A program made the translations under genes and the position numbers. The notes beneath the pieces were generated by a model. The model saw nothing but the letters and a program-made list of their open reading frames with translations. It was not told the origin of the DNA and did no database searches. Below are positions 1 through 64,000 of a stretch of 64,000 nt of DNA, piece by piece; position 1 is the stretch's first letter, and the number at the start of each line of letters is the position of its first letter. Source of the stretch: Mayamaea pseudoterrestris (Eukaryota > Bacillariophyta > Bacillariophyceae > Sellaphorales > Sellaphoraceae); assembly GCA_027923505.1 (NCBI GenBank), contig BROI01000014.1, positions 124,001 through 188,000 of the forward strand. Reading direction: 5' to 3'.

Positions 1-2190
1 CAATGCCTTCTGTTCAACAGCAAACGACACTGACATTAGGCAGCCACCTTGACACCATTAGCGGAGCGGCACAGTTGCTCGTCAACAAATGACCTTACCA
101 GTCTGCGGTGGATGGGCGTCCATGCAATTCCTACTACGCGCACAACATGACGACTCTTAAAAAACGTTGAAACATAACCGTGCTTTGCTTGCGAGTGCTC
201 TGGGAACCTGGAACACCACTATCATGTCCACGTACAAGAGACTTGCTTTTAAAAGCGGACCTTACAAGCAATTCGACCTTTATGTGGAGTCTGAGTCACC
301 ATGGAAGGAACGGAGCTCTTGCAGGTTAACAATTGGTATCAAGGCGCGGCAGCTGCTATTCGAGGACGACATGACAATCCATGCTGAGAATGCTATCAAC
401 AGATCCGGCTGTCGACGAAATGAGGCAAGAAGCCACTTACTGCAGACGAATCATGCAATGCCATGTTGATACTATCGCCGCAAACCTTGAGACAGCAGAC
501 ATGAACTTGCTCTGCTATGCGATCAGTCTTTCAAGAGGATGCAACTTTGAGAATTAGATGAAGAGCGTTGCAAATTGCTCCATCTTGCGTATGCTGAGAG
601 ACTTACAGGTCGGATCAAGTTGGCAATACTGACGGCGGTGGCGTCGTCTGTGGTTTCAAATGGCACCGCGAGCGGTTCTGCTTCTGTCCGCATGTTTGGC
701 GCAATGGGAAGCACGACGCCTACAAGCTCTCTGCCGACTGCCGGGCATGTCCGGCATCAACAAAATTAATGTGCACCATTTGCTATTCAACACGCATCAA
801 TCATAAAATACAAAATCTTCATTGTGCAGCCGATGCTGTGCTGAATTTTTTCAGCTGCTCAACCTGTAATGCAAACCTCCACTGCGGACCAATGCTTGTT
901 CGTGGTGCACTCTCAATACACTTGTGCATGCATTCATTGTTATGCCGACGCGTTGGAGAGCGGGCACGTTGCCGAATGGCTCTCCCGGTGCTCCGGAGTG
1001 GTTGCTAAGAGGTACTTGCAGTGCGTGGCATCCTGCATGGGTCTCCCTTTGAAATGCGTGCTTGTTAACTGGCGCTTGGGAGCAGCTCCTAGGCGTTGAC
1101 AACCTGAATGGCAAACATAAAAAGCCTGCTTAGCGCCAGTGCGTTGAGAGAGCAGCTCCTGCCATCGAAAATGCTGCTTTGAGTGCTTGAAATTCGATGA
1201 GATGATTTTTTACAACGTTTGCGATCGGTTTGGAGCACCGTTGGCTGGGTTGGCGGACTCATTTGGCGACAGGAACCAGCACGGGGCAGTCATTCATCGT
1301 GTTACAGGTGCATGTGGTGCTGCTGCTGCTGCTGCTGCGTGATCCGGTGGGAATGAGCTTTTTGATGTTGAACTTTGGCTATCTTGCCGAGCGAGAAGCT
1401 CACGAAGCGATAATCTCGCCTGTCGTTAACATGGGTACATTGATGTCAAACACACGTTGGGGGCTGAACAATGTCGCAATCAAGGCTCGGGTGACTTCCG
1501 TGCTGCATTCAAGGCTCACTATTCGCAGAATCCAGTGATGCAGCTTGCACAAGCCCTGTTCCCCCAGATAGGCGCTCAAGTTGTACTGGAGGTAAAAATA
1601 GTGGGTTGCGGCAAGAACTTGCTCCATATCGACATTGACTGCTTGAGAACAAAGTTCGAATTACAGCACACATGAGCGTTAAGTTTGTTAGGCAATGCAT
1701 GTACTCTCATGGATGATTTTGTCAAAAGCGATCATCACCGGGAACAGTGGGAGTCGTGACTAGAATGATCACCAACCCTAACGCATTGATGTGGTGCATG
1801 TAGAAGCAATCCCCTTATGGTGCAAGCTGACAATCAATTAAAAGTTCCAATGCACGAACCTTCCAGTGGCGACTCAGTCTCCATGGATGGAGGAGTCATG
1901 TTAAAGTCATCGACTTTGCCTCGCCAAGCCACGAGCAGAACCAAAAAGGCCTGGAAAAGCTCAATTTTAGAATGGGTTTTTATTATTGTTAGTTTTTAAC
2001 GTCTTTGACAAACCTCTGCCCCGATTATCTTAGTTTTATGCTCACAAAGAGCGTTTCCTTCGTTTCCAGTACAATCCTGCAAACCGCAATTGTCTACAAG
2101 ATAAATGCGGATCGAGGGCAGCAACGATCGTATTAAGGTCTTGCTATGGAGCGGCGCACCGGACCTTGATTTGGAATGTCTATCACTGCA
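1..2190. other. Gene-poor stretch, nothing recognised
   Basis: No open frame longer than about 100 codons and no recognisable domain on either strand. A short CTG run near 1319-1338 is the only simple repeat seen. The last part runs into the first repeat array. It may be decayed repeat or unannotated intergenic DNA; no function is proposed. Confidence 0.5.
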
Positions 2191-2700
2191 CAAGAATGGC
2201 CATAAAATGCTCATTATATGTGCTACAACAACCTCCCAAAGCTCATCCGAACCGCAACTTAATGGTCTACAAGATTGTTGGAGTTCGACGGCGGGAATGA
2301 TCAGTAGTAACAAGTGCGGCCATTAATTGCTCATTATACGGGCTACAACAACCTCCCGTGGTTCATTCGAACCACATTGTAATAATTAACAAGATTATTG
2401 AAGTCAGACGGCGCCGAACTATTATTACAAAAAGGTCTATAAACTTGCTCATTATATGTGCTACAACAACCTCTCATAGCTCATTCACTGTCAAACCACA
2501 ATTCAATGGTCAACTAGGATTGTTGGTGTTCGATGATGGCGAATCTCAATAACAAGAATGGCCATTAAAAGCCCATTATACAAACCTCCCATGGCGCGCA
2601 TTCAAACCACAATGTTCAACATCAAAGTTCGGCGGCCAAAAAAACAAGAATGGCCATGAATGCTCATTATACGTGCTACAACACATCTCCCAGGACTGTG
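2190..2700 (+). repeat. Array of about 105-120 bp repeats, left copy
   Basis: A diverged unit recurs, with the core gctacaacaacctccc at about 2222, 2342, 2460, a degraded copy near 2575, and 2674. Each core is followed by gctcattcgaaccacaat-like sequence, then by aagattgttggagt-like sequence, and ends in caagaatggccat before the next unit. The same unit occurs to the right of the retroelement in direct orientation and again inverted at 5600-6185. It may be a satellite or the terminal repeats of nested elements. Confidence 0.75.
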
Positions 2701-4880
2701 GAACAACGCGAACGACGACCGCGCACGATCGTGGACTACAGTTTCTTTGGCGTCATCGACGAATCCGTTCCGGTTGCACCATTCAAGTCAATGTACTTCG
2801 GCCGCGCCTTGCATCAGATCATGTATAACATTGTGCGAGCCAACCCTCGTTATGGGCGTCTATGTTGCCAAAATTGACATTGCCGACGGTTTCTACCGCA
2901 TCAGGCTACGCCCGGCCGACATACCAAAACTGGGCGTCCTCTTTCCCACGAGTCCTGGCAAAGAGCAACTCATCGCTTTTCCGCTCATGCTCCCCATGGG
3001 TTGGGTGCACTCGCCGCCATTCTTCACCTTGGCTACCAAGACGATCGCCAATGTTGCCAATGCCACGCCGCGCCACAATACCACAACGCACGCACCGGCT
3101 ATAAGCAGAGGCCGACACGCCACCTGCACCCGTGCCTGACGATCCGCGCGCCGACTCCGCCCCCAGCACAATGCTGCTGCCAGCCACATCCACGGCGACG
3201 TACTTTCAGCGCCCGGTTGGCCATCATGATTTGTATGTCAATGACTTTATCGGATTGTGCCAAGGCGGCTGGCAACGACAGCGCTAGTTACGCCATTATT
3301 TTTTCCACGCTCTCGATATGTGTTCCACCCGCTCCTGCCTTCTGACAATCCACATTGACAAGAGCCGGCCACTAGGAAGACAATCCTTGGTTGGGATATT
3401 GACACTGTCGCCAGCACCGTCACGCTCCCGCCTCACCGACTCGCGCGGCTCCACGCTATCCTTGAGTCAATCCCTCCCACGCGACAGCACCGGGTGGGAC
3501 ACAAAACTTGGCATAAAGTCTTGGGTGAGCTTCGCTCCATGTCGCTCGCGTTGCCGCCTGGTGTTCGGGGACTCTTCAGTTTGCTGCTGCAAGAGGCGTT
3601 CCGACACCCCCTCAAACACGCGGGGCGCCTGCACCTGAAACCCGCCGTGCACACGTTTCTCACCAACTTTCACGCCGTGGCACGTCGCCTCTCCGCACGA
3701 CCAACTCGAATCCTCGAAATGGTGCCTCAACCCACGGGCCCTCCGGCACGATGGATACAGCCAGCCATGGCATGGGTGGCGCCGTGTTCTTCAGTCGCCG
3801 CATGCGACCTTTCATGTGGCGCCATCCTTTCACGCCACTCATCCAATCCAAATTGGTGGCCAGCAACAATAGCAAATTGGAACTGGCCGGCAGCGTCGCA
3901 CATCACGATGTCATCGCTCAATTGGCCGATGTGGCCCTCCATGACAACATCACCGCCATCAGCTGGCAACAATGCAGCTCCACCACCACAGTCGGTCCGG
4001 CCGCACTTCTCCGCCTACAAAGCTGGCACCAACGCCACTGTCGCTACGTCCCGCGATACGTTACGTTCCGGGGCCCTGCAACGTCATGGCCGATGACGCG
4101 TCACGTCTCTGGGAATTATAAGACAACGAGTTTCCAATCCTGCATCTTCGCGCAGCTCTTCCGAATGGGAGACATCGCACCCGCGGTCAACCCGTCCGGG
4201 CAAGCACCATGGATGACGTTATTCGTGCCGTCGGTCAAGCGTTCGCCCTCATGGGGATCCGCGACTTTCTCCTCCGCCCCGGTGAGTACACTGGCGTCAC
4301 AGTCGACTTGGAACCCTTTCGCGGTTTTGTGACGTTCAGTTGTTCCACGCTGGCGGCATCATGAATCTCGCCACTGCACACGCGCCAGACTTGGCACGCT
4401 CCATCGACTGCAGCTTTACTTTCACCACACAAATGAATGGTAAACGCGGGGAGGTCGTCGCCCACGGCGTCACTGGCAACCCCCTTTCTGCCCCACTCGC
4501 ACTATCATTAGCCGCCTACTTCACCTCCACGCCCGCTCCGCGCCCGCGCGGCCACCGTCTTTCTCCCGGAACCCTACGCGCTCCGCTCCGGGACATCACC
4601 ACGGCACTCCGCGACACCGTGGTGTTGCTCAGCCCCGTGCTGGGCATTCTGCCTACTGACTTCAACTCAGCTCGCTTCGCGCCGGCGGCGTCTAGCCAAC
4701 TTCTCTCCTTTTACGTGGACTCCGACCGCATACGCCTCATTGGTCGTTGGCACTCTGACGCCAAGCTAAGATACCTCCACGATCAAACCCTGCCCTCCAT
4801 GCACCACTACGCCCACCTCATGGTCGCTGGCGGCCACTTAAATGATATTATCAATTATTATGTTTATCTCATGTAATTCT
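2650..4880 (+). mobile_element. Fossil retroelement with reverse transcriptase and tyrosine recombinase (DIRS/Ngaro-like)
   Basis: Two parts are recognisable on the plus strand. Around 2850-3090 there is a reverse transcriptase segment with KIDIADGFYRIRL and PMGWVHSPPFF, a form seen in stramenopile retroelements. Around 4430-4840 there is the C-terminal part of a tyrosine recombinase, with GKRGEVVAHG and IRLIGRWHSDAKLRYLH. The pairing of RT with a tyrosine recombinase rather than a DDE integrase defines the DIRS order. The element is broken in several places and looks old. It lies between two direct copies of a 105-120 bp repeat array. Family is inferred from the two-domain combination; the exact clade is not known. 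Confidence 0.7.
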
Positions 4881-4924
4881 CGCGCCGTCTCGCGCTCTGT
4901 CCAAGCCCTATATAGAATTCATTG

Positions 4925-5450
4925 TTCATAGAATAATGCAGTTACTATACGTGCTACAACAACTTCCCGTGGCCTATTTAAACGACAATTTAATATTAAC
5001 AAGATTGTTGGAGTCCGACGCCACCGAACTATCATTAACAAAATATTGCCCATAAAATGCTTTTTATACGAGCGAAAACAACCTCTCATAGCTCATTCGA
5101 ACCAAAATCTAATGCTACAACACAAAGGTTTATCATCGGAGTTTGGCGGCCAAACAATAAAAGGTATGACCAAAAATTTAAATTACTTATAGCTCATTCA
5201 AACCACAATTCAATGGTCAACTCAATTCTTGGTTTGTGATGGTGGCGAATGCTCAAAAACAAGAATATTCATGAAGTCATTGTGGCGAATGCTCAATAAC
5301 AAGAATATTCATTTAATGCTTATTGTACGTGATAAATTAACCTCCCATGGCGCATTCGATCCCAAAGGTTTATTATCATGTTCTAAAAGCTCATTCGAAC
5401 AGCAAATCTTTTATACTCATTATGCCACATTCGACTTCGTGTGGTCTTAA
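4925..5450 (+). repeat. Array of about 105-120 bp repeats, right copy
   Basis: Same unit and orientation as the 2190-2700 array, with cores near 4952 and 5071 and more diverged copies near 5185 and 5331. Inside it, the segment gtggcgaatgctcaaaaacaagaatattcat is locally duplicated (about 5240-5270 and 5282-5312). It directly follows the retroelement, so the element sits between direct copies of one repeat family. Confidence 0.7.
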
Positions 5451-5599
5451 GTCAAGAAAATGCAGATTTGGATCGCCGGCTAACAATCGCATGAATTACT
5501 AGCCTTTATTTATCCTGGCGTTAATAGTGGTGACTGTAAAAAACTCAGTATCGTCGTTGGTAATTGAGCTAGCTTTAGATTCAAACCGGCAGAAAACAA

Positions 5600-6185
5600 T
5601 AGAAATTTTTAAATGAGCTATAAGAGGTTGAAGTAGCACGTTCAACAATCGTTTAGCTCATTGAATTGCGGTTTTATTGAGCTATCAGAGGTTGTTGTAG
5701 CACATGGATTTAATGGCTACCCTTGTTGTTGTTTGCACGCCGAACTCCGATGATGAACATTCAGATTCGAAAGCGCCATGGGAGGTTTGTTGTATCACGG
5801 TATAATAAGCATTCTATGGCCGCGATTGTTATTTAGCATTTGCCGCAATCGAACACAACAATCTATTTGACCATTTAATTATGGTTTGACTCAGCTATGA
5901 GAGGTTGTTGTTGCACGTTTTAAGAGGATTTTATGGCCATTCTTGTTTATGATTGTTCGGCGCTGTAAATTTTTGTTCGAATCAGCCCTGGGAGACTGTT
6001 GTAGCACGTATAATGAGCATTTAAGCTATGGGAGGTTGTTGTAGCACAGATAATGAGTATTTTACGGCCATTCTTGTGAATGATAGTTTGGTTCCCGTCG
6101 GACTCCAACAATCTTGATGGTCACATTGTATTGTGGTTCAAATGAGCCACGGGAGGTTGCTGTAGCACGTTAAATGATCCATTAC
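5600..6185 (-). repeat. Inverted copy of the 105-120 bp repeat array
   Basis: The reverse complement of the same core (gggaggttgttgtagcac) recurs near 5622, 5685, 5785, 5893, 5990, 6029 and 6147, usually followed by a stretch like atggccattcttgtt. With the 4925-5450 array it forms a large imperfect inverted repeat around a centre of about 150 bp. Copies have diverged individually, so this is not a recent palindrome. Confidence 0.75.
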
Positions 6186-6700
6186 CTTAACCCTAGTGCG
6201 CGTCCATCGCGATAAGCGAACAGCGCCCCATGGAATCCACCTAGCCTTGCCACCACCTGCTGCCGGTCCCAAAAGTTACGAAGCAGCCGGCACACTTGCG
6301 GTCCTACTCCATATCTTTTGTTCTATTGCGATCCAGCGTGTTGTGGAGTCAATGAAGATCTTGTAAAGCGGCGTCTGCTCAATTGCAGCAACTTCATTAA
6401 TAATGCTCGAGATCACTTTCCACACAACGTCCAATAGCCCGAAATCCCCCGATGGCTTTCACCCGTCATAAAAGCGCCAATTACCTTGTCCCAGTTACGC
6501 CGGCTTGTGAATTCTTCCCTTTGTGTGCAGGCCACGCCTTGAGGTCATCTGCACGCAGCCCGGACGGACCTGGCTATTTGCCAGATCGAAGGCGTGTGAC
6601 GGCCGACGCAATTTCCTTCGCGGAAGGCATGGTCACGGACTCAAAGGTGCAAAGGATGAAAAGATTGAGCTATGATGCATGGAAGCCGCTTTCGAGTCCT
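6185..6700 (-). pseudogene. Decayed LINE (non-LTR) reverse transcriptase fragment
   Basis: The minus strand reads as pieces of a non-LTR reverse transcriptase in the expected order. Near 6640-6540 there is EIASAVTRLRSGK followed, after a stop, by PGPSGLRADDLKAW. Near 6450-6310 there is GLLDVVWKVISSIINEV and then AIEQTPLYKIFIDSTTRW. Near 6310-6190 there is YGVGPQVCRLLRNFW followed by DRQQVVARLGGFHG. The pieces lie in different frames with at least one stop, and sequence between WKVISSII and AIEQTP is missing compared with the usual domain, so this is a dead internal fragment. It abuts the inverted repeat array. The family is assigned from remembered stramenopile LINE motifs; a translated search would settle the clade. 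Confidence 0.7.
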
Positions 6701-8296
6701 CCGAGACGAGTCTACAGGATACTAGCGACAAGGAACTGAATTAAACACCTTATAAAGCTCTTAGCGCACGGCGTACATACTGACTGAGTGGTCCTCGGTA
6801 ATTACTCTCTCAAGGCAATTTCAGCAACGCATACGCCGCCTAGAGCACCCATCAGTCCGTGTAACGGACGGATAAATAAGCCGGGAAACAAGAACATTTG
6901 GTTTCTAAAACGGAGCTCAGTTAATTCATCGGTTACGCCGAGTTACATTCCACTGACACTTATTTCGTGTGGAACCCCTCAACGTATCACCAGAAACGTC
7001 AAGATTGCGCGCACATCCCTTCGAATTCGAATGCTAATAAAGGAGAGACGAGCGACAGTGCAGTCGAGCGACAGCAACAAGGAGGATCGACCAAGTGATG
7101 GAGATTCACTCCCTCAAGACGGCTCCTCCAAGTCGAGTACCGATGGAAACTATCACACATCTCAGGAGGGAATTTGCACCTAGAGTCAATCATTTGCCGC
7201 CTCCTTTGCTTCCTGTTAACAGTCGTTTACAAAGAAAGCAATGCAGATTAGATTCGGCGCAGGATTCATCGTCTGTAATGAAAAAGTCGAACGTTAGCGG
7301 CGGTGCGAGTGTCGGAGCCAGTCGAGCGTGACACAAGCACATCATCAATCAACCTCACGATGCCTCAAGTTGCCAGCGGGCTGCTGTCGCAACCAAAGCA
7401 AGTTGTCTCCCTTTGGCTAGTAATGCAAAGGAGCTCATCAAGAGGAGAAGATTCTATGAGGACCATCACCGTTTGAGGAATACGACAAGTTCATGAGACG
7501 AGACGCGTGGATTGTCGAGAGCCGCTAAAGGACCGCAAGTTGCTACAACCCAGGGGCTCATACTGGGCCTCTTGACGACGGATTTGATCTGAGTACGAGC
7601 TGGACAAGGTTGAGTACGTTACGCTGCGGTGGACTGGTCCAGGCACCAGTGTACGTAAGTACAGCCTCCTGTCTGTTAGGTGATTACACCATCCGCCTTT
7701 AAGTGAATCATATGAGGTACTAAAGGACATATAGAAGTAACGGTGCTGTGACCACTACAACATACTTGTGGTGAGGTAGGGGTTAATGGTGGTAACTCCA
7801 AGATGTGTCGGCTCAGCGTCTCCGAAGGACGAATCTTCAAATAACATTTGTATCCCTCAAACACACCATGAACAGGTTTCATAGCTATTCCAATATTATT
7901 TTACAGTACCTGTTTGATGATAGCCGATTCTGCTTGCCGAAGAAGGCGGTGGATGGAGGGGTAGTATGTATTTTGTGTCGATGCATTTTCGTTGTATTGC
8001 CGTCCAGCAACCAATGAACCGTCGGTAGGGTAGGGGTATGGACTTTTTGGTGCTTTCGCTCCTTGTTAGCTTGTTGCATGAACGTCTTGGAACCTATTAA
8101 TGTTGTCAAGTTTGGACCAAGGGAAGGACCGAAGAATAGTTATCGTCACACACGCGTCGTAGCGGGAATGATATGATGACACAATCGGCGGAGCGCTGAC
8201 TCACACCTTCACCGATGGACAATGGTTCATTGACGAGATTGCAAGCACTCCGTGTAATTACACTACTGTACCTTCCATTCTTCGTTAAACTAAAAC
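6700..8296. other. Intergenic stretch, no gene recognised
   Basis: Only short overlapping frames occur and none carries a recognisable domain. The first few hundred bases may be further LINE remnant. The last 200 bases should include the promoter of the plastid protein gene that starts at 8297. Confidence 0.4.
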
Positions 8297-8991
8297 ATGC
8301 GAGTCTTCGCTCTTCTTACCGTCCTTCCAGTCGTTGCTGCTTTCTCTTCATCGTTCACGTCGACGAGTCGGGTGGCCTGCCCATCCAACTCAAACAACTT
8401 GTCGATGGAGTATATCCGTGAGTGGCGCGATGCAAAAGTGTGACTGTGTTACTTTCGATGTTGCTTACTTCATCATTCCTTTTTGCGTGCCTTCCAGCTG
8501 CTGGCATGTCAAAAGATCAGTGGCGCAAGATCAAGGAGGCCGAAAAATCGAAAACCAAAGGAAAGAATTTGGGTGCTCAAGGCATTACGACGTTCAAGTC
8601 GAGAAGCTTTTATGATTGGCAGAAGAGTGGTGGTGTAAATCTATTTCCGGTAGATCCCACAAAGGCGAAAGATCCAAGCGAGCTGCCATACATGTGAGTG
8701 ATATTGCAGCTTGCGTACGCGGCATCATTAATTTGGGAACCTATGCATGGAATCTTCAATACTTTTGTGTCATATTGTCGACTTTTGTTTCTTTCACTGC
8801 TGACTGATGATCATGAACATTCTATAAGCTGATCCCCGTTCTCACTCTTTAGGCAACGGCCTGGTGGTAAACCAGACAACTCGGACCTGAAGAAGAAAAA
8901 TCCATTCGGCTTTTTTGGCAATACAAAGAAAAAGGCAGAAGCTGTGGAGGCAGAAAAGCCTCCGTCTACAAACTGGTGGACACTTAAGTAA
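8297..8991 (+). CDS. Small plastid-targeted protein, three exons
   Basis: Exons are 8297-8417, 8498-8693 and 8853-8991, with GTGAGT donors and CAG/TAG acceptors; joined they give 151 residues. The N-terminus MRVFALLTVLPVVAAFSSSF is a hydrophobic signal peptide ending in an AAF junction that fits the ASAFAP motif of diatom plastid precursors, followed by a Ser/Thr-rich transit-like stretch. The mature part has FKSRSFYDWQKSGGVNLFPV, a PYMQRPGG motif across the last splice site, a Lys-rich segment and the C-terminus NWWTLK. No enzyme motif or clear transmembrane helix is seen in the mature part. I do not recognise the family; a small stromal or photosystem-associated protein is possible but is inference only. 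Both introns preserve the frame and the motifs on either side, which supports the model. Confidence 0.75.
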
Positions 8992-9099
8992 TGCGGGAGA
9001 TGTCCAGAGCTTTTGTTTGCATCTACTAACAAGTCAGTGCAGAACCTGCTTAAGCAATACATAGTCTAAGCATGTCTGTTTTTCAATACCTAAAAGGGT

Positions 9100-9351
9100 A
9101 TGATAGTTGCAGCTTTAGTCGCTATAATTATTATGGCTGTACTTTCTTCTTGCCGCCGCGCGACGCACGATCGAATCCGACTTCGAAACAAGCTCAAGAA
9201 TACTAGTCGTCAGACGAAGCAACTGTTGCTCGCTATCACGAGGGTGATCGCCTTTATAGTGATGGTTGCCGCTGCCGGCACTGCTGTGAGGTGCGCGACG
9301 TCTCCCACCATCGGCATGTTAATGTTTTTGGCCGCATGTGTTTTCCTTTAA
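9100..9351 (+). CDS. Possible small two-helix membrane protein
   Basis: An 83-codon frame starts with ATG and encodes a hydrophobic segment at residues 1-17 (VAALVAIIIMAVLSS), a basic linker (RRATHDRIRLRNKLKN) and a second hydrophobic region at about 43-83. The helix-basic loop-helix pattern is the only reason to keep it. It lies just downstream of the plastid protein gene. No family is recognised and it could be a chance frame. Confidence 0.25.
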   Translation: MIVAALVAIIIMAVLSSCRRATHDRIRLRNKLKNTSRQTKQLLLAITRVIAFIVMVAAAGTAVRCATSPTIGMLMFLAACVFL

Positions 9352-9735
9352 TCGGAGTGCAGTGTACATTTGGTAGCAACGACCGTTCCACGCACACGAC
9401 AAATCTCCTTGATAATTTACTGTTAGTAGTAATGACCTATCGGTTGACGAAGTGTGAGAACAACGCCAGGTTCTGGTAAACTTGACGCCATGCGTTTGAC
9501 CATGCGCCTCGAACGTTTCACAAAGTGTGGTACTACATTGCGCTATTACGGTTCAACGACTATCAACTCCAAAGATGAGCATGTCAACTGAAGATATACA
9601 CATTCAAACGCTCGATTGTGCATGTGTGTGCTCGTGTAGTAGAATCTCGATGGCAGTCTCAACTTTTTCTTTGCCCCATCATTTGTTTCTCGAGCACACA
9701 CAATTGGACAATCGTAAGCAATAAAGAACCAAAAT

Positions 9736-12700
9736 ATGAAACTTGCGAGTATCTTAGCCGTCTTGACTGGGATGTTCCGCGCCAAGGACGGCATGGCTGT
9801 CGACTCCGAGAGCACCATGGAGACGGAGATGTGGACTCGATTTGTCCAAGAAAATGGCTCCTTCGGTTCGATTCCCACTTCCGTTCCAATCACTACCGCA
9901 CCATCCGCCCTTGGGCCTGGAGCTGGCTCGCCGATTCCGACTGCAAAGGTAACGACGAGTCCATCTGCCGTCGCTGCTCCTGTACCAACGCAAGAACATC
10001 CTACCATGTTGCCGGCTCTCCCCACGGCTTTTCCACCTTTTCCGCCAACATTTTCAACGAAAGCCCCAACAACGGGCAGACAAGGTCCAACGACAAATCC
10101 GACTCGCATTTTGTCAAAGATTCCAACTCTTTTGCCCAGCGTTATCACCCAGCCTTCTCGCTCGCCTTCCCCTCATGTCCAAGTTTTGCCCAGTACGCAG
10201 CCATCTTCAAGTCCAGCTTTGGTACCTTCGGGTGTACAGTTGCCGACATTGCTGCCTTCACCGACGAGCCAACCAGCAAGAGCAAGTATCCCGCCAGTCC
10301 AACCAGAAATTCCTTCTGCCACAGTTGTGCCAACGACTCAATTGCCTGGATCGCCTGCTCCTGTTCCACCATCAGTTATTAGTCAAGCTCCAGCGCTTCC
10401 CAGTGTTCCACCAGTCCAAGTAGAAGTTCCCTTCGCCACAATGGTGCCAACGATTCAATTGCCTGGATCGCCCGCTCCTGTTCCGCCAGTTGTGCAGGCT
10501 CCATCGACAAGTCAGCCTTCTATCAGTAGTCAAGCTCCAGCCCTTCCCAGTGTCCAAGCACCCTTTACAATGCAGCCGTCTGCAGTAAGTCAAGCACCAG
10601 CAGTCCCTAGTCCGCAAATGCCAACGGCACAGCCATTTGCAATCAGTCGAGCACCGATTGGCCCGAGTGCTAAAGCTCCTACAACGCAGCCATCAGCTAT
10701 CAGTCGACAAATTCCATCAGCACAACCAACTGCAAGCAGACAAGCACCTATTGTCCCAAGTGTAAAAGCTCCAACCATACAGCCGTCAGCCATCAGTCGA
10801 GCACCGGTTCCAAGTGTGCAAGCTCCAACAGTTCCGAGTGCCCAAGCTCCAACGACACAGCCATCTAATGTCAGTCAAGCACCGGCAGTACCAACCATAC
10901 AGGCCCCGACCGTCCCCAGTATTCAGGCTCCAACGACGCTGCCACCTATCGTTAGTCCTGTTCTAGCGATGCCAAGTGTTCATTTTCCAACAGCAACGAC
11001 ACAGCCGTCTGCCATCACCTTTGCTCCAGTAATTCCTAGCGTGCAAGCTCCAGCCACACAGCCATCGGTCATCGGTCCAAAACCTGCGGCGCCAAGCGTT
11101 CAAACCCCGACAGCAACGGCCCGGCCATCGGAACTTACTCTTGCTCCGGCGGTTCCTATAGTCAGCGTTCCAACAATACAGCCGTCATCTGTGACTGCTC
11201 CGCCTGCCCAGGCTGAGGTTCCAACTTCTGTCACATCAGAACCAACGACGCAATTGCCTGGATCACTAGTTCCTGTTGCGCCAAGTGTAGGAGCTCCTAG
11301 TGCAGTTCAGCCATCTACAATCAGTCAGACGCCATTCGTTCCTGGTGTCAAAGGTCCTACGGCGCAACCCTCAGCGTTTAGTCAGGGTTCAACAATTCCA
11401 AGTGGCCAGACTCCAAGCGCGCCGCCGCCTACTAGTCAAGCCCCAGCAGTCCAAGCTCCAACTACTCAGCCTCTCCCCACGCAAGGTCCGCCCGTTACTA
11501 GTATTCAATTTCCGACGGTGGTACCATCGTCTGCGATCAGCCAGGCTCCAGTGATTCCTAGTGGGCAAGCTCCGACATTGTTAGCGCCGTCTGCTGTTAG
11601 CCACGCGCCAGCCACTCCAAGCGTTCAAGTTCCAACGACAACACCGTCTACTATTCAAGCTCCCGCGCTACCAAGTGTACAAGCTCCAACTGCAGTCCAG
11701 CCGTCAGTGACCAGTCAGCCACAGGGCATACCCAGTGCTCAGGCTCCAAATACACAGCCGCCCACGGTCATCCAACCTCCAGCACTTCCTAGTGTACAAG
11801 CTCCAACTGCAGTCCAGCCGTCAGTGACCAGTCAGCCACAGGGCATACCCAGTGCTCAGGCTCCAAATACACAGCCGCCCACGGTCATCCAAGCTCCAGC
11901 ACTTCCTAGTGTACAAGCTCCAACTGCAGTCCAGCCGTCAGTGACCAGTCAGCCACAGGGCATACCCAGTGCTCAGGCTCCAAATACACAGCCGCCCACG
12001 GTCATCCAAGCTCCAGCACTTCCTAGTGTACAAGCTCCAACTGCAGTCCAGCCGTCAGTGACCAGTCAGCCACAGGGCATACCCAGTGCTCAGGCTCCAA
12101 ATACACAGCCGCCCACGGTCATCCAACCTCCAGCACTTCCTAGTGTACAAGCTCCAACTGCAGTCCAGCCGTCAGTGACCAGTCAGCCACAGGGCATACC
12201 CAGTGCTCAGGCTCCAAATACACAGCCGCCCACGATCCTCCAAGCTCCAGCACTTCCTAGTGTACAAGTTCCGACAACACAGGCGCCTATCATCAGTCGA
12301 GGTCCGACTCTGCCGACCATTTTCACCAGATCTCCGGTGGCTCCAAGTGCCGGAGTACCAACGCTGATAAGTCAATTCCCGGTGGTGCCCAGTGTACAAA
12401 GACCGACAATACAACCATCGCTTGCACAAACTCTTCCGGTAGTTCCGACATCTGTAACTCGAACGCCAACAACGCAGCAGCCTGGATCGCCGAGTGCTAT
12501 TACTTTAGCACCAATTTTGAGTCATGCTCCAGTGCTTCCAAGCTTTAAAGCTCCGACAGCGCAACCGTCGGCCATAACTACGTCGCCAGCCGTTCCAAGT
12601 GTGCAGGCTCCAACTCAAGCACAGCCGTCAGTGGTGAGTCCAGCTCCAGTCACAACTATATTGCCTGCCATGCCACAGAGTCAAGCGCCTATCAGTTCGC

Positions 12701-13629
12701 CTCCTGTACAGCCTGGAGTTCCATCACCGTCCGCGCCGAGTCAACAAATTCCTTCATTGCCGACCCCAACGTTTCCAACAGCACAGAGTCGAAAGCCTAT
12801 CAGTGCCCCTCCAATTCAACCGGCTATTCCATCCCCGTCTACGCCGAGTCAACAAGTGCCGTCATTGATAATGCCACCGCCTTTGCCAACCACTCAGAGT
12901 CACATGCCTGTCAGTTTGCCGCATGCATTCCCATCTCCTCTCGCGCCAACGCAGCAGGTGCCGTCTTTGATATTACCACCGTCGTCGCCAACCACTCAGA
13001 GTCAAGAGCCAATCAGTGCGCCGCCTGCGCAACCTGCATCCCCATCTCCTCTCGCGCCCCCGCAGCAGGTGCCGTCTCTGCAGCCACCGCCGTCGTCACC
13101 GATTTTCCAAAGTCAAGCACCTGGTTCTTTGAATCCAGTGCCGTCTACATTCCCATCTCCATTTGCACCAAGTCAACAGATACCTACGATACCCTTACCG
13201 CCATCGCCGACTATGCAGACTCAAGCGCCAGCGCAGCAGCCACAGACTTCACCACCAGTGTTGTTGACACAATCACCTACTCTTCAGCCTCAAGCAATTG
13301 TCCCGACATCAGCCGCGAAAACAAGCGAGCCTACTATTATGATGCCGTCCAATGCTCCTGCCGTCTCTCAAGGTGGACCTTCCGGAAACATAGGAGGCGG
13401 GAAGGGTGTCACACCTGTCCCATCGGTCCCGGGCAGGTCGGAACCGACGTCGGCAAATGTACCGGCCAAGAGTTGTCCGCCAGTCGCATTCACCGCCGGT
13501 AGACCGAGTAGGGGTAGAATCATTAAGAGCAAGCGAGGAAGAGCCGGCAAGACGAGTGCCCCAAAAGCGAGTCATGGTGGAAATAACAAGTCTGGATCTC
13601 CATCGGCACAGACGCATCCGATCCATTAA
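9736..13629 (+). CDS. Long secreted Pro/Thr/Ser-rich repeat protein
   Basis: A single 1297-residue open frame with no intron. It begins MKLASILAVLTGMFRAKDGMA, a likely signal peptide, and a short ordinary stretch (to about residue 50). Over 1100 residues of Pro, Thr, Ser, Gln, Ala and Val follow, built on a loose unit such as SQAPAVPSVQAPTTQPS. Residues about 650-845 are a perfect-looking array of five 39-residue repeats. The C-terminal 70 residues are basic and Gly/Ser-rich (RPSRGRIIKSKRGRAGK). Such proteins are typical extracellular or cell-wall-associated, probably O-glycosylated, proteins of diatoms. The biased composition carries open frames on the opposite strand too. No globular domain is visible, so an exact role cannot be given. 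Confidence 0.85.
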   Translation: MKLASILAVLTGMFRAKDGMAVDSESTMETEMWTRFVQENGSFGSIPTSVPITTAPSALGPGAGSPIPTAKVTTSPSAVAAPVPTQEHPTMLPALPTAFPPFPPTFSTKAPTTGRQGPTTNPTRILSKIPTLLPSVITQPSRSPSPHVQVLPSTQPSSSPALVPSGVQLPTLLPSPTSQPARASIPPVQPEIPSATVVPTTQLPGSPAPVPPSVISQAPALPSVPPVQVEVPFATMVPTIQLPGSPAPVPPVVQAPSTSQPSISSQAPALPSVQAPFTMQPSAVSQAPAVPSPQMPTAQPFAISRAPIGPSAKAPTTQPSAISRQIPSAQPTASRQAPIVPSVKAPTIQPSAISRAPVPSVQAPTVPSAQAPTTQPSNVSQAPAVPTIQAPTVPSIQAPTTLPPIVSPVLAMPSVHFPTATTQPSAITFAPVIPSVQAPATQPSVIGPKPAAPSVQTPTATARPSELTLAPAVPIVSVPTIQPSSVTAPPAQAEVPTSVTSEPTTQLPGSLVPVAPSVGAPSAVQPSTISQTPFVPGVKGPTAQPSAFSQGSTIPSGQTPSAPPPTSQAPAVQAPTTQPLPTQGPPVTSIQFPTVVPSSAISQAPVIPSGQAPTLLAPSAVSHAPATPSVQVPTTTPSTIQAPALPSVQAPTAVQPSVTSQPQGIPSAQAPNTQPPTVIQPPALPSVQAPTAVQPSVTSQPQGIPSAQAPNTQPPTVIQAPALPSVQAPTAVQPSVTSQPQGIPSAQAPNTQPPTVIQAPALPSVQAPTAVQPSVTSQPQGIPSAQAPNTQPPTVIQPPALPSVQAPTAVQPSVTSQPQGIPSAQAPNTQPPTILQAPALPSVQVPTTQAPIISRGPTLPTIFTRSPVAPSAGVPTLISQFPVVPSVQRPTIQPSLAQTLPVVPTSVTRTPTTQQPGSPSAITLAPILSHAPVLPSFKAPTAQPSAITTSPAVPSVQAPTQAQPSVVSPAPVTTILPAMPQSQAPISSPPVQPGVPSPSAPSQQIPSLPTPTFPTAQSRKPISAPPIQPAIPSPSTPSQQVPSLIMPPPLPTTQSHMPVSLPHAFPSPLAPTQQVPSLILPPSSPTTQSQEPISAPPAQPASPSPLAPPQQVPSLQPPPSSPIFQSQAPGSLNPVPSTFPSPFAPSQQIPTIPLPPSPTMQTQAPAQQPQTSPPVLLTQSPTLQPQAIVPTSAAKTSEPTIMMPSNAPAVSQGGPSGNIGGGKGVTPVPSVPGRSEPTSANVPAKSCPPVAFTAGRPSRGRIIKSKRGRAGKTSAPKASHGGNNKSGSPSAQTHPIH
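11681..12270 (+). repeat. 117-bp in-frame tandem repeat, five copies
   Basis: Units start at 11681, 11798, 11915, 12032 and 12149 and are almost identical at nucleotide level; each encodes 39 residues including VQAPTAVQPSVTSQPQGIP. The copies alternate tccaacctcc and tccaagctcc at one site, giving QPPA or QAPA. The length is a multiple of three, so copy number can change without breaking the frame. The near-identity points to recent expansion inside an older degenerate repeat. Confidence 0.95.
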
Positions 13630-15284
13630 ACAAGGGTAGAAACGTATGCACAGAACAACATTAAGTAAAATTCATTTCAAAGCTTTGTAATCTTCTACGC
13701 CGATAGCGCGTTTTGGCCGAGATTCAGAGACAGCAAGAGCATCCATCATGCCTTAACATGTATGCCACCCCATATCGTCCATCGTTCAAACCAGAACAAA
13801 GTTAGTATGTTTCGTAACTTATGGCATGGAATTGAGTCTCGAGTCAGTTCTCTTGATATAATTACGTTTGTTCCCATTCAATGAGCAGGAAACGTTTTTT
13901 TGAGATCCCCTCGATTAGATTCGTCGGCCATTCACTATCCATACCTTCTACCTTCACCCATCTGCTTCCCCTATAAAAGCTGTATCTGCTTTATTGCCTC
14001 TTGGCGCACGCTTCTGCATAGTATATGCTCCTGCTTTGTGTCGTTTGTACAATAGCGGCAATTTTCCTTTCGCTTACATCAGCATCCCCGGCGCGTGCAA
14101 CAGCCATTCGTTGCATGTAAATTATTCAGTGTTCTGGAGACCTGCATTTGCTTCAAATTATATGCCAGCGAATATCAATCTTGCCATTGTCTGTCTTCTT
14201 GTGCCGGTGTGCGCACCTGTTGTTGTTGTGCCTTGTTCCCGTCGTAACTGATGGCGATGACTTCTTCGCTGTGTCTGATGTTGCGTTGCGCAAAAAGGTC
14301 TAGGAGTGTCAATTTATCGTAAGTATATGCGTCAATGGGAATTATTGTGGACGATGTGATGCCGCTTCTACTCTTGTCGTCGCCCGTTTTGACGTCTTCG
14401 TCGTCCTCTCGCTATTTGCGTTGACTTTAAACTCACCTCCAGCAAAGCTTCAATTGTCTTTATATGCATCTTTCAAATCGCCTCCTACGACTATTGCCAC
14501 TAATTTAGATGTTGGAAGTCCTTTAATACAAGCTGAGCGATGCTGCTAATATTTTAACAACAGGACCCTTCTTTCTCGTCCAATCTGCTGCTGCCTGGTG
14601 CCACCTTTATTTTATAATTTGGTAGCAGGTTTTGGAATAGCGTGCATGAAAAGAAGCCCTGGTGCTGCCGTCTTTCTTCTCGTTTCGTCGTCGGTAATTG
14701 TTGCATCGCCCTCGTTGGTAGAAACCTCTTTAGGCTCCAGCAGTACCAGATTCCACATCGACATCGACACAAATGCTTCTTGTAGACAATGTTGTCGCAT
14801 TCATTGCCTTCATGTCTAACCGGTACGCCCAATGTGCAAAGTAACAATGCGTGGACGTCATGAAATGAACCGGATTTGAAGCCTTCGTTCGACGAAAGAT
14901 TGGTAGGAGGCGATTGATTGAAGTAACGGCGCATTCGTTGTGCGTGACCTTTCCACTCTTATCAAAGTACCAGCATTTCACAGTCAAATCCGGTGTAGTT
15001 TCAGTAGCTTGGTATACTCATATTGTCTTTCGGCACACACGGCGGCGGATGAATCGAAAAGTTGATGGAATCAAGTCAGTACCGATAGGACATTAAAATT
15101 TGACGTACTGGTATCTTAGATTAACTGTAAACTTCCACACCTGTTGATAGTTTTTCAGACATGGTTTTCACATGTGCTTATTAACCATTTTAGCGAGCGC
15201 GTTCCGCTTCACCTCACTCCAATCGTCGGTTGCAGGATGCAGCCATCACTTGTCGTACTACTTTGAAGCAAAGCAAAAGCGACC
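13630..15284. other. 1.65 kb intergenic stretch with a TATA-like site
   Basis: No convincing gene is seen. A TATA-like ctataaaag lies at 13971-13979 on the plus strand but no long frame follows it. Minus-strand frames around 14554-14987 are short and show no domain. The right end should contain the promoter and leader of the gene at 15285. Confidence 0.4.
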
Positions 15285-17714
15285 ATGGGAATCTTCAAAA
15301 AGAAACAGAGCAATATCGTGCCTTCAATTCAGCTCAAGGACAGCGAGGAGGAACGATCGGCTGCTGCTGCAAGAGGAGCAAGCAACAAACTCGTGGAGCG
15401 ACTCAGCAAATTCCAGCGAGTCCAGTCGAAGGACTCTGCAGACACTCGTTCGTCAACGAGCGAACATGACAAAATCCACTTAGTCGAATATGTTCCTCCT
15501 CAATTTGACTTTGCTATGAGTAGCTCAGTCTTTCAGAAGTCATCATCCAAACGCTTTCAGATCTTGGACAACGACGACGTATCCGTCGACGAGTCAATTT
15601 TGGATGGAGTTACCGGTAGCAGTAGCCCCGAGAGTGCTCACTGCTCCAAGTATCAGCCACCTCCGACATTCCTATCTCCGACTAGGCCACTCATCAGTCT
15701 CATGAATAAAGCTGACGCTCTCGGTACACCAGGTGACGAGTCGGTGCAGGAAGAAACATTCCGTCAATTCGTCTTTGACAAATCAGGGATCTCAGGAGTG
15801 GCCGAAAAGAAGAGCGATTCGGGCACTCAAGACTCGGACATTTTTCGCCTTGCTGCGGCAGCGACTTTGAACATTCAATCGACTAAAGCAACGACGGCTG
15901 AAAAATCGAAAGAGGTGCAACAAGCGAGCAGATGCTTGGAGTTGGACGTGAAGGACACGTCCTTTCGCAGCAAGCCGACATTTGAAAAGCATCAAGCATC
16001 ATCTGTTGTCAATATTGATAACGACAACCATTTGCCGGCGCACTTCGATGGTGGCTTTGTCAAGGACGATTTGAGCTTTCTCGAGCCTGCAACATTCATG
16101 GAGCAACTTTCAATGGAAATGAAAGCCGAATGCAATTACGCATTTGAGAATGGAAGCACTCGACAGCTCGCCGAAGACTTTTCAAAAATTGCTGATGATT
16201 TGGAGTGGAAACCAACTCAAGCGTTTTCTGCATCCATGGATGACATCACAGCATGTCGTTCTTTTCCGAACGCCACGGCTTTCACAAGTGGCAAACAAAC
16301 TTCCAAGTTACAGACAAATGTCGTTCAGTCTCCCAGTTTCACCTCACCATTGAAATTGCCTTCTCAAAGCAAGTCTTCACAAGCCGTCAGCTCCCAACGG
16401 ATCACTCAATCTGGGTTTACATCATCCTTTAAATTTCCATCTCCAAGCAAGACTTTGACAGCTGTCACCTCCCAACAAAACCTTCAATCAGACGAAGTGT
16501 CCATTACATCCCGGAGCTCTCGCACGTCGTACAAAGTATCGCCGCATCAGCGCCACACGCCTAGCTCTCGCCGCCGCCATGTGGCCCAGCCTATAGATAA
16601 TGCTTTCAAAGTCATCGATGCCGTGAACAAACCTTTCGCTGCCTGGAAGGGAGCTCCCGCAGAAGAAAATGTCGCTGATCATGGCGCCATGTTGGACGAA
16701 AATTATTCATCATTCCTTACAGCCGAATCAATTTCTCGGCTAAATGTTGACGTAAGCGCCAAAAAATCCAAGCATGGGAGTCAGTGTGACTTTTCCACTT
16801 TTTCGAATGCCAACGCGACTGTATTCCATGCATCGACCGTCGATCCCTTCGCTGATTTACCTGACGATCTAGAAAACGAAAATGATCCATTTCAAATTGG
16901 CATTGACAACAAGTTTAATTCTGCTTGGGATTTGAAACGATTGCCGACGTTTCCGAATAAATCAGTCGACCCACTCATTGAATCTATTCGTCGCGCAAGC
17001 AAGCAGCATGAGCCGTTCGACACATTAAGCCGCTCCACCAAACCAGACCCGTCGCCTCGAGCAATACCAGCTTCGCGGTCGGACGGGGACATGAGAGCAA
17101 ACAACAACGGTTACAATGACGAATGGGGTAAAGAGGGTCGCAAGCCAATAGGTGACATGGAAATTCCCCACACTTGTTCAGATGGCGCTTTGGGAACCAG
17201 CGTCAAGAATCCGATGTATGGACAGCGTCATAAACAGCCTTCAGTTGTTCCTGCCAACGCCATTCTGGGCTCCATGCTATTTCGTCAAATGGATTCGACC
17301 GCTTCAGCCGGAACTCACATGAAGCCTCCTCCGCCATCACAAGTGTTGAACAAGCCACGCCGAGCAGCAAGTCAATCAACGCCAACCAAAGAGATGACCA
17401 GCATTCCCTCAACAATCGAGGCGGCTGCCGCAGACGACGCCAGCGCCATTTCGAATGTGACGGAAGCAGTCAGTTCAGCCTACGTGAACAACTTCGAAGC
17501 GTGGAAGCAAAATGCGAGAAACGCGCTGACTCACTACAGCAACATGAAAAAGGTGGACTATCGTCCCAGCGCCCGGCCCGCTGGAGATGGCCGTGATTCG
17601 AAGAATCAAAGTCAGCGAGTGACGTGGATGAATCGCGTGCAAGAGGAACACCGCCGCATTTTTGAGGCAAACAAGCCGGCAACAGCAAGACAGACCTATG
17701 GAGGAGCAACGTAA
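15285..17714 (+). CDS. Unknown disordered protein, 809 residues
   Basis: A single intronless frame with start context accATGgga. The N-terminus MGIFKKKQSN is basic. The rest is mostly polar, Ser/Asp/Lys-rich and low in hydrophobic residues, with no transmembrane segment and no recognised domain. Two similar segments, SPSFTSPLKLPSQSKSS and QSGFTSSFKFPSPSKTL, near residues 345-390 form an internal repeat. The C-terminal 70 residues (NNFEAWKQNARNALTHYSNM and VTWMNRVQEEHRRIFEANK) look helical and are the most likely conserved part. Gly2 is present but residue 6 is Lys, so myristoylation is not predicted with any confidence. The family is unknown; the length and absence of stops make it a real gene. 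Confidence 0.75.
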   Translation: MGIFKKKQSNIVPSIQLKDSEEERSAAAARGASNKLVERLSKFQRVQSKDSADTRSSTSEHDKIHLVEYVPPQFDFAMSSSVFQKSSSKRFQILDNDDVSVDESILDGVTGSSSPESAHCSKYQPPPTFLSPTRPLISLMNKADALGTPGDESVQEETFRQFVFDKSGISGVAEKKSDSGTQDSDIFRLAAAATLNIQSTKATTAEKSKEVQQASRCLELDVKDTSFRSKPTFEKHQASSVVNIDNDNHLPAHFDGGFVKDDLSFLEPATFMEQLSMEMKAECNYAFENGSTRQLAEDFSKIADDLEWKPTQAFSASMDDITACRSFPNATAFTSGKQTSKLQTNVVQSPSFTSPLKLPSQSKSSQAVSSQRITQSGFTSSFKFPSPSKTLTAVTSQQNLQSDEVSITSRSSRTSYKVSPHQRHTPSSRRRHVAQPIDNAFKVIDAVNKPFAAWKGAPAEENVADHGAMLDENYSSFLTAESISRLNVDVSAKKSKHGSQCDFSTFSNANATVFHASTVDPFADLPDDLENENDPFQIGIDNKFNSAWDLKRLPTFPNKSVDPLIESIRRASKQHEPFDTLSRSTKPDPSPRAIPASRSDGDMRANNNGYNDEWGKEGRKPIGDMEIPHTCSDGALGTSVKNPMYGQRHKQPSVVPANAILGSMLFRQMDSTASAGTHMKPPPPSQVLNKPRRAASQSTPTKEMTSIPSTIEAAAADDASAISNVTEAVSSAYVNNFEAWKQNARNALTHYSNMKKVDYRPSARPAGDGRDSKNQSQRVTWMNRVQEEHRRIFEANKPATARQTYGGAT

Positions 17715-17970
17715 AGCGCTTGACTGATAGTCTCAGAAAAGCTTGAGTAAGAGTCGGCATTGACAATGGATGGGGATGATCAAATGATTGTTGTACTGCC
17801 ATTTTTCGTGTCATATAATAATTCATACCAATTAATAAGGCAGTGAGGTTGCCGTTTAAATTGTATCTTCTGCCAGTCAAGCGGCTTTTTTCAGTGATCG
17901 CAACTGCTAATTGTTAATTGCATACCGATACATTAGGAGCTTGAAGGATAGCTGGTCGATCAGGAAGGGC

Positions 17971-17980
17971 TTATATATAA
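17971..17980 (+). promoter_or_regulatory. TATA-like element upstream of the J-like protein gene
   Basis: The sequence ttatatataa lies about 240 bp before the ATG at 18217 and just after the 3' end region of the upstream gene. Position and orientation fit a core promoter with a long leader. The call rests on sequence alone. Confidence 0.35.
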
Positions 17981-18216
17981 AATGCGTCCGTTGCGCACAA
18001 ACTTTCGGAATACCGGAGCGACTGCATCTGTCTTGGTACTCAACTTTCGTAGAAGCTACGTAGCGTTTTCACTAATAACGCGCGAGACCGTTTGCCTCGT
18101 CGTCGAGCACAACATCATCATCCAAGTCCATCGAGCACCTCCTCTGAACACACACAAGGTTGCTACTCGTACAGCTATAGGTGCGCTCTGTGACAGCGCG
18201 AGCAAAGAGTACAATC

Positions 18217-20958
18217 ATGGCAAGTGCGGGTCGGCCTTTGCTGGATGAGCAGACGAAAGAGCTAGTAGTAGGCAGCAATGACGGTCCTTCGACGAGCACA
18301 AACATTGCACGCAACGACAAAACACTCGATTCGGCAAAAACTTGTCCGTCGCCTTTAGACTTTTACAGAGAGTTTACGCAGCAATCATCGTCTCCAGTCT
18401 CTGTTGCGCAAGCTGATTTTAGTCAAGAGCATGATTGTGTCGCGAGAGAGCATGAGGGTCACATTCCGGATGCAAGCACCAAGAGCTCCGACGAGCCAAC
18501 CACACACGCAACAACAATCCCCGTCGCGTATAGCACCTGCATTGCATCAGCCTTTGGAACAAATGTGAACCTTTATCGCGACATTTTCAATGTTTCAAGC
18601 ACGGTGTCAGAGCGAGACTTGCGAATGGCATACTTCCGTCAAGGCCGAGCAGTGTTGACGAATGATGCTTCATCGGGAATTGGCAACATTGGCACGCAGC
18701 CGCCTCTTGCCACCGACAAGGCATCCAAATCTAAATTCCAAGCCGTCAGTATGGCCTATGAAATTCTCAGTCGACCGGAATGGAAAGACTACTACGACAA
18801 GCACGGTCTGCCAATGGGCGAGCGAGTAACGGCATCAATGCTTCAAGGGACGAGTAGCTGCAGCCATTCATTCGACAATCAACCTGCTCGAGCTTCCTCT
18901 TTACGACTCAAGCAAAAAAGAGAGACAATGCCTCGCAGAATCCGATGGAATGAGCATGTGGAGGAATTGATTTACACCCAGGATGAGGATGAGCTATTGT
19001 TTAAACTTGGCTATTCAATCGATAATTCATTCCAATCAGATGTAAATGTCACGCACAGAAAAGACTCTTTGGGACATGGGCGATCCTCGAGAAAGTCGAG
19101 GAAGAAGGTGTGGCTCGAGGCGCAAGATTTGGGCGATACTTTGGACCGTTTCAACGAGGATTCGCAGCAGCAGCCGTCCTTGGTAGCAAGCTTTTTGAAC
19201 GATTTGGAGAAAAGTTTGGATGGATTGGAAGCTTCGGTTGATTCGTTCATGAGTTTCTCGTGGATGGGAGGTGGAACTGGTGACGATGGTGGTGGCGGCA
19301 ATGAGAATGTGAAGTGTCAAGACACGAGCACGATAATCCACCTTGCCGATGATGAACGGGATGTGAAAGAGAATGTTGCTGAGATAGATGGCGACGAACA
19401 ATCACGCTCGATAGAACTGGAATATGGCAAAGCAATCCAAGGCGATGGTTTGAAGGGATTAATCCAAATGGTGGACGAGCCTGAAATCGAAAGAGAGCCG
19501 AAAAATATTGAATCGATCCTGCATCCAAATTTGCCAGCATCATCGGACGAGTGCCCATCAAAAGATCCACTATATGAGTTGTCGCCGATATATGATTCTC
19601 TGATATCAACGCCACAATTTACTGCAAAGTCTTTTGGTTACATTGACTTCCCAGACAGCAAACGAGAGCAAAATATTGAGACTAGAGATTCTGCGGCGTC
19701 GCCCACGTCTCTCGTCGATTATCCAAGCAAAGCTTACTCACCTGAGCAAGAAAAGACTGCCGATGAAGATTTCGCAACAACAGTGATTGAAGCGCGCGAG
19801 GATGCATGCAGCGTGGAAAGCCACGACGCCAGCAGGAAGAACGACCCTACGGCAGAAATTTTCGCACTTTTGACAAAGCCGTATCAAACGAATGAATCTC
19901 TACCGCAAGCTATCATCGAACCCATGGCTAGGCAACTCTTTGTTGAAATTAAGGATAAAGATGACGAAGCTACAAGCATCGCAGTGGACTTTTTTCGCAC
20001 CAGCAGCATCGAATCTTCAAATGGAAAGGCACATTCGTCCAACCTTCGAATTTCCAGGGAAGACTTTGTCAAAAATTTCACGTCGGATCCATGGAAGTGC
20101 ATTGAAAGTCCATCGCCAAATTACGAATTTTACAAAGTAGACAAACGAAACGCAACTCATCATCAACGTGACAAAGAGTTCGTTGTTGTCGCCAAACCTC
20201 ATCCATCCAACAAGAAGGCAGCTCGATTGGAGGAGCGAATTGTAGATCAGTCAGAGCCTAATTTTAACCCGTTTGGTGACGAGCCGCCATGCGAAGAACC
20301 ACAAACTCTCTTTTCAAGCGTCGTGCGTCTTGATGATGGAGAAATCTCAGTTAGCACAATTGGTGCGAGTGAAGCTGCAAGCGGTTGGTCAATTTCCGCT
20401 CAAGAAAAAACAAGCGATCTTGGCATTAGTGCTGCGCAGTTTGGGAACGCAGCAACTTCCGTTGGCAAAGCTAAACCTTCCAAATCAAGCTTCCCTGTCA
20501 CTGTGCCCGCATGCAACAAGCCATACGATTCTGCACATATACATACCGAAGTATTCCACTCTAAAAAATCAATCCATGATCAAAACAAGACGATTCAGTC
20601 TTCGTCCTCGTTTGCGACTAATGATAGTGACGTACTACTGCTGGACGGTGCTTCTTCGATGGTCTCGTCTCTGACTGGGAAGCCCAGTGTCGTCTCTGCT
20701 TCGATGCCTACTTGCCCTTACATATTTACAATAAACGACGAGGGCCCAAGGATCATTGGTGAAAGGAAGCCCGACGGTTTTGGCCGCAAAGCTGCAGCCA
20801 ACGATGACGATTTCGCCGCGAGACTGTCTTCGTTTGCTACTCTTGTGGCTCAGGAAGTTACGAACTTTGGAGACACTCTTTTAAGTCTTTTCGGCAACGA
20901 TAGTAAAGGCACTGCTCTGGATCTCATGCTCGACAACATAAAGAGGCCTACAAATTAA
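18217..20958 (+). CDS. Large disordered protein with J-like domain lacking HPD
   Basis: An intronless frame of 913 residues; the first ATG (context acaatcATGgca) gives MASAGRPLLDEQ. Residues about 119-197 resemble a DnaJ J-domain: helix I LYRDIFNVSSTVSERDLRMA, helix II YFRQGRAVL and helix III/IV FQAVSMAYEILSRP then EWKDYYDKHG. The HPD tripeptide that stimulates Hsp70 is not present between helices II and III; that loop is longer and reads LTNDASSGIGN. Residues about 245-265 carry a charged motif RRIRWNEHVEELIYTQDEDE. The remainder is acidic and low-complexity. It is therefore a J-like protein that probably does not act as a normal Hsp70 co-chaperone. It is in tandem with the gene at 15285 and convergent with the next gene. 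Confidence 0.75.
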   Translation: MASAGRPLLDEQTKELVVGSNDGPSTSTNIARNDKTLDSAKTCPSPLDFYREFTQQSSSPVSVAQADFSQEHDCVAREHEGHIPDASTKSSDEPTTHATTIPVAYSTCIASAFGTNVNLYRDIFNVSSTVSERDLRMAYFRQGRAVLTNDASSGIGNIGTQPPLATDKASKSKFQAVSMAYEILSRPEWKDYYDKHGLPMGERVTASMLQGTSSCSHSFDNQPARASSLRLKQKRETMPRRIRWNEHVEELIYTQDEDELLFKLGYSIDNSFQSDVNVTHRKDSLGHGRSSRKSRKKVWLEAQDLGDTLDRFNEDSQQQPSLVASFLNDLEKSLDGLEASVDSFMSFSWMGGGTGDDGGGGNENVKCQDTSTIIHLADDERDVKENVAEIDGDEQSRSIELEYGKAIQGDGLKGLIQMVDEPEIEREPKNIESILHPNLPASSDECPSKDPLYELSPIYDSLISTPQFTAKSFGYIDFPDSKREQNIETRDSAASPTSLVDYPSKAYSPEQEKTADEDFATTVIEAREDACSVESHDASRKNDPTAEIFALLTKPYQTNESLPQAIIEPMARQLFVEIKDKDDEATSIAVDFFRTSSIESSNGKAHSSNLRISREDFVKNFTSDPWKCIESPSPNYEFYKVDKRNATHHQRDKEFVVVAKPHPSNKKAARLEERIVDQSEPNFNPFGDEPPCEEPQTLFSSVVRLDDGEISVSTIGASEAASGWSISAQEKTSDLGISAAQFGNAATSVGKAKPSKSSFPVTVPACNKPYDSAHIHTEVFHSKKSIHDQNKTIQSSSSFATNDSDVLLLDGASSMVSSLTGKPSVVSASMPTCPYIFTINDEGPRIIGERKPDGFGRKAAANDDDFAARLSSFATLVAQEVTNFGDTLLSLFGNDSKGTALDLMLDNIKRPTN

Positions 20959-21099
20959 ACACGTAAAAACTGTTTTATGCTTTTATTTTTCGAGCCTACC
21001 GTCGCTCGCACGTCGAGTAGTTGAAGTCCGCAAGTAGTATATTAGTAATGCATCTTGTCGGCCCAAATGTATACGGATTGAGAAGAGCGGGATAAATCA

Positions 21100-22939
21100 T
21101 CATCTCAGCAGCAGACCGCGCAGCTGTACAACACCATCTTCAATAGTGAGAGCGAGCTTTGCGAGAAAATTGTTTACTTGATCAAAGCACCATGTCCATT
21201 CGCCCCCGAAACGTGACAAAAACTCCCACGTAGCTGATTTGCGACAAGCTGCCGCAACGTATGCTCCTGCTTCCGACACCAATGAATTCGTCCTCGTCAA
21301 AATTGACGTGAGCGCCGAAGAAGACATGGAGGTGACACAAGCCACAAGCGATAGAAGCGAGTCGACAATAATAGTAGCTAAGCTTGACAAGGATGAGGCA
21401 ACGAACCGGCGGCTATATTCAAAGCTACCAAACACGCATTCGATCCCACGAGCCGGCAGCATCAATATTCCATTCCGACTTTGATCTAGCAGCCGACTCG
21501 CGCCCGCCCCTATATATTTAAAAAGCGACCAAATAGCTCGAACTGGAAATAAAAGTACATTCGAAACACGTCTTCCTGCGCCTCCGAACGCACGGTTCGG
21601 CCAAGTCAGCATTCTCCGAATTCCAAAAGCAGCATTATTTGCAAGGCTCTTGACAGCATTCTCAAACAAGTGCACTTCTTGCTCCGTGGACCTCGCGTAT
21701 CCGACAGCCATGATACTGGATACAAGCAACCCTATGCCAACTGTTGTAAACACAATCGTACTTGCCGGTCTTACGGCGTGTCCAAGACTGTTACGCAAGG
21801 CTTCACCAGCAGTGCGCTGTACAATATCATCTCCCAACACATCAGTGGCAAATTCCATGCTGCATTGGAAAACAAAACACAGCGTTAGTTATCTCTAATT
21901 GCTGCTACGCACGATGCATGCTGATATAAACTCACCTGTGATCAAGAACGTCCGAATCATTCAACGTTGCATGGGCCGACTGTTTCAGCAACTCAGTAAT
22001 GGTGGTAGGCACCGGCTCCTCTCGCGCCATTTTCTGCAGCATGGCAACTATGGAATCCTTGACCTGAGGATCGTCGACAATTTCAAGCACCAACTGTTGC
22101 ACTGCGCGTTTTATATTTTCGTCTTGAATCACCTTATTACAAACCTGAATGACTTGCGCCACCGTTTCCTTGTCATTGATCAAGTCGCGAAAGAGTTCCG
22201 CCAGTAGTTTATTGAGTGCGGTCTTGACTGGCTCGGACGACACCACCGTCACGACAAACTGCTGCGCCGCCTGCTGCAGCGTCCGCGACTGCATGACATC
22301 CTGCAGTATCGGTTCCAGTGCATTGTGGTATTTGAACGTTTTGCTTTCACCATCCTCCAGTATCACTTCCTCCTCCTTGCCCCATTCCGTCCTTGCCAGC
22401 TTGCTAAGGTCATCAATCACGTCGCTGCTGGCAAAAAAGTCGTCGTAGTCATCCTGCTCGAGAGTCTTGATTTGCTTCATAATGTACGGTGACGCCAGTA
22501 TCAAAATGGTCAGCACCGAAATTAACACAACGGCTACTTGATCACCTAAATTCAAATCCGTGACAACTCCCTTTAATCTTTGGAATTGCTGTTGGGCGAC
22601 GACGCTGGCGTTGGAGTGTGGAGTAGTGCTTGTTGTTGTCGCTGTCGTTGGTGCATTGCTGGTTGCTGCGTCGCCTGATTTTAGTGTAGCAGCATCTTTT
22701 TCGCTATCACCCTTCTCGCTGCCTTTTTGACTGCTGAAATACCGAAAATTCCGAACGCCATATTTAGAATGCAACGATTGTCGTATTTCGTTCGCGTGAT
22801 GTAAATTGATTGGTGCGGTTGATAAGAGCCTCATTGCCATGGAAACGGACGACGACGACGATGGTGCGATCCTGTTTCCGCCACACGTGGCAGTCGAAGA
22901 ACGCACCACTCGACAGGCGTTATGCCCTATTCTCAGCAT
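21100..22939 (-). CDS. Probable mitochondrial membrane protein, two exons
   Basis: Exon 1 is 22939-21936 and exon 2 is 21859-21100, separated by a 76-bp GT-AG intron (21935-21860); joined they give 587 residues. The N-terminus is rich in Arg, Ser and Ala without acids (MLRIGHNACRVVRSS) and has RNFRYFSSQKG near residue 67, like a mitochondrial presequence. A hydrophobic segment VAVVLISVLTILILASPYI lies at about 135-153. A helical, charged central region (LQQAAQQFVVTVVSSEPVK and later ALNKLLAEL) follows, and a second hydrophobic segment (STIVFTTVGIGLLVSSIMAV) opens exon 2's product. No family is recognised. The 5' half and promoter are duplicated at 31437-32310. Confidence 0.75.
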
Positions 22940-22991
22940 GTTGAAGCTTTGGAATATCTATACTACGCAGCCAGTCGAACGCAAGATGCTA

Positions 22992-23002
22992 GAGTATATA
23001 GA
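22992..23002 (-). promoter_or_regulatory. TATA-like element for the mitochondrial protein gene
   Basis: On the minus strand this reads as a TATATACTCT-type element about 55 bp before the ATG at 22939. The corresponding place in the duplicated copy (near 31935) has lost the clear TATATA form. Confidence 0.35.
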
Positions 23003-23601
23003 GGGGTAAGGATTCTTTGTGGGGAGCGTGAGAAGGTGCGAGCCAAGCTCATGATCACGAATGTCGCACTGGTAAAATGAGGGATGCAGTCGTACCGGTT
23101 ATGAACTGCATCGAGCGCTTGGGAGTGCTTTTTCCTCGACTTGCGGCCGCAAACGCAAGGCATCCAACATCTCGAAGAAGATACTTTTGAGAGAAAAACG
23201 CTTGCAAGGTTACACTCACTTTACACGTAGGTCAGCAGTCTACCATTGCCGCGCGAGCGAGAGTATTGGAGACGATAATACGACTGTCGAGTAGCGCGCT
23301 GTCAATCAACGCAGCAAGTTTGCAAGGAGTTTAAAAAGAAGCAGCGCTGAAGGCGTAGTCAACATTCTGTGAAACACTGGGTGCTCGCTGGCTACGGTGA
23401 AAGGCTAGGACAGAGTTGTAGAGGCTGTTGAAAGACATTTTAGTTTCGTTAAGATACAAGCTGCGGCTACGGATGTTGGTGGCAACAGATTGTGAGAGCA
23501 GTCGATGGTTTGCCGAGCATGAGCGGTTCTGCTTGCAAAGCCGAAGGGTCCGGAAGCACATGGTCGGAGGCCCAAAGGGGCATTTCTTTTGGTCGTCCTT
23601 C

Positions 23602-23751
23602 TCCACTCCGTGGTTGTTCTTCAATCCAGGAGAACGGTTCTGCAGGCTGTTCTTCAAGTTGAGCATTGTTCTGCGGTCCACTCCGTGGTTGTTCTTCAAT
23701 CCAGGAGAACAGTTCTGCAGGCTGTTCTTCAAGTTGAGCATTGTTCTGCGG
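23602..23751 (+). repeat. 75-bp tandem duplication
   Basis: Two nearly identical 75-bp units (23602-23676 and 23677-23751) beginning tccactccgtggttgttctt. A third partial match, the start of the unit only, does not continue. The length is a multiple of three and both strands stay open through it, so a 136-codon minus-strand frame (23741-23331) contains the unit twice. That frame shows no domain. Confidence 0.9.
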
Positions 23752-24000
23752 TCAGTTCTTGAAGAAGTTCAGAGGGCTTTAGTAGCAGTGACGTCACAGT
23801 TCAGCTAGGCATTGTCATCCTAGCTCGGCATGCCCGTGGCTTCACATCCCTTTTGCTCCAGCTCAACTATAGTCTTTTATCATTGCGACGGCTACCATTC
23901 GAGGTCGCCATATTGGATAAGCATACAGGTGCTTACCAAGGAAAGTCGCCAAACCTTGCGCGCCATCGCGACTTAAACAAGCATTGCCAGCAAAAGACTT

Positions 24001-24524
24001 CACTTTTCAGAGTGACTGAGTGGATGCAACGTCAGCAGAAAACCTGTGTACGTTGCTGTGTGGGTACTGTCAATGTTTTGGTGCACTTTTCAGAGTGACT
24101 GAGTGGATGCAACGTCAGCAGAAAACCTGTGTACGTTGCTGTGTGGGTACTGTCAATGTTTTTGTGCACTTTTCAGAGTGACTATGTGGATGCAACGTCA
24201 GCAGAAAACCTGTGTGTACGTTGCTGTGTGGGTAATGTCAATGTTTTGGTGCACTTTTCAGAGTGACTGTGTGGATGCAACGTCAGCAGAAAACCTGTGT
24301 GTACGTTGCTGTGTGGGTAATGTCAATGTTTTGGTGCACTTTTCAGAGTGACTGTGCGGATGCAACGTCAGCAGAAAACCTGTGTGTACGTTGCTGTGTG
24401 GGTAATGTCAATGTTTTGGTGCACTTTTCAGAGTGACTGTGCGGATGCAACGTCAGCAGAAAACCTGTGTGTACGTTGCTGTGTGGGTAATGTCAATGTT
24501 TTGGTGCACTTTTCAGAGTGACTG
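24001..24524 (+). repeat. 83/85-bp tandem array, six copies plus a partial
   Basis: Units start at 24001, 24084, 24167, 24252, 24337 and 24422, with a final partial at 24507. The first two are 83 bp and the later ones 85 bp, because aacctgtgtacg became aacctgtgtgtacg. Point differences in the stretch after agtgact (gagtgg, tatgtgg, gtgtgg, gtgcgg) change stepwise along the array, a signature of local duplication. It lies about 380 bp before the Crypton frame. Confidence 0.95.
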
Positions 24525-24903
24525 AGCATGAAATCGTTTGTCCAGCTCCAATTGCCCATTGGCGCGAAGCAAATGCTTTTCATGAACGTAGGTAGGCTTT
24601 ACCTCATACCGGGTTACTATGAGTCATTCAGAGAATAATAACGAAGAGTAATGGTATCTAATCACGTGTCACTTAGGAAGGGTTAAGTAGATGCCACGTG
24701 AGGGTCTGAGGGTCCGCACCGCGATGTATCGTGGTGAACTTCACCCCGCGACCCTCGAAATGCTCGCCTGGCTCGGGAGTGCATTGGCTCGCTCAGCAAT
24801 AGGCTCCCAATGCGCCACGAAACAGCATGTACTCCTCACATTTCGCCGATGAAAGAATGTGTCGATGGCGGCTCCTTGACTTTCAATTGCCATTAACAAA
24901 ACA
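24525..24903. other. Crypton 5' flank
   Basis: Non-coding stretch between the 83/85-bp array and the recombinase start, probably holding the left end and promoter of the Crypton. The 11-mer gggtccgcacc at 24710-24720 is nearly repeated at 27169-27179 (gggtctgcacc). Confidence 0.4.
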
Positions 24904-26925
24904 ATGGCTTCAATCGGCGGATGGTGCGTTCTGCACCCTGATCTGCAGAGCAAGCTTGACAATGAGCTTGTTCTTTCTGCGGCACATAATGGATTCACTC
25001 TGTCGCCTCCTCCATTTCGCTTCCGCTGTAATGTATGGCACTACACCAACGGACCAGTCTTGGCCGAGAAGACTCAGATCACTTCTTACCTCTCTTACTA
25101 TTCGATGCTTTGGCGGTTTCTCGCAATGATTGGAGACTGGGAATCAATGCTTGTTCTCCTTCTGCCTAGGCCTATTGGTCTTGGCAAGGTTCCTTCCATG
25201 AAGGTTGAGTCGCTGGTGCTGTTTCTGCGTTGGAAGAAACTCGACACGAACACATTTTTGCGTGACGACGATGAGATGCTTCTCCGTGACGCTAACTTCA
25301 ACGAACCAATTCGTTGCAATGGTGGATGGAAGAGTAACCATAGCATGAAGGCCTTCGCCTCAGCCATTGTATGGCTCCATATGTCCATTGGATACGAGGC
25401 GCAGGATTCTTTCAAGGAAAAGTGTGTTGATTGTTTGAATCTTTTCCGCGTCGACCAAAATAGCCATGGATGTAACGAACACTTTGGCAACCGTCAGATC
25501 AAACGTATTGGACAGCCGACACATTGTTTCAAATTTGCCAACGGAAAAAAACAGTTGCTCGACAAGGACTACGAGGTACACGGATCCTGTGCCATTGCAC
25601 CATGGCAGCTTCGCAAACTTGGCGCGTTGCTTGTCTACGAAGGACTTGTTGGTTTGAGCGTTTGGGTTGCCGTTCTGATTGCAATCAACTTGTATTTGAG
25701 AGCAGACGACGAGTTGCTGACGATATCAATGGAGAGTTTTGAGGCGTCGTCCTTCCACGTCGAAGCAAACGGACGAATCAACGGTGTCTGCCTCAAGATA
25801 CGCGGAAAGACCGACTCGCGTGGACAGTACTTTCATCTTTGGGCGGACCATGAGTATCCGGACATCTGCCCAGTCCGCCATCTGCTGCTGTTGGTGCATT
25901 TGCTTGGCGTTAAGAAAGGTTGGTTGTTTCAGTCGCTCCGGTCGCTCGGGGCAAACACGAGGCGCGACGACGGAGACTACAGAGGCACTAAACGACTCGA
26001 CTACGGAACAATATTCAAGTATTTAAAAGAGCGCTTTATTGAATTATTCGGTCCTGAGACAGGCAAGGGATTCGGTATGCACTCGTTCCGCAAAGGTGCT
26101 TACTTGAAAGCGGCGTTTCAAAAGGCGGACTTGCGAATTTGCCAATACGACGCTCGCCACATGCGCCATGAAGAAGCCGTCTTGTATTTGGGGAACGCCA
26201 ATACACTTGTTTCATCCAATGAAATCAATCCAAGCCCAGGAAACGAGCTTGCCAAGGCATACAGAGGCGTTCGCAATGGTGGCGCGCAACCAAGTCCCCA
26301 AGAGCATGCCGGTAAATCACTCGCCCAGCTCGCCGACGAGTTTGTGTTGCAACTAAAAGTGCCGCATGGCGTGGCGCGCAACGTTCGCTCATTGGTAATT
26401 GAGGCGCAGCAGTTTCAGTGGTCGACTGTCGAAGGAGATTGCCTCGAGCAATGGCTAATGACTGTTCCAGTGGAGCTTCGTAATCCTTGCAAAACCATTT
26501 GCTTGCGATACAAAAGGCAGGTCGAATCAATTTATAAGCAGCAGCAGTTGATTGAGGCAGAGAAGGTTGCAGCAGTTACGCCACCGTCGTCGTCGTCGTC
26601 GTCAAGCAAACGCGCAAAGAATGCGACGCCGCCAACAAATTTCTTTGCGGGGCGAGAGACGATTGCTCAGTTGAAGTCACTTCCTCAGAAACTTGACGCC
26701 TTGCTCGAGCTGCATGATAGAGTCGAGGCGATTGGTGGCGTCGAAAGAATTGTTCTTGATGCGAAGGAAAAGAAATATTTTGCTCGAACGTTGGCGCCCG
26801 TCGCGCGTTGTTTCAAAAACCATTGCGGCGAGGATAGAGAGGCGTTCGTCGGTAGATGGGAAAGGACATTTGCAATCAAGTTTAGTGAGTCATGCTGCAA
26901 AGGCGTTGGTGAATGTGGCCGTTGA
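24904..26925 (+). mobile_element. Crypton tyrosine-recombinase gene (DNA transposon), open frame
   Basis: An intact 673-residue frame. A tyrosine recombinase catalytic set is visible: Arg266 in YLRADDELLTIS, a probable beta-strand Lys in IRGKTDSRGQYFHLW, His393 and Arg396 in HSFRKGAYLKAA, His419 in ARHMRHEEAVL and the nucleophile Tyr428 in VLYLGNAN. The upstream 250 residues are the likely core-binding region. The C-terminal 240 residues include a Ser run followed by KRAKNA, a possible nuclear signal. No RT or transposase of another class lies nearby, so this is a Crypton (stramenopile forms are called CryptonS), which moves as DNA by site-specific recombination. No stop or frameshift is seen, so it is young or under selection. 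Termini are not certain; domestication cannot be excluded. Confidence 0.85.
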
Positions 26926-27234
26926 TAATGCTAGTAGTTGCCTTTATTTGTTACTTGTCGTCCATGGTTGATCTCGCAAGCGTCCGTCGAGAAACCAGAG
27001 TTGAAGTTGCGGCAGGCGAGTTTCTGTAGAAAAGTAGATCCGTGGTAGAGTTTCTACGGAGGAGCCATCACCGGTCGTCGGAGAAACTCTGGCGAAACAT
27101 CGGCGTTGAGGCCATTGGCCGGCGCGCATGGACCAACTAAGTCCAAAACGTGTTCAGTACCGGGTCGAGGGTCTGCACCATAGTAATGCAGTTACTAAGC
27201 GCTGCGAGACGAAGGCTGTGCAGCCTCACACAGT
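26926..27234. other. Crypton 3' flank
   Basis: Non-coding stretch between the recombinase stop and the 172-bp array. It contains the inverted pair gagaaaccagag ... gagtttctgt and the similar tagagtttctacgg ... gagaaactctgg (about 26989-27095), a hairpin-prone segment that may be the element's 3' end. Confidence 0.4.
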
Positions 27235-28087
27235 GCAGTGCAACCATGAAGCTCCCAAGTTCATTTCCAGTGACGGGCCCTCTGCGGCCACTGGGGTGGA
27301 ATACGGAGGTGATTGTAAGGGCTGCAGTGTCAAGGGGAGTCAAGGCAGTGGTCAGTGGTCCTAGCAAGGCAAGAGCACAAAAGGTGTCAAGGTTCCTGGC
27401 GACAGTGCAGTGCAACCATGAAGCTCCCAAGTTCATTTCCAGTGATGGGCCCTCTGCGGCCACTGGGGTGGAATACGGAGGTGATTGTAAGGGCTGCAGT
27501 GTCAAGGGGAGTCAAGGCAGTGGTCAGTGGTCCTAGCAAGGCAAGAGCACAAAAGTTGGCAAGGTTCCTGGCGACAGTGCAGTGCAGCCATGAAGCTCCC
27601 AAGTTCATTTCCAGTGATGGGCCCTCCGCGGCCACTGGGGTGGAATATGGAGGTGATTGTAAGGGCTGCAGTGTCAAGGGGAGTCAAGGCAGTGGTCAGT
27701 GGTCCTAGCAAGGCAAGAGCACAAAAGGTGCCAAGGTTCCTGGTGACAGTGCAGTGCAACCATGAAGCTCCCAAGTTCATTTCCAGTGACGGGCCCTCTG
27801 CGGCCACTGGGGTGGAATACGGAGGTGATTGTAAGGGCTGCAGTGTCAAGGGGAGTCAAGGCAGTGGTCAGTGGTCCTAGCAAGGCAAGAGCACAAAAGT
27901 TGGCAAGGTTCCTGGCGACAGTGCAGTGCAACCATGAAGCTCCCAAGTTCATTTCCAGTGACGGGCCCTCTGCGGCCACTGGGGTGGAATACGGAGGTGA
28001 TTGTAAGGGCTGCAGTGTCAAGGGGAGTCAAGGCAGTGGTCAGTGGTTCTAGCAAGGCAAGAGCACAAAAGTTGGCAAGGTTTCTGG
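27235..28087 (+). repeat. 172-bp tandem array, about five copies
   Basis: Units start at 27235, 27407, 27579, 27751 and 27923 with exact 172-bp spacing and very few differences. Each contains atgaagctcccaagttcat and gggccctctgcggccactgg. Because 172 is not a multiple of three, shifted open frames of about 96-128 codons recur on both strands; these are artefacts of the repeat. The last unit is interrupted near its end by the Copia LTR. Confidence 0.95.
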
Positions 28088-28088
28088 T

Positions 28089-28399
28089 TGTAACTTGTAA
28101 ATCAAATCGTTGCACCTTTCGCTTGTAGCTGTCCTTGGATGGCCAATCCAAGCTTGCAGTTGCTACAATACGAGAGACGAATAAATCGCTTTCTTAACTC
28201 TTCAAGCTTAGTAAGTCTGCTTGTTTCTACTCTATATCGCACTAGTTTCAGCAATATACTTGTTGAATCGCTTCGAAGCCGTCGCTGCCACGCATCACGC
28301 GATCGTGAGGCTGTGGTGAGCCGCGAGTGCCGCTGTGTCACCCTATCGGACATTCGGTGTGACTTGCCCGATTTTCGCTGTTTTCGTTCGCATCCTGCA
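28089..28399 (-). repeat. Probable Copia 3' LTR
   Basis: Bounded by TG and CA on the element strand, adjacent to a polypurine tract on the pol side and to the interrupted 172-bp unit on the other side. No second copy is present in the window, so the boundary is inferred from the motifs alone. Confidence 0.6.
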
Positions 28400-31300
28400 A
28401 CTCCCCTCAAGTCATACCTAATAGTTAGATTCCTTGAAGAGCAGGTTCTTTAAGTGCTTGCTTGCCGTAGCCCGTGGAAGAAACTTGGTAAGTACATCCG
28501 CCGGGTTTGTCGTTCCCATGATGTGGTTGAAATTAATAATTCCCGCCGCAATCGCTTCGCGTACACGGTGAAATGCCAGTGCATTGTGTCGCTTCGTCAG
28601 ACTAGAGTGCGGTAGGTTGCTGCTTTGCGTTACCGACTTGTTGTCTCCAAACATCCATGAAGGTCCGTCGAGCGGAACTCCCAACATGCGTAGCGTGAAG
28701 CGAAGATCCATGATCTGCTCCGTGCTCACTCTCGCTGCTGCAAACTCCGGGCAACGTCGCCGTCTCGACCGTCGCTTGGCGTTTCGAAAGCCAATCAACG
28801 ACTGTTCCATTCAACATGTGTAGCATGCCCATCGCTGCCCGTCCCGTCGTGTAATCGTGGTACAGGTTCGCATCTTCGAACGTTGACATTCGCCTGCGCC
28901 TTGCCGCGCGGCGTGGGCATGTTCACGGAAGCTCCTTCGCAGATCTTGCCGACACTGTAATCCCAATCCATCTTGTCAACTGTCGCGTATCGCTCGTCCG
29001 TTGGAATCGAAACGTTGAATCGAATCGCTCCATCCGGGTATCGTCGTAAGTATCCGCAAATATGCTTCAACCGTTCCAAGTGCCCCGCTCGTGGCGCAGC
29101 TCGGAATCTCCCCATAGTCATGACAGCGCAGTGAATGTCGAATCGACATAAACTTACTGCCCATTGCAACGCACCAATTATCGATTGATACTTCGCAATT
29201 CCATCGACGTCAAGTTCTTTCGTTTCGTCGAGTTCCGGATGATCGCCGTCGCGTAGTGGACTTGTCTGCGGTCGCGGTTCCTCGCCGAACATTTCTTTGT
29301 AGTTCGCTAGTAGTCGTGTGACGTACTTCTTCGCTCCGAAGCATATTATGCTATCGCCGTCACCCCAAACGTCTGCGACCAAATGATATGCTACTTGACC
29401 GACGCTCTTCAACTTGTAGTTGTAGTTCTCAATTAAAAGATCCGTTAATTCCTTCGGATTCTTCATCGCTATCGCTAAATCATCGACATACACACAAACG
29501 TATTCGTAGTGCGTGCCTTTATCGCGCATCCACACGTCCGGTTCTGCGATACACGGCGTGAAGCCAATGTCGCGGAGCGTGTCGGCAAAGTGTTCGTGCC
29601 AGCGTGCGCCTGACGTGCGAAGACCGTATAATGCCTTCACAATCGTGAGCGTGTGACCCTCGAGCTCCCCGAACTCCGGACCTGCCACAATAAAAACCTT
29701 CTCTTTCGTTTTCGCTTCCAAGTATGCGTTGCCGACGTCAGCTGCCCACAGTTCCAGACCGTTGAGTTCCGCTAACATCGCTACCATTCGTAGACTTCGC
29801 AATGACACAACGCCCGAGTAAACTGGAATCCTTCGGCGGCTCTCATATGTCCTCCTGCAACGAGTCGTGCTTTCCGTCGCAAATCGTCTTGACATCGAAT
29901 ATCATGTGCACGTTTATTCGTTTCCCACGGCGCCGGCATAACGCTTTACCGACTCCTTGATCTGCGAACGTGTCGTAATCATTTATCTGATTTAATTCCG
30001 TTCGAATCGCATCCGTCCACAGCGTGTTGCCGTTGATCTCGTCGAGAGCTTTCGCATCTTTATAATTGCGCGGCAACCTTACGCCGAATATGTAGCGTGC
30101 GCCTGTTTGCTTTCGATTTTCGTTTCGCCGCTGTTACCATCTGTCGAAACTTCTTTCGCTTCCGAGTGTAATGCTCCAGCTGCTTCCATCCTGGCTTGTC
30201 GAGTAAGCCGTGCTTGAGTCCATACTCTGCGATCGTTATCGGATCATCCTTCTTCATGATCGCGAGAGGCTCCACGTCGTCGTTCCGTCAGTCCATTCGA
30301 CGAGAACGTTACTTGAACTTCCTTTGTATGTCGGATCGTTCGGTTTCAAATTAAGCTCGTGTCCGATTACCTTCGTGAATACCCACTGAGTCGCCGGATC
30401 GTTTCGTATATCTTCGTCCATCTGTCGTTCGATTAAATCCGACAGTTCGTTGGTACTTTCGCTGGCTCCTCTCCCATTTGGATTAGGAAACCTTTCGTCG
30501 TTTCGAGTAGCTCGTTATCGCGTACTTCGATATATTCGCATACAGTCGCTCGCATTTTCTGACCGTTTTCGTGTTCCCTACGGACCAGTGTCCGATGAGT
30601 TCGCGCTTGGAGAGAACAGAGGGCATTTATTCCTGATTCTTGCTCAGCCCTTCTGAAGAACTTCGCTGGTACGTTGGCGTGGTTCGCCATCGGAATTGTT
30701 TCGTCGTCGTTTCCTTCGTAGTTGTCGTGACTACTCTGTCACATGCGTGCTATGGTAGCGTCCTGTCGCGAGATCTGAGTTTCAAAATTTCCGCTCGCTT
30801 GCGCGTGTAGCTTCTTCAGAAATCTCCTCCAGACTCAGGGAAGGGAGGCAACTCTCGTGGTAACAAGTAGCTGCGCGAGACCACGTTGAGCGCGGAATCG
30901 CCTGAAGCGTGTCGTCCGTCAGAACGAGAAAAGTCATGTGCGGACCGCTATTCTCTGCGATGCCCACGAATCGGCCGTTGCCCCAGATCGTACCGCCGAG
31001 GGAAAGCTCCCTGCGCCTCAAACGTGACCGGTTCCCACCGCACTTGAAATGTAACAAAGGCGAAAGATATCCGGCAGATTTCACCGAACGCAACTTCCGT
31101 TGGCGTGCGCCATCCCAGCGATTTCGTCGCGAGGACGTTCAGTATCATGATTACGAATTTAATCAGCAAAACCCAGCAATGGCCTGCAGGAACCCGAATC
31201 TCGTTGGAGGTTCTCCATCATTGGGCTTAATTTGCGACGTGTGACGTTCGCATGGATTTTGTTCTGGATGACCCGGTTCTGTGGTCACTTGAGGAATATT

Positions 31301-31435
31301 GGCCAACCGACAGAGGATCCCTCACAGCCTTAGCCAGTCTCCGACTTGGCTTTGTCGCTCGAGCAGTCCGTTAGGAGCGCCCACTTCGCGGATAAAATCC
31401 TCTAACGCGTTGACATTTCGCTCTCCGACTTCCAT
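28089..31435 (-). mobile_element. Fossil Ty1/Copia LTR retrotransposon, pol region with one LTR
   Basis: Read on the minus strand, the parts come in Copia order: integrase-like sequence at about 31430-30790 (including LGWRTPTEVAFGE), reverse transcriptase at about 29900-28900 with the YVCVYVDDLAIA catalytic motif, and RNase H at about 28800-28420 (FGDNKSVTQSSN and TTNPADVLTKFLPR). A probable 3' LTR of about 311 bp lies at 28089-28399, starts TG and ends CA, and is preceded by a purine-rich tract ttgaggggagt (polypurine tract). The element is broken in several places. A second LTR and gag are not seen in the window. Its LTR edge lies in the last unit of the 172-bp array and its other edge meets the duplicated host segment. 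It is older than the array's last expansion only if copies share the insertion; that is not seen. Confidence 0.85.
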
Positions 31436-31436
31436 C

Positions 31437-32310
31437 TCATCACCTTCCTTGCCCTTCCTTGCCAGCTTGCTGTCATCAATCACTCCTGCTGGCGAAAAAT
31501 CTCTGTCTCCTGCTCATTTTTTGATAATGTACGGCGACGCAAGTATTAGAATGGTTAGCACCGAAATCAGTACAACGGCCACTTGATCACCTAAATTTAA
31601 ATCCGTGACGACTCCCTTTAGTCTTTGAAATTGCTGTTGGGCAACGACGCTGGCGTTGGAGTGTGGGGTAGTACTTGTTGCTGTTGTCGTTGTTGCAGGT
31701 GCATTGCTTGTTGCTGCGTCGCCTGATTTTGGGAGAGCAGCATCTTTTTCGCTATCACCCTTCTCGCTGCCTTTTTGACTGCTGAAATACCCAACCATGT
31801 ACTGATGCAACGATTGTCGTCTTTCCCTGATCGTTTCTGGTGCGCTGGATAAAACCTCATTGCCATGGAAACGACGAACTCAATCTTCCTGCTCGAAACG
31901 CACCACTACGCGCTCTTTCTCCTGTACTTTTGAATAACTATACTAGGGACCCTCGAACCAGCGTAAAGGGATTCTTTGCGACGAAACGCGAGGCCAAGCC
32001 CATGGTGGTCGATGTCGCACTGGTGGTAAACGGACACAATCGTACCGGTTTTGGACGACTGCTCCGAACGCTTGGGAGTGCTTTTACTCGCATCGCGGCC
32101 GCAAACGCGAGGCACCAACATCTTGAAGAAGATACTACTTTTGGGAGAAGAATTCTTGCAAGTTTACACTCACTTTACACGTAGGTCGGCAGTCAACCGT
32201 TTTCGCGCGAGCGAGAGTATCAAAGACATTGGCGATCGGCTGTCAACAACGCAGCAAGTTTGCGAAGACTCCAAAGAGACGGAGCGTGACGCGCGTGATC
32301 TACATTCTCC
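31437..32310 (-). pseudogene. Truncated duplicate of the mitochondrial protein gene 5' end and promoter
   Basis: This stretch aligns with 22362-23366 in the same orientation. It contains a copy of YFSSQKGSEKGDSEKDAA and of LNLGDQVAVVLISVLTILIL (about 31800-31520), then the non-coding upstream DNA, including ttacactcactttacacgtaggtc, present in both copies. The original N-terminal coding part is altered and out of frame and everything after the first hydrophobic segment is degraded or missing, so it cannot encode the full protein. Because promoter DNA is included, it is a DNA-level duplication and not a processed copy. Confidence 0.85.
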
Positions 32311-32329
32311 TTACGGACACAGTCATTAT

Positions 32330-32576
32330 AGCTTCTTTCCAGCAACCGAATTGGCTCAATTGTTTTTTACGACATCAAATTTGAAAGATTTCTAACATCA
32401 ATTTTTGATCGCTCTGTAATAGATACAACCGATAAATCACACAAACATTTACCAGTTCCTGGCTTCTTTTTCGGCAACCGAATTGGCTCGATTGTTTCTT
32501 ACAACATTAAAGTTTGAGATCTCCAAGTCTTGTTCGTTTGATAACAGATTCAACCGATAAATCTCGGAATTTACAT
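32330..32576 (+). repeat. About 130-bp tandem duplication in the RING-like gene promoter
   Basis: Two diverged copies, about 32330-32450 and 32461-32576, share ggcttctttt..gcaaccgaattggctc, attgtttcttac and caaccgataaatc in the same order. They lie immediately upstream of the ATG at 32611 and may carry repeated regulatory sites. The copies differ at many positions, so the duplication is not recent. Confidence 0.75.
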
Positions 32577-32610
32577 TCGCTCGCTCGTGACAAAGCAAAC
32601 AACTACCACT

Positions 32611-35371
32611 ATGAACGACGGTTTCCTGCCACCTGGGTCTCTGGAAGCCATGATGATGCAAATGATGATGGACGACGACAGCGACGCTCCAGCTGGACCT
32701 CCGAAGCTGACTTGTCCTCTCTGCAAGACGGAGCACATTTACAAGCCTGCCGACGATTCGCTTCGCCTCGAGGACCGCTGCTCGCACGAGGCCCGCCTCG
32801 TTTATTGCAAAAACACTTGCTCCATTTGCTTGGAGGAGTATGATTCACATGTTGCTTTAAAGTGTGGACATTTGATTTGCGCCAACGATTTTGTCAAGAT
32901 TGGCGGTCGCATGAAGGCCAACGCCATGAAGAGTCTTGCGGCAGTCACGCGCGAGGCGGAGCAAGAGCGACGCCGCGCGTTGGCAGATCGACGACGAGAC
33001 GTGCAGGAGGCGCTACCGGAAAACATTCCGGCGCATCTCATGGCCATGCTGTCGGGTATCGCCAATGGCGGACAACACCCGTTGGCGATGCTTCAGCGAG
33101 CCGCTCAATTTGGATTTAATGCTGAAGATGATGATGATGATGATGACGACGTCGAAGAGGAGGAGGACGACGACGGCTCTACTACAGATGAGGAAATGCC
33201 TCCACTGGCACCTAATGTACGCCGAGGACGCATCGTCGATGACGATGCCGCTAGTGAAAGTAGCAGCAATACCGATTCGGACGATGAATTGCCAGCGTTA
33301 ATTGGACCCAATCAAGAACCAGTTGCCTCCAGTAATATTGGCAATGATAGCGACGACGAGGACGACATACCGGAGTTGCTTCCTCGTGGCCATCGCGCTC
33401 CTGTCGAGCCACCTGGGCGGCCACGAACAAATGCTGCGGCTGTCGTTCCTCATGTCATTATTAGTGTAGGTTATGGTAGTGACGACGACGATGATGACGA
33501 TGATGTGCCGCCAATGATCCCTCGAGGTGATGATTATAGCTCTGCTGGCGACTCGGGTAAGATTTGCGTGTTTGGTTGTGTTATATCAGGCGACTTGCGT
33601 CTACAAATCTTACAAATGCGCTTTTCCTTGCACAGACTCACTACCGGATCTTGAGCAAAATCAACACTTGGTTCATTCATCAAGCGAAGATGGGTCTGAT
33701 GCTTCAGATATCCCACCACCTCTTTCTCGTCGACTTCCTGCTGTCCAAGCGGCTGCCGCTCGTTTACGGACTGCTCGACAAGGATCACGCCGTCGATCAG
33801 GGCAGTCATCTGACGACGATACGTCATCAGATGCTGACTCCATCCCAAGCCTCACGCGCCGCAACGAAGCAAACATTTCCGACGACGATGATGATAGCGA
33901 TGGTCCGCCAGTGTTATTGAATCGTACCACTGGAAATAGCAACGACCGCCAACGAACAAGGCGTGCGGCAGCAGGACGACCATCGTCTGCTCGGAGCAAT
34001 GCCAGTGCTACTCGCCCTCGCACTGCACCGGCAGCTGCTTCGGCGCAGACTAGTGACCCAGCGCGTTCTGGTGACGCCCAAGTCCGACAGACTTATGAGG
34101 AGCATTTACAAGCAGCTCGAGCGAAGGCTACCAAGATGAAGCCCAGTCAGTTGAAAAAGGAGCTTGGCAAAATGGGCGTATCGTACAACCACATTATTGA
34201 AAAGGCGGAACTTATTGAAGCGTACGCAAAGGAAAAGGCACGTCGCAACACTTGTGGGGGACCCCAGCAAGCCGCTGTCAGCAATGCTCTTACTCCTGCT
34301 CCAGTCGATCCGTATGCGGATTTACCCGCACTTGTGCCTGTCTTTGAACCACCAGAGAATGGTGCATGGATTCGTGTGCCCAAAAGCTCCTCTGTGGACG
34401 AGCTTCAGTACATTTACATGGAGGACGGCCAGCTGCGATCGCATTCGATGCATGTGTTTGGTGATGGGTATTCTTACACACCGTTGACGAGCTACGACGG
34501 GTTTTCCTTCCTTCATGCGCAGTCGAATCAAGGCGATGGCGCGCACGAGATTTACCAAGTTCATTGCACAGACCTGAGTTTAAAAATTTTCGAGCCTTCT
34601 ATACCCAGCGATACAACAGTAGAAATGATGCCATGCGGAACCGGTTCCTTTTACATGCTGTATCCTGAAAAGAAGTGGGTGGTTGAATCAACGTTTAAAC
34701 TTGTCTACCGCAGTCAACGCTTACCCAAGCCTCGTACGCTTCTCACCAACGTGCCGTTTTCTACGCGAATGTATACGTGCTCAAGTGGTTTTGTCTGGCT
34801 GGATGTCGGTCGCGACGACACGAACGGTTCTTCGTCGTTCTCATTAGAACCTGGGCTCTGGTATGTAAGTCGATGGGAGACGAAGCATATTTTAACTTCT
34901 GCTGAGCTACCAGATGACGAGAATCGTTTCATCACGGTTGATGCGAAGCGGAATGGACTCTGGTTACTTCTTCCGACCGATGGCGATGTCGATGCCGCGA
35001 CTTGTTCACTGATCCATGTCAGCCGCCATGGCCAAGTACGTAAAAATATTGTAGAGCTTCAATTCTCAAAGGTACAAGCCATTGTAAATGCAGGTGTGCA
35101 CCGGGATGGAGTATTTGTGCATTACAAGATAATGGATCGTTGGAGGCTTGGCTTGGCAATTATGGGGAGACCTACGATCGAAGGTTACGCCGATTGTGCT
35201 CGCCATTCTCAGATTCTCAGCTGTGGTTGGGGAGGAGTATGGATTTGGAGGAAGGGCGGACGACAACGAACATTCAATCTGACATACGTTGACCAGGTGA
35301 GAAAGTCGCATGAGTATGCAACAAGCTTTCCTCGTGACGCAGAGCTCGTGGGACTACAAGAGCAGGACTGA
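32611..35371 (+). CDS. RING-like, acidic, SAP-like protein, two exons
   Basis: Exons are 32611-33556 and 33636-35371 with a 79-bp GT-AG intron; joined they give 893 residues. The N-terminus has Met-rich MMMQMMMDDD, then Cys motifs: CPLC at 35-38 and a RING-type first half CSICLEEYDSHVALKCGHLIC at 70-90. The final Cys pair of a canonical RING is not obvious. A long acidic region with runs of Asp spans about 170-430. A helical SAP-like segment, MKPSQLKKELGKMGVSYNH, lies near residue 490. The C-terminal half (from about 560) has Trp- and Gly-rich beta-type sequence such as WIRVPKSSSVDELQYIY and GSFYMLYPEKKWVVE, possibly a propeller. A ubiquitin ligase acting on chromatin is a reasonable guess, not shown. 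Confidence 0.75.
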
Positions 35372-35564
35372 GGAGCAACATATCTCAGTTCAAAGGGATC
35401 TGATGACTCTGTAAACTTTACTGATGATGATGGGTTCCAAGTCAATATTTGATAATATGATTCACTGAATGTCATCGCAGTTGGCAGTACCTTAACTGTA
35501 AAGCACGTTTGTATATTAATCTAATTCAAGGCTTCTACTTGCGCTGAGTACGTTTATGTATATG

Positions 35565-36710
35565 CTACAGCTCGGCGGATTTCTGTTGACGCTCTCGTTC
35601 CTCCTGCAGTCGTCGCTTTGCCACTCGTTCCTTGCGCTTGGCTTCTCGCGCCACGAATTCAGGATTCATACCTATTCCATACATGGGACAGTTCTTGCAG
35701 CCTCTACTGGGACAGTTGTTGCACCGTGGCGCCATGTTGCCACTAATCTTTTGCGCGCCAGTAAACTGGACGGGCCCTCCCACGCGATGTGACATGTTGC
35801 TGCCAAGCTCTCCTTGCGAAACAAGTCGTGCCTTTGGATTCAAATTCTGCCCCCGCCGTTCAATCTCCAGTTCGACAAGTTCATCATACGGAATATAGTG
35901 TATACAGTCGACTGGACAAGTTTCGATAGCCACTTGAATGGTTTCTTCGTCGTCGCCCCACTGCTGAAAGACGCGAGCACGCCCGTGCTCCTGGTCCATG
36001 AAGAAGGTACTTTGGGCAATCATGGCGCAATTGGTGCAGCCAATGCAGGTATATTCGTCAACGTATACCATTTGGCTGCGTATTGGTTCGTTGGTTTCGG
36101 GATCGCGGTCCACCAATGCGTGGCTTTCCACCGTTTGCATGTCAATGTCGTCGACGAACGACTCTTTGCGATACTTCGCCATGCCTTCCACCTCTTCCTT
36201 CTCCAACGCCGTGTCAATGGCAATGCCTAGAGTACTCGCAATAATGTCAGACGGAAAGTTCCATTCCATCATTTCACGAGCCTTGTCGGCGCGCTCCGCT
36301 TCAGTAAGAATGAATTCTGTTTCTTGGCCGGCAATAGACTGAAGGGTATCTAGCCATGTTTCGGCCATGGCGTCATCATCAACTGCGTTCGACAAGGATG
36401 CTTCATTTTGTATATCGTTGGCACTTTTCTCGTCTGTTGGTTCAAAGGTTGACCAGAAGGATCCATCTTCCTTTGCCTCTAGTTGCGCTCGCCAATCTTG
36501 ACTCGTCGCATCATCATTATCAGCGTTGGAAACTGTCCACTGGTTGTCCGCTTTGGACCATTCGCCATCGTCACTTGAATCTGATTGAAAAATTGTTGGT
36601 AAGTGCTTATGTCGAAAAGTGTTCCGTCGAAAAGCGGTAAAGGCTGCCGCCGAAGAACATGGAAGGAAAAAGCACAAGAAGTGGCATCTCTTATTGATAA
36701 TTCTGGTCAT
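35565..36710 (-). CDS. Plastid-targeted 4Fe-4S ferredoxin-domain protein
   Basis: 381 residues from the ATG at 36710. This start is chosen because it gives a signal peptide ending CSSAAAFTAFRR, an ASAFAP-like plastid import junction; the frame stays open upstream but without such a signal. Residues about 45-215 are acidic. The ferredoxin domain has CIGCTNCAM (Cys222, 225, 228) and the fourth ligand in ETCPVDCIHYIPYDELVELE (Cys265), as in the ferredoxin part of plant chloroplast DnaJ-ferredoxin proteins. No J-domain is visible. A second cluster CNNCPSRGCKNCP lies near 325-340 and could bind zinc or a second cluster. It probably carries electrons in the plastid stroma. It is divergent from the SRPRB gene, with 351 bp between the two starts. 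Confidence 0.85.
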   Translation of the reverse strand: MTRIINKRCHFLCFFLPCSSAAAFTAFRRNTFRHKHLPTIFQSDSSDDGEWSKADNQWTVSNADNDDATSQDWRAQLEAKEDGSFWSTFEPTDEKSANDIQNEASLSNAVDDDAMAETWLDTLQSIAGQETEFILTEAERADKAREMMEWNFPSDIIASTLGIAIDTALEKEEVEGMAKYRKESFVDDIDMQTVESHALVDRDPETNEPIRSQMVYVDEYTCIGCTNCAMIAQSTFFMDQEHGRARVFQQWGDDEETIQVAIETCPVDCIHYIPYDELVELEIERRGQNLNPKARLVSQGELGSNMSHRVGGPVQFTGAQKISGNMAPRCNNCPSRGCKNCPMYGIGMNPEFVAREAKRKERVAKRRLQEERERQQKSAEL

Positions 36711-37027
36711 TGCTCGCCTTCTCTGTAGTTTCAAATGAGCTATAGAGTGATTTGCAGCAATATCGTGGATTGAGCATGCAAACGCTGAAAAATGCCTCGT
36801 CTCATTTTGGATTGATTTCGTTGGCCATTTTCGATGCGGAACGCCATGGTCGACCACGCGCACGCGCGACCAAACACGAGCGACGTCAGCAGGAGAACCG
36901 CAGCGACTTTTGCAGCACCAGTACGACACGTTTCGATGAACTCGTCCGTCGCGACCATGAGCAGTTAAAAAGGACTTTGTTGCTTCGTATCGGCGCATCT
37001 ATCGTTGCTTGGCTTGTGCTGGAGTAG

Positions 37028-37036
37028 CTATATATG
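37028..37036 (+). promoter_or_regulatory. TATA-like element upstream of SRPRB
   Basis: The sequence tatatatgt lies 26 bp before the ATG at 37062, inside the shared upstream region of a divergent pair. It is close to the start, implying a very short leader if used. Confidence 0.3.
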
Positions 37037-37061
37037 TACAGAGTATAGAAAAAGCTGTACT

Positions 37062-38078
37062 ATGGGAAGAGATGGAGTTATAAAAGTATCAGAAGGAGAC
37101 GTGAACGAGTCTGAGACGAGGCAACCAAACGCACCCATCTTTCAGACGCATGTCCGCGAGTTTTTAACTCCGTATCTGCCTCCGCCAGTCGTTCAGGCCA
37201 TTCACAGAATAGATCCAAAGCTCGAGCCTTTTACTGGACCGGAAGCATGTATCACGATTGCATTCTCCCTGCTGGCGTCGTGGATGGTGTTGCTGATCAT
37301 TCGATTCATTGCCTCCAAACGCTTCACTCGAACAGGATCAGCGATTGCAGGCCACGACAACACCAAGAGCTCCTTGCTGCTACATCAAGCCGACGAATTA
37401 AAGTTTGATGCAACCGTTCTACTTGTCGGACCTCCTGATGCCGGCAAGACGCGCCTATACTACCAGCTCATGATGCAAGGCAGCGACGACACATTGCTTA
37501 AAATGCACAGCAATGTTCCGACATTGACTAGTCTCGAACCAAACGTTGGAGTCGTGCACCGAATTCGCTACATTGACTGGCCTGGAATCTCGTCGGTTGC
37601 TGTAAACGATGAAAATACTGCATTTTCCTCCATATGGAAAAGTGTGCCGCGCCTTATCCTCGTGATTGATTCAACACACTCTGGTATGGGACCAGCCGCC
37701 GACGTGTTGTATACACTGCTGCAGGAACTTTACATGGCCAAGCAATCTTCTAAACGAATTAAACATCAGCTGCCGGTCATTTTTGTCGCTTGTCACAAGC
37801 AAGACGTACCCAAGGCCAAGAATCCCAAGCGCATTCAGTTGCAGCTGCGAACAGAACTGGAGCGCCTCCTGCAGGTCAACAAGGCCGCTGCAGCCACTAT
37901 TGCGCAAGATGGAGATGCGGCAACAAAGGAAATTGTGCAATGGTGGCCTGTTGGTGAGCCGCTTGAGCTTGATCAGTTGGATTTCTGCAGATTACACTTT
38001 GCTTCCACGTCGTGCGCCAAGGAAGTGTCGGAAGAGCTTCAAACGTTTTGTAAAAGGGGCGAGCTATCATCGAATTAA
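37062..38078 (+). CDS. SRPRB: Signal recognition particle receptor subunit beta
   Basis: 338 residues from the first ATG. An N-terminal cytosolic tail is followed by a transmembrane helix at about 62-84 (CITIAFSLLASWMVLLIIRF) and a small GTPase domain: P-loop GPPDAGKTRLYYQLM at 123-137, TSLEPNVG around 156-163 (G2 region), DWPG at 172-175 (G3) and CHKQD in the G4 position near 255. The DWPG-type G3 and N-terminal anchor are characteristic of SR-beta, which holds the SRP receptor alpha subunit at the endoplasmic reticulum. In diatoms this is also the route for plastid precursors with signal peptides. The length fits the family, with a somewhat extended N-terminus. It is convergent with the myosin gene (157 bp apart). 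Confidence 0.85.
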   Translation: MGRDGVIKVSEGDVNESETRQPNAPIFQTHVREFLTPYLPPPVVQAIHRIDPKLEPFTGPEACITIAFSLLASWMVLLIIRFIASKRFTRTGSAIAGHDNTKSSLLLHQADELKFDATVLLVGPPDAGKTRLYYQLMMQGSDDTLLKMHSNVPTLTSLEPNVGVVHRIRYIDWPGISSVAVNDENTAFSSIWKSVPRLILVIDSTHSGMGPAADVLYTLLQELYMAKQSSKRIKHQLPVIFVACHKQDVPKAKNPKRIQLQLRTELERLLQVNKAAAATIAQDGDAATKEIVQWWPVGEPLELDQLDFCRLHFASTSCAKEVSEELQTFCKRGELSSN

Positions 38079-38235
38079 GCGCGTGTATTAAAACAACGAA
38101 TGAACTTTATTTGCATGAGTACAACTATCCATGGCGTAAGAGGTGAGCACTACCTATGACGAAAGAATAGCTCTATCACGTCTCATTATAAATTAAGTAT
38201 GTTCATCGCATTACATTGATAAGAATGGGGAAATT

Positions 38236-41200
38236 CTAATCCGAGTAACTGTAGTTTTTCACCCAGAGGCCCTCGTTGATCACCCACTTGAACGTTGCTT
38301 CCTTGCTTGGAGCCTGCATTCCCCACTGATGTCGAGGAACTGGATTGTGGATCGCATTACGGATTTGCGACTCGCACCACATGTCTACCAGCGACGCACT
38401 GTACCCGCCGTCGCCTGCTTGAAAGGATGTGCGAACTAAACAAAGCTGGGCTCTAAGATTAAAGGGGTCAAAATCATCCTCCTTCATCTCCTTCGCTTCG
38501 TCAAAACGCTGACGAAGGTCGTGCACTTCCAGTCGAAATGCATTCCTGACAGGAACAAAAGCCAGTCGCGCCAGGTATCGTCGAAACATTGCGTTTAACG
38601 TTGTCGCAGCCCTTGTTTGCTCATTACTCCGAATGCGCTCCAGTGCTTCAAATGCTTGATGGCGCAAAAAGACCTTTGTCTTGCCCATTTGAATACCAAC
38701 CTTAGCGTAGTCACCACCGTTCAGTCCTCCTTTCTTCCAAGCAGAGGTAGGGCTGATTGGAAGTGGTCGATCCGTGTGCGAATTCGCTTCCGAATTTGAG
38801 TATGCTCTTATTGTACGATTGCTGCTAAACAACAAGGGAGCAGGACAATTCTTGCCGTTACTATCTGCAGCGTCTTTTCCTGAGCTCTTTGGGAAAGGGA
38901 CTGGAGGCAAAGACAAGCCTGCCGCTCTCATCGACCCAACACTTTTCGGCGGGACTTTGTTAGTTTTTTCGGATGTGGCTGGAGAAGTCAACACTTTTGA
39001 TGATAAGGAAGACCAATAATTTTTTGCTTCTGCAGTAGTTGGAATTGTGGTAGGAGCCTCTGACAATGCCGACTCTGATGTGATTGTGCTGTCGTCAGTT
39101 TCAAGTAAGATAAGTTTGCGATATAAAAGCTTGACAAGATCCTTGCATGTAGCTTCCGCATCTGCTGCTGACATCGTGTTATTCTGTGTAGGCCGAGTTA
39201 TTAACCGTTTTGGACTGGTCGAAGCAAACGAGAAATTTCTCGGTCTGCTGTACTGTTTGTTACAAGGCGAGCTGTAAGTCGTTTTCCTGCTTAATTCTTT
39301 CCATGCAAGTGCTCGATAGCGGCGAATAAATTCTGCATGTGGGTAGTGTTGTGTAAATCCAGCCCGCGCAACACGAACAGCTTCAAGAATGCCTCCGCAT
39401 CGTAGCTGGTCAGCAACAACCGCTTGTTCAAATGCGTCAGGCACAAGCGCATCATTCGGCTTGAGACAACGGACAAAGTGAGGCGTTGTCAGATCAATTT
39501 TCTGCCGGAGGATCTTAAGTTGACGTTTAAATTGTTCACCGACTGTCGCTCTACCGACCACAGAATCGGCTCGATGTATCTTGGCAGGAGTAGGCGGCTT
39601 GGTTGTATCAATGATGGGCTGCTGAGTTCGTTGCTCCATGAAACATGCCAGAGAGCGGACAAAGACACTCTTGCTATTGCCCAGTAGCTCGATAGATTCC
39701 TTAGGAAGCTCATCACGATTCTTCTCAACGAATCCTTCCGCAGTATACGCGACGGGCCCAGCATAGTGCAACACCGAAAACTGCAGATTTGCTTGCTGCT
39801 TGCGCGTGGTCACGAACCGAGTCTGGCTTTTGCAACTGTTGTACAAGCTTAACGCAAAAGCTTTATCCGAAGGCCCTGGTGCCCGACACTGATCGTCCAA
39901 GATGCTAAGTATACCGGACCCTCGCTTTTCTAACAGGTCAAGAACGTCTTGATTTTCAGGGAACTCTATGAAACTCCACTCGATGCCCTCTCGTTCGTAC
40001 TCTGCTTGCTCATTCTTTAAGACGAACGCATTGAATTGCTGCTGCAATGCTTCGTTACAGTAGTTGATGCAGAGCTGCTCAAAGCTGTTCCGAACAAACG
40101 ACTCAAAACCAAAGATATCCAAAATGCCGATACTGGCAACCGGTTTGCTAGACGAGCCATTTTTTATGAGGGAGTTGTCGATCTCAGTATCCTCGTCGGC
40201 GATTTGCTCCTTAAAGGCAATTGATTCATTGATGCGCTTGACCAGATAATCGAAAAGACCACTGTAAGTGGCTTTTAACAAGCCTTGGAGTCCTTTGTAG
40301 GCACGATCTTTCTGAAGCGATCGTTTAATTGTATTGTTTCCAGCCTGAATAGTAAAGGAGCAGAGAGATTCGTTCAAAGCTTCTGGTGCAACGCCTAGCA
40401 AAGAACAGACAGGCAGCAAGTGTACATTCATTTTATCCAACGCGCATGTTTCTTCGGAGAGTTCATTGAAAGTCAAATTACTGGCGTGGAGAATGGCGGC
40501 GGTCAAGCCCAATATATCCTTAGCGTCCTCGCTTGTGAACTTCATCGTTTGCAAAGCTTGACGCAACGTGCGATACGTTTCCCTATCGGATACTCCATCG
40601 CGACGTCCGTAGGTGCCGCGGGCAGTCATTTTAAAATCTTCTGGTGTCGCCGTTCGAGCCAAAAAGAAAGCCGTAAGCTCGCGGGCATCCATATCTCCTG
40701 ACAGCAATTCGTAGAATATATGGTAGTTGCGCTCGCCATGAGACTGCGTGACAAGACGGACCTTCTCAAGAAGATAGGTATCAATTTTGGCTCCGACAAG
40801 CTTGCCCGAGCGAGTAAACTGCATATCAATGTATTTACCAAATCGTGACGAGTTGTCATTTCTGACGGTCCGGGCGTTGCCAAAGGATTCGAGAATCGGG
40901 TTGGACTGTAATACTTGTGCCTCGATCGTATCACCACCCGCCGCAGAAATCAAGCTAACACCCGATAAAACATTGTCAGCGTCATTTTTGCTGTTGTTGG
41001 ACAATATTGACTTGCGCCAGGCTGGTGGTTTGGTGGGCGTTTTACCAAGCGAAGACCATGACGGCTGGTCATACGCTCTACTTTTCGACGGCGACATGCG
41101 ACGAGGCGAAGGCATTCCACTACTCCCGGCATTAGTCTCCTTGACTTTAAGATGAGCTCGCTTCTCCGGCGCTTGGAGCTCAGTCGATCGCTGACTCAAT

Positions 41201-42096
41201 GCAGCCAAGTACTTCATGAGAAACTTCGTGGAGACTGTTTTGCCTGAGCCACTCTCTCCAGACACGAGGATACTCTGATTTGCTTGAAGTGAAACTGCAT
41301 TCAGATTTTCTTCCAGCTTGCGCATCATGTTTCGGTAGGAGCTATCAGCAATGGCGTAAACATGTGGAGGCAACTCGGATTTGATGTTTCGCTCAGCTCG
41401 CTCAAAGTACTTCTTCATGACTGACTCGCCGTACAGATTTCGAATACTTTGAAAGGGATTGAGCGCGAGCAACACTGGTCCAGTGTTTGTATAGATTTGG
41501 TCCATGGCATAGCGATGTTGCAAACTTTCCACAACAGCCGGTTCGTGCAAATGTGTGAGAGTGATCAGATCATGTGGCGGCTGTATGATGCCTTCCTCGT
41601 TGCATGGATAGTCATTGCCTAAGACAACCTGTCCAGCTTGAATCGCCGTTGGTGGCAGATTGATCGTTTCGCCATCTTCCGGCGCGTCAGGCAGAGGTGA
41701 ATCGAGCTTGACGACAACCGACTCAGCGTCACTACCCACAAGATATCCCAATCGCCATCCCCACTGAGAGGTTCGGTTATTAGAGCTACCAGACGTATCA
41801 GTGAAGCAGCTGTCATTGTCGGCAAAGCTGTTAAAGGAACTATTCAAACTGCCGTGGAAAGATTGGTTGGAGCTTGCCGTCCGGAAGGATTTGTTCTGCC
41901 TCGAGCTAAATGAGGCATTGTTGCTGCCTTTGAGGCTCTCAATCGCAGATTGTTGGACCCAGATGCGGGTGCTGGAGTCTCGATCGAAGTTCATGGTGAA
42001 ATGGAACAAACACTGACTGCCATTTACAGTACTACGGTAGTCGGAATGATCGGCGACATCAAGTTTGCCGTGGACCTCCCCCCAATGCATCGCCAT
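38236..42096 (-). CDS. Unconventional myosin heavy chain, short tail
   Basis: An intronless 1286-residue frame. After a 110-residue Ser/Asn-rich head comes an SH3-like part (QWGWRLGYLVGS) and the motor: P-loop GESGSGKT near 280-287, switch I NDNSSRFGKYID near 410 and switch II DIFGFESF near 635. The motor ends in GKTKVFLRHQAFEAL. Two long Ser/Pro-rich insertions interrupt it, one after the P-loop helix (about 300-390) and one of roughly 190 residues before the converter. Both are in frame with no splice need, so they read as coding. One IQ-like motif (AATTLNAMFRRYLAR) is followed by only about 90 residues, with no coiled coil. It should be an actin-based motor; stramenopile class not assigned. 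Confidence 0.9.
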   Translation of the reverse strand: MAMHWGEVHGKLDVADHSDYRSTVNGSQCLFHFTMNFDRDSSTRIWVQQSAIESLKGSNNASFSSRQNKSFRTASSNQSFHGSLNSSFNSFADNDSCFTDTSGSSNNRTSQWGWRLGYLVGSDAESVVVKLDSPLPDAPEDGETINLPPTAIQAGQVVLGNDYPCNEEGIIQPPHDLITLTHLHEPAVVESLQHRYAMDQIYTNTGPVLLALNPFQSIRNLYGESVMKKYFERAERNIKSELPPHVYAIADSSYRNMMRKLEENLNAVSLQANQSILVSGESGSGKTVSTKFLMKYLAALSQRSTELQAPEKRAHLKVKETNAGSSGMPSPRRMSPSKSRAYDQPSWSSLGKTPTKPPAWRKSILSNNSKNDADNVLSGVSLISAAGGDTIEAQVLQSNPILESFGNARTVRNDNSSRFGKYIDMQFTRSGKLVGAKIDTYLLEKVRLVTQSHGERNYHIFYELLSGDMDARELTAFFLARTATPEDFKMTARGTYGRRDGVSDRETYRTLRQALQTMKFTSEDAKDILGLTAAILHASNLTFNELSEETCALDKMNVHLLPVCSLLGVAPEALNESLCSFTIQAGNNTIKRSLQKDRAYKGLQGLLKATYSGLFDYLVKRINESIAFKEQIADEDTEIDNSLIKNGSSSKPVASIGILDIFGFESFVRNSFEQLCINYCNEALQQQFNAFVLKNEQAEYEREGIEWSFIEFPENQDVLDLLEKRGSGILSILDDQCRAPGPSDKAFALSLYNSCKSQTRFVTTRKQQANLQFSVLHYAGPVAYTAEGFVEKNRDELPKESIELLGNSKSVFVRSLACFMEQRTQQPIIDTTKPPTPAKIHRADSVVGRATVGEQFKRQLKILRQKIDLTTPHFVRCLKPNDALVPDAFEQAVVADQLRCGGILEAVRVARAGFTQHYPHAEFIRRYRALAWKELSRKTTYSSPCNKQYSRPRNFSFASTSPKRLITRPTQNNTMSAADAEATCKDLVKLLYRKLILLETDDSTITSESALSEAPTTIPTTAEAKNYWSSLSSKVLTSPATSEKTNKVPPKSVGSMRAAGLSLPPVPFPKSSGKDAADSNGKNCPAPLLFSSNRTIRAYSNSEANSHTDRPLPISPTSAWKKGGLNGGDYAKVGIQMGKTKVFLRHQAFEALERIRSNEQTRAATTLNAMFRRYLARLAFVPVRNAFRLEVHDLRQRFDEAKEMKEDDFDPFNLRAQLCLVRTSFQAGDGGYSASLVDMWCESQIRNAIHNPVPRHQWGMQAPSKEATFKWVINEGLWVKNYSYSD

Positions 42097-42486
42097 TCGC
42101 CATGGTATCTTTTCATCTCTAATTTGCGCTTTGTGAGCGCGGGCCGATTAGCCAATCACGCGTACCCCTGCGCTCTTCACAATTTTAGCTATGTATAAAG
42201 CGCCTGTTATATTGGTACATGCGGCTATTCGTTGCTACCGATACACCCACCACGATGCGACAGCTGATGATTTAACTTAATACTTGATAATGATAATAAC
42301 TAGGTGATCGAGTCGATTCTATGTGATGCACAAATCTACTGGTGCATACTCTACCGGTATCCCACAGCAAAACAACCGCTTTGCAACCTCTTTCTACCCG
42401 ACTTATCCTACAATTAACAGTCGTTATCGATTCAAAATAACAGTTAAGACTATATAAAGCTTATATCTCACAATAAGGTCCGATGT
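42097..42486. other. Intergenic, myosin promoter side
   Basis: Between the myosin start and the 3' end of the Ser/Pro-rich gene, both on the minus strand. AT-rich, with TATA-like runs (ctatataaag near 42451), but in the wrong orientation for the myosin. No gene seen. Confidence 0.4.
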
Positions 42487-44394
42487 TTAAGAAAGCTCGT
42501 CCTCGAGTCGATCGCAAATATAAACGGGGACTCTCGGACGAATGTACCGCACGCGGCTGTACAATCGGCAGTTCCTTTTACAGTAACGCGTAAACGCACT
42601 TCGAGCGCTTGCCTGACGGGCAGAGTCGCCGCAAGACCTTCTCAGAGCCCTTTCGACGCACAGATCTTGTCCTCTAAGGAACAAGCCACAGCTGCACCGA
42701 TCCTTGATCTCTCGAAGACATGACCGACCGCGAGCGGAAGGCTGTTGCGGCTTCCTGGTTCGCATGCCCACCGGGCGAGCGGGAGCGGGCGTAGTGAGTT
42801 GAGGAGATGGTGTACTGACAGGCTTATTAGTAGGAATTGTAACTGGGGTTGTTGGTTGAGCGAGCGACGGTGATGCGGAGGGGACAAGAGAGATTGTCGG
42901 GCCTGCGCTTGGAGCTATTGCCGGAGCTTCAGTTCGAGCAGATACAGGGAAGGCGGATGGCGCAATAGATGGTAACTGAGCAGGTGAGCTTGTAGGAGCC
43001 CGGGTTGGAACACGCGTGGGAGCACGAGGCCTGCCTGTTCGGCTGGATATAGGAAAGGCTGTTGGCGCTGAAGTTGGTGGAATCGTTAAGCAGCGCGGAC
43101 ACGTCGGCGCAGGTGAGGGAGCGACAGGCCGCGTCGTTGGAAAAATTGGCCGTGGCGTTCTTGCTGCAATCGGAAAGCTTGACGGTTTATTTGATGGAAG
43201 CTTGCTTGGGCGGATAGATGGTCGGGGCGGGATATTGGAAGGCCGATTCGACGGTAGTCTTGAAGGAGAAGCAGATTTAAGAGTCGGCCTAGGCGTTCTT
43301 GCTGCAATCGGGAATCTTGAAGGTTGATACGACGGACGCTTGCTTGGGCGAACAGATGGCCGGGGCGGGACATTGGAAGGCCGGCCCGACGGTAGTCTTG
43401 AAGGAGAGAAAGATTTTAGAGTCGGCCTAGGCGTTCTTGCTGCAATCGGGAACCTTGAAGGTTGATACGACGGACGTCTGCTTGGGTGAACAGATGGCTG
43501 TGGCGGGACATTGGAAGGCCGACCCGACGGCGGTCGTGAAGGAGAAGCTGATTTGACTGTAGGCCGTGGTGTCCTTGCAGCCACCGGGAAACTAGAAGGC
43601 TTACCCGAAGGTAGTCGTGACGGAGGAGCTGATTTGACAGTCGGCCTAGGCGTCCTTGCTGCAACAGGAAAACTCGAAGGCTGGCGAGACGGCGATCGTG
43701 AAGGAGAAGCCGTTCTCAGAGTTGGTTTCGGCGTCCTTGCTGCAACCGGAATATGCGAAGGTTGACCCGACGGCGATCGTGAAGGGTAAGCCGTCACAAG
43801 AGTTGGTCTTGGTGTCCTCGCCGCGACAGGAGAGGGTGATGGTGGAATTGACGGACGAGTGCTTGGATGTACCGTCGGAGCTGCTGTGGGCGATGGCGTT
43901 GGCGCTACCGGAGAAGTCGATGGAGCACTGGAGGGACGAGCACTTGATGCAGCTGTTGGCACACTCGTTGGTTGCTGCGTAGGAGAATATGACGGAGTCC
44001 AGGAAGGGCGGACGCTTGGCTCGACGGTTAAACGAGTTGTCGGTCGTGGTGATGGCATGTAGGACGGTCCAATGCTTGGTTTCACAGTAGGAAGAGGAGC
44101 GGGCGCAATCGTAGGTCTTGGTGTTCGAGCCGCCACGGGAGAAGCTGATGGCGCGTAGGATAAAGCACTCGTCGGCCCAACTGTGGGAGCCTGCACCGGA
44201 GCAGCAAAAGTACTAGGCCTTGGTGTCCGTGATGCTACCGGAAAACTCGACGCTGGTTCGGTCGGACTGCTCGAAGGATGAGGAGTGCAGTCGATCATGG
44301 TTGAATTTGGTGAGCCAGCGGGAGAGTTCGTTTGGCCAGACGCCAATGACACCCACACTGCAAGCAGAAGCCATCGCAAAGAGTGGTGATGCAT
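42487..44394 (-). CDS. Secreted Ser/Pro-rich repeat protein with C-terminal Cys domain
   Basis: 635 residues, one exon. A clear signal peptide (MHHHSLRWLLLAVWVSLASG) is followed by about 500 residues of PS-rich repeats around the units PVAARTPRPT and PSRSPSGQPS. In the middle, 46-residue units of the form RFPIAARTPRPTLKS then PSRLPSGRPSNVPPRPS recur. The final 90 residues are different: basic, with eight cysteines (from RGRSCLREIKDRCSCGLF to RVPVYICDRLEDELS), a likely disulphide-bonded domain. This matches the general plan of diatom secreted wall or mucilage proteins, where a repeat rod carries a small folded module. It differs in sequence from the Pro/Thr protein at 9736, which lacks a Cys domain. 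The function is not established. Confidence 0.85.
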   Translation of the reverse strand: MHHHSLRWLLLAVWVSLASGQTNSPAGSPNSTMIDCTPHPSSSPTEPASSFPVASRTPRPSTFAAPVQAPTVGPTSALSYAPSASPVAARTPRPTIAPAPLPTVKPSIGPSYMPSPRPTTRLTVEPSVRPSWTPSYSPTQQPTSVPTAASSARPSSAPSTSPVAPTPSPTAAPTVHPSTRPSIPPSPSPVAARTPRPTLVTAYPSRSPSGQPSHIPVAARTPKPTLRTASPSRSPSRQPSSFPVAARTPRPTVKSAPPSRLPSGKPSSFPVAARTPRPTVKSASPSRPPSGRPSNVPPQPSVHPSRRPSYQPSRFPIAARTPRPTLKSFSPSRLPSGRPSNVPPRPSVRPSKRPSYQPSRFPIAARTPRPTLKSASPSRLPSNRPSNIPPRPSIRPSKLPSNKPSSFPIAARTPRPIFPTTRPVAPSPAPTCPRCLTIPPTSAPTAFPISSRTGRPRAPTRVPTRAPTSSPAQLPSIAPSAFPVSARTEAPAIAPSAGPTISLVPSASPSLAQPTTPVTIPTNKPVSTPSPQLTTPAPARPVGMRTRKPQQPSARGRSCLREIKDRCSCGLFLRGQDLCVERALRRSCGDSARQASARSAFTRYCKRNCRLYSRVRYIRPRVPVYICDRLEDELS

Positions 44395-44403
44395 TGTGGC
44401 TTA

Positions 44404-44994
44404 CTACACAAGGCGAACAGCTCTTGTAATCAATGAATTTGCTGCAAAAGGAAGAGAAGCGTGATCTGAGACGAGCCATGGAGATCCATCCTCGTCATTT
44501 GCATGGAAACGCGAATGGTCTTCGATTTCGGCGGCAAATGATGGGAACGTGCGAACGGATTCGACTTGTTGACTTTCCTGCGGCAAGTTTAGCTGATAAA
44601 GTTCAACGGTGAGAAATAGTTGAACGGACAATGACAATGGCGGTTCATTCATGGACCAGCAAAACATGTTAGCTACTTGTTTTTGCACATCGACGTCTTG
44701 CCAAACCTGCCGTCGCAACGGTGCACGATTGACGCTCACGATCAACACGCTTTGCACTATGCATCACAGATCCACTCATCTCAATCTTCTTGTTACTGTA
44801 CGAAGCCGTGTTTGCACGCCTTTTCTTTTGCCGCATTGATTTACTCGACTGATAGATTTTATTGTTTGCATGGCCAAGTTGTTGGACATGAAGGCGGTTT
44901 GCCTATTGTACAACAACGTCGCGTTTGGTGGCTTATGCATCTCCTTCAGCACAACGTCAAGCAATCGGATACTTCCCTTGGTTCGGCCTTCCAT
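44404..44994 (-). CDS. Possible small unknown protein, two exons with 45-bp intron
   Basis: Model: exon 1 44994-44802, intron 44801-44757 (GT...AG, 45 bp), exon 2 44756-44404, giving 181 residues. Exon 1 opens MEGRTKGSIRLLDVVLKEMH; exon 2 contains FCWSMNEPPLSLSVQLFLTV and ends ITRAVRLV. The splice keeps the frame and both exons have ordinary codon use and amphipathic character, which is the support. The intron is shorter than others here, and the stop lies only 10 bp from the start of the next minus-strand gene at 44394. No family is recognised. Without splicing, only two short unrelated frames remain. Confidence 0.4.
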
Positions 44995-45690
44995 CGAGCA
45001 GCAAGGCGGAGCAATATAAGTGCGTAATGGGTCGCAAAACGGGTTGATTGTCTTTTCTTATGAGAATTCCTATCCAATCTGCCATGCCACGTCTTGTCAG
45101 CTGCGGTCGGCATCAGCTGCATCAAGGCATATGCAGAATGCAATGCTTGCCAGCTTTATGAAAAGCATGTTTATTGTTGTACCTGCAATGATCATAATCA
45201 TATCGAACTTGCTAGCTATGACAAGCGGAAAACATACAAGGCGGGCGAGAGTTTGTTCGGTCTGACTCTCGTCAGATCGGTCCCTTCCCCCTGTGGCAAA
45301 GTGAAAATTCCGGAGCGCAAAACACGTTTTCGGTACAAGGCCTACACAAATTTCTACGCGGACTATGTGTCTCGGGACTCGATAACGGTCAACGGATTAC
45401 ATCGGCATTGGACAAAGTACGACGCGCCGGTCCTCCCGCAAGGAACGACACGGCGCTACACACTAGCTAGGCATTATTGCATACTAGCTAACAAGCAGGC
45501 TTAACACATTCGCGGGGCGGGGAGGTGGTAGGATCAATGGTTTTACAAGCCTGCAATGACTTTTGCGCGCTCCGCGCGCACAAACATTGCCAAACACTAC
45601 GGTAGATGCAGTAAATTGACTGGCCCGGGTAGAAGATGTCGCAGAACCACCGGTCATTTATGAGTCAAAGCGCCAAGCCCAGAGTGTCAC
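44995..45690. other. Intergenic, no supported gene
   Basis: A plus-strand frame at 45094-45504 contains a Cys/His-rich piece (CNACQLYEKHVYCCTCNDHN) but lacks an ATG at its start and shows no known domain. It may be a remnant of a mobile element. Otherwise nothing is seen. Confidence 0.3.
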
Positions 45691-45693
45691 CTA

Positions 45694-46224
45694 GTGCAGG
45701 ACCCAGTCTCCATCATAGTGCAGCACCAATATTTCCTCTTCTGCGGCTTCCAGGTTGTCTTCCAACACCCGCGCCCCAGCAGCTTGTTAACAAATGTGCC
45801 ATTCAGTGACCCAAGCACCAAGCCCAGTGATCCCTGCACCGTACCAAGCAGCTTGCCATCAAGTGTGCCATCAAGTGGTCTATGCGCCAAGCCCAGTGTC
45901 TCACCTAGCGCAGGACCCAGTCTCCTTCCCAGTGCAGCTCCAAGCTTGTCACCATCTGTGGCTCCCAGTTGCTCTCCCAGCAGCCATCCCAGCAGCTTGC
46001 CATCAAGTGTGCCATCATGTGGTCCAAGCGGCAAGCCCAGTGACTCACCTAGAGCAGGACCCAGTCTCCTTCCCAGTGCAGCATCAAGCTTGTCACCCTC
46101 TGTAGCTCCTAGCTGGTCTCCCAGCACCCAACCCAGCAGCTTGCCATCAAGTGTGTTGTCATGTGATGCAAGCGGCAAGCCCAGTGACTCACCTAGTGCA
46201 GGAGCAAGCAGCAAGCATTTGTAA
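45694..46224 (+). repeat. 144-bp tandem repeat, PS-rich coding fragment
   Basis: Units begin at about 45847, 45991 and 46135 (agcagcttgccatcaagtgtg), preceded by a shortened unit near 45778; spacing is exactly 144 bp. On the plus strand it encodes a PSSLPSSVPS / SPSAGPSLLPSA style peptide, similar to diatom PSxxPS wall proteins, in a 176-codon frame without a signal peptide. The minus strand is open too, with LGxxLG-type repeats. It is more likely a fragment of a PS-rich gene than a complete gene. Confidence 0.75.
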
Positions 46225-46565
46225 TCAATACACTCCTACATAGCAAATGAAGTACCAAGCTTGCCACATATATTATTATTATTACGGGTTTACTGCATGT
46301 GCATGTGGAAAGTGCCACGCAGTCAGGTCAGACCCCGGTCCCTCGGTGCAATTTGCTCAACAAGAGAGTGAGTTACGAAGCCTGACAATGGCGGTGCGAC
46401 CGTAAGCATGTGCATCGCAAAACGAATTCTGACGCCTGCCTTCCGTCCCCGGTTTTCGAAGGACGTGTCGTTCCATGGCGAAGCGAGAGAGCGATTTTGC
46501 CTCAAAAGTCGTTGATGGACGTAACATTCGAGATAAAGTAGCAGTGGGCACCAAAGAAAGAAATC
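46225..46565. other. Intergenic, dynamin-like gene upstream region
   Basis: No gene seen. A minus-strand frame over 46323-47168 is antisense to the dynamin exon and has no domain. An ATT run (tattattattattacg) lies near 46269. Confidence 0.4.
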
Positions 46566-49048
46566 ATGGACCCGACGGAACGCCGCAAGCAGCGAGAGCT
46601 GAAACGAGTCGCGGCAGCACGACAAGCCGAAACGCCTTTGTCGCCAGCTGATAGAAGCGAACAGGATGCGCGTGTCGTTGAACTCCTTGCCAAGAACGAG
46701 GACGCGATGCTCAGCGTTGTTGCCAAGATTAACCAAACGTACGAGCAAAAGCTCCACAAGCCTGCTCCATTCATGACATTTGTTTTTGTTGGCATGCAGT
46801 CCACCGGCAAGAGCACAATCATGGAGCGCTTTCTCGGAGCGCCCTTGAATATAATCCAGGAAGGAACGGGCACTCGCTGCCCGCTCGATACGACGTGTAT
46901 TCATGATGCGTCGTGTAACGAGCCGGTTTGTACCTTGTACGGCGACGAGCTTGGCGATTCTGAAGGCGGAGAAAACTTGTCGGTTGGTCAAGTGTTTGCT
47001 GATATTGTCGCGCATAACAAACGCCTCGGCCAAGAGGATCGGTTTAGCACTGTTCCCTTGCGTCTCCATTACCGAGCCAAGTCTGTTCAGAACATGCGCT
47101 TTGTCGACACGCCCGGCATTATTGAAAATTTGAGCACGGTAAGTTGATTGTGACTGTGTAACAACCATTCCACAAATCGCAATTAAAGCTTACAAGCATT
47201 CATCATTCTGTACAGGGTCGGGACAATAGAGCGCAGATCAAGTCGATTTTGGTGAGCGAAATGAGCAAGGAGAACACCAAACTCTGCGTTCTTGTCGAAC
47301 CAAAGGACTATGGCACAAATACCATTATTCGAATCTGCGACGAGACTTTTGGACCGTCAAGAGACTGGACACGGAACAGTATTTTTCTCATGACCAAGTT
47401 TGACAAGCAGCTGGAGGACTCGCGCTCAGGAAGCAAAGCGAACAAATTCTTTGCGGAGTACTTTGTCAACGGTTGCTGTCCGTACCTGACCATCACTCCC
47501 ACCCTTCCCAAGGAGGATCTTGGAGCGGACGCGTTATTTGACGCCCGCCGCAAGCTGCTTGAATCTGCCGATCGCATTGAAAGCGAACGCTTTGACATTT
47601 GGAAAAGAGAGCTTGATGCATTTCGTAATACAAACGATGACGAAGACCTCGACACTCGGCTCGCTGACAAGCTGGGTTTCCCATTGGCGAAGAAGAAGAT
47701 GAGAGCAATCATGCTTGAGGATACAATCAAGCGCCTACCTGAGGTCACTGCCTCCCTTCGCTCCGAGCTTGCCGCGTGCCGGGACGAGCTTGCCGTTCTC
47801 CAAGAGCGACAGCGTTTGACAGATCCGCGCGAGTTGAAACTCATTGTTACAGACATGTTGCATTCGATTGAAGCGCGGCTTATCGCATACCTGGACGGAG
47901 ACTTATCGTCGGCGTTGCACTACCCGGAATATCTCCAGACCCTTTGGGACGAAGTTAGCGTCGAGGATGCTTCGGACTGGGCATCAAAGCCGTTGAACTT
48001 TTATACGGAAAAGGAAGACGATTGGCGCGACCTGATGGCTGATTCCAAGGATTTGCCGGCCGAGCTCATGACGGAGGCACGCTTCCTCGGCGGGAAGCAA
48101 GTTCAGCGTGCCATCAGCGTCTTCAAGTACACTGCATTGGGCTGTCTACCAGATCCCGACGAGTTGAAGGATCTGGTGGCGAATACTACAGGGTACATGG
48201 GTGGAGGCTTGAAGCAAGAAAATTGGGAGCATGCGTTGGTTGAGATTACTAGAGTCCTCATGCATAGGGTCTCGCAGCCTGGTGTCAACTACATTGTCAA
48301 GCACATTGGTAGTATTCTCCGTCGCTTGTTCAATTTGGCGATGCTCGACGTCAAGCAAGGAAAAGAGAAGTCTGCAACGTACAAGCTTGTGCCGCCGGCT
48401 GTGGAAGCACATCTCTCGTCAGAGTTTGACACCATGCTGTGGGACATCATGAAGACTGCAGCGGAACGAACTCACTACTCTGTTGAACCGTTGTACACAA
48501 CGGTGAATCCCGGCTTGCCTAATTTCATGCCAGCCAGCGGTCTTGATCAGATGCGCTCGTATCGTTTGGATGCTGACGGCGAGTATGTTCTCGTGCCTTC
48601 TCAAAAAGACACGGTGGAAGAAAGTTGGAAGGAAGGATTCGGTCGCCGCATTGCAGCTCTCATGTCAGGCGCGCGACAGGCGAAAGAGTTTTTGAAAAAC
48701 GAATTTCAAACAAAAGTGCAGACCAAGAAAACATTTTTGCCAAGCGATCGGTCCTCAATGATCGCCAACGAGGAGGTTGATACGATTCTTCGAGTGTCCT
48801 TCGAGTATCTCGTGGCGCTGCAGGAGCTTGTTTTGCTCCATGTTGAATTTCAGGTAAATCATTATCTGTATGAAGGGTTTAAGACGGAAGTGCACCAGTC
48901 CATGATGCAGATTGGCGGCAACGCGGATTGGGCGACTCTTGTGCAGCCTGATTTAAGTGTGAGTGAGCGTATTTCGGAGCTGGAGGATCAAATGACGAGT
49001 TTGACGGAGTCCCTTCGCGAAGTGGAAAAGCTCAGCTTGAAACTTTAG
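46566..49048 (+). CDS. Dynamin-superfamily GTPase
   Basis: Exons 46566-47138 and 47216-49048, joined by a 77-bp intron (GTAAGT...TACAG), give 801 residues. The GTPase domain shows G1 GMQSTGKST at about 76-84, a Thr in the G2 position (GTGTRCP), G3 DTPGIIENLSTGRDNR, with the splice site inside the conserved stretch, and G4 TKFD near 236. The rest is helical middle and effector region, with no PH domain and no Pro-rich tail. Family members are membrane-remodelling GTPases in fission or fusion; this arrangement resembles the generic dynamin-like proteins of stramenopiles. It is not a plain DNM1 or mitofusin (no transmembrane segment seen). Which organelle it serves is unknown. Confidence 0.9.
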
Positions 49049-49310
49049 CTGTACATGCCATCTTGTGTGTTTGATATTGTTGCAGTGCCCAGTCGAGTCT
49101 ACCCATGGCTGATGCATCGTTCACTAGAAGTATCGGCACTAAACAAATTTAGCTGGGATAGATATCGCAAGTCATGCATGCTTTCTGGACGCATCGGGAC
49201 AGTACTATAGATAGTAATCAGAAATGTAACCTTATCCAACGTGTAATATCTAAACATTTATAATTGGATCCAAGGCGTCAATACACAAAGCCAGCGGACA
49301 CGGCGCCACT

Positions 49311-51897
49311 TTACTTTTTAAGTCGCGAAACAGTTCGCGTGGATGCTGGAGTCCGCCCTCCATCTTGTTTCTTCCTATGAAACAGTTGTTTTAGAAAGCC
49401 CTTCTTCTTGTTCTTGCTCTCTGGCGTTTGTTGGATCTTTTGGCTTATTGTTGATGTCGGCGCGGTGCTTACTTGAGGTCCTTCAACGTCGGTCGACAGA
49501 TCGAGCCGGTGCTCAATGCTTGGATTGTGCGTTACTTCGACATCTTCCGTCTCGTACTGTGGACAAGAACCATGTTAGACACAATATAAAACGAAATCTT
49601 GTACTAATAGCAATGGTTGAACTTACCGCATGACTGACAATGCCCGACGGATCCTGCTCCCGTTCTATAACGGGTGACGAGACACCACTCATTGACGAGA
49701 TGTCGTCGTGGTTGACGGCATGTGTCGCCATTGGGGTGACAGGCGGCAGCTTTGTATGATCCATACCTTCTGCGCTCTTTTGTTCATGCATGACACCTTG
49801 ATTTGATCGAACAAACGAAGGCAAATTACCGGCCTGTTCCTTCTCGTTGTTTGCCTTGAGAAGTGCCTTGGTTTCAAGCAGTTCCAACAGCACAGCCTCA
49901 CGGCCTTCATATGCGCGCATAATGGTTGAGACGCGGTCGATCTGTCCCGGCACAGACGTCTTTCCATACACATAATTCAGCAATTCTGATACTTGCGCAA
50001 TCACTGCTGGCGACGTGCCATCTACAGAGTCCGAAGAGTATTCGGAAACACTACCACTGCCACTGCCTCCTTCGTCGTCATCGCCAACGTCTTGCTCCTT
50101 GGTTTCTTTATTTGGCCATTCATTGTTGTCAAACGCTCTAACTGGACTTGGCGGATTGACCATGTGCATTCGCTCTTTTGCCACGTACACTGCATTCGCT
50201 GCTTGTGAGCTCGACTTATTCTTCTTGACAGCATCCGTAAATGACTCCACATTCTCCTCCGTAGTCCGAGGAGTTTGTTCTTGGGGTGGTCGATCATATC
50301 GGACGGAAAGCTTGTGTACCAAATGATCTTCTCTGCCCTTGTACTTATTCAGCAGCTTGTCCAATAGCTTAACCTTTTCAGGTTCGTGCTCATGCAGCAA
50401 AGTCTTGACAACGTAACCGTAGAACTTGACCGGTTCGTCTGCAATCGTCTGCTCCCTTGTAAAGCCATATTTGGGAGGGAAATCTAGACCGAAATTCTCA
50501 ATGAGCTCGCGCGGAACCTGTTGCTTTTGCTGAAAGCCATTCATGGCTCGTTGCTTCTCAATCAATAATGACGGCCCGCCAAGACTTTCCATGACGGATA
50601 CATCTGCTTGGTCAAAGCGATCGTCATACTCCAGTTCCTTGATTGGAACATTGACTTCTTGGTCAATCTCGGGTGGCGGCATGACAATGGGAAGTACGGG
50701 AGGTTCAATCACTGGCGGCAGCGCTTGTGGATGATGAATGGCCTTGGGAGCCAGTCCGAGCGGAGCTTGGTGAACGTTCGGTATCGACGCCAAGGGTTTG
50801 GTCATGCGCCCTTCGCTCTCATTCGTCTCCAAGGTTCCATCATCCTCGTATTTTGCTTGCTCGGGCATTGCCATCATCATCATGTCCTTCTTTTGCTGCC
50901 TTGGTTCATCGTCGTCAGTTGTTTCCTGTCGCGTGTTATCGTCTTCCGTTTCGCCTTCATCGACTAGTGCTTGCTTCTTCTTTCGTCGCATATGCTTCTG
51001 ATCTATCGACTCGTCATAGGTAACATATGTCGACTCGTCTTCGACATCGGATGCAAAGCTTTCTTCTTCATCGGAAAAGTACTCATCGTCCGGCCGCCGA
51101 AAAGTATCCACGCGGCAAACATTGTTGGAATTGGCGCAGATAGTGTCAATGAGAACGTCAAGAAAAGACTCTGACTCGTATGGATCCTTGCGAGATGACT
51201 TGCCCTTCAACTTCTTGGTCTTGCGCGAGACGGGCTTGATGTAAGACTCGTCCCCATTCATCGAGCTTTGCAACGTTTCAGTCTCGTCTTCGCTGACCGA
51301 GTTCTTTTTATTGCGCTTCGATTTCTTCTCCTTTTTCTTTTCCTTCTTATCTTTTGGCGGAGACAGTCCATTGTCTACCCATTTGACAGTGCTCGGCTGG
51401 TCTTTATTCGCGGCAGCAGCAAGCTTTTGCTTCACTCCTTGTCTCGCTTGCAACGTCTCCTTGCGAGGCCTCCGAAACAAGAGATTCACACTCTCCGGAT
51501 CTGCCTCAATGATAATATCCATAATCTGATCAAAATTCAGTCTCGACACGGTTCTATCGTTGATTTGAAGCAGCTCGTCGCCAACTTGCAGCTTGCGTGA
51601 CAGTGCTGCAGCGCCAGTCCGTGGCAAATCGCAGATTCGAACTCCTCGCTGCAAGCTCTTTTGGTTTGGATCGTACATTGGCTCAAAGACAATTCCCATT
51701 GGCTTCTTCAGTGACAATCGAATTAATCCTGTACTGGACGGTGTTCCCAAATCCTGCATTTCTTGGCCATCGTGGTCCGTCGCCGTGCTCAAGTATCGGT
51801 TGGGCGTCATTGAGCGATGGCTGGCATATGGCTCGGTTTGAGCCTGCGGAGTCCCGCCCATGCGAGGGGCCGACGCATAGCGTCCACCAGTCTGCAT
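49311..51897 (-). CDS. PDZ-domain protein, two exons
   Basis: Exon 1 51897-49627, 70-bp intron (49626-49557), exon 2 49556-49311; 838 residues. A PDZ domain lies at about 58-145: GIVFEPMYDPNQKSLQRGV with the carboxylate loop region, then LQVGDELLQINDRTVSRL. A Lys-rich stretch (KDKKEKKKEKKSKRNKK) follows near 185-202, then long acidic disordered regions with charged helices (FGLDFPPKYGFTREQ near 480). The exon 2 product is basic (SKNKKKGFLKQLFHRKKQ). Without the splice the frame runs into intron sequence and stops after an unnatural tail; the splice restores a charged C-terminus. It is probably a scaffold binding C-terminal peptides; partners unknown. It is divergent from the metaxin-like gene, with 305 bp between the two starts. 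Confidence 0.85.
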
Positions 51898-52202
51898 GCT
51901 AGTATGTTGTATATATATGTCGCTGTGAGGTACTCAAGTAGTTTAACGTAGTCGAAAGGAGTCAGCTGCTGCCCATGGTCTCCTCGCCGACCGAAATGCA
52001 GCGTCTCCGCTTCGCCCTCCGTTGATCGGAATTGATAGGCGATGCCGGCGCATTTGGCAATTTCAGGCTTAGTTAACTTTCGTGAAGATACCTCAACGCA
52101 CACGCTCCGATCGCAAAAATTCCATCATCGGTACGACACCAATCCGGTACTGAAACACACATCATCGCCGCGCTGCGCCGCGACCTCACAACAATTTTCA
52201 CC

Positions 52203-53573
52203 ATGGCGATTGCTCGCGACTCACACTCTACCGAGAGCGACTTGTGGCTTGCTATCGCCCACAAGCTTGGCGAAAGCCTCTATAATTTTTCACAAGTTCG
52301 AAAATATAGTCCAATATTGTCGCCACGTAGCTTGGGCTTTACGGAACAGTGGTGCAAGGATTGGAACGAGTTGACTGACAAGGAACAACATGTTTGGCAG
52401 AGCACTTCGCCCTTGTTGGACACGCCATATCCGCAAAAATCAGTGACGTTACTTCAGTTTGAGCCCGCTTGGGAGGACCAGCTTGCACTTGCTATTGCCA
52501 AGATTGAGTTTGTCGTTGTCAATACGACATTTGCCAGCACGGAAGCCATTGGACAATTGCCTTGCTTGTATGATTTGCAACAGGATCAAGCACCGGTGAT
52601 TGTCGGAAGAGCGACAAGGAATGAACTAGGAGCAAAGAATTCTATATTACAATATCTTGTCGAGTCGCGCAAGATTGACTTTGACCATCAGTTGCCAGAT
52701 TCCTTGCGGTCGCTCTCCAAGCTATACGAAAACATGATTACTACGACCCTTTCCTCGTCCTTGAGCGTCTTGCGTCATAACGACCCTTACTCCTGGCACC
52801 AAGTCTATCGTCAGCAGTATCAAGCGGCTGGTGGCGGTCGCTTTGCCTCGCTGCAAACGTGGAGTATGAAAATGTTTGGTCGATCCATATTGTCTTTTGA
52901 CGAACGAAAGCAATCAATGGCGCAAGCCGTACAACAAGCACGAAGGGTTTTTGAATTGTTGGAGCAGCAGATATTATCCAACGCTGATCAATCATGCTAC
53001 TTGATGGGAACCAAAGAACCCGCGTCGGTAGACATTTCTCTCTGGGGAGCCTTGGCGACTGCACTGACCAACGTGCACCTTGTCATTGTCTTGGCAGATT
53101 TCCCAGCTCTCTGCGCATATGCGCAACGAATTTGGAACTCGTACTTTATGGAAGCGAACACTGAACAAGATTGGATGGAGTGGAACGTTCAAGAGAATGC
53201 TCGCAACGCATTCTGTAACCTGCCTTTGGCGCCGAAATCCGACATGGATTTGAAAAACGCCATTGACTTGATGGAGCAATTGTCGCCGCAGAGCCGCAGT
53301 CTACACGAACGGCTCGTGGCGGCCAAAGACGCACGAGCCATGGAAGAGGAGCAGTTGCCAGATACAAGTCGATCCTTTTACACTTGGCATCAATGGCGCA
53401 CAGGCGGCAATTATGCTGGCGTGACGAATTTAAACGGAGGCTCGCGTGACGAATCAACGGAAGAGTCGGAAAAGCTGCGCAACTACATACGCAGCGATGA
53501 ACTCTGGATGGCGGCGACAGGGATTGGTATTCTTGCGTCAGTCTTTTTGTTCGGTGCCAGTCGGCCCGAGTAA
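52203..53573 (+). CDS. Metaxin-like mitochondrial outer-membrane import protein
   Basis: 456 residues, one exon, with start context accATGgcg. The C-terminal GST-like part is recognisable from the metaxin pattern: EQQILSNADQSCYLMGTKEP, SVDISLWGALATALTN and LCAYAQRIWNSYF (about 265-320). A C-terminal hydrophobic anchor, LWMAATGIGILASVFLFG, spans about 435-452. The N-terminal part (TLLQFEPAWEDQLALAIAKI) fits a thioredoxin-like fold. Metaxins (Sam35/Sam37 relatives) help insert beta-barrel proteins in the mitochondrial outer membrane. The sequence is diverged, so metaxin is assigned from the order of motifs and the anchor. Confidence 0.7.
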   Translation: MAIARDSHSTESDLWLAIAHKLGESLYNFSQVRKYSPILSPRSLGFTEQWCKDWNELTDKEQHVWQSTSPLLDTPYPQKSVTLLQFEPAWEDQLALAIAKIEFVVVNTTFASTEAIGQLPCLYDLQQDQAPVIVGRATRNELGAKNSILQYLVESRKIDFDHQLPDSLRSLSKLYENMITTTLSSSLSVLRHNDPYSWHQVYRQQYQAAGGGRFASLQTWSMKMFGRSILSFDERKQSMAQAVQQARRVFELLEQQILSNADQSCYLMGTKEPASVDISLWGALATALTNVHLVIVLADFPALCAYAQRIWNSYFMEANTEQDWMEWNVQENARNAFCNLPLAPKSDMDLKNAIDLMEQLSPQSRSLHERLVAAKDARAMEEEQLPDTSRSFYTWHQWRTGGNYAGVTNLNGGSRDESTEESEKLRNYIRSDELWMAATGIGILASVFLFGASRPE

Positions 53574-53634
53574 GTTTCGCTACAATTTCATTCAAATGTT
53601 ATGTAACTTTCAATATGCTTGTACGAAAAAACTT

Positions 53635-54717
53635 TTAGTTTGGTTGATGTGTTCGCCGCCGTCGCGTTACTCTCCCAGCAGGTGCAGATAATTTGTCTTC
53701 AACATCGTTGCTGTTCACTATGGCTGCTGCAACGACTCGCTTTTTCTTCCTACCGACAGCCGCCGCATCTGTCACAACGGATGCTTCCTTCGTCACTACC
53801 TTTTTCGTCGCAATTAGCTTTTGCATCGACGCTACGATAGCTGACGTTCTTCCACCCGACTTGAGAAACGTTAGTGGACGCCCATGATGATCATTTCCTG
53901 ACTTTTTCTTGGTCCACCGATGGTTGAACAGCCACGTACTTGGATACTGTTTGTTTTCATTCAAACAGTCAATAGCGACTTTCAATATTTCCTGCAGCTT
54001 GAGCAAGAGTTCTCTCGCTTGATGTTCGCCAAGCTGCGTCTGATTTGGATGCAGCTGCAGCTGATACAAGACTTCGTCGGCGACCCAGTTGCCAACGCCC
54101 GAAACGACGCGCTTTTGATCCAGCAGCAGCGTTTTGATGCCTACGGTCTGGTGGCACAGTCTTGCAGCAACATGATCAATATTGCAATCCACTGCATCCG
54201 GAGCGAGTTCGTCGAACAGCTGCATGGAGTCGCACAATTGGCACGCGCTAAACTTGCGTGGATCGCAAAAAGCCACTGGATAGTCTTCGTTAGTTTGTAG
54301 CATTAGATAAGTAAACGGCGGCGGAAATACTGATCCGTCGTCCTTGACATTCTCCAACACGGTGATTCGTCCCGGAGCCGTCACGCGGCCAGTCATGCCC
54401 ATGTGTAGAAACAAGTATTTGATGATGGGTGCATTGACAGATGTAGTGGTGGACTCACTGGTAGTTTCTTTATCTTTCGCAGCATCATTCTCGTCAGCAG
54501 ATGCCATCTCTAGCACCATACAAAGTAGTTTTCCTTTTCGCAGCACGTTCGTACAGTAGCAATGATTCGATATTGCTTCCATGTCGTCCATGGACAGCCA
54601 CTTGCGAGGCAGCGGATCGTCGTTCAATCGGTGCAACGAAAGTGTCTGCGTCCGATCCGTTGAGACCAATGGCAGCAGCGTTTGTCGAAAGTGCTCGACT
54701 TCGGGAAGTTCCGGCAT
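53635..54717 (-). CDS. FPG1: Formamidopyrimidine-DNA glycosylase, zinc-less type
   Basis: 360 residues from the ATG giving MPELPEVEHFRQTL. That start is chosen because Pro2 must become the N-terminal nucleophile and Glu3 is catalytic in Fpg/Nei enzymes; the frame extends further upstream but this would bury Pro2. A Lys in RKGKLLCMVLE and DPRKFSACQL are conserved DNA-contacting features, and VSGVGNWVADEVLYQLQLHP is the helix-two-turn-helix. In place of the bacterial zinc finger there is GRPLTFLKSGGRTSAIVASM, the zinc-less finger of plant and fungal FPG proteins. A basic C-terminal extension (GRKKKRVVAAA, RVTRRRRTHQ) could be a nuclear signal. It removes oxidised purines in base excision repair. 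Confidence 0.92.
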   Translation of the reverse strand: MPELPEVEHFRQTLLPLVSTDRTQTLSLHRLNDDPLPRKWLSMDDMEAISNHCYCTNVLRKGKLLCMVLEMASADENDAAKDKETTSESTTTSVNAPIIKYLFLHMGMTGRVTAPGRITVLENVKDDGSVFPPPFTYLMLQTNEDYPVAFCDPRKFSACQLCDSMQLFDELAPDAVDCNIDHVAARLCHQTVGIKTLLLDQKRVVSGVGNWVADEVLYQLQLHPNQTQLGEHQARELLLKLQEILKVAIDCLNENKQYPSTWLFNHRWTKKKSGNDHHGRPLTFLKSGGRTSAIVASMQKLIATKKVVTKEASVVTDAAAVGRKKKRVVAAAIVNSNDVEDKLSAPAGRVTRRRRTHQPN

Positions 54718-54894
54718 GATACTAGTAGATTGTGGCTGTTTTGAAAAAGGTGGGTATGTACAAGGGGAGCGCAGGACGAGTTGATTCACAGAGTCAGCAG
54801 TCAACTCGATCGCCGACATCATCATCTGCCGCGCCGCGCTGTGATGCGCCGCGCCGCTTTTATATGTCGTACCGGTACAAGTTCAAATTCTAAA

Positions 54895-56928
54895 ATGACC
54901 ATGATGTCACGCCGTCACTGCCGGTCACAGTGTTTCGGCCGCCGACATGCAGCATCGCCAGTGCTGACGACAATATACATAACCTGCCCAATGGCGCTAT
55001 CTTCCTTGGCGTCGTCGCAATCGGCTCGAGCGCAATGGCTTCCAACTGTTCAGCGCTTGAAGGACCGAATGCCAAGGCCTACTCCAATGCATTACACGTC
55101 AGCCATGGTATTGCTTGTCATTATTTTATTCAATGCACCGTTTCACCACAATAAAGCAAGTCAATTGCGATACACGGAACACTGTCTCGACCTGGAGCTT
55201 GCCGTCGAAGCGACGGCCGCTTCCATGCGTCACGCGTCATCGCAACATTATCCAAAGGGATTCTGCCAGCGACTGCCACTGCATCAGTCGGCGCCCTGGA
55301 TATGGAACCACCAAGCGCAGCAAATATTGGACGCAACGTTTGATCCTCTCCGTGATGGATCATCCAAATGGCTCGCCGACGCCTTTGACGCGCTGCCACC
55401 AATGTCCTTGACGACGCGAGGACGGCCGCAACATGACGTTTGGGGAGCCTTTATCAACAAGATTGAATTGAGAATGAGTGAAGACGACCTATTACAACAA
55501 GCAAACCCTATCAAAGTGCTTGTCATTGGCAGTCATTATGATGCTTCCGTCTCGTGCGCAATGAAAGGAGCGTCGTCGCCATTCAACGTGGACTGTTCAT
55601 GGCCGGCGCGCCTGCAAACGCTCATCGATTTTTATTTTGGCATAGGAATCATTCAAATCGACGTTCAGTCGTTGGAGCACGACACCACCAGTCTGCTCAC
55701 GCATGCAATACAAACCAATCAACTTGGGGCGCACAATGCGGACCTGATTATTTACGGCATGTCGTCGCAGGAGCTGCATCGCGATGCAATGCTTTCCGAC
55801 GTGAATTTGGAACACGCCATCAACATGGACGCACGCGTCAAGTACTACCAGCGGCTGCTGCTCCGCGTCCAAAATTTCATCCGGGCTTGTTTAGATAGTC
55901 AGCCGTGCGAGGAATATGTTCCGCCGGTGCTGCTCGTGGATGACTACGTTGGAGGATTGCACGACAAGATTTTGATCGAGTATAGCATGACGCGCGCCTT
56001 GCAGCAAGTGGCGGACCACTACCGGATTGGTTACGTGAGCTATCCTCATTTGGTGCGGAAAATAGTCATGACTGATGCAACTAATGATAATCCGTGGGCA
56101 CCAGATTGGTCCAAAAACAAGAAGAACATTCAGCACGGTCGAGGGGCACACGTGGGTTTTCTGTGGTCGCTGCTTTACAACTTTCTGGAGTACACAATAG
56201 ACTACTGCAGTCACGAAAGTGACATTCAGGAGTATCGCCAGGTGCAAAAGAATACGAAACTAGTAGAAAACTGGGTCATTGATCGCATACAGCAACCTCC
56301 GCCTTATTTGAATGGAGACTTGCTTTGGACGAATGTCAGTCCACAATGGAAAGAGTCTGTCGATGCGCTGGAACTACGGAAACGTAACGTATGCGCTGGC
56401 CGGCAACGACAATCAAGGGCGAGGCAGTGCTCCTTTGCCATGTGGGGACGAGGATCCGATGGCTCCGTCATGACGGCGGCGGCTACTCAAGCTATGCTGA
56501 AGCCATACATGAAGCGCATGTCAGGATTCACAATATTGGACGGTGGTATCATACGCGCTAGCCAACCGCATGCTACACTTGAATTAGTGGTTCATGACGA
56601 AGACCGTGATGTTGACCAGGCATCTCTGTTCCTTGGGCCCGGAGAAATGAAAGTTCTGCAGGATCCAATGAACCAACTGGATAATGCAGAGTTAAAACTG
56701 ACCATAACCAGCGGTACGGCGAATGCTACTACAAGTACTACAGTAAACGTTGTCGATCGAATGTCCTGGCAGCAAGACATCCCCGAGAATGAACCAGGTC
56801 AAGCGATTCACCTGCTGATCGAGCTTGTCGCTGGAGCGACGGTTGACATTGTGGCTTTATTTCTGTGCACGAGCGAAGATGTATCTTTATACGGCAACGG
56901 CGCGTGGGTTGACCGGAATAATAGATAA
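54895..56928 (+). CDS. Type II membrane protein, probable SGNH-like hydrolase
   Basis: 677 residues from the ATG at 54895. ATGs at 54844 and 54991 are in frame and equally open, and a TATA-like ttttatatg near 54859 argues for one of the later two. A transmembrane segment (SAMVLLVIILFNAPF) follows near residue 70, with a large lumenal or extracellular part after it. A Rossmann-like stretch, IKVLVIGSHYDASVSCAMKG, occupies the block I position of SGNH hydrolases but has His where GDS is expected; ADLIIYGMSSQE and VLLVDDYVGG follow, and DNPWAPDWSKNKKN with GRGAHVGFLWSLLYNF near 430. The catalytic triad is therefore uncertain. Multicopy families of this type occur in diatoms. Divergent from FPG1. 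Confidence 0.6.
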   Translation: MTMMSRRHCRSQCFGRRHAASPVLTTIYITCPMALSSLASSQSARAQWLPTVQRLKDRMPRPTPMHYTSAMVLLVIILFNAPFHHNKASQLRYTEHCLDLELAVEATAASMRHASSQHYPKGFCQRLPLHQSAPWIWNHQAQQILDATFDPLRDGSSKWLADAFDALPPMSLTTRGRPQHDVWGAFINKIELRMSEDDLLQQANPIKVLVIGSHYDASVSCAMKGASSPFNVDCSWPARLQTLIDFYFGIGIIQIDVQSLEHDTTSLLTHAIQTNQLGAHNADLIIYGMSSQELHRDAMLSDVNLEHAINMDARVKYYQRLLLRVQNFIRACLDSQPCEEYVPPVLLVDDYVGGLHDKILIEYSMTRALQQVADHYRIGYVSYPHLVRKIVMTDATNDNPWAPDWSKNKKNIQHGRGAHVGFLWSLLYNFLEYTIDYCSHESDIQEYRQVQKNTKLVENWVIDRIQQPPPYLNGDLLWTNVSPQWKESVDALELRKRNVCAGRQRQSRARQCSFAMWGRGSDGSVMTAAATQAMLKPYMKRMSGFTILDGGIIRASQPHATLELVVHDEDRDVDQASLFLGPGEMKVLQDPMNQLDNAELKLTITSGTANATTSTTVNVVDRMSWQQDIPENEPGQAIHLLIELVAGATVDIVALFLCTSEDVSLYGNGAWVDRNNR

Positions 56929-57259
56929 CTCTCTGTCAAGCCAAGTTTGAGTGAATTGGGATCTTCGTCACCGCGCTACTCTCGACCGACACTGGCTATC
57001 AGCATATCGCCATTTTCAAGGGGTCATGGCAGCTAATCTGAAAAATGATATACGCTCTTTTATAACTTGTTCATTCATATTATTTATTATCAGACAGTCC
57101 TGACCAAAACAGCCTTTTCGCAATAGCTTTCAAACCTACGAAGAAGTAGGGGTATCTTTGTAACGCAGTGCTATAGTGTAGCTTTACAAAGTCTTCCTTC
57201 CAAGGTTCAACAGTATACAATTCATTTAGTCATGTAGGCCAACATGCATGGTAAAATCA
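56929..57259. other. Intergenic between convergent genes
   Basis: 331 bp between the stop of the SGNH-like gene and the stop of TAF9. AT-rich 3' sequence, no gene seen. Confidence 0.5.
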
Positions 57260-58351
57260 TTAGTCTGATGGATCAGCAAGCAGATTGTTTGATGATGAAA
57301 TTGGCCGCAAGGGATCCGAAACGTCCACATCCATGGGCGCCGGTTGCTGCTGCTGCTCCTGTTCGTTGCTACTGCTTTCGCCACCAACGACTGGAGCTGC
57401 AGTCGTTGTCAATGCCTCACCACTTGCAGTCGTATTTGTCATTGCCGTCTTGAGCACAATAGGTATCTGCGGTCCTTTGGTAGCTCCATATGCCTGTGGC
57501 TCCTGCTGCATGGTGACGGTTTTGCGCAACACTGGCATTGTTTTACTCATGCGCTTGCTGACACTCGATGCGCAAAGTATATCAAAGGTTCGCGCCGTCA
57601 ACTGATGCTGCTTCGGAGGCAACAGTATTCCATTGTAGCACTGTGGTGGAATCGGTGGAAGTGGCACTCGGTTGATTTGTTGCGCCATGAGATTGAGCTT
57701 GGGAACGTGCGACGACGAGCTCGTAGCATTTGCATCTGGATTCATGTCAATGGCCAGCTGCAAGTCTTGACGCGTCACTTCCATTCGATTCGCCGACAGC
57801 GCGTAATCCTGCGCATCCACGAGCAAGTCAATGGAATACGTTCGTGCATGCTCCAGCAAACAGGCCATGGCTTGGGGCGTCACGTCGGCCCGTGACAAGC
57901 CGGCGTATGAAAGTGCTCGCTCAACGATTGTTTCCATGCGTTCCGGAAGTGCTTGAAACGCGGCTCCGTCATTCTTAAATTCTGGAATTGATGGTAGTAC
58001 ATCTTCCATTTGATACCATAGTGGATCCGTTCGTTTGGAAGCTTGCTGCGCCTTTTGCAGCGCCAAATCAGCTTGGGCGGAACGTGCCTCGTTCAAAATG
58101 TGTTGCGTTTGCGAGGCTGACGTTGGCTTGGGAGTTGTCGCCTTGCGGCGCCTTGGAGCGGCTCCTGATGAAGCTGGTTTCTTGGGTTTGGCTTGAGTTC
58201 CAGCTGCACCTGATGCTTTTGTGACCGTCTTTTTCTTCTTGGTTGTTGTTGCTGTTGCTGTCGACGATGTTTGCGGCGCGTTGGAAGGCTTTGGCCCCGA
58301 CGGACCGGGGGCTGGCGCAGGAGGAGGACCAGCTCCAATATTGCTTGACAT
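57260..58351 (-). CDS. TAF9: TFIID subunit TAF9-like histone-fold protein
   Basis: 363 residues, one exon. A basic, Pro/Ala/Lys-rich N-terminal 110 residues is unusual, because animal TAF9 starts near the histone fold. The fold follows at about 135-205: MEDVLPSIPEFKNDG, ERALSYAGLSRADVTPQAM, ACLLEHARTYSIDLLVDAQD, then YALSANRMEVTRQDLQLAI. The next conserved part, INRVPLPPIPPQCYNGILLPP and HQLTARTFDIL, matches the TAF9 region after its histone fold (NxxPLPxI...GxxLPP). TAF9 pairs with TAF6 in TFIID and with TAF6L in SAGA. The C-terminus is Gln/Ser-rich and disordered. Divergent from the RING gene, 274 bp between the starts. Confidence 0.85.
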   Translation of the reverse strand: MSSNIGAGPPPAPAPGPSGPKPSNAPQTSSTATATTTKKKKTVTKASGAAGTQAKPKKPASSGAAPRRRKATTPKPTSASQTQHILNEARSAQADLALQKAQQASKRTDPLWYQMEDVLPSIPEFKNDGAAFQALPERMETIVERALSYAGLSRADVTPQAMACLLEHARTYSIDLLVDAQDYALSANRMEVTRQDLQLAIDMNPDANATSSSSHVPKLNLMAQQINRVPLPPIPPQCYNGILLPPKQHQLTARTFDILCASSVSKRMSKTMPVLRKTVTMQQEPQAYGATKGPQIPIVLKTAMTNTTASGEALTTTAAPVVGGESSSNEQEQQQQPAPMDVDVSDPLRPISSSNNLLADPSD

Positions 58352-58625
58352 TATGATTTATGTAAGCTCTAACAACAGTCTTATAGTCACACGCAGAGAA
58401 GGCTGTCCGACGGCTGAAATTGTTGCCATGGCCGAGCGCGAAGCATAGTCTGTTCGTAGTCGGACCGGTTTTCAAGAACTACTGCGACATTTATTTGTTG
58501 ATCGCATTGGATGCGACGTCCACAACTTTGTTCTTGTTCACAGCATCATGCTTCTCTCATCGTCATCAATTGTCATCAGTTTCGCACTTGCACAATAATT
58601 TGAATCGAGATAGGTTTCAATAAAT

Positions 58626-59261
58626 ATGGAAATGAACACTACTGCAAACCAAGTATTGTCTCTGCATGCAACCGCATCGCAGCTGGAAGCCATGAACGAG
58701 CTTGAAACGCTCCTGACTTGTCGGCTCTGCCAGAAAATGGTCCAGCAACCGGCGTCGCTTGGATGTGGACATACGTTTTGTGAAGTTTGCATCACCACAT
58801 ACGCGGAGAATAATTGGTACTGTCCAGGTATGTATGACGGATCATGAATATTGGAGCAGAGCCCTTTCAACTTCAATGATTGTTGCTCGTTTGCATTCAC
58901 TGTACAAGAAGCGTTTACATACTCAATCTCCGAGTGCATTCGCTTTCAAATCGATCTATTACAATTTTATACAGTTTGCAATCTTCCCATGGCCATGACG
59001 CGCAAGGGCGGCGGCAAGTACTACCAGTCGAATCCAATGATACTGGAGCTGGTGGAGTCCTTGACAACCATGAAAGTAGCACTGCAGAATGCTCCGAAGT
59101 GTTGGTGGAAGTACCAAGTACCACTTATCAACGACAGTTTGCCTCATAAGGATACTTGCAATGCTGCGGCAGCGGAGGAAACGCTTGTTGAGGATAGTGT
59201 CAAGTCGGATGACGAAACGGATGATGATGATGGCGCGTTGTACGAAACGGCGCAATATTGA
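58626..59261 (+). CDS. Small C3HC4 RING-finger protein, two exons
   Basis: Exons 58626-58827 and 58975-59261, a 147-bp intron with GTATGT donor and ACAG acceptor, joined to 162 residues. The splice completes a canonical RING: CRLCQKMVQQPASLGCGHTF, then CEVC, then CPVC whose last Cys comes from exon 2 (ending YCP + VCNLP). Before it is a short helical N-terminus; after it come a basic segment (RKGGGKYYQSNP), a helix (ILELVESLTTMKVAL) and an acidic tail ending YETAQY. The RING cysteines and His are complete, so an E3 ubiquitin ligase is likely. Substrate unknown. Confidence 0.8.
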
Positions 59262-59642
59262 TCAGAGTTGTTACTCATATCACACCGACCGAGAAAGCAA
59301 GATCTTCTTCTACGTCTTTTCACAAGTCTTCGGATTGACGGAACCAAGTTTATTGCAACATCTTGCGTCACTGCTTCTTCACAGTTCAGGACATGTGTGT
59401 CGCTTGCTCGCTACATTTTATTCTCAGGGTTTAGACTTTAACTGATGCAGCCACGACACCATCTATCACCAAAGATTGTCTCATCATTATGATGCTGCCG
59501 TCGCCGTCTCGCTACTCTATTAACTTGATCAGACATAAAGACATAGCTATTTCAAAACCGATCCGACATTCTAAGCCGTCACATCGTGGCGCGCCAATCG
59601 TCACCATGGGAATCGCCCATTCGTTGCGCAAAACACCAAACC
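59262..59642. other. Intergenic, acyl-CoA dehydrogenase upstream region
   Basis: About 380 bp between two plus-strand genes. No gene; the coding frame at 59643 stays open upstream to 59586 but has no ATG there. Confidence 0.4.
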
Positions 59643-61001
59643 ATGCCGTTCTCCTCTCTACCAACAGCGTCTCTCACATTCTTGCGTCCAGAAGTACAAG
59701 AAATTCACAACAAACTCAAAACATTTGTCGAGACCGAGTGCATTCCAGCCGAAGCCGAGTTTCGCGCTCATTTAGCGACCCGACACGGACCTGATCGATG
59801 GACGTCTGCAGCAGTTCCTCCCTGCTTAAATCGTCTCAAGGCGCGTGCCAAGGCACTTGGACTCTGGAACTTGTTTGTACCACAACATTTAATTCAAAAA
59901 ATACCGGATCCGTCGCTGCGTCCGCCGCAAGTTCTTTCCTATCGCGAGTACGGAGTCTTGTGCGAAACCATGGGTCGTTGTCCCGACGTGGCGCCGGAAG
60001 CTTGCAACTGCAGCGCACCCGATACAGGAAACATGGAAGTCTTGATGGAGTTTGGAACGGCGGAGCAAAAGGAACGATATTTGTTGCCGCTGCTTCGAGG
60101 CGACATTAGGTCTTGCTTTTTAATGACCGAGCCCGACGTGGCGAGCAGTGATCCAACCAACCTTGAAACAGTGCTTGTCAAGCAGCAGCAACGAGTCAAT
60201 AATCGAACTGTTTACGAGCTTCGTGGCAAAAAGTGGTGGAGTACGGGAGCCATGGATCCTCGCTGCCGGTTCGCTCTCGTTGTTGCCAAGGTTGTTGACG
60301 AACATGTTCACAATGACACAAGTCAGCATACCGAAAAGCAAAAGCATGCGGCGCATACCATTGTCGCCGTTCCACTGCCACACCCACGAGTCAACTGCGA
60401 GCGCGCCTTGACAGTGTTTGGCTACGACGATGCGCCACATGGACACGCCCAAGTTGCTTTGAATGGCGTCATTTTGGACGAATCCGATTTGATTCTTGGT
60501 CAAGGCAGTGGTTTCGCCGTCGCGCAAGCCCGCCTAGGACCTGGTCGGATCCACCACTGCATGCGGGCCATTGGGATGGCAGCAAGATGCTACGAGATGA
60601 TGCTGGAGCGCTCCATGCAACGCAAAACGTTTGGAAGGTTACTTTGCGAGCATGGTGGATGCCAGGAAATGATTGCCGACTCGTATGCCGATTTGGAGGC
60701 GGCACGCTTGCTCACCTTGAGCTGCGCTGCTAGCATGGATGAAGTTGGCGTCAAGAATGCCCGCGTCAAGATTGCCATGATCAAATTGGCAATACCTGAA
60801 ATGACTCATCGCGTCATTGACCGGGCGGTACAAGTGTTTGGCGGAGCGGGGCTTTGTGAAGATTTCATCTTGGCCAAGGCGCTGGCAGGTATTCGGAGTC
60901 TTCGGATTGCGGATGGACCCGACGCTGTTCACAAGCGAACAGTGGCACGGTTGGAACTTAGCGAGGCAAAGAGAAAGATACATGGCAAGAGTCGTCTTTA
61001 A
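59643..61001 (+). CDS. Peroxisomal acyl-CoA dehydrogenase (ACAD10/11-like)
   Basis: 452 residues from the first ATG (MPFSSLPTASLTFLRP). The acyl-CoA dehydrogenase fold shows YREYGVLCETMGRCPDVAPE in the N-terminal helices, CFLMTEPDVASSDPTN (flavin-site strand), WSTGAMDPRCRFALVV in the middle domain, LGPGRIHHCMRAIGMAARC in the catalytic helix region and VQVFGGAGLCEDFILAK. IADGPDAVHKRTVARLEL at the end is the signature of the ACAD10/11 subgroup. The last three residues are SRL, a standard PTS1 signal, and no mitochondrial presequence is obvious, so peroxisomal location is expected. The reaction is the first oxidation of fatty acyl-CoA, electron acceptor ETF or an alternative. It is convergent with the lumenal DUF1499 gene. 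Confidence 0.9.
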   Translation: MPFSSLPTASLTFLRPEVQEIHNKLKTFVETECIPAEAEFRAHLATRHGPDRWTSAAVPPCLNRLKARAKALGLWNLFVPQHLIQKIPDPSLRPPQVLSYREYGVLCETMGRCPDVAPEACNCSAPDTGNMEVLMEFGTAEQKERYLLPLLRGDIRSCFLMTEPDVASSDPTNLETVLVKQQQRVNNRTVYELRGKKWWSTGAMDPRCRFALVVAKVVDEHVHNDTSQHTEKQKHAAHTIVAVPLPHPRVNCERALTVFGYDDAPHGHAQVALNGVILDESDLILGQGSGFAVAQARLGPGRIHHCMRAIGMAARCYEMMLERSMQRKTFGRLLCEHGGCQEMIADSYADLEAARLLTLSCAASMDEVGVKNARVKIAMIKLAIPEMTHRVIDRAVQVFGGAGLCEDFILAKALAGIRSLRIADGPDAVHKRTVARLELSEAKRKIHGKSRL

Positions 61002-61146
61002 TTGGTACCAAGCCATGAAAAAGAGGTTTACAACTTTTTATAATTTCACAATTGGAGGTAAACATGGCAAAGAGTAAGATACGAGGCAAGAGTCGTCTTT
61101 GAAACTCTTAGCTATAAAAAACGAGGTTTACAACTCATTATATTTT
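60964..61146 (+). repeat. About 101-bp tandem duplication covering the SRL tail
   Basis: The segment from 60964 is repeated with changes from about 61065. Both copies contain gcaaagag.aagata, then ggcaagagtcgtctt followed by a stop (taa or tga) and a similar ...gaggtttacaact 3' flank. The second copy lies downstream of the functional stop and still spells GKSRL before a stop. Confidence 0.85.
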
Positions 61147-61200
61147 TCAATGAGCAACTTGCCCCAGTATTCTTCGCAGTCATCCGCACCAGCACCGAAA

Positions 61201-61761
61201 CTAGTATCTCGGTTCTGGAACGGTCCAACCCCTGCCTTGCAATTCTTTTTTGAAGAACAGCAATCGCTTTTGATTCACTCCGAAATCACTTTCGCCAACC
61301 CTCGACGAAGATCTGACTTGGACTTGATTGCCATCGTTTGCAGCAACCTCAATAAGTAAATCATCCACGAACGGCCGGCCACCATTCATAAACTTGGCAA
61401 AGTTTCCAAAGTTGCGATATTCGATGCGAGCAGTCCCCTTGTCCGCCAATGCATCTTGCGCAATCGTATAGCCCGAGTTGTCGACGCCACCTTGTCCTTC
61501 CTGTGGATACGATGTAACGACTGCTCGGATTGTGTCGACTACATCAGACTTGCTGACACCTTCCGGCGGAGTCCAGGACGTGTAGATGCAATTCTGAGTT
61601 CCGCGTGGGCATGCTTCCATCGCTTGCGCTATCGACGGATCCAAAAAGGCGCATCCTCCCATGGCGACAGCTGCCATCGCCTTCTGCAACAGATCGCGTC
61701 GAGAAGAGGTGCTGAACGCGGAGCAACCGACGGCGAAAAGGAGCAAGGGCGAGAATTTCAT
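61201..61761 (-). CDS. Thylakoid-lumen DUF1499 protein
   Basis: 186 residues, one exon. Three targeting parts can be read: a signal peptide (MKFSPLLLFAVGCSAF) with an ASAFAP-like junction, a twin-arginine motif RRDLLQKAMAAVAMGG followed by a hydrophobic segment, and a lumenal cleavage site near AQAMEA. That set is typical of lumen proteins that cross the thylakoid by the Tat route. The mature part is a DUF1499 domain: CPRGTQNCIYTSWTPP near the start, FVDDLLIEV and VQVRSSSRVGESDFGVNQKR near the end. DUF1499 proteins occur in plants and cyanobacteria with unknown biochemistry. It is convergent with the acyl-CoA dehydrogenase gene, 199 bp between stops. Confidence 0.9.
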   Translation of the reverse strand: MKFSPLLLFAVGCSAFSTSSRRDLLQKAMAAVAMGGCAFLDPSIAQAMEACPRGTQNCIYTSWTPPEGVSKSDVVDTIRAVVTSYPQEGQGGVDNSGYTIAQDALADKGTARIEYRNFGNFAKFMNGGRPFVDDLLIEVAANDGNQVQVRSSSRVGESDFGVNQKRLLFFKKELQGRGWTVPEPRY

Positions 61762-62162
61762 GATCTAAAGCAGTTCAAAGGGTATGTTGTAAGCAGGTAC
61801 TGTACCGCTTGACTCGTCACAGTCAGCGAAAAAATAATAATGATGGCCACAAAACAGTGAAGGATATGAATCTTTTTCTGACGCAGCGGTACTCCAATCG
61901 CCAAACAGGAGACGCATCACCGGTGGAAGCATTACAATACCGGGCCAACAATTAGTGTAAGAGAATATATCTGATGATCAAATGCAAAAGTAGCTTTTAT
62001 TGGCCAGAGTACCATAGGGGTGTGGCTTACCTTGATTTGAGTGACAATGCCAAGGAGATGACGATATTTGAAAAATTGCAAGCTGGGGGCAATGGTAAAC
62101 TTTACAGAACTTGGACTTCGACTGCGGGCTGCTGATATGTAGTTCAAGCAAGTACTGCCACT
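61762..62162. other. Intergenic, no gene seen
   Basis: About 400 bp between two minus-strand genes. It should carry the DUF1499 promoter and the 3' end of the hydrolase gene. An antisense frame of 71 codons is not convincing. Confidence 0.4.
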
Positions 62163-63773
62163 TCATTGCTTGGTTATCGTCACCATTCGGCAACCAGCCG
62201 AAAGGAGCCGTCGATCAGTCTCCAAACGCTCGATAATTTTCCGAGCTATGAACCTTCCCCACACTTCGTATCCCAAGTCATTTGGATGAATGCCATCTGA
62301 GGCCAACAAAGCTGCTCCCACTGGAGCCAAGCTGTCCAAATCGTCGACCAAAGCAATGCCATCCAAATCAAGCTGGTATAGGTAGTCATATCCTTGATCA
62401 GTCGCTAGAGACTTATAGTGCTCGTCCATTAAGCCTTTTATCTTGTTTTGTACATTGTTGCCCACGTCACTAAGCTTCAAGATGATTTTCTCGGATCGAA
62501 GCTCCTCCCAGATCGAACCTTGCCGTTGCTGCGCATCAGAAAATACCTGCCGACCGGGGCTTTCCACAAACAACACAAGGTCCGGATATAGCTCAGCAAG
62601 ATTCTTCTTGTTTCGATCCATTGCATGCACAAGAGGCACAAGAAACCAACTGAGTGGAACAAGATGACTGAGTATTGTTGGCTCAATTGGAAGCGCCGGA
62701 AAAACAATCATGGGAGGATCGCCACCACGAGTTGAATCCATCTCATTATCGTCCGAAGAGTCGTTTACAAGACATTGTTCAGCTTCTTCTACCCGGGCAC
62801 CAATAATATTCATTCTGCTTTGAAGAGCTTGTACAATGTTCACGAGTCGACTCTTGATATTGTCCTCATGCTCTGTATTGCTGGCCTCTTTGTATGGATC
62901 CTTCCGTCGAGGCGTTAAAAAGGGAAGAAACGTGTCCTTCAAGTCGTTCAGGCCACATAAGATCACCGCTATATCATATTGACCGAGGAAAGCCGGCCTT
63001 AATGACTGACGGCGTAGCATTCTCGTTACTCTTTTGTTCAACTCTTCTCTCCGTCGTTCATCCCGGTCATCATGCGACTCGACAGGCACAATCACCTTCT
63101 TGAGGTTCTTGACATCGCGCTGAAAGCCAGCACTGAACCGTTTCCACCAGCGTCCAAATGGATGCGTCACTTCTTGCTCGTCCACCACGACGGGTTCCTT
63201 GTGAATTTCCCACCATTCCTTGGCAGCTCGGCGAGTCACTTCCGCGCGAATTCGAGTCTCGTCTTGCCACTCCAAAATCTTTGCAATCAGCGGCGTTCGA
63301 AGATCATCTAAATCAAGAATCTGACTGACAACTTCAAGCGACGTTGAACCTGGTGAGCCTATGCATGTCCAATAGACGGCGCGTCCGCCCATGGCCTGCG
63401 AAAGGCCTTGAGCAATCGACTCTGGTAATGCTGGAGTAGATGATTTACTCATTCCTACGCCTGCCGCCAAAGAGTCTCCCAATACAAGTATACGAAGCGG
63501 AGGTTCATTATTCAGCTTTGTTGTGTGTCGACGTAAAAGACTGTTGACGAGTCCTTGAGTAATGCTGGAAGTGGGCTGCGTTTTGGAACCCTCAACGATG
63601 ACTATTCCGCGGCTGGGCGTCTCTGGATGAGGAGCATTCCCGTGGTTTGTTCGATAATCGATCAACAGTAGAGCTCCTTGTAATATTGAAATAACAGGAG
63701 TAGATACTGCCAAGCCAAACAACCAAGGTCGAATGTTTTTTGGAAGCGCCACTGAAGAAAATTGCCTCGACAT
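62163..63773 (-). CDS. GDSL/SGNH hydrolase family protein
   Basis: 536 residues from the ATG at 63773 (MSRQFSSVALPKN). The frame is open for ten more codons upstream but without an ATG. An N-terminal hydrophobic stretch (LFGLAVSTPVISILQGALLL, about 18-37) may be an anchor. SGNH blocks: RILVLGDSLAAGVGM (block I with the nucleophile Ser) near 95-109, GSPGSTSLEVV (block II Gly) and AVILCGLNDLK (block III, Asn), then DGIHPNDLGYEVWG (block V with Asp and His) near 500. All four catalytic blocks are present, so it should be an active esterase or lipase. A charged insertion (about 185-270) with WWKRFSAGFQRDVKNLKK is unusual for the family. Substrate unknown. Confidence 0.9.
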   Translation of the reverse strand: MSRQFSSVALPKNIRPWLFGLAVSTPVISILQGALLLIDYRTNHGNAPHPETPSRGIVIVEGSKTQPTSSITQGLVNSLLRRHTTKLNNEPPLRILVLGDSLAAGVGMSKSSTPALPESIAQGLSQAMGGRAVYWTCIGSPGSTSLEVVSQILDLDDLRTPLIAKILEWQDETRIRAEVTRRAAKEWWEIHKEPVVVDEQEVTHPFGRWWKRFSAGFQRDVKNLKKVIVPVESHDDRDERRREELNKRVTRMLRRQSLRPAFLGQYDIAVILCGLNDLKDTFLPFLTPRRKDPYKEASNTEHEDNIKSRLVNIVQALQSRMNIIGARVEEAEQCLVNDSSDDNEMDSTRGGDPPMIVFPALPIEPTILSHLVPLSWFLVPLVHAMDRNKKNLAELYPDLVLFVESPGRQVFSDAQQRQGSIWEELRSEKIILKLSDVGNNVQNKIKGLMDEHYKSLATDQGYDYLYQLDLDGIALVDDLDSLAPVGAALLASDGIHPNDLGYEVWGRFIARKIIERLETDRRLLSAGCRMVTITKQ

Positions 63774-64000
63774 GGTCGAAGTCGTCGGGCTTCCAGTAAT
63801 CAAGCTACTATGCTTTAGATATTATTCAATCCTTTTTTACAATCGTAGTCGAAAATCCAATTTTCGTCGTCATGCCCGATGCTCAATTTGCTTTATTATA
63901 TCATCTTCCCCCATGGTGGAATCGAAACGAACCTGTCGAAACGTCAAACACGTCGTACCGTAACTGAGACGAACGCCAGCCGCTCCATTGCACGTTGACA
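63774..64000. other. Upstream region of the GDSL gene at the window edge
   Basis: No gene seen; should include the promoter of the hydrolase gene. Any further gene lies outside the window. Confidence 0.3.

Follow-up and report, generated by a model that had tools for sequence, protein, structure and literature searches.

A probable autonomous Crypton-type transposon with defined ends in a diatom genome

Cryptons of the CryptonS group have been published from one diatom, Phaeodactylum tricornutum, and seven oomycetes (PMC3212892). As described in that survey, CryptonS elements have terminal direct repeats of 5–6 bp and no GCR1_C domain, and the majority of them, not all, have TATGG termini (PMC3212892). 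The Cryptons of P. tricornutum are reported in two publications (PMC3212892, PMC5859163), the second of which gives 13 copies with a total of 16,556 bp for P. tricornutum Phatr3, and the Crypton superfamily is listed for Cyclotella cryptica (PMC7466962). The survey also describes domesticated DUF3504 genes without most of the catalytic tetrad and, writing in 2011, presents the transposition, transcription, translation and regulation of Cryptons as then unstudied (PMC3212892).

The window, the whole 64,000-nucleotide stretch of DNA analysed here, contains an element of 2,583 bp whose best explanation, with a probability of about 85%, is a Crypton-type DNA transposon of a diatom that is autonomous, present in few copies and most likely a CryptonS. 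The Crypton (CryptonS-like) label is applied because of the catalytic spacing of the encoded protein, the anatomy of the element and the host group. Compared by published description, the element resembles CryptonS in its stramenopile host, its tyrosine-recombinase-type protein encoded by a long gene, the lack of GCR1_C, its terminal direct repeats of 5–6 bp without long terminal inverted repeats, and its low copy number (PMC3212892). It differs from most CryptonS described there, which have TATGG, in its GTTACT/TTACT ends, and from some, which carry a C48 peptidase gene, in having no second gene. A diatom host, low copy number and small total length are shared with the Cryptons reported for P. 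tricornutum Phatr3 (PMC5859163). CryptonS is the assignment that we infer, and Crypton-type tyrosine recombinase transposon is the safer name; the element is most likely of a kind that was known from diatoms before. Its features are:

24614–27196, plus strand: whole element, with left end TTACTATGAGTCA... and right end ...CCATAGTAATGCAGTTACT; the match between the window copy and the copy on contig C17 stops here.
24613–24618, plus strand: left copy of the 6-bp direct repeat GTTACT, from the boundary comparison.
27191–27196, plus strand: right copy of the 6-bp direct repeat GTTACT, with partly other bases in the copies on contigs C12, C5 and C2.
24904–26925, plus strand: tyrosine-recombinase-like gene, 673 amino acids (R266, H393, R396, H419, Y428), from the open reading frame and the pattern test.
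24700–24714, plus strand: two GAGGGTC heptamers, starting at 24700 and 24708, subterminal on the left.
24750–24756, minus strand: inverted GAGGGTC heptamer on the left side.
27167–27173, plus strand: GAGGGTC heptamer close to the right end.
27178–27191, plus strand: putative right recombination arm CCATAGTAA (27178–27186) followed by TGCAG (27187–27191), facing TTACTATGA (24614–24622) when the ends are joined.

The gene is a single uninterrupted reading frame with an ATG start and one terminal stop. Stop-free frames reached at most 275 codons among 30 first-order Markov versions of the window, so the 673-residue frame is not a product of chance. The preliminary description had reported an unbroken frame with a catalytic set, and both the frame and residues R266, H393, R396, H419 and Y428 were confirmed as stated; lysines are present at positions 298 and 302, among others, and K298 or K302 as the catalytic lysine is a guess. 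The protein has the order R ... HxxR ... H/W ... Y of tyrosine recombinases, with 23 residues from Arg396 to His419 and 9 from His419 to Tyr428. These are the corresponding spacings (Arg to His/Trp, and His/Trp to Tyr) of Cre and XerD. A strict pattern, R-(91–140)-H..R-(22–24)-H/W-(9)-Y, occurred in 24 of 5,000 shuffles of the protein and in none of the 22 other window reading frames given to the test (of 33 others), and a looser pattern in 461 of 5,000 shuffles and 1 of the 22 frames. The strict pattern may also begin at R291 or R300, so R266 is the presumed first catalytic arginine. By itself, the motif is moderate evidence for a tyrosine recombinase.

Searches for homologues returned no tyrosine recombinase in Pfam (whole protein, core and C-terminus), in PHROGs or NCBIfam (whole protein and core), or among PDB sequences. 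No Pfam domain scored over its cut-off in the 673-residue protein, which has no reverse transcriptase, DDE transposase or virus domain, and at E ≤ 10 neither the full-length protein nor its C-terminal part matched GCR1_C, as expected of CryptonS. On its long reading frame the element thus has the make-up of a Crypton, a DNA transposon without reverse transcriptase or DDE transposase, the tyrosine recombinase identity of the protein being a separate point. In IMG/VR a single pattern match turned up, and no relative was confirmed. The PF12012 (DUF3504) profile found no match in the genome, but none in 14 control genomes either, and is hence uninformative. Two AlphaFold models of the protein had mean pLDDT values of 32 and 36 and were unusable; a Foldseek search with the second, of that quality, gave nothing at E ≤ 0.001 and no tyrosine recombinase among the 50 matches listed. 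The name Crypton, already used in the preliminary description, is a reasonable inference, although no sequence search (Pfam, PHROGs, NCBIfam, PDB) backed it.

A protein search of the organism's own genome (30,627,229 bases, 30.6 Mb, in 41 contigs) gave five matches, and the same five at a looser E-value. Three are intact copies, on contigs C14 (the window), C16 and C17, with amino acid identities of 100, 99 and 97%; on C6 there is a C-terminal fragment of the protein (66%), and on C5 a distant decayed relative with 28% identity and four stops. The window and C17 copies, the latter 2,574 bp long, have common boundaries and unrelated flanks. Together with three gene-less copies, these dispersed copies are the pattern expected of Crypton mobility, and decayed copies, whose abundance had been put forward as evidence against the earlier reading, are few. 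Segmental duplications were considered as the origin of the copies and rejected because the alignment ends at the element ends.

The copy on C16 has a different structure around C16:581816–581870 and 584160–584400. Over its first approximately 85 bp, 31 of 82 aligned bases differ, a strong divergence compared with 19 differences over 2,019 positions of the coding part. Its right end continues directly into 30 bp of the family's left end in inverted orientation, with GTTATT at the join. A nested insertion may explain this structure, as may a rearrangement made by the recombinase. The C-terminal fragment on C6 (locus positions 4685–5211) has as its close neighbour, within a few bases, 140 bp (94% identical) of the repeat that follows a tandem array of 172-bp units to the right of the window element.

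Substitutions among the three intact genes are biased towards synonymous changes. The dN/dS ratio is 0.101 for the window and C16 copies (14 synonymous and 5 non-synonymous changes; Fisher p = 2e-6), 0.180 for the window and C17 copies (35 and 23; p = 2e-10) and 0.216 for the C16 and C17 copies (33 and 26; p = 1e-8), and the observed synonymous counts were reached in 0 of 5,000 runs of a neutral simulation for each of the three pairs. That the frames stay free of stops does not by itself decide the matter (P = 0.07 for 58 changes). Because the pairwise ratios are 0.10–0.22, the protein was probably kept functional during the spread of the copies, and such purifying selection across dispersed copies agrees with a transposase whose spread depends on its working. 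The noncoding parts of the window and C17 copies differ by 3.1% on the left (9 of 290) and 1.8% on the right (5 of 271), compared with a dS of 8.3%; since the noncoding difference is below dS, the element ends may also be constrained. The earlier suggestion that the element moved here recently stands in its first part, movement being favoured by copies on three contigs with common ends, unrelated flanks, direct repeats and gene-less relatives. Its recency is relative only, with a dS of 0.032 to the nearest copy and 0.083 to the third. Searches with joined flanks found no empty site for the window or C17 copy, and matched only occupied sites and flanking repeats.

Apart from its long gene, the element contains only reading frames of 100 amino acids or fewer. 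Its two ends, TTACTATGA and ...GCAGTTACT, are not TATGG; this motif is present subterminally, on the opposite strand at the right end. The two element ends share no inverted repeat of at least 14 nt, and short terminal direct repeats (4–6 bp) without long terminal inverted repeats are characteristic of Cryptons. The GTTACT direct repeat is also present in the C17 copy, and the right-hand repeat agrees with the GTTACT core in 4 of 6 bases on C12 and 3 of 6 on C5, the C16 copy being rearranged. GAGGGTC occurs nine times in the window on both strands, four of these inside the element. Measured from the left end, three of the four are at offsets 87, 95 and 137, the one at 137 being inverted; the fourth is 30 bp from the right end. 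All four heptamers are carried by the C17, C12 and C5 copies, the left ones at identical offsets, and the C16 copy, with its diverged left end, has only the inverted and the right heptamer. The heptamer is a lead, because the motif was picked after being seen and the copies are of common descent.

End-pattern searches allowing up to 3 mismatches placed each end at five sites in the genome, with none for the reversed-pattern controls. They revealed an element of approximately 430 bp with the same termini and no recombinase gene; its copies on C12 and C5 are complete and 98% identical to each other, and the one on C2 is 5′-truncated. Alignment of the C12 copy to the full element gives 80% identity across 271 columns on the left side and 95% across 58 bp on the right side. 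These gene-less copies would be internal-deletion derivatives of a sister family, presumably moved in trans. They set the element apart from CryptonS as described in the published survey, which reports such derivatives for CryptonI and CryptonA (PMC3212892).

The ends and their flanks suggest how integration may proceed. A G precedes all five readable left ends (window, C17, C12, C5 and the extra left end beside C16). After TGCAG, the right ends continue with TTACT in the window and C17 copies, TCACC on C12, TCTTT on C5 and TTACG on C2. The four bases after the common T agree with the element's own TACT at 14 of 20 positions (binomial p = 3e-5 at 1/4), a count that leaves out the rearranged C16 copy and becomes 17 of 24 with its right side (TATT). 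When the ends are joined they form CCATAGTAA-TGCAG-TTACTATGA, with 8-bp perfect inverted arms around 5 bp, within a predicted circle junction of sequence CCATAGTAATGCAGTTACTATGAG. An 8-bp arm was reached in 4 of 3,000 control joins of random window positions, and a looser 12-bp junction score in 87 of 3,000. The right arm of the C17 copy has one change inside, and that of the gene-less family retains AGTAA as its only unbroken match.

In the mechanism proposed from these ends, the encoded recombinase would cut both ends and join them into a circle with the junction CCATAGTAA-TGCAG-TTACTATGA. Recombination of this circle by the same enzyme with a G^T(T/C) site of the genome that resembles the GTTACT core would follow, so that the left junction would carry TTACT from the element and the right junction bases of the target itself. 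Alternatively, TTACT at the right is the element's own and has mutated in the three gene-less copies. The circle model extends to an integration rule that may be legible from the copies, in which the junction of 8-bp arms and TGCAG selects G^T(T/C) targets partly matching GTTACT, the GAGGGTC heptamers are accessory, arm-type sites of recombinase binding, and the ends mobilize the gene-less derivatives of approximately 430 bp in trans; this rule is put forward tentatively, as possible but somewhat short of probable. On C17, 11 bp separate the copy from the 3′ end of a 5S rRNA gene (Rfam RF00001; C17 locus positions 3343–3461), and stretches resembling this gene are found on 9 other contigs. Pol III genes, a target prompted by this neighbour, were rejected as a rule because no other RNA gene was found in the window or in the fetched C16, C12, C5 and C2 loci.

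Two tandem arrays flank the element, one of 85 bp × 6.2 on the left (24001–24524) and one of 172 bp × 5.0 on the right (27230–28087). A DNA search that leaves out simple repeats and very frequent words found the 85-bp array nowhere else in the genome, and the 172-bp unit forms one other array, on C12; the 'satellites' of the preliminary description are thus short arrays, and the term overstated them. It went too far also in calling the surroundings decayed, as it is the immediate 23–32 kb that is repeat-rich, with a partial Copia-type frame and the two arrays, and ordinary genes lie to the right of this part. All 34 window reading frames of at least 150 amino acids were scanned against Pfam. 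Among the 33 other than the recombinase-like gene, 15 have a match at E ≤ 0.001 (13 of these over the Pfam cut-off), including two reverse transcriptases and one myosin frame of 1,286 amino acids. To the right of the 172-bp array, the repeat at 28088–28500 has at least 42 matches in the genome, all those listed being 98–100% identical (40 of 111 candidates scored). It is probably the start of a Copia-type element with the adjacent RVT_2 frame (28795–29895), and if so this element would have undergone a young expansion; the copy may be truncated, because no second LTR was found in the window. The transposon, the two arrays and the Copia-type piece all lie between the two members of a diverged direct duplicate, 22387–23368 and 31453–32308 (86% identity over 360 bp and 78% over 340 bp). 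The host is taken to be a diatom because its genome contains silicon transporters (10 matches to PF03842, 9 over the cut-off) and many light-harvesting-type matches (53 to PF00504, counted exon by exon). Three silicon-transporter domains lie in one open frame of 1,445 amino acids at C1:2970661–2974680, apparently a fused triple transporter.

A role as a host gene, the other option raised in the preliminary description, would make the locus a domesticated gene of Crypton origin with a cellular function, and the intact frame and dN/dS values well below 1 are in its favour. A transposase under selection while spreading would give equally low dN/dS, and the gene is not a single locus without transposon ends: its three intact copies lie in unrelated places, with transposon boundaries and direct repeats, and their ends are common to the gene-less relatives. 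Like the animal DUF3504 genes, the protein is read as derived from a tyrosine recombinase; unlike them as described in the survey, without most of the catalytic tetrad, it retains the catalytic set (PMC3212892). Domestication is accordingly very unlikely, and the copies point to a mobile element and not a host gene.

Tyrosine recombinases are also used by DIRS/Ngaro retrotransposons, polinton-like viruses and virophage-like elements (PMC4157794, PMC12220804), and the gene could in principle be part of such a larger element. The copies are confined to 2.58 kb with one long reading frame that has no reverse transcriptase or virus domain, and the nearest reverse transcriptase fragment (RVT_2) lies outside the element beside the high-copy repeat, which leaves this as the least probable explanation. 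Slightly less remote, and still improbable, is a transposon whose protein belongs to a new transposase class and has acquired the R-HxxR-H-Y spacing by coincidence. It would account for the lack of a sequence or fold match to tyrosine recombinases (with an unusable fold model), and the 24 of 5,000 shuffles that carry the strict pattern give it some room; set against it are the ends of tyrosine recombinase type, with a short direct repeat and no long inverted one, and the catalytic candidates, which are invariant in all three copies. None of the 29 variable protein columns falls at a listed catalytic residue, and a substituted tyrosine or arginine, named earlier as evidence against the first reading, was not encountered.

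The Crypton-type transposon adds to the known elements of its kind the details of a predicted joined-end site with 8-bp inverted arms, proposed G^T(T/C) insertion and a heptamer near both ends. Apart from its testability it is an ordinary transposon. Its three intact copies, defined ends, predicted circle junction and small gene-less partners make it a convenient substrate for tests of Crypton excision and integration; the defined ends and gene-less partners are the most useful of these, as through them the mechanism becomes testable.
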